NCBI GenBank assembly: GCA_017474385.1
Contig: JAFVHU010000051.1
Coordinates: forward strand, 1-57,420
Length of the DNA: 57,420 nucleotides
Reading direction: 5' to 3'
Source: Afipia sp.
Lineage (GTDB): Bacteria > Pseudomonadota > Alphaproteobacteria > Rhizobiales > Xanthobacteraceae
Shown here: piece after piece, positions 1 to 57,420 of the stretch
Position numbering within the stretch: position 1 is the first letter of the stretch
How the letters are laid out: each line of letters starts with the position of its first letter
Made by a program: the position numbers and the translations under genes
Notes under the pieces: generated by a model
Databases searched by the model: none
The model's input: the letters and a program-made list of their open reading frames with translations, nothing else
Told to the model about the DNA's origin: nothing

Positions 1-20
1 CCGCTGGAAATCCGCATTTT

Positions 21-67
21 CCACCATATTTAGTATTTGATTCAGGTTTCGACACTAATCCTTGACG
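21..67 (+). promoter_or_regulatory. Tandem NrdR-like boxes upstream of nrdJ
   Basis: Two sites resemble the NrdR box (acaCwAtATaTwGtgt). Box 1 at 21-36 matches 12 of 16 positions. Box 2 at 52-67 matches about 10 of 16 (its left half acaCtA is perfect). The boxes start 31 bases apart, which is the three-helical-turn spacing typical of paired NrdR sites. Box 2 overlaps the likely -35 element, so binding would repress. The boxes are seen in the sequence; NrdR control is inferred, because nrdR is not in the window. Confidence 0.6.
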
Positions 68-91
68 TGCCGGATGGAGTCGGCCTAGCTT
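62..91 (+). promoter_or_regulatory. Candidate sigma-70 promoter of nrdJ
   Basis: TTGACG at 62-67 is followed after 17-18 bases by CTAGCT/TAGCTT at 85-91. It coincides with the second NrdR-like box. Transcription from here would give a leader of about 360 bases before nrdJ. This is a match to the consensus only. Confidence 0.4.
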
Positions 92-460
92 TGGGACTGT
101 TCGGCGCGGGGGTTTTCAGTCCCGCCGGGCACCTCCCGAAAAGGGTCGAGAAGGCAGCTCCGTCAGACCGGTCGAGGTCGCGGGACGTGGATTTGTCTGC
201 CCTTTTTTCGGAGCCGGAGAGCCATCCGGGCGTAATGGCAAAACCGCGGCAAACCGCGGCGCAAAAGGCGAGTTTGGGGCGTTCGGGCAAGGCCGGTTTT
301 GGGGACCGGACTTCGCCCACCAGAGTTAACAGGCCGCGGCTTCGGACCCGAATACGGGACGACGTGAACGGCAAGGAACTGCGAACGAACCGGTTCGCAA
401 ATTGAAATCTCCGGCTTACCGTCAAGGGACGGGAGCGCCGGCAAAAGACGGGGCACTACA
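92..460 (+). other. Long non-coding leader of nrdJ
   Basis: About 370 bases without a convincing gene; the open frames on both strands have no ribosome site. It contains a perfect tandem 10-base duplication (AAACCGCGGC at 241-250 and 251-260). I looked for the conserved blocks of a cobalamin riboswitch, which is known upstream of some class II reductases, and did not find the B12 box or the GCCACTG-type block. Confidence 0.4.
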
Positions 461-3400
461 ATGCGCATCGAACGCCGCTACACCAAAGCCGATCAGTCAC
501 CTTACGCCGCGATCGATTTCAGGCTGACGACAAGTGAGATCCGTAACCCCGACGGCTCGGTGGTGTTCCGCCTTGAGAACGTCGAGGTGCCGGAGTTCTG
601 GTCGCAGGTGGCTTCCGACGTTCTCGCGCAGAAATATTTCCGTAAAGCCGGCGTCGCCTCGCGCCTGAAGAAGGTCGAGGAAGAAACCGTCCCGTCATGG
701 CTGTGGCGCTCGGTGCCGGACACCGAAGCCCTCGCAGCGCTGCCCGAATCCGAGCGCATCGGCGGTGAGCATTCCGCCAAGCAGGTGTTCGATCGCCTCG
801 CCGGCTGCTGGACCTACTGGGGCTGGAAGGGCTCGTACTTCTCGTCCGAAGAGGACGCGCGCGCGTTCTATGACGAACTGCGCTTCATGCTCGCCAAGCA
901 GATGGTCGCGCCGAACTCGCCGCAGTGGTTCAACACCGGACTGCACTGGGCCTACGGCGTCGATGGTCCCGGCCAGGGCCACTACTATGTGGACTGGAAG
1001 ACCGGCAAGCTGACCAAATCCAAATCGTCCTACGAGCATCCGCAGCCGCACGCCTGCTTCATCCAGGGCGTGGATGACGATCTCGTCAACGAAGGCGGCA
1101 TCATGGACCTGTGGGTCCGCGAAGCACGCCTGTTCAAGTACGGCTCAGGCACCGGCTCCAACTTCTCGCGCCTGCGCGGCGAAGGCGAAAAGCTCTCCGG
1201 CGGCGGCCGCTCAAGCGGCCTGATGTCCTTCCTCAAGATCGGCGACCGCGCAGCGGGCGCCATCAAGAGCGGCGGCACCACGCGCCGCGCGGCCAAGATG
1301 GTCGTGGTCGACGCCGACCATCCGGATATCGAGACCTATATCGACTGGAAGGTGAAGGAGGAGCAGAAGGTTGCGGCGCTGGTCACCGGCTCCAAGATCA
1401 ACCAGAAGCACCTCAAGGCCGTCATGAAGGCCTGCGTGAACTGCGAAGGTTCAGGCGACGACTGCTTCGATCCTGAAAAGAACCCGGCGCTCCGCCGTGA
1501 GATCAAGTTCGCGCGCCGCGCGCTGGTGCAGGACAATCTCATCAAGCGCGTGATCCAGTTCGCCAAGCAGGGTTACACCGACATCTCGTTCGACACCTAC
1601 GACACCGACTGGGATTCGGAAGCGTATCTCACCGTCGCAGGCCAGAACTCGAACAACTCCGTCTCGCTGAAGGACGATTTCCTGCGCGCGGTGGAAACCG
1701 ATGGCGACTGGAATCTGATCGGCCGCACCAACAAGAAGGTGACCAAGACGCTGAAGGCCCGCGATCTGTGGGAAAAGATCGGTTACGCCGCCTGGGCCTC
1801 GGCCGATCCCGGCCTGCACTACAACACCACCATGAACGACTGGCACACCTGCAAGGCCAGCGGCGACATCCGCGCATCCAATCCGTGCTCGGAATACATG
1901 TTCCTCGACGACACGGCGTGCAACCTCGCCTCCGCCAACCTGCTGACCTTCTACGACACGCAGACCCGCCGCTTCGACATCGAAGCCTATGAGCATCTGT
2001 GCCGTCTGTGGACCGTGGTGCTCGAAATCTCGGTGATGATGGCGCAGTTCCCGTCCAAGCCGATCGCCGAACTCTCCTACGAGTACCGCACCCTCGGCCT
2101 CGGCTATGCCAACATCGGCGGCCTCTTGATGACCATGGGTCTGTCGTATGACTCGAAGGAAGGCCGCGCGCTGTGCGGCGCCCTCACCGCAGTCATGACC
2201 GGCACCAGCTACGCCACCTCCGCCGAGATGGCGAAGGAGCTTGGCCCCTTCCCCGGCTACAAGAAGAACGCCGCGCACATGCTGCGCGTGATCCGCAACC
2301 ATCGCCGCGCCGCCCATGGCCACTCCAACGGCTATGAAGCGCTCGCTGTGAACCCCGTGCCGCTCGATCACGCGAGCTGCCCGCAGGGCGACATCGTCAC
2401 CCGCGCGAAGTTCGTCTGGGATCAGGCGCTCGAGCTCGGCGAACAGCACGGCTACCGCAACGCGCAGACCACCGTGGTCGCGCCGACCGGCACCATTGGC
2501 CTTGTGATGGATTGCGACACCACCGGCATCGAGCCGGACTTCGCGCTGGTGAAATTCAAGAAGCTCGCCGGCGGCGGCTACTGGAAGATCATCAACCGCG
2601 CCGTGCCGGAAGCGCTGCGCGCGCTCGGCTATCCCGAGAACGAGATCGCCGAGATCGAAGCCTACGCTGTCGGCCACGGCTCGCTCGGCCAGTCGCCCGG
2701 CGTCAACGTCTCGACCTTGAAAGCCAAGGGCTTCACCGATGAGGCGATCAAGAAGGCCGAAGCGGCGCTGCCGACCGCCTTCGACATCAAGTTCGCCTTC
2801 AACAAGTGGACCTTCGGCGAAGATTTTCTGCGCGACACCCTCAAGCTCGATCCGGAAGCCATCGCGGCCCCCGGCTTCGACCTGCTCAGCGCGCTCGGCT
2901 TCTCCAAGCGCGAGATCGAAGCCGCCAACATCCACATCTGCGGCGCGATGACCGTGGAAGGCGCGCCCTTCCTGAAGGCCGAGCACTACTCGGTGTTCGA
3001 TTGCGCCAATCCCTGCGGCAAGATCGGCAAGCGTTATCTCTCGGTGGAAAGCCACATCCGCATGATGGCGGCGTCGCAGCCCTTCATCTCGGGTGCGATC
3101 TCCAAGACCATCAACATGCCGAACGACGCCACGGTGGAGGATTGCAAATCCGCTTACCTGCTGTCGTGGAAGCTTGCGCTCAAGGCCAACGCACTCTATC
3201 GCGACGGCTCGAAGCTTTCGCAGCCGCTGAACTCGCAGCTCATCAGCGATGATGAGGACGAGGACGATGCGGTCCAAGATTCTGTGAGCGCGTTCTACGA
3301 CAAGCCGATGGCGGCACGCACCACCCAGGTCTCGGAGAAGATCGTCGAGAAGCTGGTCGAGCGTATCATCGTGATGCGCGAGCGCGAGAAGATGCCGGAT

Positions 3401-4255
3401 CGCCGCAAGGGCTACACCCAGAAGGCTGTGGTCGGCGGGCACAAGGTTTATCTCCGCACCGGCGAATACGATGACGGCCGCCTCGGCGAGATCTTCATCG
3501 ACATGCACAAGGAAGGCGCGGCGCTCCGCTCCTTCATCAACAACTTCGCCATCGCCGTCTCGCTGGGCCTCCAGTACGGCGTGCCGCTGGAAGAGTATGT
3601 CGACGCCTTCACCTTCACCCGCTTCGAGCCCGCGGGCCCGGTGCAGGGCAACGACTCGATCAAGTTCGCGACCTCGATCCTCGATTACGTGTTCCGCGAA
3701 CTCGCAGTGTCCTACCAGTCGCGCTTCGATCTCGCCCACGTCGATCCGAGCGAGACCGGCTTCGACGCGCTCGGCAAGGGCGTCGAGGAAGGCAAGTCGC
3801 CGGATGCGTCGAACTCCTCGAAGTATCTGTCGAAGGGCCTCACCCGCTCGCGCACCGACAAGCTCGTTGTCATGCAGGGCGGCGCTGCCGACGCGCAGGC
3901 CTCCAGCAACGTCACGTCGATTGCGTCCGCCGGCGCGACGGCTTCTTCTCCCTCCCCCCTTGGTGGGGAGGGTGGCGCGCGCAGCGCGCCGGGTGGGGGG
4001 GCAAGCGCCCTCACCGCGCTCAAGACCGCAGAGCCCGAGCGCGAACTGTCGCCGACGGAAAAGCTGGAAGCGCAGCAGTGGAGCAAAGCCGGTTCAGCCG
4101 CACAGGCCGCACCGACCAAGGCCGAGCGCCGCGCAGAAGCCAAGGCTCGCGGCTATGAGGGCGACATGTGCACCGAGTGCTCGAACTTCACGCTGGTGCG
4201 GAATGGCACGTGCATGAAGTGCGACACGTGCGGCTCAACGACGGGATGTTCGTGA
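461..4255 (+). CDS. nrdJ: Adenosylcobalamin-dependent class II ribonucleoside-diphosphate reductase
   Basis: Reduces ribonucleotides to deoxyribonucleotides with a radical generated from adenosylcobalamin, without oxygen, in the cytoplasm. The 1264 residues match the long alphaproteobacterial form. Visible elements are Cys199 (motif HACFIQG), the NPCSE loop with Cys476, and Cys487 in TACNLAS; the last two are 11 apart, as in the Thermotoga enzyme. The C-terminus is a Cys-rich zinc-ribbon/redox tail ([14 protein letters not shown]). A Gly/Ser/Pro-rich linker at residues 1161-1184 is encoded by a palindromic repeat inserted in frame. The start fits the usual N-terminus (MRIERR, then [15 protein letters not shown]). 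It is a single gene with its own promoter and terminator. Confidence 0.96.
3948..4001 (+). repeat. In-frame palindromic repeat inside nrdJ
   Basis: Two adjacent hairpins. CCCTCCCC (3950-3957) pairs with GGGGAGGG (3965-3972), and GGCGCGC (3974-3980) pairs with GCGCGCC (3984-3990); a G-rich run follows. This type of sequence is common between genes in bradyrhizobia (from memory). Here it is read as [18 protein letters not shown] within the linker before the C-terminal zinc ribbon. Confidence 0.75.
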
Positions 4256-4283
4256 GGATCAGCTACTTAGTTCAAAAATCAAG

Positions 4284-4313
4284 AAGCCGCTTGAAAGAGC
4301 GGCTTTTTCTTTT
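4284..4313 (+). terminator. Rho-independent terminator of nrdJ
   Basis: Perfect 8-bp stem AAGCCGCT / AGCGGCTT around a TGAAAG loop, followed by TTTCTTTT. It lies 28 bases after the nrdJ stop and before the DUF4062 gene, so the two genes are separate transcription units. Confidence 0.85.
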
Positions 4314-4331
4314 GAGAGCATAAGGCGTGAA

Positions 4332-5357
4332 ATGGAAAAAGTCTTTCAAGTATTTGTTAGCTCCACTTTTTCGGACTTGGCCGACGAGCGGCGCCAAGTA
4401 ACGAACACTCTTGCGAAGGCAGGATACATCGCGGCAGGAATGGAGCTGTTTCCTGCCACCGATCAGCAACAACTTGATTTTATCAAGAGAGTCATTGATC
4501 GCAGCGATTATTATGTTGTCATTGTGGCAGGAAGATACGGCTCTTTAGCCGATGATAAACTGAGCTATACAGAACATGAATATGAGTACGCGCGATCAAA
4601 AGGAATCCCAGTTCTGGCTTTTCTCCATGGCGACACTGATAAAATCGAAATAGGAAAGACAGACAAAGATCCAAAAAAAGCAAAGAATCTCGAACTCTTT
4701 CGAACAAAGCTTAGTACAGGCAGATTAGTCGATTTTTGGACCTCACCGCAGGATTTGTGCACCAAGGTTTTAACAGCAGTAGTTCAAACGACTAATTTAT
4801 TCCCCCGAACTGGCTGGGTTCGCGGAGACCAGGCAATCGATCCGAAATTATTGCAAGAGCTCGAACGAACCCGGATTGAGAATGAACAATTGAAGGTTCT
4901 TTTGGCTGAGACCCGCGATGGAAGAGTAATATTTCCCGACGATATTTCAGGCCCAGACGAAATCATTGCCCTCAAAATCTATGACGGGCATGAACGGAAA
5001 ATCGTCGGCGAATTGCTGATCTCATTCAAAGAAATATTCGTGAGTCTCTTTGAAATGTTTGTCCAACAGAATTCAGAGTCAGAGATATGCAGGCACATAG
5101 GAGAGATGTGGTGCAACAAGCACAATGTGAAGCGAAAGCCGGGGACGTATGCTAACCATACCTTAACGTCCGAGCATTGCATCGATCTACGCTCTCATCT
5201 TGAAGCACTAGGGCTAATTCAATCAACTGGTCGTACGCGTCAGTATGAAATGTTTGGCACGTTACGCACCGAAACATTCTTAACTTGGTCAATCTCAGAA
5301 CGGGGCAGAAAGTATATGGCCAGCCTAAGAGCGATGAAACGGAGCGAAACAACATAG
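4332..5357 (+). CDS. DUF4062 domain protein, probably horizontally acquired
   Basis: 341 residues. The N-terminal ~110 residues carry the DUF4062 signature: a beta strand followed by FVSSTFSDLADERR, then GMELFPA, YYVVIVAGRYGS and YTEHEYEYA. This domain is often the N-terminal module of STAND/NLR-like proteins. Here no NTPase follows. A short helical stretch (about 170-200) leads to a C-terminal region with a winged-helix look (about 250-335). Three sampled 60-base lines give 38-43% GC, against 67% for a sampled nrdJ line. AAGG precedes the ATG by six bases. It is isolated between the nrdJ terminator and a repeat, with no restriction, toxin or nuclease partner. A defence role is speculation. 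Confidence 0.75.
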   Translation: MEKVFQVFVSSTFSDLADERRQVTNTLAKAGYIAAGMELFPATDQQQLDFIKRVIDRSDYYVVIVAGRYGSLADDKLSYTEHEYEYARSKGIPVLAFLHGDTDKIEIGKTDKDPKKAKNLELFRTKLSTGRLVDFWTSPQDLCTKVLTAVVQTTNLFPRTGWVRGDQAIDPKLLQELERTRIENEQLKVLLAETRDGRVIFPDDISGPDEIIALKIYDGHERKIVGELLISFKEIFVSLFEMFVQQNSESEICRHIGEMWCNKHNVKRKPGTYANHTLTSEHCIDLRSHLEALGLIQSTGRTRQYEMFGTLRTETFLTWSISERGRKYMASLRAMKRSETT

Positions 5358-5441
5358 CAAGCGAATTTCAATTCATGGACGCATCCGCCATTCGAAAAAT
5401 CTTGTCAGATTTTCCCTCGAACAACTCCAGTTTCAGCAAAC

Positions 5442-5524
5442 GTAGCCCGGATGGAGCGTAGCGAAATCCGGGGATGATCACATTGCGCGCAACCCCGCAT
5501 TGCGCTTCGCTTCATGCGGGCGAC
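5442..5524. repeat. REPIN-like inverted hairpin pair (copy 1)
   Basis: GTAG is followed by hairpin CCCGGAT/ATCCGGG (5446-5472) with a 13-base loop. After a 21-base spacer comes hairpin CCCGCAT/ATGCGGG (5494-5520), then CGAC where copy 2 has CTAC. A GTAG foot, hairpin, spacer, inverted hairpin and CTAC foot is the layout of REP doublets (REPINs). Confidence 0.7.
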
Positions 5525-5630
5525 AGACACTGTCCGGCTCCCTCATTTTGTAGTGGCGGTGTCATCGCGCGCGGTTAAAGTCCGGATATTGCAAGCCAGT
5601 TAGGATTAATTCATTTCCGGGAGAACCATT

Positions 5631-5882
5631 GTGACCAAAATCGTTTCCGCGACTGCCCTCGCCTTTATGCTTGCCCTGACGCTGTTCGCGCCTGCTGAGG
5701 CCGCAACATGCAGCGGTTCGTTCAACACCTGTGTTTCGCGCTGCAAGACCAAGTATGCCGCCGACAAGAGCTGCGTGTCGGATCACTGCTCGCCGAAGCT
5801 GGCGACCTGCAAGACCTCCGGCTGCTGGCAGCAGGGCGGCGATTTCGGCAACGTGCTGACCTGCAATCTCGACAAGCGTTGA
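5631..5882 (+). CDS. Small Cys-rich secreted protein
   Basis: 83 residues from a GTG start preceded by GGGAGA. An N-terminal signal peptide ends near PAEA-AT. The mature part is rich in Cys (CSGSFNTCVSRC, CVSDHC, later CKTSGC and a Cys near the end), suggesting a disulfide-stabilised periplasmic or exported peptide. No named family is recognised. The spacing C-x-CVxxC-x-C-x-C resembles the protein at 9170-9370. Function unknown. Confidence 0.75.
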   Translation: MTKIVSATALAFMLALTLFAPAEAATCSGSFNTCVSRCKTKYAADKSCVSDHCSPKLATCKTSGCWQQGGDFGNVLTCNLDKR

Positions 5883-5914
5883 GCTTTTTTGAACCCGCAG
5901 CCGCAACCACGCTC

Positions 5915-5934
5915 GAGCGTAGCGAAATCCGGGA
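5915..5934. repeat. Partial REPIN-like half element
   Basis: The 20 bases match the right part of the first hairpin of the repeat at 5442-5524 (GCGTAGCGAAATCCGGG). The left stem and the partner hairpin are missing, so it is a decayed fragment. Confidence 0.55.
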
Positions 5935-5956
5935 CCGCACCATCTGCCGAAGTGGC

Positions 5957-6379
5957 CTATTCCCGGCCGCGCTTCACAAGCATCTCTGCCAACAAACTCT
6001 TCATGTGCTGAAACAGATCGATGTGCCGCCCGTGCGTTGCCGGCTGAAGACCGTGGCCGACGATTCGTGCGAACAACGGTATCGTCGGCCCTATCAGCGT
6101 CGATGGCTCCGCCGCAGACTCGGATTGCATCAGTTTCGCGTTCATCAGACACGCCGATGAATTCGGCTGACCCGGCGCCGGCGGCTCACCTTCCGCGCCG
6201 GTGTCAGGCGCGCGCGCCGGACCCTCGATGCACGAGTCAAAGTTGAACAGCTCCTGTTCCTCTCTGACGGCTGCGATGACATCGATCCAGCACTGCTGGA
6301 GCGGCGCTTCCTTGTCCGTTGCCGGCTCTGCATTTTCAAGACGGTCGTCAATGGTTGGACTGGGGGCTGACTCGCTCAT
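5957..6379 (-). CDS. Hypothetical protein
   Basis: 140 residues starting at MSESAPSP, chosen because AGGGG lies eight bases before this ATG. Acidic and Pro/Ala-rich in the N-terminal half, with two short helical stretches: WIDVIAAVREEQELFNF around residue 32, and a C-terminal LFQHMKSLLAEMLVK. No signal peptide or membrane segment. I do not recognise the family. Confidence 0.55.
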   Translation of the reverse strand: MSESAPSPTIDDRLENAEPATDKEAPLQQCWIDVIAAVREEQELFNFDSCIEGPARAPDTGAEGEPPAPGQPNSSACLMNAKLMQSESAAEPSTLIGPTIPLFARIVGHGLQPATHGRHIDLFQHMKSLLAEMLVKRGRE

Positions 6380-6458
6380 GTGCTGTCCCCTTTTGCTGTG
6401 AACGATAACCAACGCTGTCCGTGTCCTTAAACTTCCAATGACATTCCAGTTGTCCCGA

Positions 6459-6560
6459 TCAGCGCCAGTAGAAAACGACTCCCGCGATAAACAGGAGGGA
6501 CGTAATCGCTACGATTTGCGCAAACACGTCCGAGGCCGCCCGCCTCGTGGCTTCCTTCAT
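6459..6560 (-). CDS. 33-residue single-pass membrane peptide
   Basis: MKEATRRAASDV is followed by one hydrophobic segment (IVAITSLLFIAGVVF) and the end YWR. The start is set by a very strong GGGGAGGG ribosome site four bases upstream. The charged N-terminus predicts an inner-membrane peptide with N-in topology. It is too short for most gene finders. Function unknown. Confidence 0.6.
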   Translation of the reverse strand: MKEATRRAASDVFAQIVAITSLLFIAGVVFYWR

Positions 6561-6847
6561 GCTCCCTCCCCGGACTTGGACACAAGATCCTGGACATGAG
6601 TCATCCTCGACCGCGAAGGCCGACGACCTGGCATTTCCTGATGCAGAACCTCCCGGGGATATTCGCTTTGACGGGCCCCCCCGGCGAATATCGACTCGAC
6701 CAAAGTCGAACATTAATGCGGCGGTATTTAGCCAGCGTCGCCCGCACGTCAGCATCGGCATCCGATGAAAGATACCCGGTTCACACCCCCGGATCGTGCT
6801 ACGCTCCTGCAGGGCACCGGCATCTCATGCCTGAAAGGATGATCCCC

Positions 6848-7132
6848 ATGGCACTCACCTTCCTTCGCGCCCAGGGTCACGATTACCAGACCGGCACGTT
6901 CCTGTTCTTCATGGCTGACGGCGCAACCGAGATTCAGTGCGGCGTCTCCGACTCGGCGATGGACGACGCGGAAAAGGCGCGCAATGTCCGCGAAAGCCAG
7001 CGCGGCGACCAGTTCGCGCGTCTGCAGGACCGCATCACGACATGCGCCGCGCAGAAATACAGCGACGGCCATCTGGAGGCAGGTCCCTCGCGCATCCTCG
7101 TGCGCTCGATCGACCTCACGCCGCGCAGATAA
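6848..7132 (+). CDS. DUF1488 family protein
   Basis: 94 residues. The pattern MALTFLRAQG, FLFFMADGATEIQCGVSDSAMDD fits the small DUF1488 family, common in rhizobia and of unknown function. AAAGGA lies about nine bases before the chosen ATG; an in-frame ATG nine bases upstream is possible. Cytoplasmic by sequence. Followed after 24 bases by a small membrane protein on the same strand. Confidence 0.6.
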   Translation: MALTFLRAQGHDYQTGTFLFFMADGATEIQCGVSDSAMDDAEKARNVRESQRGDQFARLQDRITTCAAQKYSDGHLEAGPSRILVRSIDLTPRR

Positions 7133-7156
7133 CAGCAGCTTCCCCTGCCCGCCCCC

Positions 7157-7423
7157 ATGCCCCTGCTCGCCATCACCGTGCTCTGCGCCGCCGCCGTTCT
7201 TGGTGCATGGTTCATCGTCGGCGAGATCGTCTCGGGCCAGACCTCGACCAAAGCCAAATCCAGCATCAGCCGCGCCGACAATCCCGGCGGTTTCTGGCTC
7301 ACTATTATGATCAAGGCCGCGTTCGTCGTTTTCGCCGTCGCCGTCCTGCTACATGCATTGGGATTGACCGGCGATCCGATCGTCTGGCTGCGCGAGACCT
7401 TTCCGGCGTTCGTCCGCCGCTGA
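7157..7423 (+). CDS. Small membrane protein
   Basis: 88 residues with an N-terminal hydrophobic segment (LLAITVLCAAAVLGAWFIV) and a second one (IMIKAAFVVFAVAVLLHALGL), separated by a polar loop rich in Ser/Thr/Lys. Probably two-pass. No clear Shine-Dalgarno at the ATG. Possibly co-transcribed with the DUF1488 gene. Family not recognised. Confidence 0.6.
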   Translation: MPLLAITVLCAAAVLGAWFIVGEIVSGQTSTKAKSSISRADNPGGFWLTIMIKAAFVVFAVAVLLHALGLTGDPIVWLRETFPAFVRR

Positions 7424-7613
7424 CGTCGCGCATTGATGGCGTCATATGCAATGTCGCAGCGTCACGGCGCCTTGGCGCACCTTTCCACCCTGCTCCCGTT
7501 TGATGTAGGATTCGCTGCCTGCCCGCGCGACAAACGCGGCGCGGGAAGAAGAACAATAAATCAAAAGCTGCGGCTCGTCAGAAAGCCGCGCAATGGGTAA
7601 GGAAAACGCTGAA

Positions 7614-8594
7614 ATGAAATCCCTCGTCCGCGCGCTGGGTGCGCTTGTCGTCATCTCCGCCGCGACCAGTGGCGCATCGGCACAAACATCCACTCAGGGC
7701 TGGCCGAACCGGCCGATCCGCATGGTCGTGCCCTACACGCCGGGCGGCTACACCGACATGATGGCGCGTCTTGTCTCGGAGAAGATCGCGGCCTCGCTCG
7801 GGCAGAGCATCGTCATCGAAAACAAGCCCGGCGCCAACGCCGCCATCGGTACCGATACGATCGCCAAGGCGGCGCCCGACGGCTACACCTTCGGCACCGT
7901 GATCGCGGCGCATTCGGTCAATGCGACGCTCAAGGCGAACCTGCCCTACAACACGGAAAAGGATTTCACCTACGTCTCGCTGATGAGCGTCGCGCCGCTG
8001 ATCATTGTCGCGACGCCTTCGCTGCCCGCGAAGAACATGCAGGAGCTCATCGCGCTGGCCAAGGCGAAGCCGGGCCAGCTCAATTTCGCGTCGAGCGGCA
8101 TCGGCTCCGCGGCGCACCTGACCATGGAAATGCTCAAAAGCCGCGAAGGCATCAATCTTCAGCACGTTCCTTACAAGGGCACCGCAGGCGCGCTGCAGGA
8201 TCTGGTGGGCGGCCAGATCAACGTGATGTTCGATATCATCGGGCCGCTGATGGAGCAGGTGCGCGCCGGCAATGCGAAGGCACTCGGCGTGGCCGCGAAG
8301 GAGCGCGTTCCGGCGGCCGGCGATACGCCGACGCTGATCGAGCAAGGCGTGAAGGATTTCGCCTCCGGGACCTGGGCGGGCATCATCGCGCCTGCGGGCA
8401 CGCCGAAGGAGATCGTCGACCGCATGGCGGCCGAGGCGAAGAAGGCCCTCGCCGATCCCGAGCTGAAGAAGAAGCTTGAGCAGCAGGGCATCGTCGCCAT
8501 GGGCACCACGCCGGAGGAATTCAAGACGTTCGTCGGCGAGGAGATCGCGCGCTGGAAGCAGGTCATCACCGCGGCGGACATCAAGGTCGAATAG
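7614..8594 (+). CDS. Tripartite tricarboxylate transporter (TctC/Bug) substrate-binding protein
   Basis: Periplasmic receptor of the TTT family, binding a carboxylate or related small molecule. 326 residues. The start at MKSLVRALG is chosen for AAGGAAAA upstream; a signal peptide ends at GASA-QT. Family hallmarks are WPNRPIRMVVPYTPGG (first ligand loop), IENKPGANAAIG, FASSGIGSAAHLTMEMLK and a C-terminal domain ending in WKQVITAADIKVE. No TctA/TctB membrane genes are nearby, so it is an orphan receptor, as is usual for Bug proteins. The ligand cannot be read from the sequence. Confidence 0.9.
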   Translation: MKSLVRALGALVVISAATSGASAQTSTQGWPNRPIRMVVPYTPGGYTDMMARLVSEKIAASLGQSIVIENKPGANAAIGTDTIAKAAPDGYTFGTVIAAHSVNATLKANLPYNTEKDFTYVSLMSVAPLIIVATPSLPAKNMQELIALAKAKPGQLNFASSGIGSAAHLTMEMLKSREGINLQHVPYKGTAGALQDLVGGQINVMFDIIGPLMEQVRAGNAKALGVAAKERVPAAGDTPTLIEQGVKDFASGTWAGIIAPAGTPKEIVDRMAAEAKKALADPELKKKLEQQGIVAMGTTPEEFKTFVGEEIARWKQVITAADIKVE

Positions 8595-8599
8595 CCACC

Positions 8600-8676
8600 G
8601 TAGCCCGGATGGAGTGCAGCGAAATCCGGGACTGCCCAACCTCCTCCCGCATTGCGCTTCGCTCCATGCGAGCTAC
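8600..8676. repeat. REPIN-like inverted hairpin pair (copy 2)
   Basis: GTAG, hairpin CCCGGAT/ATCCGGG (8604-8630), 15-base spacer, hairpin CCCGCAT/ATGCGAG (8646-8672, one mismatch), then CTAC. It lies between convergent genes. Same layout as copy 1, with a shorter spacer. Confidence 0.75.
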
Positions 8677-8690
8677 GGCCTCAAGGCTCC

Positions 8691-9113
8691 TCACACGCTA
8701 TGCCTTGGCCGCGCGATCTCGCCGCGCGTGGTGGCGATGCCCATCTCGAAGCTGTCGGCGATGCGGCGGGCGCGGATGATGAAGGCTTCGGCCACATCGC
8801 CCTGAAAGATTTCGCGCGCGGTTTTCTCGAATAGCAAAAGCCAGCGGTCGAAGTGCTCGCCCTTGATCGGCAGCCTCAGATGCGGACGCATCGGGCGGCC
8901 GTCGTAGCGGCCGGTCTTGAGCAGCATCGATGACCAGAAATCGCTGATCTGCGCGATGTGATGGTCCCAGTCCGCGACCGCCGCGTTGAAAATCGGACCG
9001 ATCAGGTCATCGGCGCGGGCGCGGCCGTAGAACGTCGCGACGAGCTGCGCGATCTTTTCTTCGGTCAGGTCGGGATGGAAGGTATGAATGGCGGGAGCTG
9101 TCTGGTCGGTCAT
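8691..9113 (-). CDS. Group III truncated haemoglobin
   Basis: 140 residues of a 2-on-2 globin. Typical elements are FYGRARADDLIGPIF (B/C region), HHIAQISDFWSSMLL (E/F region) and HLRLPIKGEHFDRWLLLF, where the His of HFDRW is the predicted proximal haem ligand. Group III globins are cytoplasmic haem proteins whose role is unsettled; oxygen, NO or redox handling has been suggested. Encoded alone, convergent with the TctC gene and followed by a small secreted-protein gene on the same strand. Confidence 0.85.
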   Translation of the reverse strand: MTDQTAPAIHTFHPDLTEEKIAQLVATFYGRARADDLIGPIFNAAVADWDHHIAQISDFWSSMLLKTGRYDGRPMRPHLRLPIKGEHFDRWLLLFEKTAREIFQGDVAEAFIIRARRIADSFEMGIATTRGEIARPRHSV

Positions 9114-9169
9114 GCGGCTGATTTAGGCCGCCGGACCACCGTAGGCAACCGGCGCAATGCCCGCCCGCG

Positions 9170-9370
9170 CTATTTGCAGACCTTGTCGCGGCGCTTGTCC
9201 TGCAGCCGCCGCTCGCAATAGACCGTGCAGTTCTTCCCGCTCACCTTGGTGCAATAGGCTACGCATTTGTCGTAGTTGCAGCCCCACGCGTCGGCGGCGC
9301 GGGCCGCATCCGACACAGTGGCGAAAATCATCACAACAACAGCCGCAGTCAGCAACCTGATGAGCAGCAT
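9170..9370 (-). CDS. Small Cys-rich secreted protein
   Basis: 66 residues. The start MLLIRLLTAAVVV is fixed by GGAGGT seven bases upstream. A signal peptide ends near ARA-AD. The mature part has Cys in CNYDKCVAYC, then NCTVYC and a last one near the C-terminus, with many Lys/Arg. The arrangement resembles the protein at 5631-5882. Probably periplasmic, with disulfides. No known family recognised. Confidence 0.7.
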   Translation of the reverse strand: MLLIRLLTAAVVVMIFATVSDAARAADAWGCNYDKCVAYCTKVSGKNCTVYCERRLQDKRRDKVCK

Positions 9371-9582
9371 ATCGACCTCCGCACCAAACCTGTGAGCCTG
9401 ACCGATGATTACATATTCCGGCCGTTGCACAACTATCCAAACAGACAGGGGCAACCTGGTCCACGTCCGGTATTGCAAAGCCGAGAGCACAGCAAAAAGA
9501 CGCTGCGCGTGGCTATTTGAAAATTTGCCGGGAGAAAATTTTCCTGCATGGCTGTTTGAAGGAGCGCGGGTGCACTTCCCGT

Positions 9583-9596
9583 TTGATCCGGGTCAA
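9583..9596 (+). promoter_or_regulatory. FixK/FNR-type box
   Basis: TTGATCCGGGTCAA is a dyad matching the FNR consensus TTGAT-N4-ATCAA at 9 of 10 fixed positions, and fits rhizobial FixK boxes. Its centre lies 61 bases before the ATG at 9651, compatible with activation from about -41.5 and a 20-base leader. Predicts induction at low oxygen. Confidence 0.6.
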
Positions 9597-9650
9597 GGCG
9601 CCGTCTAGTTTCCCATGCTCAAGCCGGTATCACCGAGACAGGAGACATGC

Positions 9651-9866
9651 ATGTCCTCATCCGAAATCGCAAGCCGTCATTTCGCAGCAGCGATCGCCGA
9701 GGCGAAAGCTGGTGGACAGGACAGCGACGGCGTCTGCCGTGCGCTGCTCGGTCTTGTGGTCGGCAAATATCTCGAAACGAGGAGCGTGTCGGACGTGCAG
9801 TCGGAACTGCACTTCCTTGCTGACAACTGCGACCCCGATGCGGACTTCGCCTTCATGCGGCCGTAA
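9651..9866 (+). CDS. Small hypothetical protein behind a FixK-type box
   Basis: 71 residues. The ATG is chosen for AGGAGA six bases upstream. Mostly helical and acidic: SEIASRHFAAAIAEAKAG, then CRALLGLVVGKYLE and VQSELHFLADNCDPDADF. No signal peptide. Not a family I recognise. The upstream dyad suggests expression under microaerobic conditions. Confidence 0.65.
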   Translation: MSSSEIASRHFAAAIAEAKAGGQDSDGVCRALLGLVVGKYLETRSVSDVQSELHFLADNCDPDADFAFMRP

Positions 9867-9893
9867 GGCGCGGCGGATTGAACCCGCCTCCTC

Positions 9894-10748
9894 TCACGCC
9901 TTGGCGTAGCTGTAGAATCCTTGGCCGGTCTTGCGGCCGAGATGTCCGGCATCGACCATCTCCTTGAGCAGCGGCGCAGGCCGGTACTTGGGATCGTTGA
10001 AGCCGGTGTAGAACACCTCCATCACCGACAGCATGGTGTCGAGGCCGATCATGTCGGCCAGCGCCAGTGGGCCGATCGGATGGTTGCAGCCGAGCTTCAT
10101 GCCGGCGTCGATCTCTTCGGCGGAGGCAATGCCTTCCTGCAACGCGAACACTGCCTCGTTGATCATCGGGCACAGAATGCGGTTGACCGCAAAGCCCGGG
10201 CTGTTCTTGGCGGTGACCGCCACCTTGCCGACGCGCTGGGCGAAAGCGAGCGCCTTGGCGTGGGTGTCGTCGGAAGTCTGCAAGCCGCGGATCAGTTCGA
10301 GCAACTGCATCACCGGTACCGGGTTGAAAAAATGCATGCCGATAAAGCGGTCCGGGCGATCTGTCGCCGCCGCGAGGCGGGTGACCGAGATCGACGAGGT
10401 GTTGGTGGCGACCAGCGCGCGCGGCTGCAGGTTTGCGCACAGATCCTTGAGGATCTTGATCTTTAATTCCTCGTTCTCGGTCGCGGCTTCGATCACCAGA
10501 TCGCAGGAGGACAGTTTTGATTTGTCGGTGGTCGCGGTGATCCGCACCAGCACGGCGTCGCGGTCGGCCGCGGTCATCTTCTCTTTCTTGACCAGCCGAT
10601 CGAGGCTGCCGCCGATGGTGGCGACGCCGCGCGACACGGCCGCGTCGGAAATATCCACCATCACCACCGCAAGCCCCGCAGCCGCGCTGATCTGCGCGAT
10701 GCCGTTCCCCATGGTGCCGGCTCCGATGATGCCAACGGTCTCGATCAT
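9894..10748 (-). CDS. 3-hydroxybutyryl-CoA dehydrogenase
   Basis: Oxidises 3-hydroxyacyl-CoA to 3-ketoacyl-CoA with NAD(P), in beta-oxidation or butanoate/PHB metabolism; cytoplasmic. 284 residues is the normal size. Rossmann motif GIIGAGTMGNGIAQ at residue 6; the catalytic region is IGMHFFNPVPVM (His) and NSPGFAVNRILCPMINEA (Asn, Glu). The C-terminal dimer domain ends in LGRKTGQGFYSYAK. A lone gene here; a phasin gene lies 7 kb away. Symbols hbd, hbdA or paaH would all be possible, so none is assigned. Confidence 0.93.
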   Translation of the reverse strand: MIETVGIIGAGTMGNGIAQISAAAGLAVVMVDISDAAVSRGVATIGGSLDRLVKKEKMTAADRDAVLVRITATTDKSKLSSCDLVIEAATENEELKIKILKDLCANLQPRALVATNTSSISVTRLAAATDRPDRFIGMHFFNPVPVMQLLELIRGLQTSDDTHAKALAFAQRVGKVAVTAKNSPGFAVNRILCPMINEAVFALQEGIASAEEIDAGMKLGCNHPIGPLALADMIGLDTMLSVMEVFYTGFNDPKYRPAPLLKEMVDAGHLGRKTGQGFYSYAKA

Positions 10749-10906
10749 GTCTCTTGTCCTTTCATTGCTTCAATCCGGCAACAAGCCTTCACACCGCATG
10801 GGTTCGCCATACGGCCCGGCCGCGCCTCGTCCATGGGTGGGGTATCTACTCCGCCCTGCCCGGCTGCGCCACAGCTAACATCCCGCAAGAGCAGCGCTCC
10901 CGGCAG

Positions 10907-11563
10907 CTATGCCGGCAATGGCGTCCCGGCTTGCTCCGCCACCATGTACGCGGCGTACCACGCCGGCCAGTTCTCGTCGTGCTTGCCGCCCGTACGCTTT
11001 TCGTGCTCCCCATGTGCGATCGCCGCACGCGTCAATGATGCCGCGAGTTCTGCCGATGACTTGAAGACCGTGTCCCCTGCCTCGACCCGTCCGGGCAATC
11101 GCGTGGTGATCTCCTGGAACAGCCAGCCATTGCCGTCCGGATCACTGAACGAGGCGTATGAGCCGTAGCTGCCACGATTGGGAGCCGGACCGCTGACCCG
11201 GTGACTCCCGGACAGAAAAGGTTCGTCCGTGCCGGTGTGTTTATCGCCGACGCCGTGAAATACCTCGCCGACCTTGATGCCGCGACCAAGCAGGTCGTTG
11301 CGGGCGATCTCGATGTCGGACACGATCAGGTACAGCCCCTGCGCGGAGCCGGGAGCCGCCGCAGTCACGTTCTTTCCAAAAATGACCGAGCACTCTGAGC
11401 CGGGCGGCGTGAACTGGATCACGCGCCAGTCGTCACCAGCGGCGAAGTCGGCATCCAGCCTCCATCCCAATCCGCCATAAAAGCTTTTGGCGCGATCGAC
11501 GTCCGACACGGGGATGACGACGACCTCGAGCTTCATGTCGCTGCGCGCTTGGGTATTGCTCAT
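10907..11563 (-). CDS. VOC (glyoxalase/bleomycin resistance) family protein
   Basis: 218 residues starting at MSNTQARS, after AAGGAG. One VOC module (about 10-140): LEVVVIPVSDVDRAKSFYGG, the later strand LYLIVSDIEIARNDLLGRG, and SYASFSDPDGNGWLFQEI. The ~65-residue C-terminal extension (LAASLTRAAIAHGEHEK, NWPAWYAAYMVAEQAG) resembles tails seen on actinobacterial and rhizobial VOC proteins of unknown substrate. Metal ligands are not assigned. Confidence 0.8.
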   Translation of the reverse strand: MSNTQARSDMKLEVVVIPVSDVDRAKSFYGGLGWRLDADFAAGDDWRVIQFTPPGSECSVIFGKNVTAAAPGSAQGLYLIVSDIEIARNDLLGRGIKVGEVFHGVGDKHTGTDEPFLSGSHRVSGPAPNRGSYGSYASFSDPDGNGWLFQEITTRLPGRVEAGDTVFKSSAELAASLTRAAIAHGEHEKRTGGKHDENWPAWYAAYMVAEQAGTPLPA

Positions 11564-11831
11564 GTCTGGCTCCTTGGGTTCTTGGGTCCATCGAGACGGG
11601 CGATACACGTGAAAGCGTAGAAAAGTTCAGTGGTTGGAACCCAGCCTACAGGGACGGTGGCCGCTCATGAACCCACTTCCTTTGCCGTTGATCAGGGATC
11701 AGCGTCACCCATCTGGCGGATGCCTCGCGTGTCCTGAAAAATCGATCTGCCGGGAACCAAACTGCCGGCGTTCCGGTTGAACCTTGAATAACCCGGACGG
11801 TAAGCTGCTGGGGACAGCGGAGTTCACGACA

Positions 11832-12041
11832 ATGGACGATCAGGAAACTGTCATTGCGGCTGTTCAGATGGCGCGTCGCATCCTCGGCCGCGACATCGGG
11901 TCCAGGCCTCAAGACCGCGAGGCAACGATCAGCAGCCTGCGATCCGTGCTCGATGACGATCAGGTCGTTCGTGCGCTGGAGCGGATCAGCCAGCGAAGCC
12001 GCTCTGCGCCGGCGAAGATTGTTGAAAGCCCTTGGAGTTAA
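11832..12041 (+). CDS. Small hypothetical protein
   Basis: 69 residues from MDDQETVIAAVQMARRILG. The region looks all-helical, with a basic C-terminus (RISQRSRSAPAK). GGAG lies eight bases before the ATG. A second small gene starts 32 bases downstream. Family not recognised; the codon pattern is unremarkable. Confidence 0.5.
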   Translation: MDDQETVIAAVQMARRILGRDIGSRPQDREATISSLRSVLDDDQVVRALERISQRSRSAPAKIVESPWS

Positions 12042-12073
12042 GTCATTCGGTCGAACACACAGGGGAGGCCACG

Positions 12074-12286
12074 ATGGAGTCAGTTCAAGCCTTCAAACAT
12101 CTTCGTACGCTGATCAAGGCTGCATCTGAAACCGACGACACAGCCCTGATCCACACGCAGTTGACCATGATGACTGTCATCATCGACAAGGCTGCCCCGA
12201 AACAGAAGCCCTACGTGCCATTGTGGCTGACCGGGCCCGGCTCCAGAGAGCAGACGTCCAAGGACGGCACGGCGGGTGAGCGATAG
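12074..12286 (+). CDS. Small hypothetical protein
   Basis: 70 residues. The ATG is set by GGGGAGG. Helical N-terminal half (MESVQAFKHLRTLIKAASET, HTQLTMMTVIIDKAAP), disordered C-terminus. Probably in one transcript with the preceding small gene. It ends 14 bases before the convergent DUF2336 gene. No family recognised. Confidence 0.5.
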   Translation: MESVQAFKHLRTLIKAASETDDTALIHTQLTMMTVIIDKAAPKQKPYVPLWLTGPGSREQTSKDGTAGER

Positions 12287-12300
12287 ACGGATCACTCCGC

Positions 12301-13386
12301 CTACCCGGCGCGCCGCGGCTTCATGGTTTGCTCCTGCCAGATGGTGAGCGCACGCCTGGCCGAAGAAAATGAAACCTCCTCGTACTTCTTGCGAAGCTGC
12401 TCAATCTCGGCCGCGGGCAGCGACAACAGGCGGCTGAGGATCACCGCCTTCGCCGTTTCCCATGAGAGATCGGCAGCTCGGCACGCGGTCATCAAACCGT
12501 CGTGGCGATGAATTCGCATCAAGGGCTGGATCAGCGGGATCGGCGCGCCCGTCATCGCCGCAAGGGCTGCGATGATCGTCTCGTACTGCCGGTCCTTGGC
12601 GAACTCGAGCAGTTTGTTTTCCGTCAACTGGCGGTTCTCCACCAGCCGCTCGACAAGCGCCAGTGCCGAACGAAGGTCGCGCGGACGTTCCGCCTGACGT
12701 TTCGATTCCAGTGCGATGGTCTCGACACGGCTTTGAATTTCACCCCGCAGCGAAGCCGGCGCCTTGGCCATCAGCCGCGCGTGAACGGCGCCTGCGCTGT
12801 GGTCCAGCAGTTCATGCAGCAGCCGGACCGGCAGATCGGCGCGCAGCCCGGTTTTCTCCGCCAGCAGAGGATCGCCTTTTGAGGCTGCAACCAGCCGCAA
12901 CAATCCGGCGCGCGAGATCGTTGCGCCCTCGTTGCCGGCGACGCGGCGCAACACGTCCTTGTCGCCGAGATCGATCAGCGCTTGAGTCAAGGTCGCACCG
13001 ATTTCAGTGCGGCCGGAGATGGCCAGCAAATGTCCCTGCCCGCGCGATGTTGCGATCTCCATAAGATCGTTACTGGATAGCACGGGCGACTGCGTCAGCA
13101 CCGGGCTCGCGACGGTGACGTTGAGATCGGTGGCGAGCTTGCGCACAACAGAGACCGGCGCGAACGGCACGGGCGCGAGTTTCCGGCTGAGTTCCACAAG
13201 CACATCGATATCGCAGTCGTCGATGAAACTGAGCAGCAGACTGTCGAAGATTTCGATCTGCGCCTGACCGAGGCGGCTTCCTTGATCGAGGAAAAGATCC
13301 GTGACCTTGCGCAGCGACGTGACTTTGCGATCGGCCGATCTGTTGCCGATGGCGTCCTGTAGTTCCTGAATGAAATGATTGTGCAC
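12301..13386 (-). CDS. DUF2336 domain protein
   Basis: 361 residues from a GTG start (HNHFIQELQDAIGN), preferred over upstream ATGs because AGGA precedes it by seven bases and family members begin this way. The alpha-helical repeat-like fold carries RKVTDLFL near residue 30 and IEIFDSLLLSFIDDCDIDVLVELSRKLAPV, typical of DUF2336. This is an alphaproteobacterial family of unknown function, cytoplasmic here. Divergent from the DHA2 exporter across a 112-base gap. Confidence 0.8.
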   Translation of the reverse strand: MHNHFIQELQDAIGNRSADRKVTSLRKVTDLFLDQGSRLGQAQIEIFDSLLLSFIDDCDIDVLVELSRKLAPVPFAPVSVVRKLATDLNVTVASPVLTQSPVLSSNDLMEIATSRGQGHLLAISGRTEIGATLTQALIDLGDKDVLRRVAGNEGATISRAGLLRLVAASKGDPLLAEKTGLRADLPVRLLHELLDHSAGAVHARLMAKAPASLRGEIQSRVETIALESKRQAERPRDLRSALALVERLVENRQLTENKLLEFAKDRQYETIIAALAAMTGAPIPLIQPLMRIHRHDGLMTACRAADLSWETAKAVILSRLLSLPAAEIEQLRKKYEEVSFSSARRALTIWQEQTMKPRRAG

Positions 13387-13474
13387 AGCAAATCCTGAGC
13401 TAAGGCCGACGGGAAAAATGACTTTCAAAAAACAACCGAGCATACGACCGGATCGTTTCGAGGTCGTTAAATGA

Positions 13475-13488
13475 TACCGTTTCCGGTA
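13475..13488 (+). promoter_or_regulatory. Candidate repressor operator of the DHA2 exporter
   Basis: Perfect inverted repeat TACCG-TTTC-CGGTA, ending ten bases before the exporter ATG. Dyads of this kind and position are typical of TetR-like repressors of efflux genes, but no such regulator gene is adjacent. Inference only. Confidence 0.35.
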
Positions 13489-13498
13489 CAAGGCCGGG

Positions 13499-14914
13499 AT
13501 GAGTACCCCTTTTCATACGTCTTCCGATGCCGCCACCGCGCAGGTCCAGCCATGCGGTGGCACCGCGGACCGCCCGAACCTCATCATCACAACGACGATC
13601 CTGGCATCGAGCCTCGCCTTCATTGACGGTTCGGTGGTCAATGTCGGATTGCCCGCGATCGGCGCGGACTTTCACGCCGGCGCCAGCGAGCTGCAGTGGG
13701 TGGTCAACGCCTATCTCCTGCCGCTTAGCGCACTCCTGCTGCTCGGCGGCGCGGCGGGAGATCGCTATGGCCGCAGGCGGTTGCTGATCGCGGGCGTCGC
13801 GCTGTTCGCACTTGCTTCGTTGGCATGTGCGTTGGCTCCGACGCTGGGCTGGCTGCTCGCCGCGCGCTTCGTTCAGGGCGCGAGTGCGGCGATGCTGATG
13901 CCGAACAGTCTCGCCATCCTGGGCCAGACATTTTCCGGCGAAGCGAAAGGCCGCGCCATCGGCATCTGGGCCGCGACGGGCGCTGCGGCCGGGGCGATCG
14001 GTCCCGTGCTCGGCGGCTGGCTGATCGATATCGGAAGCTGGCGGTTCGCGTTTCTGGTCAATCTGCCGCTGGCGCTGGCCGCCATCTGGCTCGCCTGGAT
14101 TTCCGTGCCCACCGACAGCGAGCAGGAATCGGACCCGCTCGACAGCATGGGCGCACTGCTCGCTACCCTCGGGCTCGGGCTCACCACGTGGGCGTTGACC
14201 GAAGGCTCCGCGCACGGCTGGTCGAGTTTGGCCGTGGCGCTGATATCGGCAGGCTGTGCATTTCTGATCGCGTTCCTGTGGGTGGAGCATCGCCGCGGCG
14301 ACAGGGCGATGATGCCGCTCGTGCTGTTCGGCTCACCGAGTTTCGTTGGCCTCACGCTGCTGACGTTCCTGCTCTATGGCGCGCTCGGTGGCCTGTTCGT
14401 GCTGGTGCCGTTCGTGCTCATCACAGCGGGCGGCTATTCCGCGACGCAGGCCGGTGCGGCGTTGTTACCATTGCCGCTGGTGATCGCTTTGGCCTCGCCG
14501 CTTGCGGGCGCATTCGCCGCCAAAACGGGACCGCGATGGCCGCTGATCATTGGGCCCATTGTCGTCGCGCTGGGCTTTCTTCTCATGATCCGCGTCGGCG
14601 CGGCGCAAAGCTACTGGCGCGATGTGTTGCCTGCGATAGTCATCGTCGCGCTCGGCATGGCGGGTGCCGTGGCGCCGTTGACCACCGCCGTCCTGATGTC
14701 GGTGGATGAACACCACGTCGGCGCGGCCTCCGGGCTGAACAGCGCGGTGGCACGCACCGGCGGCCTTGTGACAACTGCGTTGATCGGCGCGGTGTTGGCC
14801 ACCACGGGGTCTTCGCTCGCCACCGCGTTCGGGATCGCCTGCGTCTGCGCCGCGATACTTTGCGCCGGTGCGTCACTCTCGGCGTTTGTGCTGATCGCCC
14901 GCGACCAGACCTGA
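13499..14914 (+). CDS. DHA2-family MFS multidrug exporter
   Basis: 471 residues, about 14 membrane segments. After a polar N-terminus the first segment (IITTTILASSLAFIDGSVVNVGLPAIG) carries the DHA2 D-x-x-x-VNVALP-like motif. Then come QWVVNAYLLPLSALLLLGGAAGD and motif A (GDRYGRRRLL), with motif C-like GAAAGAIGPVLGGWL. Proton-driven export of drugs or similar compounds across the inner membrane. No adaptor gene is adjacent. Convergent with a flavin reductase, one base between stops. Confidence 0.9.
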   Translation: MSTPFHTSSDAATAQVQPCGGTADRPNLIITTTILASSLAFIDGSVVNVGLPAIGADFHAGASELQWVVNAYLLPLSALLLLGGAAGDRYGRRRLLIAGVALFALASLACALAPTLGWLLAARFVQGASAAMLMPNSLAILGQTFSGEAKGRAIGIWAATGAAAGAIGPVLGGWLIDIGSWRFAFLVNLPLALAAIWLAWISVPTDSEQESDPLDSMGALLATLGLGLTTWALTEGSAHGWSSLAVALISAGCAFLIAFLWVEHRRGDRAMMPLVLFGSPSFVGLTLLTFLLYGALGGLFVLVPFVLITAGGYSATQAGAALLPLPLVIALASPLAGAFAAKTGPRWPLIIGPIVVALGFLLMIRVGAAQSYWRDVLPAIVIVALGMAGAVAPLTTAVLMSVDEHHVGAASGLNSAVARTGGLVTTALIGAVLATTGSSLATAFGIACVCAAILCAGASLSAFVLIARDQT

Positions 14915-14915
14915 G

Positions 14916-15506
14916 CTAATACGGCGGCTTCTTCTTCGCCCGCTGAGTCTTCGCGGCCTCGACCCACCACATCAGATCGTCGGCAAAACGCGGAAACGAT
15001 CGCGCCAGCGCCTTGCCGCCCTCTCCGGTCGGCTCGCCCGTCTCGGAGAGCGATTGTCCGATTGGCCCGACCGCGACGGTCGACGAGATCACCACCATGC
15101 CCATCTCCGACAGCGTGCCGTGCCACGCCAGCGCTGCACGCGCACCGGAAAACCGTCCCGCCGAATAGCTGGCAATGGCCGCTGGCCGCCAGAACCATTC
15201 TTCAAGAAAATGGTCGGTGAGATTCTTCAGGCCCGGCTGAAGCCCCCAATTGTATTCGCCGATGACGAACACAAAGCCGTCGGCCGCGATGATTTTCTGC
15301 GCAAGTTCTTCCAGCGCGGCGGGCGCCTGCCCCTTCGGATGTTCCTTGTACATCCGATCCAGCATCGGCAGACCGACGGCTTTCGCATCGATCAGTTCGA
15401 CGTCGGCGCCGCGCTCGCGTAACCCCTTCACGATGAAATCCGCAAGGCGGATGCCCATCCGGTCGGAACGGTAGGACCCGTAGAGAACGAGAATGCGGTC
15501 GGTCAT
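14916..15506 (-). CDS. NADPH-dependent FMN reductase family protein
   Basis: 196 residues with a flavodoxin-like fold. The phosphate-binding loop GSYRSDRMGIRLADFI follows the first strand (RILVLY), and GEYNWGLQPGLKN is the typical FMN-contacting loop. Catalyses NAD(P)H-dependent flavin or quinone/azo reduction; the substrate is unknown. Cytoplasmic. Monocistronic, convergent with the exporter. Confidence 0.85.
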   Translation of the reverse strand: MTDRILVLYGSYRSDRMGIRLADFIVKGLRERGADVELIDAKAVGLPMLDRMYKEHPKGQAPAALEELAQKIIAADGFVFVIGEYNWGLQPGLKNLTDHFLEEWFWRPAAIASYSAGRFSGARAALAWHGTLSEMGMVVISSTVAVGPIGQSLSETGEPTGEGGKALARSFPRFADDLMWWVEAAKTQRAKKKPPY

Positions 15507-15675
15507 GAGGCGCGGCTCCTGTGTCGTCTGTCAGCGTAGCGGGCAGCGGCCCGCGCGCAACCTGAATCCCGGACAGGTTCCGCTGCGCCGCGGCTTTCAA
15601 AAACCAAGGCGTTGGGACATGATGCTCTCGCTTTTTGAAAGCATTTGACGGGTGGCCGGTTGCGAGGATGTCTCG

Positions 15676-15915
15676 ATGGCGATCTGGAATCGAATTCGGC
15701 GGGTTTGGACGGACGATTACCATAGCTGGCAATCCATCGAGGACACGCCGATCCCTCTGAGCATCGGGCGGATCTGGCTTGCGGACAAGGACGGCAACGC
15801 CCGGCGCGCGATGTCCTGGACATGGCCCGCTCTCAAACGCCGCGAGCCCGGCAAATACCGTCAATGGATGATGCGAACCCACGGCGAGAAAGAGCCGCCG
15901 TCCGCGGCAGTGTGA
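15676..15915 (+). CDS. Small hypothetical protein
   Basis: 79 residues starting MAIWNRIRRVWTDDYHSW after GAGGA. Rich in Trp (7) and Arg, with no signal or membrane segment: IGRIWLADKDGNARRAMSWTWPALKRREPGKYRQWM. I do not recognise the family. Divergent from the flavin reductase. Confidence 0.55.
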   Translation: MAIWNRIRRVWTDDYHSWQSIEDTPIPLSIGRIWLADKDGNARRAMSWTWPALKRREPGKYRQWMMRTHGEKEPPSAAV

Positions 15916-15937
15916 GCCGGCGCGTTTCGTTACGCCG

Positions 15938-16249
15938 CTATCCCTGTCTGGTGCATCGGGTCGGCCCGCGCTTGCCGTGCCGCAGAATGGTGCCGGACTT
16001 GTTCATCGTCAGCGTGATGCCGCGGCCGGTGTAGCGTGAACCCGTCAGCGTGAACCGCTTCTTCAACGCGACAGCCTTGCCGTCGAGTTGCAGATGGACT
16101 TGTTTCGGATCGTATTTCAGAAAGGCCGCCGTGAAACTCGCCCCGTCGGCGCAGGTGAAGCTCTGGAAGGTTTGCGCGGTGACAGGCGATGAGTCCGCAT
16201 CGAGCAGGACGGCGAGCGCCGCAGCAAAAAATACGACAAGCAGTTTCAT
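15938..16249 (-). CDS. MliC-like secreted lysozyme-inhibitor family protein
   Basis: 103 residues; the start MKLLVVFFAAALAVLL is set by AGGAGAGG. The signal peptide ends at VTA-QT. The mature part has the small beta-barrel pattern of MliC/PliC: F-TCADGASFTAAF, VHLQLDGKAV, SRYTGRGITLTMNKSGTILRH, and a C-terminal Cys that could pair with the first. MliC proteins inhibit C-type lysozyme. The match is by pattern only, and the protein has a basic C-terminus. No lipobox is seen, so it is probably periplasmic. Confidence 0.55.
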   Translation of the reverse strand: MKLLVVFFAAALAVLLDADSSPVTAQTFQSFTCADGASFTAAFLKYDPKQVHLQLDGKAVALKKRFTLTGSRYTGRGITLTMNKSGTILRHGKRGPTRCTRQG

Positions 16250-16274
16250 AGTTCGCCTCTCCTGACCAAAGACA

Positions 16275-16556
16275 TCAAGCCAATGGTGTTCGATCCGCTT
16301 TGGCCTTGTTCGCCTGAGCCTCGGCCACCTTGGCCTTGAGCCGCGTCCGAATTGCAAGGCCGGCAAAGATACACGCGCCGACCCAACTGACGAACTGCAA
16401 TGAATCGAACCCCGTCAGCAGCAACGCACCGATGCACAATCCCAGCGAAAGCAATTTCAGGCGCGCGTCGCGGCCGAGCAGCGATACGACAAACGGCAGG
16501 AACAGGACGAACAATGTCCCGAACACGACATAGCCAAATCCGCTCCAGCGATCCAT
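16275..16556 (-). CDS. Small membrane protein
   Basis: 93 residues from MDRWSGFGYVV after TAGGAGG. Three hydrophobic segments (FGYVVFGTLFVLFLPFVVSLLG, LLSLGLCIGALLLTGF, LQFVSWVGACIFAGLAI) precede a Lys/Ala-rich cytoplasmic tail. It lies 25 bases upstream of the MliC-like gene on the same strand, so probably the same operon. Function unknown. Confidence 0.6.
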   Translation of the reverse strand: MDRWSGFGYVVFGTLFVLFLPFVVSLLGRDARLKLLSLGLCIGALLLTGFDSLQFVSWVGACIFAGLAIRTRLKAKVAEAQANKAKADRTPLA

Positions 16557-16739
16557 CAGGCCTCCTACCCGCTGCGGTTGGCACTCTAGCAGACCCACCT
16601 TTTCTGTGCATATCGCAACAGTTCCCGGGAGTTACCCCCTGCTTGGCGGTAAACTCAACCCGTCGCCGGGACCTGCAATTGCGCAAGGGCCTTCAGACGC
16701 CTATGTCCGCCGTCCTTTCGGTCAGGAAGGAGAGTTCAG

Positions 16740-17066
16740 ATGCTCGAAAACGTGCCGCTCCGGGATGCGAAACCGGCCGTGATCGTGTGCCCGGACTGCC
16801 GGCGCCACCTCATGGAGGTGAAGGACGTCCGCTGGGCGATGACCAAGCTCGAGTTCACCTATGCTTGCTCGGGCTGCGGCGCCGAGACCATCCGGGCAAT
16901 CGCGGGCGACACGCCGGTGTTCGTCTCGCGGGCGTCGACGCATCTGCGTAGCCTGGAAATCTTCCGCTTTAGTCCCGAGCCCACTGAGCGAGCGCCGCGT
17001 CCTCGCCCGACTGAAACCGCGATCAGTTCGCACGTCGACCGCGAGCAAAGAGCGGGCGAGCGCTAA
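16740..17066 (+). CDS. Small zinc-ribbon protein
   Basis: 108 residues. CPDC (residues 17-20) and CSGC form a four-Cys zinc ribbon in AVIVCPDCRRHLMEV and LEFTYACSGCGAETIRAIA. The C-terminal 40 residues are Pro/Arg-rich. GGAGAG lies a few bases before the ATG. The core is clearly related to the protein at 33675-33866. Such small ribbons may bind nucleic acid or proteins; the function is unknown. Confidence 0.65.
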   Translation: MLENVPLRDAKPAVIVCPDCRRHLMEVKDVRWAMTKLEFTYACSGCGAETIRAIAGDTPVFVSRASTHLRSLEIFRFSPEPTERAPRPRPTETAISSHVDREQRAGER

Positions 17067-17082
17067 CGCGCCTCCATTGCCG

Positions 17083-17934
17083 TCAGAAGCACAGGTTGGT
17101 GACGACCTTGCCGGACTTGTCCTTGAGCACATAGGGACATTCGGCGCGCTTGAGCGCCGCCTTGGCGTCTTCGTTGCCGAGCGCCGCGGATTTCTCGTAA
17201 TAGGTTTTCGCTGCACTCGAATCCTGCGGCCCGCCGCGGCCTTCTTTCGCGAACGCGCCCATTCGCTCCAGCGCGCCGGGATGATCCTGCGCCGCGGCCT
17301 TCTCAAACAGATTGCGTGCGCCGGCGTCGTCCTTCGGACCACCGACGCCATCCTGCAACATCAGTCCCAGTTGAAACTGCGCCTCCGCATTGGTCTCGGC
17401 TGCCTTCGCCAGCAGGCTGCGCGACCGGGCCGCATCGGCAGGTGCAGGCGCAGCACCACCCTTGCCTGACAGCGCGGCGAGATTGCTCACGCCGCGCGGA
17501 TTGCCGCCCTGCGCTGCGCGCTCGAACAGCTTCGCTGCCGCGGCTTCGTCCTTGGCAATGCCCGCGCCTGTCGCATAGGCAACGCCGAGTTCGACCATCG
17601 CCGACGTGCTGCCCTTGTCGGCGGCCTTGCGCCACGCGCCGATTGCTTCGCCGCTCTGGTTGTTCGCCGCATAGGCGCGGCCGAGCTGGTACATCGCGCG
17701 CCGCGCGCCGGAGGCCTGCTTGCAGAACTTGATCGCGGTCGCGACATCGGCCGCAGCAACGGTGGCGACGCCCTTCACATCCGCGGGCTTGTCAGGATCA
17801 GCAGGATCCGCGGCGAGCCGGTCGCACAGAACCAGATCGGCCGACTGCGCGTGCGCATCGCGATTTGCTGAAAACATCGCCAGAGCAATGACACCGGCGG
17901 TGAAGCATTGAGCGAGTGTGCTGGATCGTTTCAT
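17083..17934 (-). CDS. Secreted Sel1-like repeat protein
   Basis: 283 residues; the start MKRSSTLAQ leads into a signal peptide ending at AHA-QS. After a Cys-containing N-terminal part there are four or five Sel1-like repeats (about 85-270), e.g. AMYQLGRAYAANNQSGEAIGAWRKAAD, SAMVELGVAYATGAGIAKDEAAA, AQFQLGLMLQDGVGGPKDD. Two terminal Cys may form a disulfide. Sel1 repeats mediate protein-protein contacts. Periplasmic, partner unknown. The Shine-Dalgarno is weak. Confidence 0.85.
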   Translation of the reverse strand: MKRSSTLAQCFTAGVIALAMFSANRDAHAQSADLVLCDRLAADPADPDKPADVKGVATVAAADVATAIKFCKQASGARRAMYQLGRAYAANNQSGEAIGAWRKAADKGSTSAMVELGVAYATGAGIAKDEAAAAKLFERAAQGGNPRGVSNLAALSGKGGAAPAPADAARSRSLLAKAAETNAEAQFQLGLMLQDGVGGPKDDAGARNLFEKAAAQDHPGALERMGAFAKEGRGGPQDSSAAKTYYEKSAALGNEDAKAALKRAECPYVLKDKSGKVVTNLCF

Positions 17935-18081
17935 CAACTGTCTTGAGTGCTGTGGCCCCGGCGCTGTCATTGTAGTGCCACGAACCGGCTACAGCAACCA
18001 CGGGTCCTCGCGACCTCCGGGACATGAATACGCCGCACATTGGGTCATACTGCGATCCGGGGGCGAGCCAGGGAGGCGATC

Positions 18082-18627
18082 ATGTATGAGAAATTTTCCG
18101 TGCAGGTGCCGGAAGCGGCGAGAAACCTTGCGGAGAAAAATATCGATCTGGCCGAGAAGGCGATTGGCGATTTTCTGCAAGCCGCGCGGAAATCGTTTGA
18201 CGTCACGCAATCCAGAAGCTCGCCGACCGCCTTCGGCGACCTTTCGAGGAAATCATTCGATCTGACCGAACACAACCTGCGGGCTACATTTGCGCATGCG
18301 CGAAAGCTGGCGCGTGCAAAGAACCTGAGCGAAGTGCTCCAGTTGCAAAGCGAATATGTAAAAAGCCAGCTCGCCGCATTTCAGGATCAAGTCGCGCAAC
18401 GTGTCGCCGCAAAGCCCGGCGAACCAGTTCCTTCCCCACTCGGAATCAACAGTTCTGATTCCGGCACAGACACTGTCGCGGTGACGTCACCGAAACCTAA
18501 GGCCACGATCGACGCGACGGGCGCGGCGGCCCTTTCCGTTAAAGGGCCTGCCCGCGTGAAGACCCCCGGCCGCAAGCCAAAGCGCGATACATCCGCGAAG
18601 CCGCGACCGCCTCTCACATCACACTGA
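18082..18627 (+). CDS. Phasin family protein
   Basis: 181 residues; start MYEKFSVQVPEAARNLAEK after AGGGAGG. The amphipathic helical phasin domain (about 1-115) includes LAEKAIGDFLQAARKS, FDLTEHNLRATFAHARKLARA and LQLQSEYVKSQLAAFQDQV. The C-terminal ~65 residues are low-complexity and basic (Lys/Pro/Ala), a common phasin tail. Phasins coat polyhydroxyalkanoate granules. Followed by a strong hairpin. Confidence 0.88.
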   Translation: MYEKFSVQVPEAARNLAEKNIDLAEKAIGDFLQAARKSFDVTQSRSSPTAFGDLSRKSFDLTEHNLRATFAHARKLARAKNLSEVLQLQSEYVKSQLAAFQDQVAQRVAAKPGEPVPSPLGINSSDSGTDTVAVTSPKPKATIDATGAAALSVKGPARVKTPGRKPKRDTSAKPRPPLTSH

Positions 18628-18633
18628 TCTTGC

Positions 18634-18672
18634 GGGCTTCCCGCGCAACGCCTCGCGGACCGCGGGAAGCCC
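18634..18672. terminator. Strong hairpin between convergent genes
   Basis: GGGCTTCCCGCG (18634-18645) pairs perfectly with CGCGGGAAGCCC (18661-18672). No good T-run follows on either strand, so it is a candidate bidirectional terminator or mRNA-stabilising stem after the phasin gene. Confidence 0.5.
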
Positions 18673-18673
18673 T

Positions 18674-19036
18674 TCAAGTGCCCCGTCGGGGCACCGACAA
18701 ACAGAACTGCTCAAGGTGCTGCTTTAGATCAGCTTCTTCTCTGGTGAGCCGTTCTGCTTGAGGCGTGCCTTGCTTTCCGCGGCGATCCTTTCGCACGCGG
18801 TGAACCGCCTTGGCATTCTTTCGGCAAAGCGCCCGCATCATCCCGATCCGGGCGAACCAGACAGATCCGGCGTTATGTGCAGCCTGAGCGAGGGCATCGC
18901 TCGCGACCCGCCATTCTTTGATGTCTTGCTCGGATTTGGAAAGCTGGCTGATGTAATCGGCAGCTTCTCGGAGGGTTGTTGCAACGGTGCCGTTCGGCAG
19001 ATCGATCGGTTGGGGAAACTGGACATCCCATGGCAT
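18674..19036 (-). CDS. Hypothetical protein, bradyrhizobial type
   Basis: 120 residues starting MPWDVQFPQPIDLPNG. It then has a helical core (LREAADYISQLSKSEQDIKEW, AGSVWFARIGMMRALCR) and a very basic C-terminal half. The N-terminal pattern (W-F-PI-LP-G, then T-L-AA-YI) recurs in short bradyrhizobial proteins of unknown function (from memory). Its C-terminal end is two bases from the hairpin after the phasin gene. Confidence 0.6.
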   Translation of the reverse strand: MPWDVQFPQPIDLPNGTVATTLREAADYISQLSKSEQDIKEWRVASDALAQAAHNAGSVWFARIGMMRALCRKNAKAVHRVRKDRRGKQGTPQAERLTREEADLKQHLEQFCLSVPRRGT

Positions 19037-19271
19037 ACGCAACTCCACGTTAAGCACGTTTATTCACACGCGGAATGGGATTCGTTTCTGCTGTTTCTAG
19101 GTCGCGCAATTTTCGATGCGCGCACGTCGCCACCTGTCACAGTCTTGAAGGATCGCGGGACGATTACATTCGTGCAAGACGATCTCTCAAGATGGTTCGC
19201 GATAGTTCTCCGCACCTATTAAAACACTCTTAAAACAATGCGGCAGAGATCAAGGCGATCGCGGTTGAGCT

Positions 19272-20339
19272 TCACGCCTCACGCAACCACGCCAGCACCG
19301 GCGCATTGATCTCGCGCGGATAGGTGTGGCTGAGATCGTCGATCTCGCGATAGGTCACGTTCGCGCCCGCCGCGCTCAGCGCCCGCTGCGCCTGCCGCGC
19401 CACCTCGACCGGAAACATCCAGTCCAGCGCGCCGTGTACCAGATAGATCGGCAGCCCCTGCATGCGCTGCGCGTCGGCCATCGAAATCAGCATCGGATGA
19501 AAGGTCGCGGACACCGGCGCAAGGTGCGTGAAGGGCGAGCCGCTATCGAGCGCGCTGATGTAACAGAACGTGCCGCCGTCACTCATGCCTGTCAGCAGCC
19601 GCCGTTTGGGATCGATAGTCCATCGCGCACTCACCTGCGCCACAATGCGCGCGAGGTTCGGCGTGTCGTTGTCGTCGCCCATCAGCGCCCATGTCGAGCC
19701 CAGCGAATTGCCCGCGGACGTCGGCGCGATAAGGATTGCACCGAAGCTGCGCGCGTCGCGCAGCCAGCTCCACAAAAAGCCGCGGCCATGTCCGCTGCCG
19801 CCATGCAGCGCGACCACAAGCGGCCACGCGCGATCCGGCGTGTAGCTTTCCGGCACATAGAGCGAGAACCCGCCGCGCGTGCGCGGTTCATTGTCGAAGT
19901 GCATCACGCCGGTCTCGCCGTCACGCGGCGGCTGCATGCTGCGCGCAAGGACATCGGCGTCGGAGCGCAGGGATGAATCGAGAAAGAAGCTGTTTACCGC
20001 GGGGATCATGGAGGCGAGCGGATAAAGCGCCTCCTGTGCACGCGGCAGATGCCGCAGAGCCTTGAACACGGCACGGATGTCGCCGCCGCCGAGCGCCGCA
20101 CGTAATTCGGCGAATGCCGACAGAGCTTCGTCGCTCGCGGCGACAAGGCGCTTTCCAACGTCGTCCGATGCATCGGATGGCTTGAAGTCCGAATAGGCCG
20201 CGCGCAACGCCGCATCCGGCGTGCCGACCGCCTCCATCACTTCGCCAAGGGCCTGAGGATCGAGGTGACGCGCGACAATGCCAAGCGTCTCGAGGCACGC
20301 GAACAATGGCGGCAGGATCGTTGCAGGATCGGATGTCAT
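19272..20339 (-). CDS. Alpha/beta hydrolase (phospholipase/carboxylesterase type)
   Basis: 355 residues from MTSDPATILPPLF. An N-terminal helical region of ~145 residues precedes the hydrolase domain: FSLYVPESYTPDRAWPLVVALHGGSGHGRGF (oxyanion HGG), LLTGMSDGGTFCY (nucleophile Ser in G-S-GG), VHGALDWMFP (acid Asp) and DLSHTYP (His). All three catalytic residues are visible. Resembles polyhydroxyalkanoate-depolymerase-like and carboxylesterase families; the substrate is unknown. No signal peptide. Confidence 0.85.
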   Translation of the reverse strand: MTSDPATILPPLFACLETLGIVARHLDPQALGEVMEAVGTPDAALRAAYSDFKPSDASDDVGKRLVAASDEALSAFAELRAALGGGDIRAVFKALRHLPRAQEALYPLASMIPAVNSFFLDSSLRSDADVLARSMQPPRDGETGVMHFDNEPRTRGGFSLYVPESYTPDRAWPLVVALHGGSGHGRGFLWSWLRDARSFGAILIAPTSAGNSLGSTWALMGDDNDTPNLARIVAQVSARWTIDPKRRLLTGMSDGGTFCYISALDSGSPFTHLAPVSATFHPMLISMADAQRMQGLPIYLVHGALDWMFPVEVARQAQRALSAAGANVTYREIDDLSHTYPREINAPVLAWLREA

Positions 20340-20442
20340 CGGCTGCACGCTACCGTCCGAAGCCGCACTCAGGCAAGGCGACGCTCCGGACTGGCAGCCA
20401 TGATTTACGATTGGCTGGACGATCGGGTGGAAGCGGCCCTGC

Positions 20443-20754
20443 CTACTCTTCCTTCTCCGTCGTGAAGAACAGCGGATAGCCCTTGGCCTTGCCGAGCTCA
20501 GTCGCTTCCTTGGCCTTGGTCTCGGCGACGTCACGCGTGTAGACCGCGATGACGCAGGCGCCCTTCTGATGCGCCGTCAGCATCACGCGGCTCGCCGTCT
20601 CCGCGCCCATGCGGAAAACCGCCTTCAGCACGGTGACGACGAATTCGCGCGGCGTGTAGTCATCGTTGAGCAGGATCACCTTGCAAAGCGGCGGCCGCTC
20701 CAGCTTGATCTTGGTCTTGGTGGTGGTTTTCGGTTTGACGGTTGTCGGGCTCAT
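20443..20754 (-). CDS. clpS: ATP-dependent Clp protease adaptor ClpS
   Basis: Recognises N-degron substrates and delivers them to ClpAP. 103 residues from MSPTTVKPK: a Lys/Thr-rich tail (1-25), then the ClpS core with VILLNDDYTPREFVV (Asp pair binding the N-terminal amine), VMLTAHQKGACVI (conserved His) and the end YPLFFTTEKEE. clpA is not adjacent. The order here is KTSC, clpS, hydrolase. Alphaproteobacteria often have two ClpS proteins, and this may be the second. Confidence 0.9.
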   Translation of the reverse strand: MSPTTVKPKTTTKTKIKLERPPLCKVILLNDDYTPREFVVTVLKAVFRMGAETASRVMLTAHQKGACVIAVYTRDVAETKAKEATELGKAKGYPLFFTTEKEE

Positions 20755-20852
20755 CAGGCATCTCTCGGACTGGTCTGTCTCGGACACGTTTGCGGGTTGG
20801 TATCGTTCGTTCCGCACCCCATATTCGACGGGTTGGGATCATCGAGGGCCGT

Positions 20853-21059
20853 ATGCCGCAGGTCGCATCAAGCGTGATTTCGCAGATCGATTATAACGCG
20901 CCGGGGCGCGAGCTTCACGTCACTTTCACGAGCGGACGGTCCTACAGCTATTTCGGCGTTCCCGGCGAGGTCTACTTCCAGTTCTGCCGGGCGGCCTCGA
21001 AGGGCGACTTCTTCAACACCCTGATCCGCGACCGCTATGAATTCACCGAGCACCGCTGA
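20853..21059 (+). CDS. KTSC domain protein
   Basis: 68 residues made of a single KTSC domain: SSVISQIDYNAPGRELHVTF, SGRSYSYFGVPGEVYFQFCRAASKGDFFN and IRDRYEF. Small, soluble, often found alone or fused to RNA-binding proteins; function unknown. Divergent from clpS across about 100 bases. Confidence 0.85.
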   Translation: MPQVASSVISQIDYNAPGRELHVTFTSGRSYSYFGVPGEVYFQFCRAASKGDFFNTLIRDRYEFTEHR

Positions 21060-21276
21060 CGGTATTTGCTGCGGTCCGCGCCAAATCTTCAGTCTGAAAT
21101 TGATACGACGCCATCCACACCGCGACGGCTGGCGGCGCTTATGTCGCACAAATCTCCTTAAATCGTAGATTCTTTCCGCTTGCGCCTCCTTTTGGCCGAA
21201 GCTAATTTCCAGTTCCAAAATCGAACTAATAATCCGCATCGGATGGACGGGCGGCTCACGGGAGAGAAAAACCACT

Positions 21277-22470
21277 ATGTCGAGGATATTATTCGCTGCG
21301 CTGGCCGCATCGCTCACGCTGACCACGGCTGCCGTCGCGGCGGACGCTCCGGGCGTCACCGCCACCGAGATCAAGGTCGGGGCCACCTTCCCGTTCAGCG
21401 GACCGGCCTCGTCGCTCGGCAACGCCGGCAAGGGGCTGATCGCTTATGTCAATCAGATCAACGACCGCGGCGGCATCAACGGCCGCAAGATAAATCTCAT
21501 CACCTATGACGATGCCTACAGCCCGCCGAAGGCTGTCGAGCACACCCGCAAGCTGATCGAGAGCGACGAAGTCTCGTTTATGTTCGGGCAGCTCGGTACG
21601 CCGTCGAATTCCGCGACGATCAAGTACCTCACCGGAAAGAAGATCCCCGACGCCTTCATCACCACAGGCGCGACCAAATTCACGGACTCCAAGGAATATC
21701 CGCTGACGACGACTTCGCTTCCGAGCTACGACACCGAAGGCAAGGTTTACGCGAAGTACTTCAAGGCGCAGCTTCCGAACGCGAAGATCGGCGTGCTTTA
21801 CCAGAACGACGATCTCGGCAAGGACTTCGTCAACGCGTTCAAGCCGATCTACAAGGACGAATTCGCGTCGAAGGTTATCGCTCTCGCCTATGAAGTCGCG
21901 GACCCGACGGTCGACTCCCAGGTCGTCAATCTCAAGGCCGCCGCTCCCGAAGCGCTCCTGATCGCAGGCACGCCGAAGTTTGCGGCACAGGCGCTGCGCA
22001 AGGTGAACGAGATGGGCTGGAAGCCCCTCACTCTTATCAACTTCGTCGCGGCCTCGATCGGAAACACGTTCGTTCCGGTCGGCCTGGACAAGGTCACCGG
22101 GGTCCTGACGGCGGGCTTTCAGAAAGACGCGACCGATCCGAAGTGGAAGGACGATCAGGGCGTGAAGGATTTCATCGTCTTCGCGCAGAAGTATCTCCCC
22201 GGCGCCGATCTGTCTGACCAGAACTATCTGTTCGGATACCAGCAGGGCATGATCCTGGAGCAGCTCATCAAGCAGTCCGGCAACGATCTGTCGCGCGAAA
22301 ACATCGTGAAGCAGACCAAGAGCTTCAAGGACTTTGCACTGCCGACGGTTCTGCCCGGCATCAAGATCAATACAACACCTGAGGTCAATCAGGCTTACAC
22401 GCAAATGCAGATGCAGCGCTGGAACGGCAAGAGCTGGGATCAGCTCGGTGACGTCGTGAAAGCGGACTGA
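21277..22470 (+). CDS. Leu-type ABC transporter periplasmic binding protein
   Basis: 397 residues, signal peptide ending at AVA-AD. Mature start VTATEIKVGATFPFSGPASSLG, then YVNQINDRGGINGRKINLITYDDAYSPPKAVEHTRKL, the typical fold-type I pattern of branched-chain amino acid or aromatic/amide binding proteins (LivJ-like). The C-terminus has MQMQRWNGKSWDQLG. No permease or ATPase genes are adjacent, so it is an orphan receptor. Ligand unknown. Followed by a good terminator. Confidence 0.9.
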   Translation: MSRILFAALAASLTLTTAAVAADAPGVTATEIKVGATFPFSGPASSLGNAGKGLIAYVNQINDRGGINGRKINLITYDDAYSPPKAVEHTRKLIESDEVSFMFGQLGTPSNSATIKYLTGKKIPDAFITTGATKFTDSKEYPLTTTSLPSYDTEGKVYAKYFKAQLPNAKIGVLYQNDDLGKDFVNAFKPIYKDEFASKVIALAYEVADPTVDSQVVNLKAAAPEALLIAGTPKFAAQALRKVNEMGWKPLTLINFVAASIGNTFVPVGLDKVTGVLTAGFQKDATDPKWKDDQGVKDFIVFAQKYLPGADLSDQNYLFGYQQGMILEQLIKQSGNDLSRENIVKQTKSFKDFALPTVLPGIKINTTPEVNQAYTQMQMQRWNGKSWDQLGDVVKAD

Positions 22471-22502
22471 CGCAACTCACGCCATCAGACTTTCAAATTA
22501 TC

Positions 22503-22538
22503 AGGGCGTCGCGATCACTTGCGGCGCCCTTTGCTTTT
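22503..22538 (+). terminator. Rho-independent terminator
   Basis: AGGGCGTCGC pairs with GCGGCGCCCT (9 of 10), with an 8-base loop and TTGCTTTT tail, 33 bases after the binding-protein stop. Confidence 0.75.
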
Positions 22539-22674
22539 GGTCTTGAGACCCAGACCGGGCTGAAGCGGCGGGAACATAGTCGCCGTAGTCGCGTTGTATT
22601 TGGCGACCCCGCCGCGCAGGCATTCGCCGCCGGCAAAATCCCCCCATCTGATGACGGAACATGGATTCGGCCCC

Positions 22675-23232
22675 ATGACTGTGACCTATCATTCGGACCC
22701 ATCGACGCCATCGTTCAGGATCAAACCCGTATCCTTCATCTTTCCGGACGACGGACTGGTCCCGAACAATCCGTTGCCGTTCCTGCTCTACAAGGGCGCG
22801 GTTGCCGTCGATAACGGTGATCCGGAGCAGGCCATCGAGGACACGTTCCACGCCAACGGCTGGGGCCAGACCTGGCGCAACGGTATTTTCGACTATCTCC
22901 ACTATCATGCGACGGTCCACGAGGTGCTGGGCGTCGCACGCGGCCGCGCGCTGGTACGTTTCGGCGGCGACCACGGCGAGGATTTCGAGATCAGAAAGGG
23001 CGACGTGGCCATCCTGCCCGCAGGCACAGGCCACCAGCGGCTGTCGGCCAGTGAGGATTTTGTGGTGGTCGGTGCCTACCCGCCCGGCCCGCAAATGCAG
23101 ATCTGGCGTCCGACCCCGGAAAACTATCGCCTGGCGGTCCAGAGCATTCCGGAGGTGGCGCTGCCGGATACCGATCCGGTCTACGGATCGCGCGGCCCAT
23201 TGGTCGAACTATGGAAAAAGCGCCGCCAGTGA
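22675..23232 (+). CDS. Cupin domain protein (YjlB-like)
   Basis: About 185 residues with one cupin barrel: DYLHYHATVHEVLGVARGRALVRFGG (motif 1 with the His/Glu metal ligands) and EIRKGDVAILPAGTGHQRL (motif 2, His). The N-terminus (FIFPDDGLVPNNPLPFLLY) matches YjlB-type cupins of unknown function. The start is uncertain: ATG at 22675 (MTVTYHSD) fits homologues, ATG at 22651 is in frame, and neither has a good ribosome site. Confidence 0.75.
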   Translation: MTVTYHSDPSTPSFRIKPVSFIFPDDGLVPNNPLPFLLYKGAVAVDNGDPEQAIEDTFHANGWGQTWRNGIFDYLHYHATVHEVLGVARGRALVRFGGDHGEDFEIRKGDVAILPAGTGHQRLSASEDFVVVGAYPPGPQMQIWRPTPENYRLAVQSIPEVALPDTDPVYGSRGPLVELWKKRRQ

Positions 23233-23239
23233 GCGGCTA

Positions 23240-23491
23240 TCAAGGGATCGCGACGGCCCGCGATGCCTGTTCGCGTCCCATCGGGATGCAGGCTTTCTTG
23301 CGACGGAGCGCGCCGAGCGCACCCGTCACCTTCATCACCTTGCCCACGCCGCAACTGCCGTTGTCGACATAGACGACGGACCACGGCGAGAGGAAATAAG
23401 GTTCTTTTTTCAGGAAGTTGGGTGACAATTCCTGCGCCAGGCATGGCGCTGAGACAGTGCAAAGAAGTGCGAGAGCGACGACGGTACGCAT
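23240..23491 (-). CDS. Small secreted protein with YVDNGSC motif
   Basis: 83 residues from MRTVVALALLCTV; signal peptide ending at CLA-QE. The mature core WSVVYVDNGSCGVGKVMKV leads to KKACIPMG, and two Cys could form a disulfide. The protein at 34438-34686 has the same arrangement (YVDDGSC, G-I-EV, KKCVD), so they are paralogues. I believe the family is listed as DUF6719, but that name is from memory. Periplasmic, function unknown. A TTG three codons upstream is a less likely start. Confidence 0.65.
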   Translation of the reverse strand: MRTVVALALLCTVSAPCLAQELSPNFLKKEPYFLSPWSVVYVDNGSCGVGKVMKVTGALGALRRKKACIPMGREQASRAVAIP

Positions 23492-23669
23492 GACACTCAA
23501 TCTCTGGGACGGCAGAAATCACAATGCACTTTTTCGGTGAATGTTCCAAGACGCGAACAGCGGCACGATGATTATTTTCACGCCAAGGCACTCACGAAGG
23601 CATCACGGCGATTTTCCGGAACGGCATCCCACCTGATGTGTTGGGCCTCCAATATCAACGGAGGTTCTA

Positions 23670-23984
23670 ATGCGACGTAAATTGCTTCTGACAACGCTCA
23701 TCGCCGCTTCGCTCGCGGCCACAACGATTGCGGCATCCGCCCAGGTCGCCCCGCCCTCCTCGCCGGGCGGCTCGGCCGCCGGTTCGCCTGGCGTCTCTCC
23801 GGCAACCCCGCCACCTGCGGCCACTTCGCCATCACCGGGTACCACCGGCAGCAACACCGGTATCAACCAGCCCGGCGTGCCGAATACATCGACGCCCGGC
23901 AAGATCGGGACCGGCGCATCTCCGAGCGGCCTGCCCGGCGACAGTCCGACTAACCCCGGCTACCCGGGTAAGGTCGGCAAGTAA
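23670..23984 (+). CDS. Secreted Pro/Ser/Gly-rich protein
   Basis: 104 residues; strong GGAGG before the ATG. Signal peptide MRRKLLLTTLIAASLAAT, ending at ASA-QV. The rest is low-complexity Pro, Ser, Gly and Thr (SSPGGSAAGSPGVSPATPPP, then NPGYPGKVGK) with no Cys. Probably an unstructured periplasmic or cell-wall-associated protein. No enzymatic role expected. Confidence 0.65.
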   Translation: MRRKLLLTTLIAASLAATTIAASAQVAPPSSPGGSAAGSPGVSPATPPPAATSPSPGTTGSNTGINQPGVPNTSTPGKIGTGASPSGLPGDSPTNPGYPGKVGK

Positions 23985-24044
23985 TCGTCGCGATCGATGG
24001 CTTTGTGTCCTGTGCGCGGTTGCGCGCAGGACGTCGCCGCGACG

Positions 24045-24503
24045 CTACTTCTTTTTCTCCTCGCCCTTGCCTTCCTGCTTGAACGGAGTGAGGAGCCAGA
24101 GCGTCAAGAACGTGAATAGGGAGATCATCACGGCGACGTCGTAAGCCCCAAGCCCGACGGCCGCACCGGTTGCCCCCGTCGCCCACAGGCTGGCAGCAGT
24201 GGCAGTGCCACGCACTGAATTCTCGGTTTTCAGGATCGCGCCGCCACCGATGAAACCCATGCCGGTCATCAAGCCTTCGATGATGCGCGCGGTGCCCTCG
24301 GGGTGGCCCTGGAGGACGTGCTCGGCGGCCTGCACGATTCCACAGGTCGCCAGCGCGACGAGCGGAAAGGTACGCAAGCCGGCGCTGCGCTCTTCCTTTT
24401 CCCGGTTCCAGCCGATCGGGAGCGCCAGCAAGTAAGCTATCGTCAGCGCGACCAGATGAGGGCCGAGCCGGAAACTGCCCGCTGCTTCCAGAAGTGATTG
24501 CAT
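24045..24503 (-). CDS. MgtC/SapB family membrane protein
   Basis: 152 residues, about four or five membrane segments. The MgtC N-terminal domain is clear: LALPIGWNREKEERSAGLRTFPLVALATCG, IIEGLMTGMGFIGGGAILK, SVRGTATAASLWATGATGAAVGLGAY. MgtC-like proteins act in Mg2+ limitation, membrane potential and intracellular survival; the soluble C-terminal MgtC domain is absent. A Lys/Glu tail ends the protein. It lies 47 bases downstream of the RND adaptor on the same strand, so it may be the last gene of that operon. Confidence 0.88.
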   Translation of the reverse strand: MQSLLEAAGSFRLGPHLVALTIAYLLALPIGWNREKEERSAGLRTFPLVALATCGIVQAAEHVLQGHPEGTARIIEGLMTGMGFIGGGAILKTENSVRGTATAASLWATGATGAAVGLGAYDVAVMISLFTFLTLWLLTPFKQEGKGEEKKK

Positions 24504-24550
24504 GAGATCCTCCAGCGTTCACCGTACCACGGCGCACCAAAGGATGAAGG

Positions 24551-25750
24551 CTACTCGGTCTTGGTCGTGGCGTTGGAACTGGTCCGCGGCGTGCCGTCCT
24601 TGCCTTGGCCCGCAATGCGGACCTGATCGCCGTCCGCGATACCGTCGAGCGGCGTCACGATGATCCGGTCATCCGGCGACAGGCCGGTGGCGATCTCAAT
24701 CTCGCGGCCGAGGTCGCGTGCGATGGTCACGGTCTTGAACAGCACCTTGTCGCCCGCGGTGACGGTAGCGACCCGCAACCCGCTGTTGTTGAACACCAGC
24801 GCGCTGGCCGGAATGCTCAGGGGCTGCGCATCGCTGGACAGCGCCAGCTTGACGTTGGCGAAAGCGCCGGGACGGAGTTCGCCCTTGGGGTTTTCGATGG
24901 CAAGCTGCATCCGCGTCGTGCCGGACGACACATCGACCGACTGCGACGAGGCCTCGATGGTCGCCGGGAACGTGCGTCCGGCATATTCCGGTACCGTGAC
25001 TGTCGCCTTCGCGCCCATTCTGATGCCGGGCAGATAGTTCTGCGGCACGTTCACGTAGAGACGCAGCTTCTTGACGTCGGACACCACAAACATCGCAGCA
25101 CCCGAGCCGGTGCCGCCATTGATCAACGCGCCGACGTCGGTGTTGCGTTCGGTGACGACGCCCTCGAACGGCGCTGTGACGTTCTTGTAGCTCGCCAGCG
25201 CCTCGAGCCGCTGCACATTCGCGCTCATCGCATTGACCTGCGCTTCCTTGCTGGCAAGGTCGGCGGAACGCTCATCGATTTCCTGCTGCGAGACGAAGTT
25301 CGACGCCAGCAGCGTCTTGCGGCGCGCCAGCGTGGCGGCCGACAGCTTGGCCGCGGCCTGCGAATTCGCGAGGTCCGCGCGAGCCTGCAACAGTTGCTGG
25401 TCGAGGTCGGGCGCTTCGATCTCGGCAAGCTTCTGTCCGGCCGCGACCTGAGCGCCGATGTCGGCGCTCCAGCTCTTCAGATAGCCGCTGACGCGCGCGT
25501 AGATCGGCGCACGCGAATAGGCTTCCAGACGGCCCGGCAGGTCGAGCGTCGCGTTGAGCGGCTTGGTCCCCGGCAACGCGACCGCGACCGACGGGATCGC
25601 CTGCGCGTCCGTCCACTCCTTGAGATTGGCGTCGCCCTTCGAGCGGGTGATGATGCCGGTGACCACCACAGCCGCGAGCACACCGATGGCGACGGTGCCA
25701 TAGAGCCTGAGCTTGCGTGGCGAGACTGACGAGGTCTTGTCAGGTTGCAT
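24551..25750 (-). CDS. RND efflux periplasmic adaptor (membrane fusion protein)
   Basis: 399 residues. One N-terminal membrane anchor (LYGTVAIGVLAAVVVTGII), then lipoyl half-motif (RVSGYLKSWSADIGAQVAAGQKLAEIEAPD), a coiled-coil hairpin (about 120-190, QQLLQARADLANSQAAAKLS), second lipoyl half (NVTAPFEGVVTERNTDVGALI), beta-barrel (LRLYVNVPQNYLPGIR) and membrane-proximal domain. Links the RND pump to an outer-membrane channel. Start overlaps the pump gene by 11 bases: translationally coupled. Confidence 0.93.
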   Translation of the reverse strand: MQPDKTSSVSPRKLRLYGTVAIGVLAAVVVTGIITRSKGDANLKEWTDAQAIPSVAVALPGTKPLNATLDLPGRLEAYSRAPIYARVSGYLKSWSADIGAQVAAGQKLAEIEAPDLDQQLLQARADLANSQAAAKLSAATLARRKTLLASNFVSQQEIDERSADLASKEAQVNAMSANVQRLEALASYKNVTAPFEGVVTERNTDVGALINGGTGSGAAMFVVSDVKKLRLYVNVPQNYLPGIRMGAKATVTVPEYAGRTFPATIEASSQSVDVSSGTTRMQLAIENPKGELRPGAFANVKLALSSDAQPLSIPASALVFNNSGLRVATVTAGDKVLFKTVTIARDLGREIEIATGLSPDDRIIVTPLDGIADGDQVRIAGQGKDGTPRTSSNATTKTE

Positions 25751-28700
25751 GAACCATCTCCGGCGCCGTCGCGGATGTCGCGGGCTGCTGCTTCTTGTGA
25801 ACCATACTGAACACCACCGGCACGAACAGCAATGTGGCGGTCGTTGCGAAAATCAGGCCGCCGATCACGGCGCGTCCGAGCGGCGCATTCTGTTCGCCAC
25901 CCTCGCCCATGCCGAGCGCCATCGGCGTCATGCCGATAATCATAGCCAGTGCCGTCATCAGCACCGGCCGGAACCGGACGAAGCCCGCGTCGAGCGCCGC
26001 GGCGACGGGATCGCCGAGTTCTTCCAGTCGCTCGCGGGCAAAGGCGATCACCAGAACCGAGTTCGCCGTCGCCACGCCCATGCACATGATGGCGCCCGTC
26101 AGCGCGGGCACCGATAGCGTGGTGTGGGTCGCGAACAGCATCCAGACGATGCCGGCCAGCGCCGCGGGCAGCGCCGAGACGATCACGAACGGATCGGACC
26201 ACGACTGGAAGTTGACCACGATCAGGAGATAGATCAGCACGATCGCGCCGAGCAGGCCGAACAGCAGTCCCGCGAAGGCGCTGTTCATTGTCTCCACCTG
26301 GCCGAGCAGAACCACGCGGCTGCCGCGCGGCAGGTCTTTCGCGGTGTCCGCGATCACCTTGTTGATGTCGGCGGCAACCGCGCCAAGATCGCGGCCCTGC
26401 GGCGTAGCGAAGATCTGCACCATGGTCTGGATATCGTACTGCGACACCACAGCACTCGACGTCGATCGCTTGATATCCGCGATGCCGCCCAGCATGGGCG
26501 CTGTCGGTATCCCGGCGGAGGAAATCGGCAAGGCTTCCAGCTTGTTCAGCGAGTCGATCTGATACTGCGGCGTCTGCATCACGATCGAATAGGACACGCC
26601 ATTGTTCGGATCGAGGAAGAACGTCGGTGCAACCTGCGAACTGCCGGCGAGATTCACGACCATGCTGTTGGTGACGTCGCGTGCGGTGAGACCGACATAC
26701 TGTGCGCGGGTGCGATCCACGTTGACGTCGAAGCTGGGATTGTTCGGCGACTGCTGGATGCGCGCGTCAGCGACACCCGGAATGAGCTTGATCCGCCGCA
26801 GAAGATCGTTGGCGTACCTGAAATTCTCAACCGTATTCGCGCCGCGCACCTGAATATCGATCGGCGCGGGAGAACCGAAGTTCAGAATCTGGCTGACGAT
26901 GTCGGCGGGAAGAAACGCGAACGAAACGCCCGGGAACTCGCGCGGCAGCTTCTCGCGCAACTCACGCACATATTCATCGGTCGGCTTGTGATCTTCCTTC
27001 AGCTTGATCTGGATGTCGCCGTCCTGCGGGCCGATCACGCCGGTGTTGTTGTAGGTCAGGTTGATGCCCGAGATCGGCATGCCGATATTGTCGGCCATGG
27101 TCTCGATCTTGTCGGACGGAATGACCTGCCGGATCACCTTCTGGATATCCGCGAGCTTGTTGGCAGTTTCCTCGACGCGCGTACCGACCTGGGTGCGGAC
27201 GTGGATCAGGATCTGTCCGGTGTCGACCGACGGGAAGAAGTTGCGGCCAAGGAACGGCACCAGCAGGAACGACACCCCGACGAAAACGAGGAAGCCCGTG
27301 ACAAACACCTTACGGTGGCCCAACGCCAGATGCAGCAGGCCGTGATAGGCGTCGCGGAACTTCGCGAACCGGGCCTCGAATCCGCGCTGGAACAGCACCA
27401 GCGGATTACGGGTTTCCGGCGGCGGCAACGGATTGCCGTTCTCATCATGCGGATGGGGATGGAGCAGATACTTCGCCATCGTCGGCACCAGCGTGCGCGA
27501 CAGGATGAACGACCACGCCATCGCAAACATCACCGAGAGCGCCATTGGCACGAACAGGAAGCGCGATACACCGGTGAGGAAGAACATCGGCACGAACACG
27601 ATGCAGATACAGAGCAGCGTGACGAAGGCCGGGGTGGCGATCTGCCGGGCGCCCTCGAGAATGGCGGGCTCAACCTCCATCCCGTGTTCGAGATGGTAGT
27701 TGATGTTTTCGATGGTCACGGTGGCGTCGTCGACCAGGATGCCGACCGCCAGCGCCAGACCGCCAAGCGTCATGATGTTGAGCGTCTCGCCGACCATCGA
27801 CAGGCAGATGATGGCGCCAAACACGGACAGCGGAATCGAGATCGCGATGATGATGGTCGAGCGCCAGCTTCCCAGGAACAGCAGGATCATGATGCTGGTC
27901 AGCGCTGCGGCCAGCACGCCCTCGAAGGCCACGCCGGCGATGGCGCCGCGCACGAAGATCGACTGGTCGCCGAGCAGATTGACCCGCAGTTGCTCCGGCA
28001 ACTGATCCTTGGTGTCGATGATCTTCTGCTTGATGCCTGAGATGATATCGAGCGTTGATGTCGCGCCCGCCTTCAGCACCATCATCAGCACGGACCGCGT
28101 GCCGTCGACATGGACGATGTTGGTTTGCGGCGGATTGCCGTCGCGCACCTGCGCCACGTCGCGGATATAGACCGTCGCGCCGTTGACGACCTTGATCGGC
28201 AGATTGCCAAGCTCCTCGATCTTGCGCGGCGCATTGTTGAGCTGGATGTTGTATTCGAAGTTGCCGATCTTCTGAGTGCCGACCGGCGTGATCAGGTTCT
28301 GCGCGGCGAGCGCATTGGCGACGTCCTGTCCGGACAGGCCGAGCGCCTGCATCGCAGTCGGATTGATGTCGAGCTGGATCTGACGCTGCTTGCCACCGAA
28401 CGGCCACGGGATCGCGGCCCCCGGCACGGTGACCAGCGGTGTTCGCAACTGGTTGGTTGCGATGTCGAACATGTTCTGCTCGGTCAGCCCCTCGCCGCCC
28501 AGCGCAAGCTGGATGATCGGCACCGTCGATGCGCTGTAGTTCAGGATCAGCGGCGGCGTCGACCCCGCCGGCAATTGCCGGAGCATGGTCTGCGCGATCG
28601 CGGTGACCTGCGCGTTGGCGGTGCGGATATCGACGTTCGGCTGGAAGAAGATCTTGATGACGCCGTAGGTGTTGTAGGAATTGGCGACGATGTGTTCGAT

Positions 28701-28934
28701 GTCGTTGACCGTCGTGGTCAGCGCGCGCTGGAACGGCGTCACGATGCGTCCAGACATCTGGTCGGGCGGCAGGCCGGTGTACTGCCATACCACGCCGATC
28801 ACCGGGATGCGGATTTCAGGGAAGATGTCGGTCGGCGTTCGCAGGGCCGCGAGCGGCCCGACGATCAGAAGAAGAAGAGCCAGCACGACGAAAGTATAGG
28901 GTCGGCTCAGCGCAATCCGGACGAGCGCATTCAT
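25740..28934 (-). CDS. RND efflux transporter, inner-membrane pump
   Basis: 1064 residues, 12 membrane segments and two large periplasmic loops, as in AcrB/MexF. N-terminus LVRIALSRPYTFVVLALLLLIVGP; the TM4 proton-relay region reads LALAVGILVDDATVTIENI with the Asp pair. The C-terminal half has the matching repeat ending in FVPVVFSMVHKKQ. First gene of an operon with the adaptor. No outer-membrane factor or regulator is adjacent, so a TolC-like channel from elsewhere is needed. Substrate unknown. Confidence 0.95.
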   Translation of the reverse strand: MNALVRIALSRPYTFVVLALLLLIVGPLAALRTPTDIFPEIRIPVIGVVWQYTGLPPDQMSGRIVTPFQRALTTTVNDIEHIVANSYNTYGVIKIFFQPNVDIRTANAQVTAIAQTMLRQLPAGSTPPLILNYSASTVPIIQLALGGEGLTEQNMFDIATNQLRTPLVTVPGAAIPWPFGGKQRQIQLDINPTAMQALGLSGQDVANALAAQNLITPVGTQKIGNFEYNIQLNNAPRKIEELGNLPIKVVNGATVYIRDVAQVRDGNPPQTNIVHVDGTRSVLMMVLKAGATSTLDIISGIKQKIIDTKDQLPEQLRVNLLGDQSIFVRGAIAGVAFEGVLAAALTSIMILLFLGSWRSTIIIAISIPLSVFGAIICLSMVGETLNIMTLGGLALAVGILVDDATVTIENINYHLEHGMEVEPAILEGARQIATPAFVTLLCICIVFVPMFFLTGVSRFLFVPMALSVMFAMAWSFILSRTLVPTMAKYLLHPHPHDENGNPLPPPETRNPLVLFQRGFEARFAKFRDAYHGLLHLALGHRKVFVTGFLVFVGVSFLLVPFLGRNFFPSVDTGQILIHVRTQVGTRVEETANKLADIQKVIRQVIPSDKIETMADNIGMPISGINLTYNNTGVIGPQDGDIQIKLKEDHKPTDEYVRELREKLPREFPGVSFAFLPADIVSQILNFGSPAPIDIQVRGANTVENFRYANDLLRRIKLIPGVADARIQQSPNNPSFDVNVDRTRAQYVGLTARDVTNSMVVNLAGSSQVAPTFFLDPNNGVSYSIVMQTPQYQIDSLNKLEALPISSAGIPTAPMLGGIADIKRSTSSAVVSQYDIQTMVQIFATPQGRDLGAVAADINKVIADTAKDLPRGSRVVLLGQVETMNSAFAGLLFGLLGAIVLIYLLIVVNFQSWSDPFVIVSALPAALAGIVWMLFATHTTLSVPALTGAIMCMGVATANSVLVIAFARERLEELGDPVAAALDAGFVRFRPVLMTALAMIIGMTPMALGMGEGGEQNAPLGRAVIGGLIFATTATLLFVPVVFSMVHKKQQPATSATAPEMVHAT

Positions 28935-29138
28935 ATCGGACTTTTCTCGGTCGTTTCGGGCGCAACAGTAGACCCGCAGGAAAGACCTGTTCCGTTGACG
29001 CTTTTAGTCTGGGGGCTGATCTACCTGAATCTGCAGCAATTGCGCAACGCCGCGAAACTCACAGTCGCTTGTTCAGGCGGTTCCGGCGGCCGGTTTTCGG
29101 GCGATTTTGGCCAATAATTAGCCACCGGGACTAATTTA

Positions 29139-29537
29139 TCACAAGATCATCTGGGTCTGGGTGACCACGGCGACCAGTTTGCCCTCGCCGGTTTCAATCC
29201 TCGTCTGCCAGACATGGGTGCGCCGCCCGAGGTGGATCGGGGTGGTCGTCGCCCGTACGGTGCTCCCCGCCTTCGCGGCCCCTGTGAAGTTGGTCTTGCT
29301 CTCGATGGTGGTGGTGCCCTTGGCGTCGGGCGGCAGGTTGATGATGGTGGCGGCCGCCCCGACGGAATCGGCGAAGGCCATCACCGCGCCGCCGTGGATC
29401 GAATGCCCCAGGGTGCAGAGGTCCTCGCGTACCACCATGGTCGCGACCACCTTGTCCTTCGCGGCTTCGACGAAGGTGACACCCATCAGGATGGCGAACG
29501 GCATCGGCCGCGACTGGATCATTTCAAGCAGGGTCAC
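29139..29537 (-). CDS. PaaI-type hotdog thioesterase
   Basis: 132 residues. The GTG start (TLLEMIQSRPMPFAILMGVTF) is favoured because AGGAG lies seven bases upstream; the ATG at 29552 is the alternative. The hotdog fold signature LGHSIHGGAVMAFADSVGAAA contains the HGG(A/V) catalytic loop, followed by TIESKTNFTGAAKAGSTVRA. Hydrolyses acyl-CoA thioesters; substrate unknown. Separate from the RND operon, same strand. Confidence 0.85.
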   Translation of the reverse strand: MTLLEMIQSRPMPFAILMGVTFVEAAKDKVVATMVVREDLCTLGHSIHGGAVMAFADSVGAAATIINLPPDAKGTTTIESKTNFTGAAKAGSTVRATTTPIHLGRRTHVWQTRIETGEGKLVAVVTQTQMIL

Positions 29538-29633
29538 GTTCTTGCTCCTCATATTCAGGCGAAGGATGAAGACCTCCTCCAATCAACTGATCAGTTAAAG
29601 CGATGCATGAAGCATTGGGCGTTGCGCCGCGCG

Positions 29634-30773
29634 CTAGTTGGAACGCTCGACCAATTCCTGTCCGACCGCATAGAGTCGGCAATCCTTCCAGGCCTGCGTG
29701 CATCGTGCCATCGCCTCTTCCTTGGCCTCGTCGAGCGATCGCGCCATAACGCTGGACCCGCAATGCCCTTCGGGGGTGACGGCCAACGCCTTGGCGTCGG
29801 TACGCGCGGAATAGTATCGCCTGAAGACGGCGGTGCATGCAGCGTTCATGGGCGTTGGCGGTGGCAGAACAGCCAACGGAGGCAACTCCACCATCGCCGA
29901 CGTTGGCATATGTAACGCGGTCAGGAATGCCTGAACGGGTTGCCACCAAATTTCGATCGGCTCAGCATCCAGCACCATGTGACCGTCCGTGCCGAACGGC
30001 GGCAGCATCTGTAACCGCGCTGGAGCGCCCGAGGCTGTGTAGGCCTCGAACATTTGGCGGGCCAGCGTCGGACCGAAGTATTGATCGTTTTCGGAATACA
30101 GCCACAAGGCAGGGACACGCGCGGTCTTGCCGAACACGCCGAACGTTTCGACCAGCCTGCCGGCGCTGCAAGTTCGGCCGGGCGCGAACGAGCCGCGACC
30201 GCCAGCGACACTCAAAACGCCGACAACGCCCGCAGGATTGGTCGCAGCAGCCGCAGTAGCAGCCAGGCCGCCTGACGACCAGCCAAGCAGCAACACATGA
30301 TCGGGGTCCACCCACGGTTCACGCCGAAGCGCCGCTACCGCACCGGCAACATCCGTACCTGACGTTCGTCCTGCTTCCAGATAATCCCGATCATCGCACG
30401 TTCCTGAGATACTTTCGGCATACGGCCCCTCGGAACGTCCGAAACCGCGGCGCATGATCGAGACCGCTGCGTAACCTCGTTGCGCGAAGGCAACCGACGG
30501 GCCGTTAAGCCGGGCTGGCGATTGGCGGGCAATCGTCGCAAAAAAAGCCGGACCATCACCGCGAGGCGTCCCATGAATCAGAACGACCAGCGGGAAGCGC
30601 CCGGGTCTGTCGGGGCGGATCACAAGACCTTCGAGAGTTACCTTGCGTCCATCGGGCAGATCGATCGCAATGGCCATTGGAGCGCGGATCAAACCAGGCA
30701 ACACGGTTTCCTTGGCTCCCGCGCTTGTCATGAGCAAAACGAGCAAGCCGAAAACGCAAACACAGCGTCGCAT
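29634..30773 (-). CDS. Secreted alpha/beta hydrolase with C-terminal DUF4189-like domain
   Basis: 379 residues; GGGGAGGAAG precedes the chosen ATG and a signal peptide (CVFGLLVLLMTSAGA-KE) follows. The hydrolase domain (about 30-300) has VVLIHGTPRGDGP (oxyanion region), LLLGWSSGGLAA (nucleophile Ser), SENDQYFGP (acid Asp) and DGHMVLD (His). The last ~65 residues (CTAVFRRYYSARTDAKALAV, GHCGSSV, AMARCTQAWKDCRLY) look like a DUF4189 Cys-containing domain. A dienelactone-hydrolase/prolyl-peptidase-like enzyme in the periplasm; the fusion is unusual. Substrate unknown. Confidence 0.75.
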   Translation of the reverse strand: MRRCVCVFGLLVLLMTSAGAKETVLPGLIRAPMAIAIDLPDGRKVTLEGLVIRPDRPGRFPLVVLIHGTPRGDGPAFFATIARQSPARLNGPSVAFAQRGYAAVSIMRRGFGRSEGPYAESISGTCDDRDYLEAGRTSGTDVAGAVAALRREPWVDPDHVLLLGWSSGGLAATAAAATNPAGVVGVLSVAGGRGSFAPGRTCSAGRLVETFGVFGKTARVPALWLYSENDQYFGPTLARQMFEAYTASGAPARLQMLPPFGTDGHMVLDAEPIEIWWQPVQAFLTALHMPTSAMVELPPLAVLPPPTPMNAACTAVFRRYYSARTDAKALAVTPEGHCGSSVMARSLDEAKEEAMARCTQAWKDCRLYAVGQELVERSN

Positions 30774-30846
30774 TTGCTTCCTCCCCGTCATGAGCAACTC
30801 GATATATCCCGAGATGCTCGCTGGCTTACGCAAGTGATCCTCCGTC

Positions 30847-32139
30847 CTATGCAGTTTCCACGCCGCACCACCCTGCCACGAACAGTGCAATCGCCTGCGT
30901 GGTCTTGCGCAGCGATTCAATTTCGACTCGTTCGTTGAAGCCGTGCATGGCTTCCGCATTCGCGCCGAAACAAAGACTCGGGATACCGGCGTTGAGACCA
31001 TAGAACCGGGTGTCGGTCAGCGCCGTGAAGACAAGTTCTTTCATCGGGCTGCCGTAGACCGTCTCGTAGGCGGAGCGCAGCACGGCTTCGGACTCCTCGG
31101 CGTCTGTCAGTTCATAGCCCTCGGACAGGAAGCCCGACCATTCCACCACCGGCGGGTTTTGCGCCAGGAACGGATGCTGTTTCGCGGCGGCTTCGACGCA
31201 GGCGACGATCTCAGCCTGATGATCGGCGATCGGCCAGCCCGGCAGCACCGCGATCCGGCAATCCAGGTCGCACCACGCCGGCACCGAGGACGCCCAGTCG
31301 CCGCCCTTGATGATGCCGGGATTGAAAGTGATCGGGTGCTTCACGACCTTGAAGTGCCTGTCGCTGGCGGCGCGTCTGTTCCATTCCTCTTCCAGCACCT
31401 CAAGTGCCTGAACCAGATGATACGCAGCCTTGATGGCGTTTGCGCCGATGCCCGCCTCGTAGACATGCGCAGGCTTGCCGCGCACCTTGAGACGAAACCA
31501 GATCACGCCGACCTGCGAACGCACCAGCTTGCCGTTGGTCGGCTCCGGAATGAAACAGCAGTCCGCGCGATAGCCGCGCTGCACCGTCGAGAGTGCACCG
31601 ACACCGGTACTCTCCTCTTCGATCACGGACTGAAAATGAATCCGCGCTGTCGGCTTGAGCGTGGCCGCGCGCAGCGCATCCAGCGCATAGAGCGCGGCGA
31701 TGGTGCCGGACTTCATGTCGCCCGCGCCGCGGCCATACAGCCAGCCGTCCTTCACCGCCGGAGAGAACGGCGGTGTGTCCCACATGTCGAGCGGACCGGC
31801 GGGCACCACATCGCAGTGACCTTGCAGGATCAGCGAGCGTCCCGCCTCGCGCGCCGGACGATACGTTCCGACCACCGTACGCGCGCGGGAAAAATCATGG
31901 TCAATCGGACCGAAGCCGCGCAGGTCTTTCAGATCATCGACATTGATGCGCCAGTCGTCGACCTCGTAGCCGCGCTCGCGCAGCAAGTCATGCATCATGT
32001 CCTGACACGGGCCTTCCGCGCCGCGCGTCGAGGGAATGGAAGAGAACTGTTTCGTTGTCTCAAGCTGCCGATCGAAAGCATCGTCGACCGCATCGAGAAT
32101 ACGGCGCTGGATCTCGTTTGAGGTTGTCTTGGCGTCCAT
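30847..32139 (-). CDS. ArgE/DapE family M20 deacylase
   Basis: 430 residues from MDAKTTSNEIQRRILDAV after AAGGGA. M20 metal-binding motifs are complete: ILQGHCDVVPAGP (His, Asp), LYGRGAGDMKSGTIAAL (bridging Asp), SVIEEESTGVGAL (catalytic Glu pair) and a C-terminal FGANAEAMHGFNERV (His). The dimerisation domain lies in between. Cleaves an N-acyl amino acid or similar amide, possibly succinyl-diaminopimelate- or acetylornithine-like. Not with lysine or arginine genes, so a catabolic role is likely. A repeat lies upstream. Confidence 0.9.
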   Translation of the reverse strand: MDAKTTSNEIQRRILDAVDDAFDRQLETTKQFSSIPSTRGAEGPCQDMMHDLLRERGYEVDDWRINVDDLKDLRGFGPIDHDFSRARTVVGTYRPAREAGRSLILQGHCDVVPAGPLDMWDTPPFSPAVKDGWLYGRGAGDMKSGTIAALYALDALRAATLKPTARIHFQSVIEEESTGVGALSTVQRGYRADCCFIPEPTNGKLVRSQVGVIWFRLKVRGKPAHVYEAGIGANAIKAAYHLVQALEVLEEEWNRRAASDRHFKVVKHPITFNPGIIKGGDWASSVPAWCDLDCRIAVLPGWPIADHQAEIVACVEAAAKQHPFLAQNPPVVEWSGFLSEGYELTDAEESEAVLRSAYETVYGSPMKELVFTALTDTRFYGLNAGIPSLCFGANAEAMHGFNERVEIESLRKTTQAIALFVAGWCGVETA

Positions 32140-32258
32140 CGCGTTCGTCCCTTCGTGCCCGCGTCTGCCGCGCGGATCATTGGCACGAGTGTAGCCAGTT
32201 TTAAGGGACCGTTGGAAGGGAGGCGATGATCTCGGAGGTAATGGCTGGAGATCACCCC

Positions 32259-32343
32259 CGTCATTGCGAGGAGCAAAGCGACGAAGCAATCCAGCCTTTG
32301 TCTTTTCTCAAGACTGGATTGCTTCGCTTCGCTCGCAATGACG
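32259..32343. repeat. Long inverted repeat (CGTCATTGCGAG family, copy 1)
   Basis: The left arm (32259-32294) and right arm (32314-32343) pair over about 30 bases, from CGTCATTGCGAG to CTCGCAATGACG and from AGCAATCCAG to CTGGATTGCT. The left arm is six bases longer. Loop of 19 bases. It sits in the 5' region of the M20 gene and lengthens its open frame upstream artificially. Confidence 0.75.
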
Positions 32344-32368
32344 GTGGGCGGGAGCCCTTTTTGAAAGA

Positions 32369-32977
32369 TCAGTACCCCACCGTGAACCGCTGCCGTGAAT
32401 GCGCCGGCTTCTCGACTTCATCGGCGAGCGCGATGGCATAGTCCGCGAACGAGATGCTGCTGCCCTTCTCGTTGGTCAGAAGCTGATCCTTGCCGAGGCG
32501 GAACGTGCCGGTGCGCGGGCCGTCGAAGAACAGCGCCGACGGCGAGAGGAACGTCCAGTCGAGTTCCCTCTCCTGCCGCAGCAGCGCGAGGAATTCACCG
32601 CCCTTGGTGGCTTCATCCTTGTAAGCCGCCGGGAATTCCGGCGTGGAAACCAGCGTCACGCCGGGCGCGACTTCGAGACTGCCGGCACCACCGACCACCA
32701 GATAGCGTTTCACGCCTGAGGCCTTCGCCGCATCGATCAGCTTGTACGGATCGCTTGCGGAAAAGTGCACCGAGCTGATGACCGCATCATGCCCCTTGAG
32801 CAGCGCGGCGAGACCATCCTTGTCGAACACGTCGCCCTTCTTCGGCGTGACGTTCGCCTGCGCCTGAACCTTCTCGGGATTGCGGACGATGGCCGTGACC
32901 TGATGGCCGCGGCTGACGAGTTCCTTGAGGATGGGCGAACCGGCCTGGCCCGTAGCGCCGATCAAAGCGATTTTCAT
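32369..32977 (-). CDS. NAD(P)H-binding oxidoreductase (NmrA/YwnB-like SDR)
   Basis: 202 residues from MKIALIGATGQAGSPILKELV: atypical short-chain dehydrogenase with Rossmann motif GATGQAG, then VTPKKGDVFDKDGLAALLKGHDAVIS and RYLVVGGAGSLEV. No catalytic YxxxK is apparent, as in NmrA-type redox sensors and flavin/quinone reductases. Divergent from an HxlR regulator across a 60-base gap holding a perfect dyad, so it is very likely its target. Confidence 0.85.
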   Translation of the reverse strand: MKIALIGATGQAGSPILKELVSRGHQVTAIVRNPEKVQAQANVTPKKGDVFDKDGLAALLKGHDAVISSVHFSASDPYKLIDAAKASGVKRYLVVGGAGSLEVAPGVTLVSTPEFPAAYKDEATKGGEFLALLRQERELDWTFLSPSALFFDGPRTGTFRLGKDQLLTNEKGSSISFADYAIALADEVEKPAHSRQRFTVGY

Positions 32978-32999
32978 GATTTGCGTCCCTTTTGCGATA

Positions 33000-33018
33000 T
33001 GGTATCCAATAGATACCA
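33000..33018. promoter_or_regulatory. Operator between HxlR regulator and oxidoreductase
   Basis: Perfect 7-bp arms TGGTATC-CAATA-GATACCA, 19 bases after the regulator's ATG in the divergent direction and 22 bases from the oxidoreductase start. Position and symmetry fit a winged-helix dimer controlling both genes. Confidence 0.7.
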
Positions 33019-33037
33019 ACTAACGAATGGACATCAG

Positions 33038-33514
33038 ATGCCCGCTCGCGACGCCGCTGTGAAGAAGGCACTTTCCCGAGACATGGTCCCCTTGGAGAAA
33101 CCACCCGCCAAAGCTGCGCGTGGAAACAAGGCTCCGCGTGGAAACTGGCCGGCCAATCCCTATGCGCAGGACTGCCCGACCCGGCTGGTGCTCGATCGCA
33201 TCGCCGACAAGTGGACCGTGCTGCTGCTGATCCTGCTGTCGCGCAGGCCCTGGCGCTTCAACGAACTGCGCCGGGAGATCGGCGGGCTTACGCAGAAGAT
33301 GGCGTCGCAGACTCTGAAGGGGCTCGAGCGTGACGGCCTCGTGAAGCGCAAGGTCACGCCGACCGTTCCGGTGACGGTGGAGTATTCGATCACGCCGCTG
33401 GGGCGCACGCTTAGCGAGACTGTCGATGCCTTGCGCATCTGGGCCGAGCGGCACATGACCGATGTCGCGAAGGCGCAATCACAATATGACCGAACCAAGG
33501 CAACAACTGTGTAG
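33038..33514 (+). CDS. HxlR-family transcriptional regulator
   Basis: 158 residues. A basic ~40-residue extension precedes the HxlR winged helix (about 45-140): CPTRLVLDRIADKWTVLLLILL, RRPWRFNELRREIGGLTQKMASQTLKGLERDGLV (recognition helix) and VEYSITPLGRTL (wing). Cys46, at the place of the redox-sensing Cys of YodB/HypR-type members, is the only Cys in the protein. Likely represses itself and the divergent oxidoreductase in response to electrophiles or quinones (inference). Confidence 0.9.
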   Translation: MPARDAAVKKALSRDMVPLEKPPAKAARGNKAPRGNWPANPYAQDCPTRLVLDRIADKWTVLLLILLSRRPWRFNELRREIGGLTQKMASQTLKGLERDGLVKRKVTPTVPVTVEYSITPLGRTLSETVDALRIWAERHMTDVAKAQSQYDRTKATTV

Positions 33515-33602
33515 ATTTAGTCACACACGCCGAGTTTGTGCGGATGTTCTTTGTGCGTTCGCAAGAGTTGATGAGGTGTTTAGAACCTGCGCGATAGGAT
33601 GG

Positions 33603-33644
33603 CTCATCATCGGCGACAATCGATGACGACTCGCCGGCGATGAG
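33603..33644 (+). other. Hairpin in the leader of the small zinc-ribbon gene
   Basis: CTCATCATCGGCG (33603-33615) can pair with CGCCGGCGATGAG (33632-33644), 11 of 13 positions, ending 31 bases before the ATG. Could affect mRNA stability or translation; no known family. Confidence 0.35.
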
Positions 33645-33674
33645 AATGAGCTCCCAAAATAAAGGAGAGCAATC

Positions 33675-33866
33675 ATGCCAGCCTATGCACAGCATCACCG
33701 AAAGCAGCAGATCTTTCATGCGGCCGTGACCGTGTGTCCAAGCTGCCTGAGCCTTCCCATGCAGATCAGGGAGGTTCAGCCCCACTGGGATCTGGCGAGG
33801 GTCGACTTCGTCTATGAATGCCCGGCATGCTGTACCGAAGTCCGGGAAACAGTGGCGAAGCATTAG
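33675..33866 (+). CDS. Small zinc-ribbon protein (paralogue)
   Basis: 63 residues; strong AAAGGAGAG before the ATG. CPSC and CPAC, in VTVCPSCLSLPMQI and VDFVYECPACCTEVRETVA, form the zinc ribbon. Same layout as the core of the protein at 16740-17066: V-CP-C, about 24 residues, F-Y-C--C-E. It lacks that protein's Pro/Arg tail. Cytoplasmic; function unknown. Confidence 0.65.
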   Translation: MPAYAQHHRKQQIFHAAVTVCPSCLSLPMQIREVQPHWDLARVDFVYECPACCTEVRETVAKH

Positions 33867-33933
33867 ACTCCGCTGCACTTTCGCGGGGGCAACCGCGCCT
33901 ACCAGAATCACGGCCGCCCGACTACGATGAGGC

Positions 33934-34263
33934 ATGACCTTCGCCTACCTCATCATCGCGATCATTCTTGAGGTGATCGGAACCTCCGCGCTTCAGGCGT
34001 CGGAGCAATTCACCAAGCCGAAGCCGCTGATCCTGACGGCGCTCGGCTACGCGGCCTCGTTTTATTTCCTGTCGCTGGTCCTGCGGACCATGCCGGTCGG
34101 GATCGCCTATGCGATCTGGTCCGGTCTCGGCATCGTGCTCATCACACTCGTCGGTCTCGTCTGGTTCGGCCAGAAGCTCGACACACCCGCCGTGATTGGC
34201 CTCGCGCTGATCATCGCGGGTGTCGGCACCATCAATCTGTTTTCATCGAGCGTTTCGCACTGA
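33934..34263 (+). CDS. Small multidrug resistance (SMR) family transporter
   Basis: 109 residues, four membrane helices. The essential Glu of TM1 is in YLIIAIILEVIGTSALQ; then GYAASFYFLSLVLRTMPVGIAYAIWSGLGIV (the signature W region). Exports cationic drugs such as quaternary ammonium, or guanidinium, by proton exchange as a dimer. Only one SMR gene here, so a homodimer (EmrE/QacE or Gdx type) is expected. First gene of a tight three-gene unit. Confidence 0.92.
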   Translation: MTFAYLIIAIILEVIGTSALQASEQFTKPKPLILTALGYAASFYFLSLVLRTMPVGIAYAIWSGLGIVLITLVGLVWFGQKLDTPAVIGLALIIAGVGTINLFSSSVSH

Positions 34264-34280
34264 CGCATTGGAGAGACCAC

Positions 34281-34430
34281 ATGGACAGCCGCAATATCCT
34301 CTACGCCGTCGTCGGAGCTCTCGTCATCGCGGTCGCCGTGCTTGGCTACAAGGTCTATCAGGACAACAAGAAGCCGGAGGGCTTGCAGATCAATGTCGGT
34401 CCGGGCGGCGTGAAGATCGAAAGCAAGTGA
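34281..34430 (+). CDS. 49-residue single-pass membrane protein
   Basis: MDSRNILYAVVGALVIAVAVLGYKVYQDNKKPEG, then a short tail (LQINVGPGGVKIESK). One N-terminal membrane helix and a periplasmic tail. TTGGAGAG before the ATG. It lies 17 bases after the SMR stop and 7 before the next gene: an operon. Could be an accessory of the pump or just a co-transcribed peptide. Function unknown. Confidence 0.7.
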   Translation: MDSRNILYAVVGALVIAVAVLGYKVYQDNKKPEGLQINVGPGGVKIESK

Positions 34431-34437
34431 GATTCGA

Positions 34438-34686
34438 ATGATCGCAATATTCCTCCCGCGCGCGTTGTTGCTTGGCGCGATTGCTTCGCTGGCGCTGACC
34501 GCTGCCGCACGCGCCGACATCGTCGGGCGTGAAGCCGACATCACCGACCTGCGGCTCGGTCAGAAAATCTATGTCGATGATGGCTCCTGCCCCGCAGGAC
34601 AGATCAAGGAAGTTGCCGGCCTGCGTCTCTCTGCATCCGGCGTCGAACGCTCCAAGAAATGCGTCGATCGCAAGGGCAAGCGCTAG
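34438..34686 (+). CDS. Small secreted protein with YVDDGSC motif
   Basis: 82 residues, signal peptide (LLLGAIASLALTAAARA-DI). The mature core LGQKIYVDDGSCPAGQIKEVAG leads to SKKCVDRKGK. Same pattern as the protein at 23240-23491; two Cys probably form a disulfide. Last gene of the SMR unit, seven bases after the 49-residue gene. Periplasmic, function unknown. Confidence 0.65.
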   Translation: MIAIFLPRALLLGAIASLALTAAARADIVGREADITDLRLGQKIYVDDGSCPAGQIKEVAGLRLSASGVERSKKCVDRKGKR

Positions 34687-34876
34687 CCGTTCGCGAACGC
34701 GTCATCTTTGATTCGAATTCGCACAAGACAATTCGATGACTTGTCGCCCGGCTTTTCGTCGTCCAGCTTCGCAGTTGCAGCGTGACCGCCTGTTTCATTG
34801 TCCTACAGTTGTAGAGCGCGGCGAATGAGTCCGGCGCCGTCGTGATGAACGTCAATCCGGACCGGGAGACGAAATC

Positions 34877-35170
34877 ATGTCGGGCATGCTTGTTAGTCTG
34901 CTGATCCAGATCATCGGCGGGGCCATCGGCGGAAACGTCGCTGGCGGCGCGGCCAAGAACATCGATCTTGGAACAATGGGAAATACGATCGCGGGCGCCA
35001 TCGGCGGCGGCGTGGGCGGCCAGATTCTCGGAATGCTGATTCCAATGCTGGCGAACTCGGCTTCGACGCCGGATATTGGCGCGATCATCGGTCAGGCTGC
35101 AGGCGGCGGCGTTGCCGGCGCCGTGCTGACCGCGATCGTCGGAATGCTCAAGAACAGGTCGGCTGCGTAA
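34877..35170 (+). CDS. Glycine-zipper membrane-associated protein
   Basis: 97 residues, extremely Gly/Ala/Ile-rich: LLIQIIGGAIGGNVAGGAA, NTIAGAIGGGVGGQILGMLIPML, IIGQAAGGGVAGAVLTAIVGML. Repeated GxxxG/GGxxGG zippers suggest packed membrane helices or amyloid-like packing. GGGAGA precedes the ATG. No catalytic residues. Similar short proteins occur in rhizobia (from memory). Function unknown. Confidence 0.6.
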   Translation: MSGMLVSLLIQIIGGAIGGNVAGGAAKNIDLGTMGNTIAGAIGGGVGGQILGMLIPMLANSASTPDIGAIIGQAAGGGVAGAVLTAIVGMLKNRSAA

Positions 35171-35189
35171 AGCTCGCAACGGCTCCGTT

Positions 35190-35252
35190 CGTCAGGAGCA
35201 CTCGCGACAAAGCAATCCAGTCTTGCTCTGGATTGCTTCGCTTGCAGTGACG
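35190..35252. repeat. Inverted repeat (CGTCATTGCGAG family, diverged copy 2)
   Basis: The inner stem AGCAATCCAG / CTGGATTGCT is perfect. The outer arms (CGTCAGGAGCACTCGCGAC against TTCGCTTGCAGTGACG) are degraded relative to the copy at 32259-32343. It lies between convergent genes. Confidence 0.6.
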
Positions 35253-35277
35253 TGGATTGGTCTTCAATCAGCGCGCA

Positions 35278-35811
35278 CTATCCCGAAATGAAATCGCCGC
35301 ATTTCTGGATGGTGTCGTTGCTGCCCCAAGGCATGATCGGCACCGAAGACGTCGAATTCTTCGGCGAGCCCTCGATCAGCTTGTCGGAATAGACCATGTA
35401 GACCAGCACGTTTCGCTTGGCGTCGCAGCCGCGCACGATCTGCATCTTCTTGAAGAACAGCGAGCGGCGCTGCCGGAACATGTCCTCGCCCTGCGGCGCC
35501 TTGGACTTGAAGCGGATTGGCCCGATCTGCCGGCAGGCCAGAGAAATATCCGAGACCTCCTCGGCCAACCCGAGCCAGCCCTTGTAGCCGCCCTTCTCTG
35601 GCACGGTGAAGTGGCAGGCCACGCCGTCAACCGCCGGGTCATCGACGCCATAAGTTGCAAGTTTGTCATCCGGGCTGAGTAGCTTGAACACGGTCGAGCG
35701 CCGGAAGATCAGGTCCGGCTCATCGGCCGCGGCCAGTGGCGTTATGGCCAGCCACGCAAAGGCGGTGGCCAACAGCGCGGCGGCTGTCAGTCGGGTCGGA
35801 CGGAAGGACAT
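35278..35811 (-). CDS. creA: CreA family protein
   Basis: 177 residues, signal peptide ending near LAA-AD. CreA pattern: VTDPAVDGV-like region DDPAVDGVACHFTVPEKGGYKGWLGLAEE, ISLACRQIGPIRF, RSLFFKKMQIVRGCDAKRNVLVYMVYSDKLIEGSPKNSTSSVPIMPW. Four Cys are placed as in the family. A periplasmic protein of unknown function, widespread in Proteobacteria. A composite repeat lies upstream, between it and the divergent L,D-transpeptidase. Confidence 0.9.
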   Translation of the reverse strand: MSFRPTRLTAAALLATAFAWLAITPLAAADEPDLIFRRSTVFKLLSPDDKLATYGVDDPAVDGVACHFTVPEKGGYKGWLGLAEEVSDISLACRQIGPIRFKSKAPQGEDMFRQRRSLFFKKMQIVRGCDAKRNVLVYMVYSDKLIEGSPKNSTSSVPIMPWGSNDTIQKCGDFISG

Positions 35812-35961
35812 TGGGAGGCTCCAAGGAAGGGGTCTTCAGAACAGTTCCGGACGGCTGCCCCGCGCCGGAACCCCTTATGTGGGGTGGCATCAGCCCCGTG
35901 GGAAGGCACGGTATTGTGACCACGGATAAGTCGCCGTTAAGCGCTTTTGAAGGCTCAACGG

Positions 35962-36120
35962 CTAGTGTGGTGGTTCGCAAGTCCGCATGGTCACTACAGT
36001 GGGCTTTTGCGGACTTGCGAACCAAAACCACACTAGAAATCAATAGTTTCTAGCGTCCTTTCGAATCCGAAGTTCGCTCGGGACGTGCGGCAAAATAAAG
36101 CGAACTTCGGATTCGGGACG
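35962..36120. repeat. Composite CTAG double-hairpin repeat (copy 1, A then B)
   Basis: Hairpin A: CTAGTGTGGTGGTTCGCAAG at 35962 starts the outer arm (26 bases, to 35987); the inner arm is 36008-36036 (29 bases). Linker CTAG-13 bases-CTAG at 36033-36053. Hairpin B: inner arm from 36050 to 36078, outer arm 36099-36120. On each inner arm a TTT triplet (read outward from CTAG) is inserted after the ninth base. The outer CTAG of B is eroded. Same family as 46650-46814, opposite orientation. Confidence 0.85.
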
Positions 36121-36230
36121 TTACTATTTCGGCACCGTGAATCACGCAGAATGCGGTAACGAGACCGGAACAGCGATGAACATCCAGCCAGTTGGCGACA
36201 CTAATACTGGAATCAATTGAGGAACTTCGC

Positions 36231-37922
36231 GTGTACGGCAATTGGCTACCATCTTCGGGCGACCAGCAGAAAACGGTCGGCACAACCTCCCCTTTTCCTG
36301 GCAGTGACATCAGTTCCAGGCCGGCCCGGTCCGTGGGGCTGCGAACCGCATGGCTTGCCGCGACGCTGACCGCTGGATTTGCGCTGCCGGCCGACGCCCA
36401 GGTCTATTGGCCGATGGATTCCGGCGCCGCTTACTATCCCGAACCGTACGAGCGCATCGAGCCACGCCGCCCGCGCGTCGCGCGCGCCAAACAGAAACTG
36501 CCCGATGCCCCGAAGGACACCGCAAAGCCGGTCGGTCCGATCGTCGTCGTGATCTCGATCGAGAGGCAGACCTTGAAGCTCTACGACCAGAACGGCCTGT
36601 TCGCGGAATCGCCGGTCTCCACCGGCATGCGCGGCCATTCGACTCCGATGGGCGTGTTCAGCGTCATCCAGAAGAACAAGTATCATCGCTCGAATATCTA
36701 CAGCGGCGCGCCGATGCCTTACATGCAGCGCATCACCTGGTCAGGCATCGCGATGCACGCGGGCGTCCTCCCCGGCTATCCGGCGTCGCACGGCTGCATC
36801 CGCATGCCGATGAATTTCGCGATGCGGATGTGGGGTTGGACCCGTATGGGCGCGCGCGTGATCATCACGCCCGGCGAAGTCTCACCTGCTGATTTTTCCC
36901 ATCCGCTGCTGATCGCTCGCAAGCCGAGCACAAAACCCGTGGCGGCCACGCCGGAGCCGGAGAAGCACGCAGAGACCACGCCGAAATCCGACCGGTCGTC
37001 GATTGTCGACGCCGCGTCGCACGACAAACCGCAATTGCGGCTGACCTCGATCTCTGAAGACGCGCCAGTTCGTACTGCAGATGCCAGCGGCGCACTCCCG
37101 CAAACGAGCGACGCGGACACCGTCGTTGCGCAGGCATGGGATGCCAGTCGCGGTGGTGGTTCATGGGATGCTGGCCGTGGCGGCGTCACGCCCGAACCCG
37201 AGGCGCCCAAGGAAGGCGCCAAGGAGAATGCCAAAACTCCGTCTTCAAACTCACAGAAAGATGGCGCCGCAGCCAAGGACGATGCTGCGAAAAACACCGA
37301 CGGCAATGCCGGTGCCTCCGATGACAAGTCACCCGACGATAAGTCTCCAGACGGAAAGCCTGCCGACAAAAAGTCAGAGGCTCCGAAGACCGACAAGGAT
37401 CAGACTCGAGTGACCGATACCGGCGCAGCGCCAGTGCCGGTTGCGCTCGCGCCTGAGGGATCTGCCGAATTCATCGGCCCAATGAAACCGCGCACCGGAC
37501 ATGTCGCCGCTTTCGTCAGCCGCAAGGAAAACAAGATCTACGTGCGGCAGAATTTCGAACCGTGGTTCGAAGCGCCGGTCACGATCGCCGCATCTGACCG
37601 TTCGCTTGGCACGCACGTCTTCACGGCTCGCACAGACAAGAATGACACCGAGGCGCTGCGCTGGTCGGTGGTCTCGCTGCCAGCGCCCACGCGCGCAACG
37701 GAAGAGGCTCCGCGGCGCAGGCGCGGCGAGCCGGTCGCCGCCGTGGCAGTCCCTGCGCCGCCGTCATCGCCATCCGAAGCGCTTGACCGCCTGACCATCC
37801 CTGAAGACGCCATGACCCGGATCGCCTCGGCTCTGGCGCCGGGCGGATCGATCACCGTGTCGGATCGCGGTCTTGGCGACGAGACAGGACGCGGCACGGA
37901 TTTCATCGTCCCGCTGCGGTAG
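36231..37922 (+). CDS. L,D-transpeptidase (YkuD) with long disordered tail
   Basis: 563 residues from GTG (GAGGA eight bases upstream). The N-terminal signal segment is LRTAWLAATLTAGFALPADA. The YkuD domain (about 103-215) has VVVISIERQTLKLYD, a GMRGHSTPMGVF loop and the active site IAMHAGVLPGYPASHGCIRMP, with catalytic Cys189. Forms 3-3 peptidoglycan cross-links or attaches proteins in the periplasm. A long Asp/Lys/Ala/Ser-rich stretch (about 230-410) leads to a second conserved block (IGPMKPRTGHVAAFVSRKEN, PWFEAPVTIA) that may be a degenerate YkuD-like or wall-binding module. Confidence 0.88.
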   Translation: MYGNWLPSSGDQQKTVGTTSPFPGSDISSRPARSVGLRTAWLAATLTAGFALPADAQVYWPMDSGAAYYPEPYERIEPRRPRVARAKQKLPDAPKDTAKPVGPIVVVISIERQTLKLYDQNGLFAESPVSTGMRGHSTPMGVFSVIQKNKYHRSNIYSGAPMPYMQRITWSGIAMHAGVLPGYPASHGCIRMPMNFAMRMWGWTRMGARVIITPGEVSPADFSHPLLIARKPSTKPVAATPEPEKHAETTPKSDRSSIVDAASHDKPQLRLTSISEDAPVRTADASGALPQTSDADTVVAQAWDASRGGGSWDAGRGGVTPEPEAPKEGAKENAKTPSSNSQKDGAAAKDDAAKNTDGNAGASDDKSPDDKSPDGKPADKKSEAPKTDKDQTRVTDTGAAPVPVALAPEGSAEFIGPMKPRTGHVAAFVSRKENKIYVRQNFEPWFEAPVTIAASDRSLGTHVFTARTDKNDTEALRWSVVSLPAPTRATEEAPRRRRGEPVAAVAVPAPPSSPSEALDRLTIPEDAMTRIASALAPGGSITVSDRGLGDETGRGTDFIVPLR

Positions 37923-37947
37923 TCCGAGCAGACTGTTTCTTTCGCTC

Positions 37948-38007
37948 GTCCCCGCGAAAGCGGGGACCCAGGATTTGGCACACTTGGATTCCCGCTTTCG
38001 CGGGAAT
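37948..38007. repeat. Double-hairpin repeat (GTCCCCGCGAAAGCGGGGAC type)
   Basis: Hairpin GTCCCCG-CGAAAG-CGGGGAC at 37948-37967, a 20-base spacer, then ATTCCCG-CTTTCG-CGGGAAT at 37988-38007. The loops are reverse complements (CGAAAG/CTTTCG), so the two halves are also mutually inverted. Lies between the transpeptidase and the GT-C-like genes and could act as a terminator. Confidence 0.7.
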
Positions 38008-38073
38008 GACCGGAGAGAGTTTCGTCAGCATCAATCAGCGTCAAAATGCCTTGCAACCCGGTTGGCTTTCGGC

Positions 38074-38096
38074 GGCGCGTTAAGCTAGAACGCGCC
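38074..38096 (+). other. Hairpin in place of a ribosome-binding site
   Basis: GGCGCGTT-AAGCTAG-AACGCGCC is a perfect 8-bp stem ending three bases before the ATG at 38100, where a Shine-Dalgarno would be expected. No alternative site is seen, so initiation may be structure-dependent. Confidence 0.45.
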
Positions 38097-38099
38097 ATT

Positions 38100-39752
38100 A
38101 TGACAACTTCCCCCGACATCCGGTCCGCCGCCGCGCCTGTCGCCAAAACGCACCCGCGCGACGCGCTTGCGATGCTGACACCGTTCCGCTGGAACGGCGG
38201 ACTGGCAGTGATCTTCGCGCTTCTTGCCGCGTCGTTTTTCGTTGCCGGCTATTTCGTCATCTACTGGCGCAACGCCGACATGGACCTGGTCGTCATCTAC
38301 AATGCCCTTGTGATGAACGACGGAGGGCCGCAAGCCTATCACGATCATCCCGCCTATCTCACGATCGTATCGCTGAAGCTGTGGTTCCAGTTGCTTCATC
38401 ATCTGGGGCTGTTGAACGCCTGGAAGCTGTCGTCCCTTCCCCCGGCATCGGATATCCCTGCATTCGATGCCGCGATGACCGAGGCTGTTCGCTCCGGCCG
38501 CGTGCTGGCGGGACTAATATCTGCGCTCTTCGTCGCAGCCTTCGCAGGGCTTATCCGCCTGATCGTGCGTGACTGGCGGATCGCGCTGCTCGCAACGTTC
38601 GCTTTCGCATTTTCCGGCGGCGTCGCGGTTCACATGCGCATTCTGCGCACCGAGATGATCGCAGCGTGTTTCGTCATCTTCGCTTTCATGACCCTGATCG
38701 TTGTCGCCCAACGCGCCAGGACATGGCGGCCGCTCGCGCTGATGGCCGCTGCTGCGCTTTGCATCCTCGGCATGGAAAACAAAGTGCAGGTCATCCTGCT
38801 GATCGCCGCGCTGCCCATGATCATACAGCCGTTCGGCGCCGGCTCCGGCGCAAGCTCCGGCTTCTGGGACAACGGCAGCCGGGCGTGGCTCACGACCCTG
38901 TTTGCTGCGATCGTCACAGCCGCTTTATTCGTCGCCGCGCTGCCATTGATCCGCGCCGGCTTCGATCCGGATGCGATCGCGACCGCCAAGCTCCGTCCAC
39001 TGATCGCTGGCACCTTCGGACTCTATCAGATTGCGCTTGCCGCATGGATCGACATCGGCATGACGGTGTTTGCCATCATCTGGCGCATACGTCTCACGGA
39101 GACCTTGACGGCGATGTGCGCGGTGATTGCCGGCGCATCGCTCGGATTGCTCGCCCTCAATCTGGACTACAACGTCCAGAATGCCGTCGCGCTCATAAAT
39201 CCGATCGAGAAGATGCTGGTCTTCATCGATCTGGCCAGCGCGCAAGACATAGCGCGCGACGGAAACATCGTCGGCGTCGGACTATTGTTTAAGGGAATCG
39301 TCGGCGTTCTCCAGCGCTACAGCTTCGTCCTTTTTACGTCGCCGCGCCCTGCGGTGTTTCTGACCTGGCTGATCATCCCCGGTATCTTCTACGCATGGCG
39401 GCGCGGCGAGAAACAGGTTGCATTGCAGGCGGCACTGCTGCTCCTGACGGCCATCGGTATCGACGCGCTCGGCATACGGCGTGGGTTGAAGGCAGAATAT
39501 TTCATTCTGACGGATCCCCTCATCATCATCGCGGGCGCAGTTCTGCTCGACCGGATGAACGACCTGCGATTGCGCAAATGGGCCTATCCGATCGGTGCAG
39601 CGCTTCTTGTTCTGCATGTTGCGGTCAGCCAGGCTGAGCCAGTGAAGTTTGTCCTGAAACGCGAAGGGCCGGAAGGCTACTGTCAATGGAGGCCCTACTA
39701 CATGCCGCTGATGCCTCTACCCCATTGCAGCACGCCGGCCAAACCCGCATGA
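38100..39752 (+). CDS. GT-C-like polytopic membrane protein (first of tandem pair)
   Basis: 550 residues with about 12 hydrophobic segments. After TM1 (LAVIFALLAASFFVAGYFVIYW) comes an external loop RNADMDLVVIYNALVMNDG, then DHPAYLTI. A first loop with acidic residues is characteristic of GT-C glycosyltransferases (lipid-linked sugar donors, periplasmic active site), but I cannot name the family. Other blocks: DWRIALLATFAFAFSGG, MENKVQVIL, NPIEKML, RRGLKAEYFILTDPLIII. Very similar to the next gene, which overlaps it by ATGA. Lacks a Shine-Dalgarno; a hairpin precedes the start. Confidence 0.7.
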   Translation: MTTSPDIRSAAAPVAKTHPRDALAMLTPFRWNGGLAVIFALLAASFFVAGYFVIYWRNADMDLVVIYNALVMNDGGPQAYHDHPAYLTIVSLKLWFQLLHHLGLLNAWKLSSLPPASDIPAFDAAMTEAVRSGRVLAGLISALFVAAFAGLIRLIVRDWRIALLATFAFAFSGGVAVHMRILRTEMIAACFVIFAFMTLIVVAQRARTWRPLALMAAAALCILGMENKVQVILLIAALPMIIQPFGAGSGASSGFWDNGSRAWLTTLFAAIVTAALFVAALPLIRAGFDPDAIATAKLRPLIAGTFGLYQIALAAWIDIGMTVFAIIWRIRLTETLTAMCAVIAGASLGLLALNLDYNVQNAVALINPIEKMLVFIDLASAQDIARDGNIVGVGLLFKGIVGVLQRYSFVLFTSPRPAVFLTWLIIPGIFYAWRRGEKQVALQAALLLLTAIGIDALGIRRGLKAEYFILTDPLIIIAGAVLLDRMNDLRLRKWAYPIGAALLVLHVAVSQAEPVKFVLKREGPEGYCQWRPYYMPLMPLPHCSTPAKPA

Positions 39753-41392
39753 CGGCATCCGTCGAAAGCCCCGCAGGTAGAGCACATCAAAAACCGCAAC
39801 GCGACGCGCTGGCGCGGCTGACTCCCTTCGGCTGGAACGGCGGACTGACCTTCATCCTGGCGCTGCTTTCCGCTTCGTTTTTTTTCGCGGGATATTTCAT
39901 CATCTATTGGCGCAATGCCGACATGGATTTCATGATCGTCTACAACGCGCTCGTGATGAACGACGGCAAGCCGCAGGCGTTCTTCGATCATCCGTCCTAC
40001 TTCACCATCCTATCGGTGAAGTGGTGGTTTCAGGCGATGCATGCGCTGGGCTTGCTCGATGCCTGGAAACTTTCCTCGATTCCGTCTGCTTTAAATGTTC
40101 CGGCGTTTGATGCCGCGATGACCGAAGCCGTTCGCGCGGGCCGTATCGTTGCGTGGCTGACCGCCACCCTGCTCGTTGCAATTTTTGCCGCCTTGTCGCG
40201 GCGTCTTTTCAGTGACTGGCGCATCGCGCTGCTCGCGACATTCGCCTTTGCCTTTTCAGGTGGCATGGCCGTCGAAATGCGTATCCTGCGCAGCGAGATG
40301 ATCGCAGCGAGCTTCTTCATTTTCGCGCTGATGATCCTGATCATCGCCGGACGCTGCGCGACCATATGGCGGCCGCTGGCGCTCGCAGCAGCGGCTGCTC
40401 TGTGCGTGCTCGGCATGGAGAATAAGATCCAGATCATCCTCCCGATCGCAGCGTTATCGTTCCTGATATTGCCGTTCGGTGCATCAACAGGTGCCAGTGG
40501 GGCGTTTTGGAACAAGTCCGCGCGAGCGTGGGCGGTCGTACTGTTCGCCGGCGCAGCCTCGGTTTTCTTCGGATGGCTCGCGCTGCCTCTGCTTGCCGCG
40601 GGCATGGATTCCGCTGCAACTGCGGAAGCGACAATCCGTCCGCTGATCGGCGGTAGGTTCGGCCTCTACCAGATCGCACTGCTTGGCTGGATTGCTGTCT
40701 GCATGATTGCTTACGCCGCCATCTGGCGGATCAGCGTGACCGAGACGCTGGCCGCGATGTTTGCTGTCGTCACAGGCGCCGCATTCGGGTTGCTCGCGCT
40801 CTATCTTCAGTACAACGTCCAGAACGTCGTCGCGGTCATCAATCCGATCGAGAAGATGCTGATGTTCGCCGACATGCCCGCAGCCGGCACGGGCGACAGC
40901 AGCCTGATGGCTGCGTTCGGCTTGTTATTGTCCGGACTGAAAAGCGTTCTTGAGCGCTACTCCTTCGTGCTGTTTACGTCGCCGCGCCCGACCGTTTTTC
41001 TCATCTGGCTGATCGTTCCGGGCATCGTCCTTGCGTGGCGCAGGGGCGAACGGCAGGTCGCCGTTCAGGCTGTGCTGCTCGTATTGCTCGCCACCTGCAT
41101 CGACGCCCTGGGCGTGCGGCGAGGATTGAAACCGGAATACTTCATCCTGACCGACCCGCTCATCATCCTCGCCGGCGCGCTGCTGCTGGAGAAAATGAGC
41201 GATCTGCGGTTCAGCAAATGGGCCTATCCCATCGGCGTGGCGCTGATCGTTGCTCACGTCGCCATCAGCCAGGCCGAGCCGGTCAAACATGTCCTGAAGC
41301 GCAGCGGCCCTGAATATATCTGCGAGTGGAACGAATATTACGAACCGCTGCTACCGATGCCATGGTGCGACAAGCCGCCAAAGCGTCCCTGA
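39749..41392 (+). CDS. GT-C-like polytopic membrane protein (second of tandem pair)
   Basis: 547 residues, paralogue of the upstream gene along its whole length, with long identical blocks (YWRNADMD, YNALVMNDG, PAFDAAMTEAVR, DWRIALLATFAFAFSGG, RYSFVLFTSPRP). Same acidic first external loop and about 12 membrane segments. The start is fixed by the ATGA overlap with the preceding stop. Presumably both act on the same pathway or form a heterodimer. A sugar-transfer role onto a lipid or wall polymer is inference. Confidence 0.7.
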   Translation: MTASVESPAGRAHQKPQRDALARLTPFGWNGGLTFILALLSASFFFAGYFIIYWRNADMDFMIVYNALVMNDGKPQAFFDHPSYFTILSVKWWFQAMHALGLLDAWKLSSIPSALNVPAFDAAMTEAVRAGRIVAWLTATLLVAIFAALSRRLFSDWRIALLATFAFAFSGGMAVEMRILRSEMIAASFFIFALMILIIAGRCATIWRPLALAAAAALCVLGMENKIQIILPIAALSFLILPFGASTGASGAFWNKSARAWAVVLFAGAASVFFGWLALPLLAAGMDSAATAEATIRPLIGGRFGLYQIALLGWIAVCMIAYAAIWRISVTETLAAMFAVVTGAAFGLLALYLQYNVQNVVAVINPIEKMLMFADMPAAGTGDSSLMAAFGLLLSGLKSVLERYSFVLFTSPRPTVFLIWLIVPGIVLAWRRGERQVAVQAVLLVLLATCIDALGVRRGLKPEYFILTDPLIILAGALLLEKMSDLRFSKWAYPIGVALIVAHVAISQAEPVKHVLKRSGPEYICEWNEYYEPLLPMPWCDKPPKRP

Positions 41393-41474
41393 TGTTCGTC
41401 ACGGGTTCTTGAAACTCGCGGCGGCGACAATCCGTTATCTTGGGCGACACCGTATCAGGATCAGGGAGCGCATC

Positions 41475-42047
41475 ATGATCGACCGCCGAAATGTCATTAC
41501 GGCCATCGCGGCGGGCGCAGCACTTCCGCTCACGGCGCAATCCGTGTTCGCACAGGCGGCCATGAGCCGCATAACTGCCTACGGCTTTTCCTTCCAGAAC
41601 CTGAAAGGCGGCGACATCCGCCTCGCCGACTTCGCCGGCAAGCCGGTGCTGGTGGTGAACACCGCCTCGCTCTGTGGTTACACGCCGCAATACGCCGGCT
41701 TGCAGGAGTTGTGGACGCAGTTTCGCGACCGCGGCCTGATGGTCATCGGCGTGCCGTCCAACGATTTCGGTGCACAGGAGCCGGGCGGAGCAAGCGACAT
41801 CGCCCACACCGCCGAGCAGACCTATCACGTCAGCTTCCCGGTCACGGTCAAGACGAGCGTGAAGGGGCCGAACGCCCATCCGTTCTACAAGTGGGCGGCG
41901 GCCGAGCGCCCGGCCGACCTGCCGGGCTGGAATTTCCACAAGTACCTCGTTGGCCGCGACGGCCATATCGCCGAGGCGTTTTCCTCCCGCGTCGAGCCCA
42001 CCGATACACGCGTCGTCACCGCCGTCGCCCGCGCGCTCACCTCCTGA
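41475..42047 (+). CDS. Tat-exported glutathione peroxidase-like protein
   Basis: 190 residues after AGGGAG. The N-terminus MIDRRNVITAIAAGAALPLTA is a twin-arginine signal, so export is folded. GPx domain: VLVVNTASLCGYTPQYAGLQ with the peroxidatic Cys, GVPSNDFGAQEPG (the usual NQF Gln position is Asp) and WNFHKYLVGRDG (catalytic Trp/Asn). Reduces peroxides in the periplasm, probably with thioredoxin-like donors. An exported GPx is less common than the cytoplasmic form. Confidence 0.88.
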   Translation: MIDRRNVITAIAAGAALPLTAQSVFAQAAMSRITAYGFSFQNLKGGDIRLADFAGKPVLVVNTASLCGYTPQYAGLQELWTQFRDRGLMVIGVPSNDFGAQEPGGASDIAHTAEQTYHVSFPVTVKTSVKGPNAHPFYKWAAAERPADLPGWNFHKYLVGRDGHIAEAFSSRVEPTDTRVVTAVARALTS

Positions 42048-42200
42048 CGGAACTCTCACACACGCCTCAATTAACCCTGCCAACGCTCCTGTTGAAAATC
42101 GGTTGGCGCAATAAACCATGTGGGTCTAGGCTGATCGCCGGGGACTACGGCGGCGTCCGGCGGACCGGACGCGGGGGATTTTGCGTTCAGGGGTACTTCC

Positions 42201-43163
42201 ATGCGTATCAAGGCAACTTTTTTCGCCGCTAGCGCCATCTCGGTCTGCGCTTTCACCAGCGTCTGGTCGCAGGCCCTCATCCCGCAGCGCACCACCCCAC
42301 CTCCTGCTCCCGCCGCCACACCGGCTCCTGCCGCGACCACTCCAGCTCCGGCACCTGCTCCGACAGCCGCAAAAGCCAACTGCGCCAACCCGAACGCCAT
42401 CGGCGTCGCGCGCGTGGTGCAGATCGACACCACCGGCGGTCCCGGCTTCGGTTTCGAGCATTTCAAGCAGCTCGATTTCCTGCGCGACAAGGAAGTGGTG
42501 CTGACGTTTGATGACGGCCCATGGCCGGTCAACACGCCGTCGGTCCTCAAGACCCTTGCCGACGAATGCACCAAGGCGATCTTCTTCCCGATCGGCAAAC
42601 ACGCCACCTACTATCCCGAAATTCTCAAGCATGTCGCCGCCGAGGGCCACACCATCGGCGCGCACACCTGGTCGCACGCCAATCTCAACAACAAGAAGCT
42701 GACCGAAGCACAGCAGAAGGAAGAGATCGAGAAGGGCTTCAGCGCGGTCGAATGGGCGCTCGGCGCGGCACCGTCGCCGCTGTTCCGCTTCCCCGCGCTT
42801 CAGCATCCGCCCGCCATGGTGACGTATCTCGGCGAACGCAACATCTCGATCTGGTCATGCGATCTCGACTCGTTCGACTTCAAGGCCAGCACGGCACAGA
42901 AGATCGTCGACACCGTCATGACGAAGCTCGACAAGTTCGGCAAAGGCATCGTGCTGATGCACGATTTTCAGAAGCACACCGCAGAAGCCCTGCCTGAACT
43001 GATGAAGCGGCTGAAGGCCGGCGGCTATAAAGTGGTCCAGGTCAAGGCCAAGGCGCCGATGCAGACCATCGCGCAATACGACGAGGAAGTCGTCAAGGGT
43101 CTCAAGCTGCCGACGGTGAGTTCGCGCCCGCTTAACAGCGTGGTGCAGACCATTTCCGAGTAG
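42201..43163 (+). CDS. Secreted polysaccharide deacetylase (NodB domain)
   Basis: 320 residues. Signal peptide, then a Pro/Ala-rich linker (about 27-60). NodB motifs: VVLTFDDGPWPVNTP (catalytic Asp, metal Asp), IGAHTWSHANL (metal His pair), LFRFPAL (Arg), CDLDSFDF (Asp) and GIVLMHDFQ (His). Removes acetyl groups from an N-acetylated polysaccharide such as peptidoglycan or exopolysaccharide in the envelope. All five motifs are intact. Adjacent wall-related genes fit this role. Confidence 0.9.
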   Translation: MRIKATFFAASAISVCAFTSVWSQALIPQRTTPPPAPAATPAPAATTPAPAPAPTAAKANCANPNAIGVARVVQIDTTGGPGFGFEHFKQLDFLRDKEVVLTFDDGPWPVNTPSVLKTLADECTKAIFFPIGKHATYYPEILKHVAAEGHTIGAHTWSHANLNNKKLTEAQQKEEIEKGFSAVEWALGAAPSPLFRFPALQHPPAMVTYLGERNISIWSCDLDSFDFKASTAQKIVDTVMTKLDKFGKGIVLMHDFQKHTAEALPELMKRLKAGGYKVVQVKAKAPMQTIAQYDEEVVKGLKLPTVSSRPLNSVVQTISE

Positions 43164-43194
43164 CGGACAACGCGCACTTGCGGCTTTCCCGGAA

Positions 43195-43758
43195 ATGGCT
43201 AAACCGCACGTCATGCGCATTGAAGGCTATGTGATTGTTTCCGCCGACGGCATGCTCGCCGACGCGCACGGCGTTATGCCCGCGACGCTGAAGTTCGACG
43301 CTGATCAGAAGTTCTTCGATGCCGCGCTCGACGCCGCGAACCTGATCGTTCACGGCAAATACTCTTTCGAGGACCAGCCGCATTCGCCCCAGCGCTCGCG
43401 CATTATACTGACGCGCAGCGTCTCCGCCCTCGCCCCCGATCCATCCAATTCCAAAGCGACCTTGTGGAATCCCGCAGGAGCGTCGTTCGAGGACGCCTGC
43501 CGTCATGCCGGTGTGACCACAGGAACAGCCGCAATCATTGGCGGTCCCGGTGTGTTTGAGATGTTCATGGATCGCTACGACACGTTCTGGCTGTCGCAGG
43601 CGCACCGTTTGAAAATTCCGGACGGCATCGGCTGCTTCCCCGATGTGCCGTCGCGCTCGCCGCAGGACGTTCTCGCCGCGCACGGTCTCACGCCAACGGA
43701 GACGCGCATTCTCGATGCCGCGCGGGAGGTCGACGTGACGGCGTGGCGGCGGAGCTAG
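43195..43758 (+). CDS. DHFR-like (RibD C-terminal type) protein
   Basis: 187 residues. MRIEGYVIVSADGMLADAHGVMP (substrate loop as in RibD/DHFR), ANLIVHGKYSFE and GTAAIIGGPGVFEMFM (NADPH-binding GGxx). No deaminase domain is present. Many such stand-alone proteins are reductases of unknown substrate. The start may instead be the ATG at 43213. Its stop overlaps the convergent DoxX gene by four bases. Confidence 0.75.
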   Translation: MAKPHVMRIEGYVIVSADGMLADAHGVMPATLKFDADQKFFDAALDAANLIVHGKYSFEDQPHSPQRSRIILTRSVSALAPDPSNSKATLWNPAGASFEDACRHAGVTTGTAAIIGGPGVFEMFMDRYDTFWLSQAHRLKIPDGIGCFPDVPSRSPQDVLAAHGLTPTETRILDAAREVDVTAWRRS

Positions 43759-44210
43759 ACGCCGGTGTATCGGCCGCTGTCTTCCATCGCCACCGGACGC
43801 GGATAGCCCGCGATCACCAGGAGGCCGCCGATCAGCGACAGGTTCTTCAGCGCATGGATCATGTTGTTGATGCGGTCCGCACCGGTCATGTCCCAGAAAT
43901 TGTGGAAATAGAACGTCGTCACCGCGACGAACAGCACCAGCAGCCAGGCGAAAGTCCGCGTGCCGAAATTCAGCGCGATGAACAATCCGCCGATCACTTC
44001 CAGAGCGCCCGCCAGGATCGCCAGCATCTGCGCGGTCGGCATCCCGGTGATACCCTCAAGCTGGCTCGTGTACTGCGTCAGCATCGCCGGAAGGACGACC
44101 TTCTCGGTGATCGCCTGGGTGGTTGAGGCGATATCGAACAGCTTGGAGGCGCCGGAAAACACAAACAGAACGACGAATAAAACACGTCCAACTGTAACGA
44201 TGGCTGGCAT
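43755..44210 (-). CDS. DoxX family membrane protein
   Basis: 151 residues from MPAIVTVGRVLFVVLFVFSGASKLFD; four membrane helices. DoxX signature: RVLFVVLFVFSGASK, AILAGALEVIGGLFIALNFGTR, FHNFWDM and NNMIHALKNLSLIGGLLVI. The family is linked to thiol/redox or quinone-linked membrane functions, without a settled role. Convergent with the DHFR-like gene. Confidence 0.88.
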   Translation of the reverse strand: MPAIVTVGRVLFVVLFVFSGASKLFDIASTTQAITEKVVLPAMLTQYTSQLEGITGMPTAQMLAILAGALEVIGGLFIALNFGTRTFAWLLVLFVAVTTFYFHNFWDMTGADRINNMIHALKNLSLIGGLLVIAGYPRPVAMEDSGRYTGV

Positions 44211-44259
44211 TTGTCGGCCCCACTGAAATCCCGCGAACGGGACTATACAGGAGTTGCCG

Positions 44260-46569
44260 TCAACCGAACAGCGTCGGCTGCTGCCGCCCCGCCCGCTCCT
44301 GCGCCTCGACCGCCGCAACCGCCGTCATGTTGAGAATCCCGCGCGCCGTCACCGACGGCGTCAGGATGTGCGCCGGACGCGTCGGTCCGATCAGGATCGG
44401 CCCGACCGGCAGCGCGTCCGCGAGGATCTTGATCATCTGATAGGCGATATTGGCCGCGTCGAGGTTCGGCATGATCAGGATATTGGCCGAACCTTCGAGC
44501 CGGGAATGCGGCAGCACGAGCTGGCGCGACAGCGCAGTCAGTGCGGAATCGCCCTGCATTTCGCCGTCGGCTTCGATCTCGGGATGGTCGTTCACCAATA
44601 TCTCGGTGGCGCGCCGCATCTTCTGCGCCGACGAGGAATCGTAGCTGCCGAAATCCGAATGCGACAGGAAGGCGACCTTCGGCTTGATGCCGAACCGCTG
44701 AACGTGGACGGCGGCAAGCGCCGCCATTTCCGCCAGCTCCTCTGCCGTCGGATTCGGACGGATCTGGGTGTCGGCGATGAAATAGGCGCCCTTGCTGGTG
44801 ATGACCAGCGCCAGTGCCGAATAGTCCGCGAGTCCCGGCGTCACGCCGATGATCTCGCGAATGCGCCGCAGATGGCTCATGTAACGGCCGTCGACGCCGC
44901 ACAGCATGGCGTCGGCTTCGCCTCGCGCCACCGCGAGCGCCGCAATCACGGTCGCATTGGTGCGCACCAGAGTCCGTGCAGCTTCCGGCGTGATGCCGTG
45001 CCGCCCGGCCAGATCGATATAGCTTTGCACGTAAGAGCGATAACGCGGATCGTCTTCGGGGTTGATCAGATCGAAATCGCTGCCGGGATTGATCGACAGG
45101 CCGAACCGCTTGATGCGCGCGGCCACCACGGACGGGCGTCCCACCAGAATCGGACGCGCCAGCTTCTCCTCGAGCACCACCTGCACCGCGCGCAGCACGC
45201 GCTCGTCCTCGCCTTCGGCGTAGATCACGCGCACCGGCTGGGTCTTGGCTTTCGCGAACACCGGCTTCATCACAAGGCCGGATCGGAATGCGAAGCGATC
45301 GAGCTGGCTGGTATAGGCGTCGAAATCGGTGATGGGTCGCGTCGCGACGCCGGACTCCATGGCGGCTTTGGCCACCGCCGGCGCCACACGCAGGATCAGC
45401 CGGGGATCGAACGGGCTCGGGATCAGCGAGCCGGGACCGAAGCCCTGGGTCTCGCCGCCGTCGAAACGCGTCACTACATCGGACGGCGGATCGCGCGCGA
45501 GCTGCGCCAGCGCATCCACCGCAGCGACCTTCATCGCTTCGTTGATCGCCGTGGCGCCGACGTCGAGCGCGCCCCGGAAGATGAAGGGGAAGCACAGAAC
45601 GTTGTTCACCTGATTGGGGAAGTCCGAGCGTCCGGTACAGATCATCGCATCGGGCCGCGCCTTTCGCGCTTCATCCGGCATGATCTCGGGGTTCGGATTG
45701 GCCAGCGCCATCACCAGAGGCTGGTCGGCCATTGCCTTGACCATCTCGGGCTTCAGCACGCCGCCCGCGGACACGCCGAGGAAAATGTCCGCGCCGCCGA
45801 TCACGTCGCCGAGCGTGCGCTTGTCGGTCTTCTGCGCGTAGACGGCCTTCCATTTATCCATCAGCGTATTGCGGCCTTCATAGACAAGGCCGTCGATATC
45901 GCAGACCCAGATGTTCTTGCGCTGCGCGCCAAGCGACACCAAAAGATTGAGACAGGCGATCGCGGCCGCGCCTGCGCCCGACGCAACGATCTTGCAGTCC
46001 TCCAGCTTCTTGCCGTTGATCATCAGCGCGTTGCGAACCGCAGCGCAGACGATGATCGCAGTGCCGTGCTGGTCGTCGTGGAAGACGGGAATTTTCATTC
46101 GCGCCTTGAGCTGCTCCTCGATCTCGAAGCACTCCGGCCCCTTGATATCTTCGAGGTTGATGCCGCCGAAAGTCGGCTCCAGCGCAGCCACCGTCTCCAC
46201 CACACGCGCGATGGTGTCTGCGGCGATCTCGATGTCGAACACATCGATGCCGGCGAATTTCTTGAACAGGACGGCCTTGCCCTCCATCACCGGCTTGGAG
46301 GCCAGCGGGCCGATGTTGCCGAGGCCAAGCACCGCGGTGCCGTTGCTGACGACGGCAACAAGATTGGCGCGCGTTGTCAGCGTCGCCGCCTCGTGCGGAT
46401 CGGCGGCAATCGCTTCGCACGCCGCCGCCACGCCCGGCGAATAGGCCAGCGCGAGGTCGCGCTGGTTCGCCAGCGGCTTGGTCGCCTGAATCTCGAGTTT
46501 ACCGGGCTTGGGAAGTCGATGATACGCCAACGCCGCGAGGCGAAGTTCTTCAGACAACGTCGACGCCAT
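44260..46569 (-). CDS. maeB: NADP-dependent malic enzyme with phosphotransacetylase-like domain
   Basis: Decarboxylates malate to pyruvate with NADP, supplying NADPH and pyruvate; cytoplasmic. 769 residues is the usual MaeB length. Malic domain: [73 protein letters not shown] (metal Asp) and a Rossmann part ([16 protein letters not shown]). The C-terminal ~330 residues (from [18 protein letters not shown]) form a phosphotransacetylase-like regulatory domain. CGGGAG precedes the ATG. Confidence 0.95.
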
Positions 46570-46649
46570 ACCCGCTCCCGATATTCTCTTTGCCCCGGCT
46601 TGCGCCGGTGCTGTTTAGTCCCGTCCTGCGACGGTTATGCGATTCAATA

Positions 46650-46814
46650 CTAGTGTCCTGAATCCGAAGTTCGCTTCATTTTGGCAGCGCATTCCATAGC
46701 TAACTTCGGATTCAAAAGGACACTAGAAACTATAATTCTAGTGCGGTTTCGGTTCGCAAGTCCGCAAAAGAGCGTGCCGCAGAAACGATGCGGACTTGCG
46801 AACCACCGCACTAG
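46650..46814. repeat. Composite CTAG double-hairpin repeat (copy 2, B then A)
   Basis: Hairpin B: outer arm 46650-46675 (CTAGTGTCCTGAATCCGAAG), inner arm 46698-46726. Linker CTAG-11 bases-CTAG (46723-46741). Hairpin A: inner arm 46738-46766, outer arm 46789-46814. Inner arms are 29 bases, outer arms 26; the extra triplet (TTT read from CTAG) follows the ninth base. The terminal CTAG overlaps the aspS stop codon. Reverse-complement arrangement of the copy at 35962-36120. Confidence 0.88.
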
Positions 46815-48577
46815 GGCAGATTGAGCCGGATATGAAGCTCGCGCAACTGCTTGAGCGAGACCTCGGATGGCGCGCCCATGAGCAAATCTTCGGCACGCTG
46901 GTTCATCGGGAACAGCGAGATTTCGCGCAGGTTGTTCGTACCGCAAAGCAGCATGACAATGCGATCGACACCGGCCGCCATGCCGCCGTGCGGCGGTGCG
47001 CCGTACTGGAATGCTCGATACATGCCGCCGAAACGCTCAATGACCGTTTCCTCGCCATAACCCGCGATCTCGAACGCCTTCACCATCGCCTGCGGGCGAT
47101 GGTTGCGGATGCCGCCCGACGCAATCTCGTAACCGTTGCAGGCGATGTCGTACTGGAACGCCTTGATCGTGAGCGGGTCCTGCGTCTCAAGCGCTTCGAG
47201 GCCACCCTGCGGCATCGAGAACGGGTTGTGCGAGAAGTCGACCTTCTTCTCTTCCTCGTTGTACTCGTACATCGGGAAGTCAACGATCCACGCCAGTTCG
47301 AACCGGTCCTTGTCGATCAGGTTCAGCTCTTCGCCGAGCTTCGTGCGCGCAAGGCCTGCGAACTTCCAGAACTTCTGCGGATCGCCCGCGACGAAGAACG
47401 CAGCGTCGCCTTCCTTCAGGCCAAGCTGTTCACGGACCGCGGCGGTGCGCTCGGGTCCGATGTTGTTGGCGAGCGGGCCCGCGCCCTCGCCACCTTCGCG
47501 CCACATGATGTAGCCGAGGCCCGGCTGGCCTTCGCCCTGCGCCCATGAATTCATACGGTCACAGAACGCGCGTGATCCACCACCCGGACCGGGAATCGCC
47601 CAAACCTGATTGCTGGCGTCTTCCAGCATGCGTGCGAACACCTTGAAGCCGGAACCGCGGAAGTGCTCCGACACGTCCTGCATTACAAGCGGATTACGCA
47701 GGTCCGGCTTGTCGCTGCCGTACTTGCGCAGTGCTTCAGCAAACGGAATGCGTGGCCATTTCTTGGTGACCGGCTTGCCCTTGGCGAAATCCTCGAACAC
47801 ACCGGTAATCACCGGCTCCATCGCGGCGAACACGTCGTCCTGCGTGACAAAGCTCATTTCGAGATCGAGCTGATAGAACTCGCCCGGCAGACGGTCGGCA
47901 CGCGGGTCTTCGTCGCGGAAACACGGCGCGATCTGGAAGTAGCGGTCGAAGCCCGACATCATCAGCAGTTGCTTGTACTGCTGCGGCGCCTGCGGCAGCG
48001 CATAGAACTTGCCGGGATGAATGCGCGACGGTACGAGGAAGTCGCGCGCACCTTCCGGCGACGACGCGGTGAGGATCGGCGTCTGGAATTCGAAGAAGCC
48101 GGCCTTCTTCATCCGCGCGCGCATCGAGTCGACGATGGCGCCGCGTGTCATGATGTTCTGGTGCAGCTTCTCGCGGCGCAGATCGAGGAAGCGATACTTG
48201 AGTCGGATTTCCTCGGGATATTCCTGATCGCCGAACACCGGCATCGGCAGTTCGCCGGCCTCGCCGAGCACTTCGATGTCGGCGATGAACACTTCAACTG
48301 TGCCGGTCGGCAAATCAGGATTGTCCGTGCCTTCGGGACGGCGGCGGACCTTGCCGTCGATCTTCACCACCCACTCGGCGCGCAGTTTTTCGGCCAGACC
48401 GAATGCCTTCGAATCCGGATCGACCACGCATTGCGTCATCCCGTAGTGGTCGCGCAGATCGATGAACAGCAGTCCACCATGGTCGCGGATGCGGTGACAC
48501 CAGCCGGACAGCCGGACCTCCTGGCCAATGTCGGAATCGCGGAGGGCGCCGCAGGTGTGGGAACGATAACGGTGCAT
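46811..48577 (-). CDS. aspS: Aspartate--tRNA ligase
   Basis: Charges tRNA-Asp (and probably tRNA-Asn). 588 residues, bacterial type: N-terminal OB fold (1-105), class II core with [58 protein letters not shown] (motif 2), the GAD insertion (about 290-420) and [11 protein letters not shown] (motif 3). His33 in RIRDHGG is the residue found in non-discriminating AspRS, where E. coli has Leu. Start at MHRYRSH after AGGA. The stop codon lies within the CTAG end of a composite repeat. Confidence 0.97.
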
Positions 48578-48751
48578 GGAAATCCTGGAAAACGGCGTCA
48601 GAGACAAGAATCAGGGGATAGGCGCAGGGTTTACCCGAGCGCAGGGAACGCGGCAACCGGATGGTGGCGGTTACCCTCCCGGATAACGGGAAAAAGCTTA
48701 ATAAAAACAATGCGCCCGCTGGCCGTCCTGAAGGCGGGGCGTGAACTGTTT

Positions 48752-49600
48752 TCAGGCCTCGCGCTTGTCCTGCTGGATCACGATGGTCGGGACGCCAAAG
48801 GTCCCGGTCCGCACCGTGAAAACCTGCGTGCCCGGCTTGCGGCCTTCGCGCAGTTCGGAGACCTCAAGGCCCGCCTGCTCGAGCCGGGTCCGCGTGGCCG
48901 CAACATCGGCGACACGCCATGAAACGCCATAAATCTTGTCAGGGCCATCGCTACGGCCATCCTTCAAGCGATGGATAACCTCGAACACCAGATCGCCGGT
49001 CCTGAAAAACAGAAAGCGCGTTCCCAGCGCAGCGATGGTTCGATCGAGCTTCATGTCGAGCCCGAGCCGCGCACCGTAGAGCGCCGCAGTTCGTTCGGGA
49101 TCGGGTGTTGCGATCACAAGATGATCGAGCGCATCGACCGGGGCAGATGCCGTCTCCGGAGATCGCGCCAGCCGTTCGCCCCGCTGAAGAAAGAACAGCC
49201 GGATGCCGTGGGTGGATTCCGCCGACGCACGGGTGCGCTTCCACGTCAGCATGCGGCCCGATGCAACGTCCTTGCTCGCGCCATCGCTGATGGCGTCCGG
49301 TGCAAGGCCGAGCCGCGTGAGGCGGTGATGCACCTTCGCGATGTCGCCGACTTCAAAAGCCAGACTGGCGAGCCCTTCGCCTTGCTCTTCAAGCGCGGCA
49401 CGGACGCGACCGGCAGCCTCGCCCTCACCCGCAGGCGCCATCAATTCGAGCGAGGTGTTCCCGAGCACGAAGATCGCGGTGGCAACTCCGTCGCTTTGTG
49501 CGCGCCACACCGGCGCGCGGCCGAGCAGCGTCTGATAACCGGCAACACCGGCCTCGATGTCGCGAACCAGAACGACGGCGTGATCAAGTCCAGTAATCAT
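48752..49600 (-). CDS. Two-module VOC family protein
   Basis: 282 residues with two VOC modules: LDHAVVLVRDIEAGVAGYQTLLGR (1-120) and ALDHLVIATPDPERTAALYGARLG (about 150-275). The type corresponds to glyoxalase-like domain proteins with FELMAP-like strand (TSLELMAPAGEG). Metal-dependent small-molecule enzyme; substrate unknown. Encoded upstream of aspS on the same strand, 174 bases away. Confidence 0.8.
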   Translation of the reverse strand: MITGLDHAVVLVRDIEAGVAGYQTLLGRAPVWRAQSDGVATAIFVLGNTSLELMAPAGEGEAAGRVRAALEEQGEGLASLAFEVGDIAKVHHRLTRLGLAPDAISDGASKDVASGRMLTWKRTRASAESTHGIRLFFLQRGERLARSPETASAPVDALDHLVIATPDPERTAALYGARLGLDMKLDRTIAALGTRFLFFRTGDLVFEVIHRLKDGRSDGPDKIYGVSWRVADVAATRTRLEQAGLEVSELREGRKPGTQVFTVRTGTFGVPTIVIQQDKREA

Positions 49601-49710
49601 GATGGTGACAAAGCCCGCATGTGGAGCCGCACCTCATCACACTCGCGCGCGCAATGCAGCCCCCTTGCCGCCACGCATGCCACCTCTGAATTTCATCTTG
49701 CGGACGACCC

Positions 49711-49974
49711 CTAGCGATCCTGACGGCAGCGCCACTCGCGCTTGCCTTTCTTTTTGATGCGCTCGTCTGGCCGGCAGGTTTCGGAGAGATCCACGTCCTG
49801 AAACGTACGTGACTTGATGTCGAGATGAATCGTCGAATTGAGATTGACGTGAGGCCGGATCGGGATGTGGGTCCCGGCGTTGACATTGAGGTTGTTCGCC
49901 AAGGCCACGACCGGAACCAGCGATGCGATTATGAGACCTGCCGCGGCGGCACCGATACGAAATCTCCCAGCCAT
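49711..49974 (-). CDS. Small secreted protein
   Basis: 87 residues; AGGGAGA sets the ATG. Signal peptide FRIGAAAAGLIIASLVPVVALA-NN. The mature part LNVNAGTHIPIRPHVNLNSTIHLDIKSRTFQDVDLSETC has beta-strand character, and a basic C-terminus holds the second Cys. Periplasmic or exported; family not recognised. Divergent from rnd. Confidence 0.65.
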   Translation of the reverse strand: MAGRFRIGAAAAGLIIASLVPVVALANNLNVNAGTHIPIRPHVNLNSTIHLDIKSRTFQDVDLSETCRPDERIKKKGKREWRCRQDR

Positions 49975-50140
49975 GGCGAATCTCCCTGAAAATAGTGCAT
50001 TGCGGCAATAATCATTGGTCGCGCAGCACATACTTTCGGTTCAGACCGGGATAAGAGATGTCCCCGGCCATGTCCTGCGGACTGCCCTATCAGCCGATTT
50101 TCGCATGGAAAAATCCGCTCAAGGCGTTCATAACCCCCGC

Positions 50141-51289
50141 ATGGAAATTATTACCACCACTGACGAACTCACCGCCGTCTGCAACCGCCTCGCCAAACAC
50201 CGCGTCATCACAGTCGATACCGAGTTTTTGCGCGAAACCACCTACTATCCCCTGCTCTGTGTCGTTCAACTGGCCAGCGCGGACGAGGCCGCCGTTGTCG
50301 ACGCGCTCGCCGAGGGAATCGACCTCAAGCCGTTCTTCGACCTGATGGCCAACGAGGACGTGTTGAAGGTGTTCCATGCTGCGCGGCAGGACATCGAAAT
50401 CATCTTTCACCGTGCCGGCATCATCCCCCATCCGGTGTTCGATACCCAGGTCGCTGCCATGGTTCTCGGCTACGGCGACAGCATCGCCTACGACCAGCTT
50501 GTCGAACGCATCACCGGTCATCGTCCCGATAAAACCCACCGCTTCACCGACTGGTCGCATCGTCCGCTGACGCAGGACCAGATCGTTTACGCCGTCGCCG
50601 ACGTCACGCATCTGCGCGATGTGTTCGCCGCGCTCGACGCCGATCTCAAGAAGCGCGGCCGCAGCGAATGGGTCAGCGAAGAGATGGAAGTTCTCACCTC
50701 GCCCAAGACCTACGACTTCCATCCGGAGCGAGCATGGGAGCGGCTCAAGACCCGCGTGCGTAAGCCGAAAGAACTCGCGGTGCTGATGGAAGTTGCGGCG
50801 TGGCGCGAACAGGAAGCGCAGAGCCGCGATGTGCCGCGCTCGCGCGTTCTGAAAGACGACGCTATCGGCGACATCGCCACTCACGCACCCACCTCGCTTG
50901 AGCGGCTGGCCGGCCTGCGGTCGCTGCCGAAGGGCTTCGACAAATCGAAATGGGGACAGGACATCGTCGCCGCAGTGAAGCGCGGCATCGCGCGCGACCT
51001 GACCAAGCTGCCGAAACTCGACAAGCCGCGCGGCAATGCCAACGGCGGCGCGACGGTGGAACTTCTGAAAGTTCTGCTGCGCATGACCTCGGAGCGGCAC
51101 GCCGTCGCCAGCAAGGTGATTGCGACCGTGGACGATCTCGAACAGATCGCCGCCGACGACAACGCCGATGTGGGCGCGCTGCACGGCTGGCGCCGCGAGC
51201 TGTTCGGCGAAGCCGCGCTGGCTTTGAAGAAAGGCCGCCTCGCGCTGGCCATCGACAAGGGCCGCGTCGTGCGGGTCGATCGCGAGTAG
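50141..51289 (+). CDS. rnd: Ribonuclease D
   Basis: 3'-5' exoribonuclease for tRNA maturation. 382 residues. DEDDy exonuclease: [10 protein letters not shown] (Asp26, Glu28), [14 protein letters not shown] (Asp) and YAVADVTHL (Tyr, Asp). One HRDC domain follows (about 205-285, [30 protein letters not shown]), then a C-terminal HRDC-like half. Start chosen at [10 protein letters not shown] as in homologues; no clear Shine-Dalgarno is seen. In related genomes rnd tends to neighbour ppx and aspS (from memory), as here. Confidence 0.93.
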
Positions 51290-51293
51290 CGCT

Positions 51294-51953
51294 TCAGCGC
51301 GTCTTCCTGAACGTCAGATTGATGCGCTGAGCACCAAGCAGCGGATGCTCGCCGTCCGCCAGCGGCATCACGCCGTGATAGGCCAGCCGCGCTGGCCCGC
51401 CCCACGCGACGACATCGCCATGCGTCAGCCGGTAGCGCGCCGTCTTGTCGGACCGGTTCAGGCCGCCGAACAGGAATGTCGCGGGCAACCCAAGCGACAC
51501 CGATACGATCGGCGCATCGAAATCCAGTTCGTCCTTGTCCTGATGCAGCGACAGCTTGGCGCCGGGCTCATAGCGATTGATGAGACAGGCATCGAGACGG
51601 AAATCGGCGAAGCCTGCTCTGGCAGCGGCGCGCGCCGCCAGATCCGCAAACGCGGCCGGCATCTGCGGCCATGCATGACCGCTTTCAGGGTCGATGGGAT
51701 CATAGCGATAGCCGGTGCGGTCGCTGACCCAGCCAACCCTGCCGCAATTGGTCATCGCCACCGACATCCGGTGCCCGCCGGGCGTGACGAGATGGCGAAA
51801 CGGCGCGCGTTCGATGATGGCGTTCACCGCTTCTATCAACGGCGCTTCCAGCGGCCGCGCAAAGCCAGCGAGCAGCATCGCGCCCGGCGCGAGTTGCACA
51901 TCGCGCAGGTCTACAACATCGCCGTCGAACAGATCACGCATCATCGGTTCCAT
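51294..51953 (-). CDS. alkB: AlkB-type 2-oxoglutarate-dependent dioxygenase
   Basis: Oxidative demethylation of 1-methyladenine and 3-methylcytosine in DNA or RNA. 219 residues. Jelly-roll with LSLHQDKDELDFDAPIVSVSLG (HxD iron ligands), LFGGLNRSDKTARYRLTHGDVVAWGG and AYHGVMPL (third His), then the AlkB signature RINLTFRKTR (2-oxoglutarate Arg). The start is uncertain between ATG 51953 and an ATG nine bases downstream. Convergent with rnd. Confidence 0.9.
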   Translation of the reverse strand: MEPMMRDLFDGDVVDLRDVQLAPGAMLLAGFARPLEAPLIEAVNAIIERAPFRHLVTPGGHRMSVAMTNCGRVGWVSDRTGYRYDPIDPESGHAWPQMPAAFADLAARAAARAGFADFRLDACLINRYEPGAKLSLHQDKDELDFDAPIVSVSLGLPATFLFGGLNRSDKTARYRLTHGDVVAWGGPARLAYHGVMPLADGEHPLLGAQRINLTFRKTR

Positions 51954-52036
51954 AGTGAACGACACGGCCTCGCCGCGCCTGCTTCACTTCAACCGATTCA
52001 GGACGATGCATCCACCCGATTCCGGGATGGCAGTCC

Positions 52037-52076
52037 GCAAAAACAAGCCGGGCGGAAGCTTGAACTTCCGCCCGGC
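52037..52076 (-). terminator. Rho-independent terminator of glnII
   Basis: Perfect 12-bp stem GCCGGGCGGAAG / CTTCCGCCCGGC around a 6-base loop (52047-52076). On the minus strand it is followed by TTGTTTTTG. About 65 bases after the glnII stop. Confidence 0.85.
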
Positions 52077-52141
52077 GGTCACCTGAACCAAAAGGGGTAA
52101 CTCATGGCTCAAGCTATCTCTGATAGCTCGGCCCCAAGCGC

Positions 52142-53179
52142 TTAGGCTGCTGCCTTCTTGGCACCCGTCGGAACTTCGGAGATCGTCTTCAGGATCTGCG
52201 AAGCGATCTGGTAGGGGTCGCCCTGCGAGTTCGGGCGGCGGTCTTCGAGGTAGCCCTTGTACTCGTTATTGACGAAGGAGTGCGGAACGCGGATCGAAGC
52301 ACCGCGATCGGCAATGCCGTAGCTGAACTTGTTCCACGGCGCGGTCTCGTGCTTGCCGGTCAGACGCTTGTCGTTGTCCGGGCCGTAGACGGCGATGTGG
52401 TCCATCAGGTTCTTGTCGAACTGCTTCATCAGAGCTTCGAAATAGTCTTTGCCGCCGACCGTGCGCATGTACTCGGTCGAGAAGTTGGCGTGCATGCCCG
52501 AGCCGTTCCAGTCGGTGTCGCCGAGCGGCTTGCAATGGAATTCGATGTCGATGCCGTACTTCTCGGTGAGACGCAGAAGCAGGTAACGCGCGATCCACAT
52601 CTCGTCAGCGGCCTTCTTGGAGCCTTTGCCGAAAATCTGGAATTCCCACTGGCCCTTCGCCACTTCGGCGTTGATGCCTTCGTGGTTGATGCCGGCGGCG
52701 AGACACAGGTTGAGGTGTTCTTCGACGATCTCGCGAGCAACCGAGCCGACATTCTTGAAGCCGACGCCGGTGTAGTACGGACCCTGCGGAGCCGGATAAC
52801 CTTCCGTCGGGAAGCCGAGCGGACGGCCATCCTTGTAGAAAAAGTATTCCTGCTCGAAGCCGAACCATGCGCCGGCGTCGTCGAGGATGGTGGCGCGCTT
52901 GTTCGTGCTGTGCGGGGTCTTGCCGTCCGGCATCATGACTTCGCACATGACGAGAGCGCCATTGATGCGGGTTGCGTCCGGATAGACGGCAACCGGCTTC
53001 AGAACGCAATCCGAGCTGTGGCCTTCGGCCTGCTGGGTCGAGCTTCCGTCGAAGCCCCAGAGCGGGAGCTGCTCGAGGGTCGGAAACGCATCGAATTCCT
53101 TGATCTGGGTTTTTCCGCGAAGGTTCGGGGTCGGCGTATAGCCATCGAGCCAGATGTACTCGAGCTTGTACTTTGTCAT
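52142..53179 (-). CDS. glnII: Glutamine synthetase II (eukaryotic type)
   Basis: ATP-dependent ammonium assimilation: glutamate to glutamine, cytoplasmic. 345 residues is the GSII length. Beta-grasp N-terminus with LPLWGFDGSSTQQAEGHSSD (catalytic Asp), WFGFEQEYF (metal Glu), GINAEVAKGQWEFQ, HCKPLGDTDWNGSGMHANFST and the ADRGASIRVP region. No adenylylation Tyr loop, as expected for GSII. A sigma-54 element lies upstream and gstI is divergent, so control by nitrogen through NtrC is likely. Strong terminator follows. Confidence 0.97.
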   Translation of the reverse strand: MTKYKLEYIWLDGYTPTPNLRGKTQIKEFDAFPTLEQLPLWGFDGSSTQQAEGHSSDCVLKPVAVYPDATRINGALVMCEVMMPDGKTPHSTNKRATILDDAGAWFGFEQEYFFYKDGRPLGFPTEGYPAPQGPYYTGVGFKNVGSVAREIVEEHLNLCLAAGINHEGINAEVAKGQWEFQIFGKGSKKAADEMWIARYLLLRLTEKYGIDIEFHCKPLGDTDWNGSGMHANFSTEYMRTVGGKDYFEALMKQFDKNLMDHIAVYGPDNDKRLTGKHETAPWNKFSYGIADRGASIRVPHSFVNNEYKGYLEDRRPNSQGDPYQIASQILKTISEVPTGAKKAAA

Positions 53180-53640
53180 TTCGGTCTCTCTTGGGTGAAA
53201 GATTGCGGCGCTAAATTCCCGGCCGGTTTAGCCGCCGAGGGGACCCGGCCGCAAACGGCTGACGCCTTAACAAGCATTTAACGTGCCAACCAGCCCCCTA
53301 ATGGGCCGTGATCCCGCCCGGATCAACCGGTCCTTCCGGCCAGTCACTTTGCCCGCCGCAGCCCAGTGATTCGCAGACCCGCTCGTCCGAGTGCGTGTTT
53401 TTACGCCACTTTTTTCGCCTGCCTCGTTTGGCGGCGGCGGCATTCAAGCCGCCTGAGTGCGGAAACCCTTCAAGTGCGAGAGCGTTAAGATTTCAGGAGC
53501 ATGCTGAGTGAAGGCGCAGAATCGAAGATGCGCAAATTGTATGCATTTGCCTGCTTTTTATAGGGCAAACCGCGCAAAAGACGTGCGTTCCTCATACATT
53601 AGTTCTCCACGCGACAAACGCGCAATGAAAGGAGACTGGA
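53180..53640. promoter_or_regulatory. glnII-gstI divergent regulatory region
   Basis: 461 bases without a gene. Besides the sigma-54 element near 53273-53288, it has three TTTGC half-sites: GCAAAT (53532-53537), ATTTGCC (53545-53551) and GGCAAA (53564-53569), arranged as two dyads. It also has TTGTAT/TATAGG as a weak gstI promoter and a hairpin GGCGGC-ATTCAA-GCCGCC at 53436-53453. The dyads are candidate activator/repressor sites (for example NtrC). Confidence 0.5.
53273..53288 (-). promoter_or_regulatory. Sigma-54 (-24/-12) promoter of glnII
   Basis: On the minus strand TGGCAC-GTTAA-ATGCT: GG and GC are separated by exactly ten bases, as required for sigma-54, and TGGCAC is perfect; only the base before TGC departs from TTGC. 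Transcription would start about 80 bases before the glnII ATG. Confidence 0.7.
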
Positions 53641-53817
53641 ATGACACCTAATTCGACCCAGCCGACGGCCAAGATCTACCAATTCCCTGTTGGTGGCCGT
53701 GCGGCGCTCAGCAGCCGTAGCGAGCCCGCCAGGCCGACACTGGACTACGCAGCCTCCGGCAGCGGCTGGTACCACGAAGCCGCTATTGAAGACGCCAAAC
53801 GGGGCAGCGAACACTGA
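53641..53817 (+). CDS. gstI: GstI-like glutamine synthetase translation inhibitor (DUF2735 type)
   Basis: 58 residues behind a strong AAAGGAGAC. TAKIYQFPVGGRAAL near residue 9 is the hallmark of the short rhizobial DUF2735/GstI proteins; the C-terminus SGWYHEAAIEDAK is helical. In Rhizobium leguminosarum the gstI product, encoded divergently from glnII, lowers GSII synthesis at the translational level. The same divergent position here supports the call. Short and poorly conserved outside the motif, so homology rests on motif and context. A terminator follows. Confidence 0.75.
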   Translation: MTPNSTQPTAKIYQFPVGGRAALSSRSEPARPTLDYAASGSGWYHEAAIEDAKRGSEH

Positions 53818-53880
53818 TGCCCCGCGCCGGCATGACGCCCGGGTGGCCAGACCGCCCGGTGACCAGCGACGTCAAATAGA

Positions 53881-53909
53881 GGGTCGAAGCACAGCGCTTC
53901 GGCCCTTTT
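53881..53909 (+). terminator. Terminator of gstI
   Basis: GGGTCGAAGC pairs with GCTTCGGCCC (one G-T pair), 5-base loop, followed by TTTT. Lies between gstI and the convergent glutaminase gene; it may serve both strands. Confidence 0.75.
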
Positions 53910-53932
53910 ACTTTGAGCGTGTGCCCCGCCCG

Positions 53933-54868
53933 TTACGCACCGAAGATCGACCAGCCCATCCGCTTGCTGAGGGTTTCCAAGGCGTCGCGGCCAAGCCGTG
54001 AATTGCCGTTGGCATCGAGTCCCGGAGACCAGACCGCGATGGATGCCTTGCCCGGCGCAATGGCCAGGATGCCCCCGCCGACTCCGCTCTTTCCCGGCAG
54101 ACCAACCCGATAAGCGAACTCCCCCGAGCCATCGTAATGCCCGCATGTCAGCATCACCGCGTTGATGCGCCGCGCCCGCTCCGGCGGGACGACCAGAAAT
54201 CCGGTCGATGGATTGCGTCCCGAGTGAGCGAGAAACCGCCCGGCCATCGCAAGCTGACGGCACGACATTGCGATAGCGCATTGATGGAAATAGACGCCGA
54301 GCGTGAGCTCTGCCGGGTTTTCGATGACGCCGAACGACTTCATGTAATTCGCAAGCGCGATATTGCGAAAACCGGTGCGCTGCTCCGACGCAGCAACGGA
54401 CTCGTCGATCTTGATCGACGAGTCCCCCGACAGGAACTGCATGAACCTGAGGATTTCACCCAGCGTTTCCCGCGGCTGATGTCCAGACAGAATGGCATCG
54501 GTGACCGCAATGGCACCGGCATTGATAAAGGGATTGCGCGGGATGCCGCGCTCGCGCTCGAGCTGAACGATCGAGTTGAACGGGCTGCCCGACGGCTCGC
54601 GCCCGACCCGCTGCCACAGCTTGTCGCCGATCATTCCCAATGCGAGCGTGAAGGTGAACACCTTGGAGATGCTTTGAATCGAAAACGCCATGTCAGCGTC
54701 ACCGCCCGCCGCGACATGTCCGCTGGAATCGACCACGACAAGACCGAACGAGTTGACATCGACGCCAGCCAGCTCGGGAATATAGGTCGCGACGTCTCCG
54801 CGATCCTTTCGTTCGATCATCTCGTCGGCGATTTCCTTGACGACGCGATCCAGGGTGGCATTGCTCAT
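53933..54868 (-). CDS. glsA: Glutaminase
   Basis: Hydrolyses glutamine to glutamate and ammonia. 311 residues, serine beta-lactamase-like fold: [19 protein letters not shown] contains the catalytic SxxK (Ser, Lys); [29 protein letters not shown], the YMKSFG region and [13 protein letters not shown] are all typical. Lies next to gstI/glnII, which carry out the reverse direction of glutamine metabolism. Single gene. Confidence 0.95.
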
Positions 54869-54969
54869 TTCAGCTTCGGCTTCTCATGATGGACACACGG
54901 TCTTATCGAACGTGGTCCTATGCGACAACCGTGCCAAACCGGAAACCGCGCCAAAAGCGCCGCCTGCCC

Positions 54970-55704
54970 TTATTTTGCGTCGTGGAAAATGATGCCGACG
55001 GTATGCCGGTGGCCGGAGCGGAGCTGACTGACGCCATGGCGCAGATTGACGCGATAAGTCCCGCGCGTGCCCTGTACCGGGCGGTGATGAACCGCGAACA
55101 CCACGGCGTCGCCCTGCTTCAGCGGCACCACCGCCGCGCGTGACTGCATCCGCGGACGCTGCTCCGTCAGCACGAACTCGCCGCCGGTGAAATCGCGCTC
55201 GGGTCCCGACAGCAGGATCGCGACCTGCAACGGAAAAACATGCTCGCCATACAGATCCTGATGCAGGCAATTGTAATCGCCTGCGTTGTACTGGAGCAGC
55301 AATGGCGTCGGCCGGGTCTGCCCCGCCTTGTGGCAGCGCTTGATGAAATCGGCATGCGCCTCTGGATAACGCACGTCGATCCCCATCGACTCGTTCCAGC
55401 GGTTGGCGATCGGCGCCAGTTGCGGATACAGCGCCGTCCGCAATGAAGAGATGATGTCCGGCAGCGGATAGGAAAAATACTTATATTCGCCGCGCCCGAA
55501 CCCGTGCCGTCCCATGATGATGTGACTGCGAAAGATGCCGTCGTCGCCATAGAGACTGGCAACCGATCCGCATTCATCGGGCGACAGCAGTCCGGGCAGA
55601 ACCGCCCAGCCGTTGCCGTCGAGATGCGCTGTGATGCCGGGCCAGTCCATCGCCTCGACGCGCGTCGGCGACGCCGGCGTTTTGACTTTTGCTGCTGCGA
55701 TCAT
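54970..55704 (-). CDS. 2OG-Fe(II) oxygenase (prolyl-hydroxylase-like)
   Basis: 244 residues. N-terminal helical part, then a double-stranded beta-helix: LLLQYNAGDYNCLHQDLYGEHVFPLQVAILL with the HxD ligands, FTGGEFVLTEQRPRMQS, AVVFAVHHRPVQGTRGTYRVNLRHGVSQLR (third His and the 2-oxoglutarate Arg). Similar proteins hydroxylate protein or small substrates; the target is unknown. Cytoplasmic. Monocistronic between glsA and ppx. Confidence 0.85.
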   Translation of the reverse strand: MIAAAKVKTPASPTRVEAMDWPGITAHLDGNGWAVLPGLLSPDECGSVASLYGDDGIFRSHIIMGRHGFGRGEYKYFSYPLPDIISSLRTALYPQLAPIANRWNESMGIDVRYPEAHADFIKRCHKAGQTRPTPLLLQYNAGDYNCLHQDLYGEHVFPLQVAILLSGPERDFTGGEFVLTEQRPRMQSRAAVVPLKQGDAVVFAVHHRPVQGTRGTYRVNLRHGVSQLRSGHRHTVGIIFHDAK

Positions 55705-55780
55705 GTTCGGGCTCCTGTCAGATGACCCCGAACTAGTTCAAGGACGACAGGCCTTCCACCCGATTTCCGATGGGATGTGA

Positions 55781-57419
<1,639 letters not shown>

Positions 57420-57420
57420 G

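Follow-up and report, generated by a model that had tools for sequence, protein, structure and literature searches.

Paired bulged hairpins with CTAG-like feet: mobile, candidate REPIN-like elements in Afipia and other Hyphomicrobiales

The window analysed here, a 57,420-nt stretch of contig JAFVHU010000051.1 from a draft genome of Afipia sp. (GCA_017474385.1), carries two copies of a composite repeat, each made up of two hairpins (A and B) joined by an A+T-rich linker. The copies lie in opposite orientation, A-linker-B at 35962-36124 on the forward strand and its reverse complement at 46650-46814. A preliminary description of this DNA had given the same arrangement and ended the first copy at 36120, four bases short. 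The parts of the two copies are as follows.

35962..36036 (+): hairpin A of copy 1, with outer foot CTAG, a 10+15 bp stem, a 20-nt loop, inner foot CTAG, and a 3′ arm bulged by AAA
35962..35965 (+): target tetranucleotide CTAG of copy 1, present as a single CTAG in 11/11 comparable empty relatives
36037..36049 (+): linker of copy 1, A+T-rich
36050..36124 (+): hairpin B of copy 1, with inner foot CTAG, a TTT bulge in the 5′ arm, and an outer foot that now reads TTAC
46650..46726 (-): hairpin B of copy 2
46727..46737 (-): linker of copy 2, A+T-rich
46738..46814 (-): hairpin A of copy 2
46811-46814: outer foot of hairpin A of copy 2, the source of the TAG stop of an aspartyl-tRNA-synthetase-like gene (46811-48607)

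All four hairpins in the window, folded as single-stranded DNA, are far more stable than their shuffles (z −6.8 to −9.2). A sequence-independent scan of the window for the same shape returned five matches, four of them the A and B hairpins, while five mononucleotide shuffles (287,100 bases in total) returned 0; the bulged-hairpin shape is thus present in the window far beyond chance. The fifth match (32271-32334) is a hairpin without CTAG and is unrelated to the family. In A the bulge lies in the 3′ arm and is AAA-like, and in B it lies in the 5′ arm and is TTT-like; each therefore faces the linker. In the alignment of 40 copies described below, the A bulge is three bases long in 40/40, and the B bulge is three bases in 37, two in 2, and absent in 1. 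With a shape scan that demands a bulge but leaves its side free, 68 pairs were found in 74 loci of the same genome and 77 pairs in 108 loci of named genomes, and the bulge points toward the linker in 145/145 pairs from these bacterial genomes, in agreement with the conserved triplet on the linker-side arm that the preliminary description had pointed out. Its suggestion that A and B share an origin is likewise borne out, given that the covariance model of A matches B and that of B matches A, in each case on the opposite strand, A being akin to the reverse complement of B. A loop-loop (kissing) contact between the two hairpins was considered and rejected, as only 70.7% of cells pair; the apparent complementarity of the loops comes from the inverted relationship of A and B.

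Using the composite as the query, we retrieved and aligned 40 copies of this subfamily in the draft genome (L017, a duplicate of window copy 2, is excluded from this number), and A and B are paired in all 40. Separate scans with A and B led to 38 further places, 35 of which hold both hairpins, mostly as members of sister subfamilies. Altogether, both hairpins are present in 75 of the 78 copies inspected in this genome, with two seemingly single and one truncated, and we therefore retain the earlier view of a composite unit. The copies are spread across many contigs and form no single array. Beyond this genome, our model R2 matches 10 of 120 sampled Hyphomicrobiales genomes (this one included), and a relative assembled as one contig (G012, 99% complete) holds many copies. 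In viral contigs, the B core was found in six stretches and the shape scan saw two pairs, one of which has both bulges on the 5′ side and so breaks the linker-facing rule; a search of phage records gave no match. Plasmid matches comprised eight Roseibium/Labrenzia records with 52% of the query covered, and the one examined (H1) lies between convergent genes in DNA without an annotated feature. Older papers describe rhizobial repeats such as RIME and RPE. Among the open-access PMC papers that the literature searches listed, we recognised none as describing this paired-hairpin family.

The genomic context was tabulated for 75 copies (L112, L093:1481, and the truncated L082 being excluded). None of these lies inside a gene (0/75), 71/75 have at most 15 bases in common with any predicted gene, and 29 of 46 neighbouring 3′ ends are at most 20 nt away. 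As at copy 2 in the window, a neighbouring predicted gene stops within the foot of the element in 15/75 copies, meaning that paired-hairpin elements rewrite gene ends. Relative to tandem genes, 25 copies are oriented with and 17 against transcription, which is not a convincing bias, and the flanking gene pairs are convergent once and divergent 23 times, all as raw counts.

The stems covary, as the preliminary description had noted from the window alone. Changes on both sides were observed in 34/51 stem pairs and, when seven tested loop-loop pairs are added, in 37/58, a level reached in 0/500 shuffles. Within the stems, double Watson-Crick cells outnumber one-sided cells (108 vs 52), and G·T and A·C cells number 17 and 16, respectively, in a mismatch count that excludes pair 128-152. 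Because these two mismatches are equally rare, the fold is conserved as DNA and not as RNA. The earlier attribution of these changes to selection on the fold stands in part only: the covariation is clear, but hairpin-templated correction between the arms would produce it equally well. The feet behave in a similar manner, varying from CTAG to CTGG, CCAG, CTCG, TCAG, and others, with the partner foot changing to match, and the complementarity of outer and inner feet exceeds all 5000 permutations in A and B alike. The identity between the outer feet of A and B, on the other hand, is not raised (1365/5000 permutations as high).

Comparison with relatives indicates that the paired-hairpin elements move. 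Copy 1 is missing from all comparable relatives (11/11), where one CTAG is kept. Of 16 relatives examined for copy 2, 4 are occupied and 6 have a clean empty site. With occupied and empty orthologous sites also found at other loci, the mobility that had been offered as an inference is now observed. At these other loci, the residue is exactly four bases in 43/60 empty-allele alignments and of other lengths in 17/60, as obtained with an aligner in which four undefined bases at the join align to any base without penalty, so that its gap-free outcome is a 4-base residue. The 90-base flanks on each side limit this bias, and BLAST pieces made without the free-join aligner are also often four bases longer than the query. 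In most cases, then, empty and occupied alleles are shown to differ by the element plus one foot. The CTAG duplication that had been expected was not seen, as the empty site holds one tetranucleotide and the outer feet, as above, are alike no more than permuted ones.

The table of targets keeps the 43 of 60 alleles with a 4-base residue, other lengths being dropped. CTAG itself occupies 6 of the 43 (0.04 expected from the surrounding DNA), and 19, including these six, lie within one base of CTAG (1.6 expected), which clearly shows that insertion prefers CTAG-like tetranucleotides. In the other 24, the target is at least two bases from CTAG, e.g., TCCT (L023), AGAG (L041), and GGTG (L025), with AGAT at L024:2412 as another distant case; target choice is thus loose, or ancestral targets have been lost. 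At L024 and L039, three of five sites lack a clean 4-base residue in most relatives, and at L245 (4628-4874) one element is nested exactly within the CTAG foot of another. The outer foot resembles the target of its own locus more closely than it does those of permuted loci, in A (p = 0.0006) and in B (p = 0.046). At L029, the target is TCAG in three relatives, and the occupied allele has TCAG as the A outer foot, CTGA as the A inner foot, and CTAG as the B outer foot; at L046, the target is GGCA, with GGCG as the A and CTAG as the B outer foot. As to the side that keeps the target, five loci favour A, four favour B, and 13 are tied, and the comparison at L039:3574 favours B.

We read these repeats as ~160-bp gene-less mobile elements of Hyphomicrobiales, built from two related, inverted, bulged hairpins and an A+T-rich linker, that are REPIN-like and non-autonomous and would be mobilised as a single strand by a trans-acting enzyme; as a whole, we give this reading an even chance of being right. 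Recognition and movement would involve the folded single strand of the element, whose inner foot may serve as a DNA guide by pairing with the tetranucleotide of the flank or target. The outer feet would be the sites of cleavage, with insertion beside the target tetranucleotide, which would remain as one outer foot. The pairing of outer and inner feet could instead be the product of arm-to-arm correction after insertion rather than of guided targeting, and orthologous copies at site 2 display a double change within one foot that is of the arm-to-arm correction type. Also counting against the reading are searches that turned up neither a mobilising enzyme nor, in the 1.44 Mb covered, an autonomous copy, together with the loose targets, the residues of other lengths, and the split between A and B as the side that keeps the target. 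The enzyme, acting in trans, would be other than the Y1 transposase of REPINs and IS200/IS605, or else related to it too remotely to match the Y1 profile. A further-reaching form of this reading, possible at best and on the whole doubtful, makes the family a distinct class of DNA-guided repeats, with four-base guides in the inner feet, folded-strand movement by a non-Y1 enzyme, and loops heavily altered at each move. Such alteration is suggested since, when 26 copies scored as missing in G014 are compared with the 40 aligned copies, their closest counterparts have stems up to 100% identical and a best loop-plus-linker identity averaging 0.72, a divergence beyond that of the site-2 orthologues, whose loops and linker differ by 0.12–0.22 at 0.05–0.11 flank divergence.

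An ordinary miniature inverted-repeat element (MITE) of a CTAG/TA-targeting DDE transposase of IS630 or IS5 type, with the feet as target duplications and the hairpins as long inverted repeats, is an unlikely alternative, although several observations suit it. IS630/IS5 families prefer CTAG/TA-type targets, the CTAG-like target and 4-base residue could come from duplication of 4 bp or of a TA within CTAG, and the genome has three DDE_3 (IS630-type) genes. Against this, the outer feet resemble each other no more than permuted feet, the target is retained on one side only at L029 and L046, and the three DDE_3 loci, scanned for the hairpin shape as possible partners, are without such hairpins. 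A lone scanner match at these loci (L050, repeated at the equivalent position in L011) is G+C-rich DNA unrelated to the family. A simple MITE would also leave unexplained the two complete bulged hairpins, the constant size and side of the bulge, and the pairing of feet within a hairpin.

The preliminary description had looked to a Y1 (RAYT-like) transposase with these hairpins in its own flanks, and a true REPIN/BIME, i.e., REP pairs whose RAYT (TnpAREP) the assembly lacks or the genome has lately lost, would account for the inverted pair of bulged hairpins, the tetranucleotide foot, the intergenic location, and the numerous diverse copies. REPtrons may moreover vanish while REPs persist, according to passages of PMC3733652. 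The searches do not favour this explanation. The draft genome (84% complete) has no Y1 match at E ≤ 0.001, and matches occur in 3/29 members of the genus and in none of the other 26, which include this genome and the copy-rich, 99% complete G012. Of the 18 Y1 match loci fetched (up to about 1.5 kb on each side, with one G018 gene split over three of them), none carries the element. There is also no GTAG motif outside the palindrome, and the hairpins are ~75 nt long, compared to the 20–50 nt given for REPs in a passage of PMC8266576. We thus consider a true REPIN/BIME quite improbable. A search for an autonomous copy, taken as a gene with a single hairpin on either side and the two facing inward or outward as a pair, found none in 1.44 Mb of loci from named genomes, viral contigs, and relatives. 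This test flagged L130 and L224 alone; L224 was rejected as a transposon, given its 5′-bulged hairpins adjoin decayed partners and nothing transposon-like is seen there.

Integron attC sites are bulged single-strand hairpins with extra-helical bases, and a folded-strand substrate of a tyrosine recombinase of this kind might, by analogy, explain the bulged hairpin of similar size, its extra-helical bases, and insertion without visible duplication; however, no attC core-site sequence is apparent by eye in the copy alignment, and the sites are dispersed over many contigs and not arrayed, leaving this explanation very unlikely. Least probable of all is a structured RNA or transcription signal (a terminator or mRNA stabiliser), spread by whatever means and kept by selection on the RNA fold, which the strong stem covariation, the essentially gene-free location of most copies, and the nearby 3′ ends would suit, but against which stand the G·T wobble that is not preferred to A·C, the tandem-gene orientation and the rarity of convergent relative to divergent pairs (in the raw counts above), the failed loop-loop pairing, and the 0 matches to Rfam in the window at gathering thresholds. 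A tRNA search likewise returned none.

The single-strand, REPIN-like reading places the family beside several known systems. Like IS630/IS5-type MITEs, the elements are small and gene-less, with a CTAG-like target and precise empty sites; they differ in showing no target duplication, in their two complete bulged hairpins, and in that this genome's DDE_3 genes lack adjoining hairpins of this kind. REPs and REPINs are the textbook gene-less hairpin repeats and are accounted for by Y1 transposases. With REPINs/BIMEs, our elements share two related bulged hairpins that are inverted and joined by a linker, tetranucleotide feet, an intergenic location, multiple copies, and mobility without a gene. 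They differ in the length of the hairpins (~75 nt, with loops of ~20–24 nt), in CTAG-like feet, each paired to a CTAG-like inner foot, where the GTAG of REPINs is unpaired, in the divergence of A and B from each other, and in Y1/RAYT matches that are absent from most genus members and from the hairpin flanks. The family follows a logic similar to that of REPINs, its architecture is strict, and it has clearly moved of late within one genus, yet 26/29 members of that genus are without a Y1 match. The GTAG- and CGTC-tagged palindromes are also interspersed and occur in partly shared hosts, including Bradyrhizobium, but are short and carry other tags, according to passages of PMC3733652, where the CGTC class is likewise without an associated transposase gene; CTAG as a word or word start has 0 occurrences in the main text of that paper. 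IS200/IS605 elements (IS608) appear similar to the family in how they insert, at a tetranucleotide and with no duplication seen, and share with it the hairpin ends and the complementarity between internal and flanking tetranucleotides. Our elements differ in being ~160 bp long, with no transposase gene and no Y1 in the genome, and their guide and cleavage site would be the two strands of the stem base in plain Watson-Crick pairing, while the IS608 guide lies 5′ of each hairpin. A passage of PMC5934647 describes IS608 as inserting 3′ of a tetranucleotide that is kept in the left flank and paired by the guide. If foot pairing guides insertion in the present family as well, nature would offer a further example, besides IS608, of targets chosen by a DNA guide. 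With so many polymorphic sites, the mobilizer and the targeting rule are both open to direct testing.

The composite element consists of two related, inverted and bulged hairpins, A and B, and occurs twice in the window:

35962-36124, + strand: copy 1 of the composite element (hairpin A, linker, hairpin B)
46650-46814, - strand: copy 2 of the composite element (hairpin A, linker, hairpin B)

In both copies the hairpins are joined by an A+T-rich linker of 11-13 bases, and each stands on CTAG-like tetranucleotide feet, the outer at the element edge and the inner beside the linker. Hairpin A comprises a 10 bp base and a 15-16 bp inner stem, and hairpin B a 9 bp base and a 17 bp inner stem, with loops of ~20-24 bases in both. 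The bulge of A is AAA-like and sits in the 3′ arm, that of B TTT-like and in the 5′ arm, so that both face the linker. Folded as DNA, the four window hairpins gave z from -6.8 to -9.2, and a shape scanner, which ignores sequence and requires a bulge of 2-4 bases, returned no matches in five mononucleotide shuffles of the window. The scanner also passed a single unrelated hairpin lacking a CTAG foot (32271-32334), and we noted a different palindromic repeat (GTCCCCGCGAAAGCGGGGACC ... GGATTCCCGCTTTCGCGGGAATGA), which we take to be perhaps of the CGTC-tagged kind, at window positions 37939-38019 and in a second locus (L234, 10527-10605).

Searching the own draft genome at the DNA level returned at least 52 matches (E ≤ 0.001, both strands counted, 40 of 61 candidates scored), and local re-search and alignment yielded 40 distinct copies. 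The preliminary description had proposed a paired unit with a conserved triplet bulge, and both features held, with A and B present in 40/40 copies and a bulge of three bases in A in all 40 and in B in 37 (two bases in two copies, absent in one). Scans with covariance models of hairpin A (R1) and hairpin B (R2) added subfamilies with other stem sequences and an unchanged plan; as each scan scored only 150 candidates, out of 1830 and 2851 at first look, the own copy number is a lower bound. Both hairpins were present at 35 of the 38 additional own places read out, the exceptions being a truncated element (L082) and two apparent singles (L112 and L093:1481-1557). These two (L112 at 1169-1246) carry another stem type, ACTTTCCGAAGTTCGTGA, which appears there as a lone hairpin with no clear partner. 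In 74 own loci the shape scanner detected 68 pairs along with 10 singles; the 108 loci taken from named genomes yielded 77 pairs and 37 singles. Several of the singles are pairs whose decayed partner escaped detection. The 145 pairs all follow one rule, a 3′-arm bulge in the first hairpin and a 5′-arm bulge in the second. Six viral or proviral IMG/VR contigs (L226-L231) contain the B hairpin core; two pairs were detected in them, one with both bulges in the 5′ arm, against the rule of the 145 pairs.

Mobility, earlier only suspected, is borne out by occupied and empty orthologous sites. Copy 1 was seen in the own genome only. Of the 16 relatives fetched, 11 allowed both flanks to be located; the site was empty and read CTAG in all of these, leaving exactly 4 net bases in nine. 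Copy 2 was present at the same place in 4 of the 16; six others were cleanly empty (net 4 bases), and in the remaining six a different sequence of 55-1273 bases took its place. When five additional own sites were compared across nine relatives, two (L024:2412 and L039:3574, the latter occupied in G026 and G018) left net 4 bases in 14/16 empty alleles. In most relatives the other three gave residues of different length or longer unrelated sequence, and the relative G014 carries the element at the first L039 site (999). The joined flanks of 33 additional copies were searched in four relatives and, as read from the match table, found as one piece in G014 for 27, including one that retains a 34-base element remnant (L032) and one with an unclear join (L047); L014, L037 and L044 were split, and for another three a single flank was recovered. 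Across 60 alignments, the net residue was 4 bases in 43, 5 in seven, 3 in four, 2 in two, 1 in two, and 34 and -19 once each. In the relative G028 (L245, 4628-4874), one element lies precisely within the inner CTAG foot of an element from a different subfamily.

Insertion occurs at a preferred CTAG-like 4-mer. Among 43 four-base empty alleles (22 loci), six were CTAG and 19, these six included, lay within one base of CTAG, against 0.04 and 1.6, respectively, expected from 4-mers of the same fetched stretches, an excess indicating a strong preference, although 24/43 differ from CTAG at two or more bases. Base composition predicts 200 CTAG in the window but only 20 occur (ten times rarer), seven of them within the two elements. 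The outer foot of A resembled its own-locus target (2.44 of 4 bases matched, permuted loci 1.93, p=0.0006) and that of B did so weakly (2.19, permuted loci 1.97, p=0.046); by locus, A was closer in five, B in four (L039:3574 favours B) and 13 were tied. A is favoured most plainly at L029 (TCAG both as target in three relatives and as A outer foot, with CTGA as A inner and CTAG as B outer foot), L046 (target GGCA; A outer GGCG, B outer CTAG) and L038 (target CCAG in G014, CAAG in G012 and G019). Had a 4-bp duplication survived, the two outer feet should resemble each other, yet their likeness was not raised (1365/5000 permutations as high), so the CTAG duplication considered in the preliminary description is not visible. 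The net gain at insertion is in most cases the element and a single foot. In A and B each, none of 5000 permutations reached the complementarity seen between an outer foot and its own inner foot, and the feet are paired within each hairpin.

The suggestion of covarying stems was likewise upheld, with two-sided changes in 34 of 51 stem pairs across the 40 copies, and in 37/58 pairs of the whole tested structure (including seven loop-loop pairs), a value reached by no shuffle. A loop-loop contact between A and B was tested and rejected. Over 50 stem pairs, 1943 of 1998 cells were Watson-Crick, and double Watson-Crick changes numbered 108 cells versus 52 one-sided. Mismatches were G·T in 17 cells and A·C in 16. 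An RNA under selection should show more G·U than A·C, so on this pattern the fold is maintained as DNA or equally on both strands. The arm covariation may stem either from selection or from hairpin-templated correction between arms, and the bulge persists under either.

For the 26 own copies classed absent from G014, the stems of the nearest relatives among the 40 aligned copies are up to 100% identical, with the best loop-plus-linker identity averaging 0.72 (maximum 0.81); in orthologous site 2 copies, loops and linker differ by 0.12-0.22 and flanks by 0.05-0.11. The new insertions hence have no near-identical source among the aligned copies. Source copies could have been lost, or could lie in a part that the draft lacks or in a different strain; stem homogenisation or alteration of the loop at each move could likewise account for their absence.

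DNA matches were found in 29/29 genus members and in 3/8 of the family's other genera; 24 genomes of other families gave none. Within the order, R2 matched (E ≤ 1e-9) at least 10 of 120 genomes, the own one among them, in eight families; the stricter filters and capped scoring of this survey make that a lower bound. Matches listed include Afipia, Bradyrhizobium, Nitrobacter, Hyphomicrobium, Pseudolabrys, Rhodoplanes, Devosia and one MAG labelled Acidobacteria, with a partial match in Roseibium/Labrenzia plasmids. According to a simple codon-bias gene caller, 66 of 75 own copies are flanked by predicted genes on both sides (raw counts: 42 tandem pairs, 23 divergent, 1 convergent). Of the rest, five have one neighbour in view and four overlap a predicted gene; no copy falls entirely within a predicted gene. 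In 15/75 copies the foot provides the TAG at which a predicted gene stops, among them an aspartyl-tRNA-synthetase-like gene at copy 2.

The Y1 (RAYT-like) transposase flanked by such hairpins that had been envisaged did not emerge. A PF01797 profile search, which matched 5/14 control genomes and would miss a very distant HUH protein, found no Y1 protein in the own draft (84% complete), matches in only 3/29 genus members, own included, and none at E ≤ 0.001 in G012 (one contig, 99% complete, many element copies); the element was at 0 of 18 fetched Y1 match loci. Judged by Y1 presence and linkage, the element would not be a REPIN. REP repeats are palindromes preceded by GTAG, and TnpAREP cuts at CT beside REP, with a stem bulge needed in E. 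coli (PMC8266576). By likeness in working, the element may be placed with the REPIN kind, not as a member. Among the open-access papers that our searches listed, we recognised none as describing the bulged A-B CTAG hairpin family. Nearest is a paper on Bradyrhizobium palindromes, which reports repeats tagged GTAG and CGTC (PMC3733652) and has no word starting with CTAG in its main text; the feet of the present element are CTAG-like. The substrate of movement would be folded single-strand DNA, with the inner foot as a putative guide to the choice of target. IS608, which inserts 3′ of TTAC and retains TTAC in the left flank, works in the way suggested here for the element, in that its guide tetranucleotides pair with the cleavage sites (PMC5934647).
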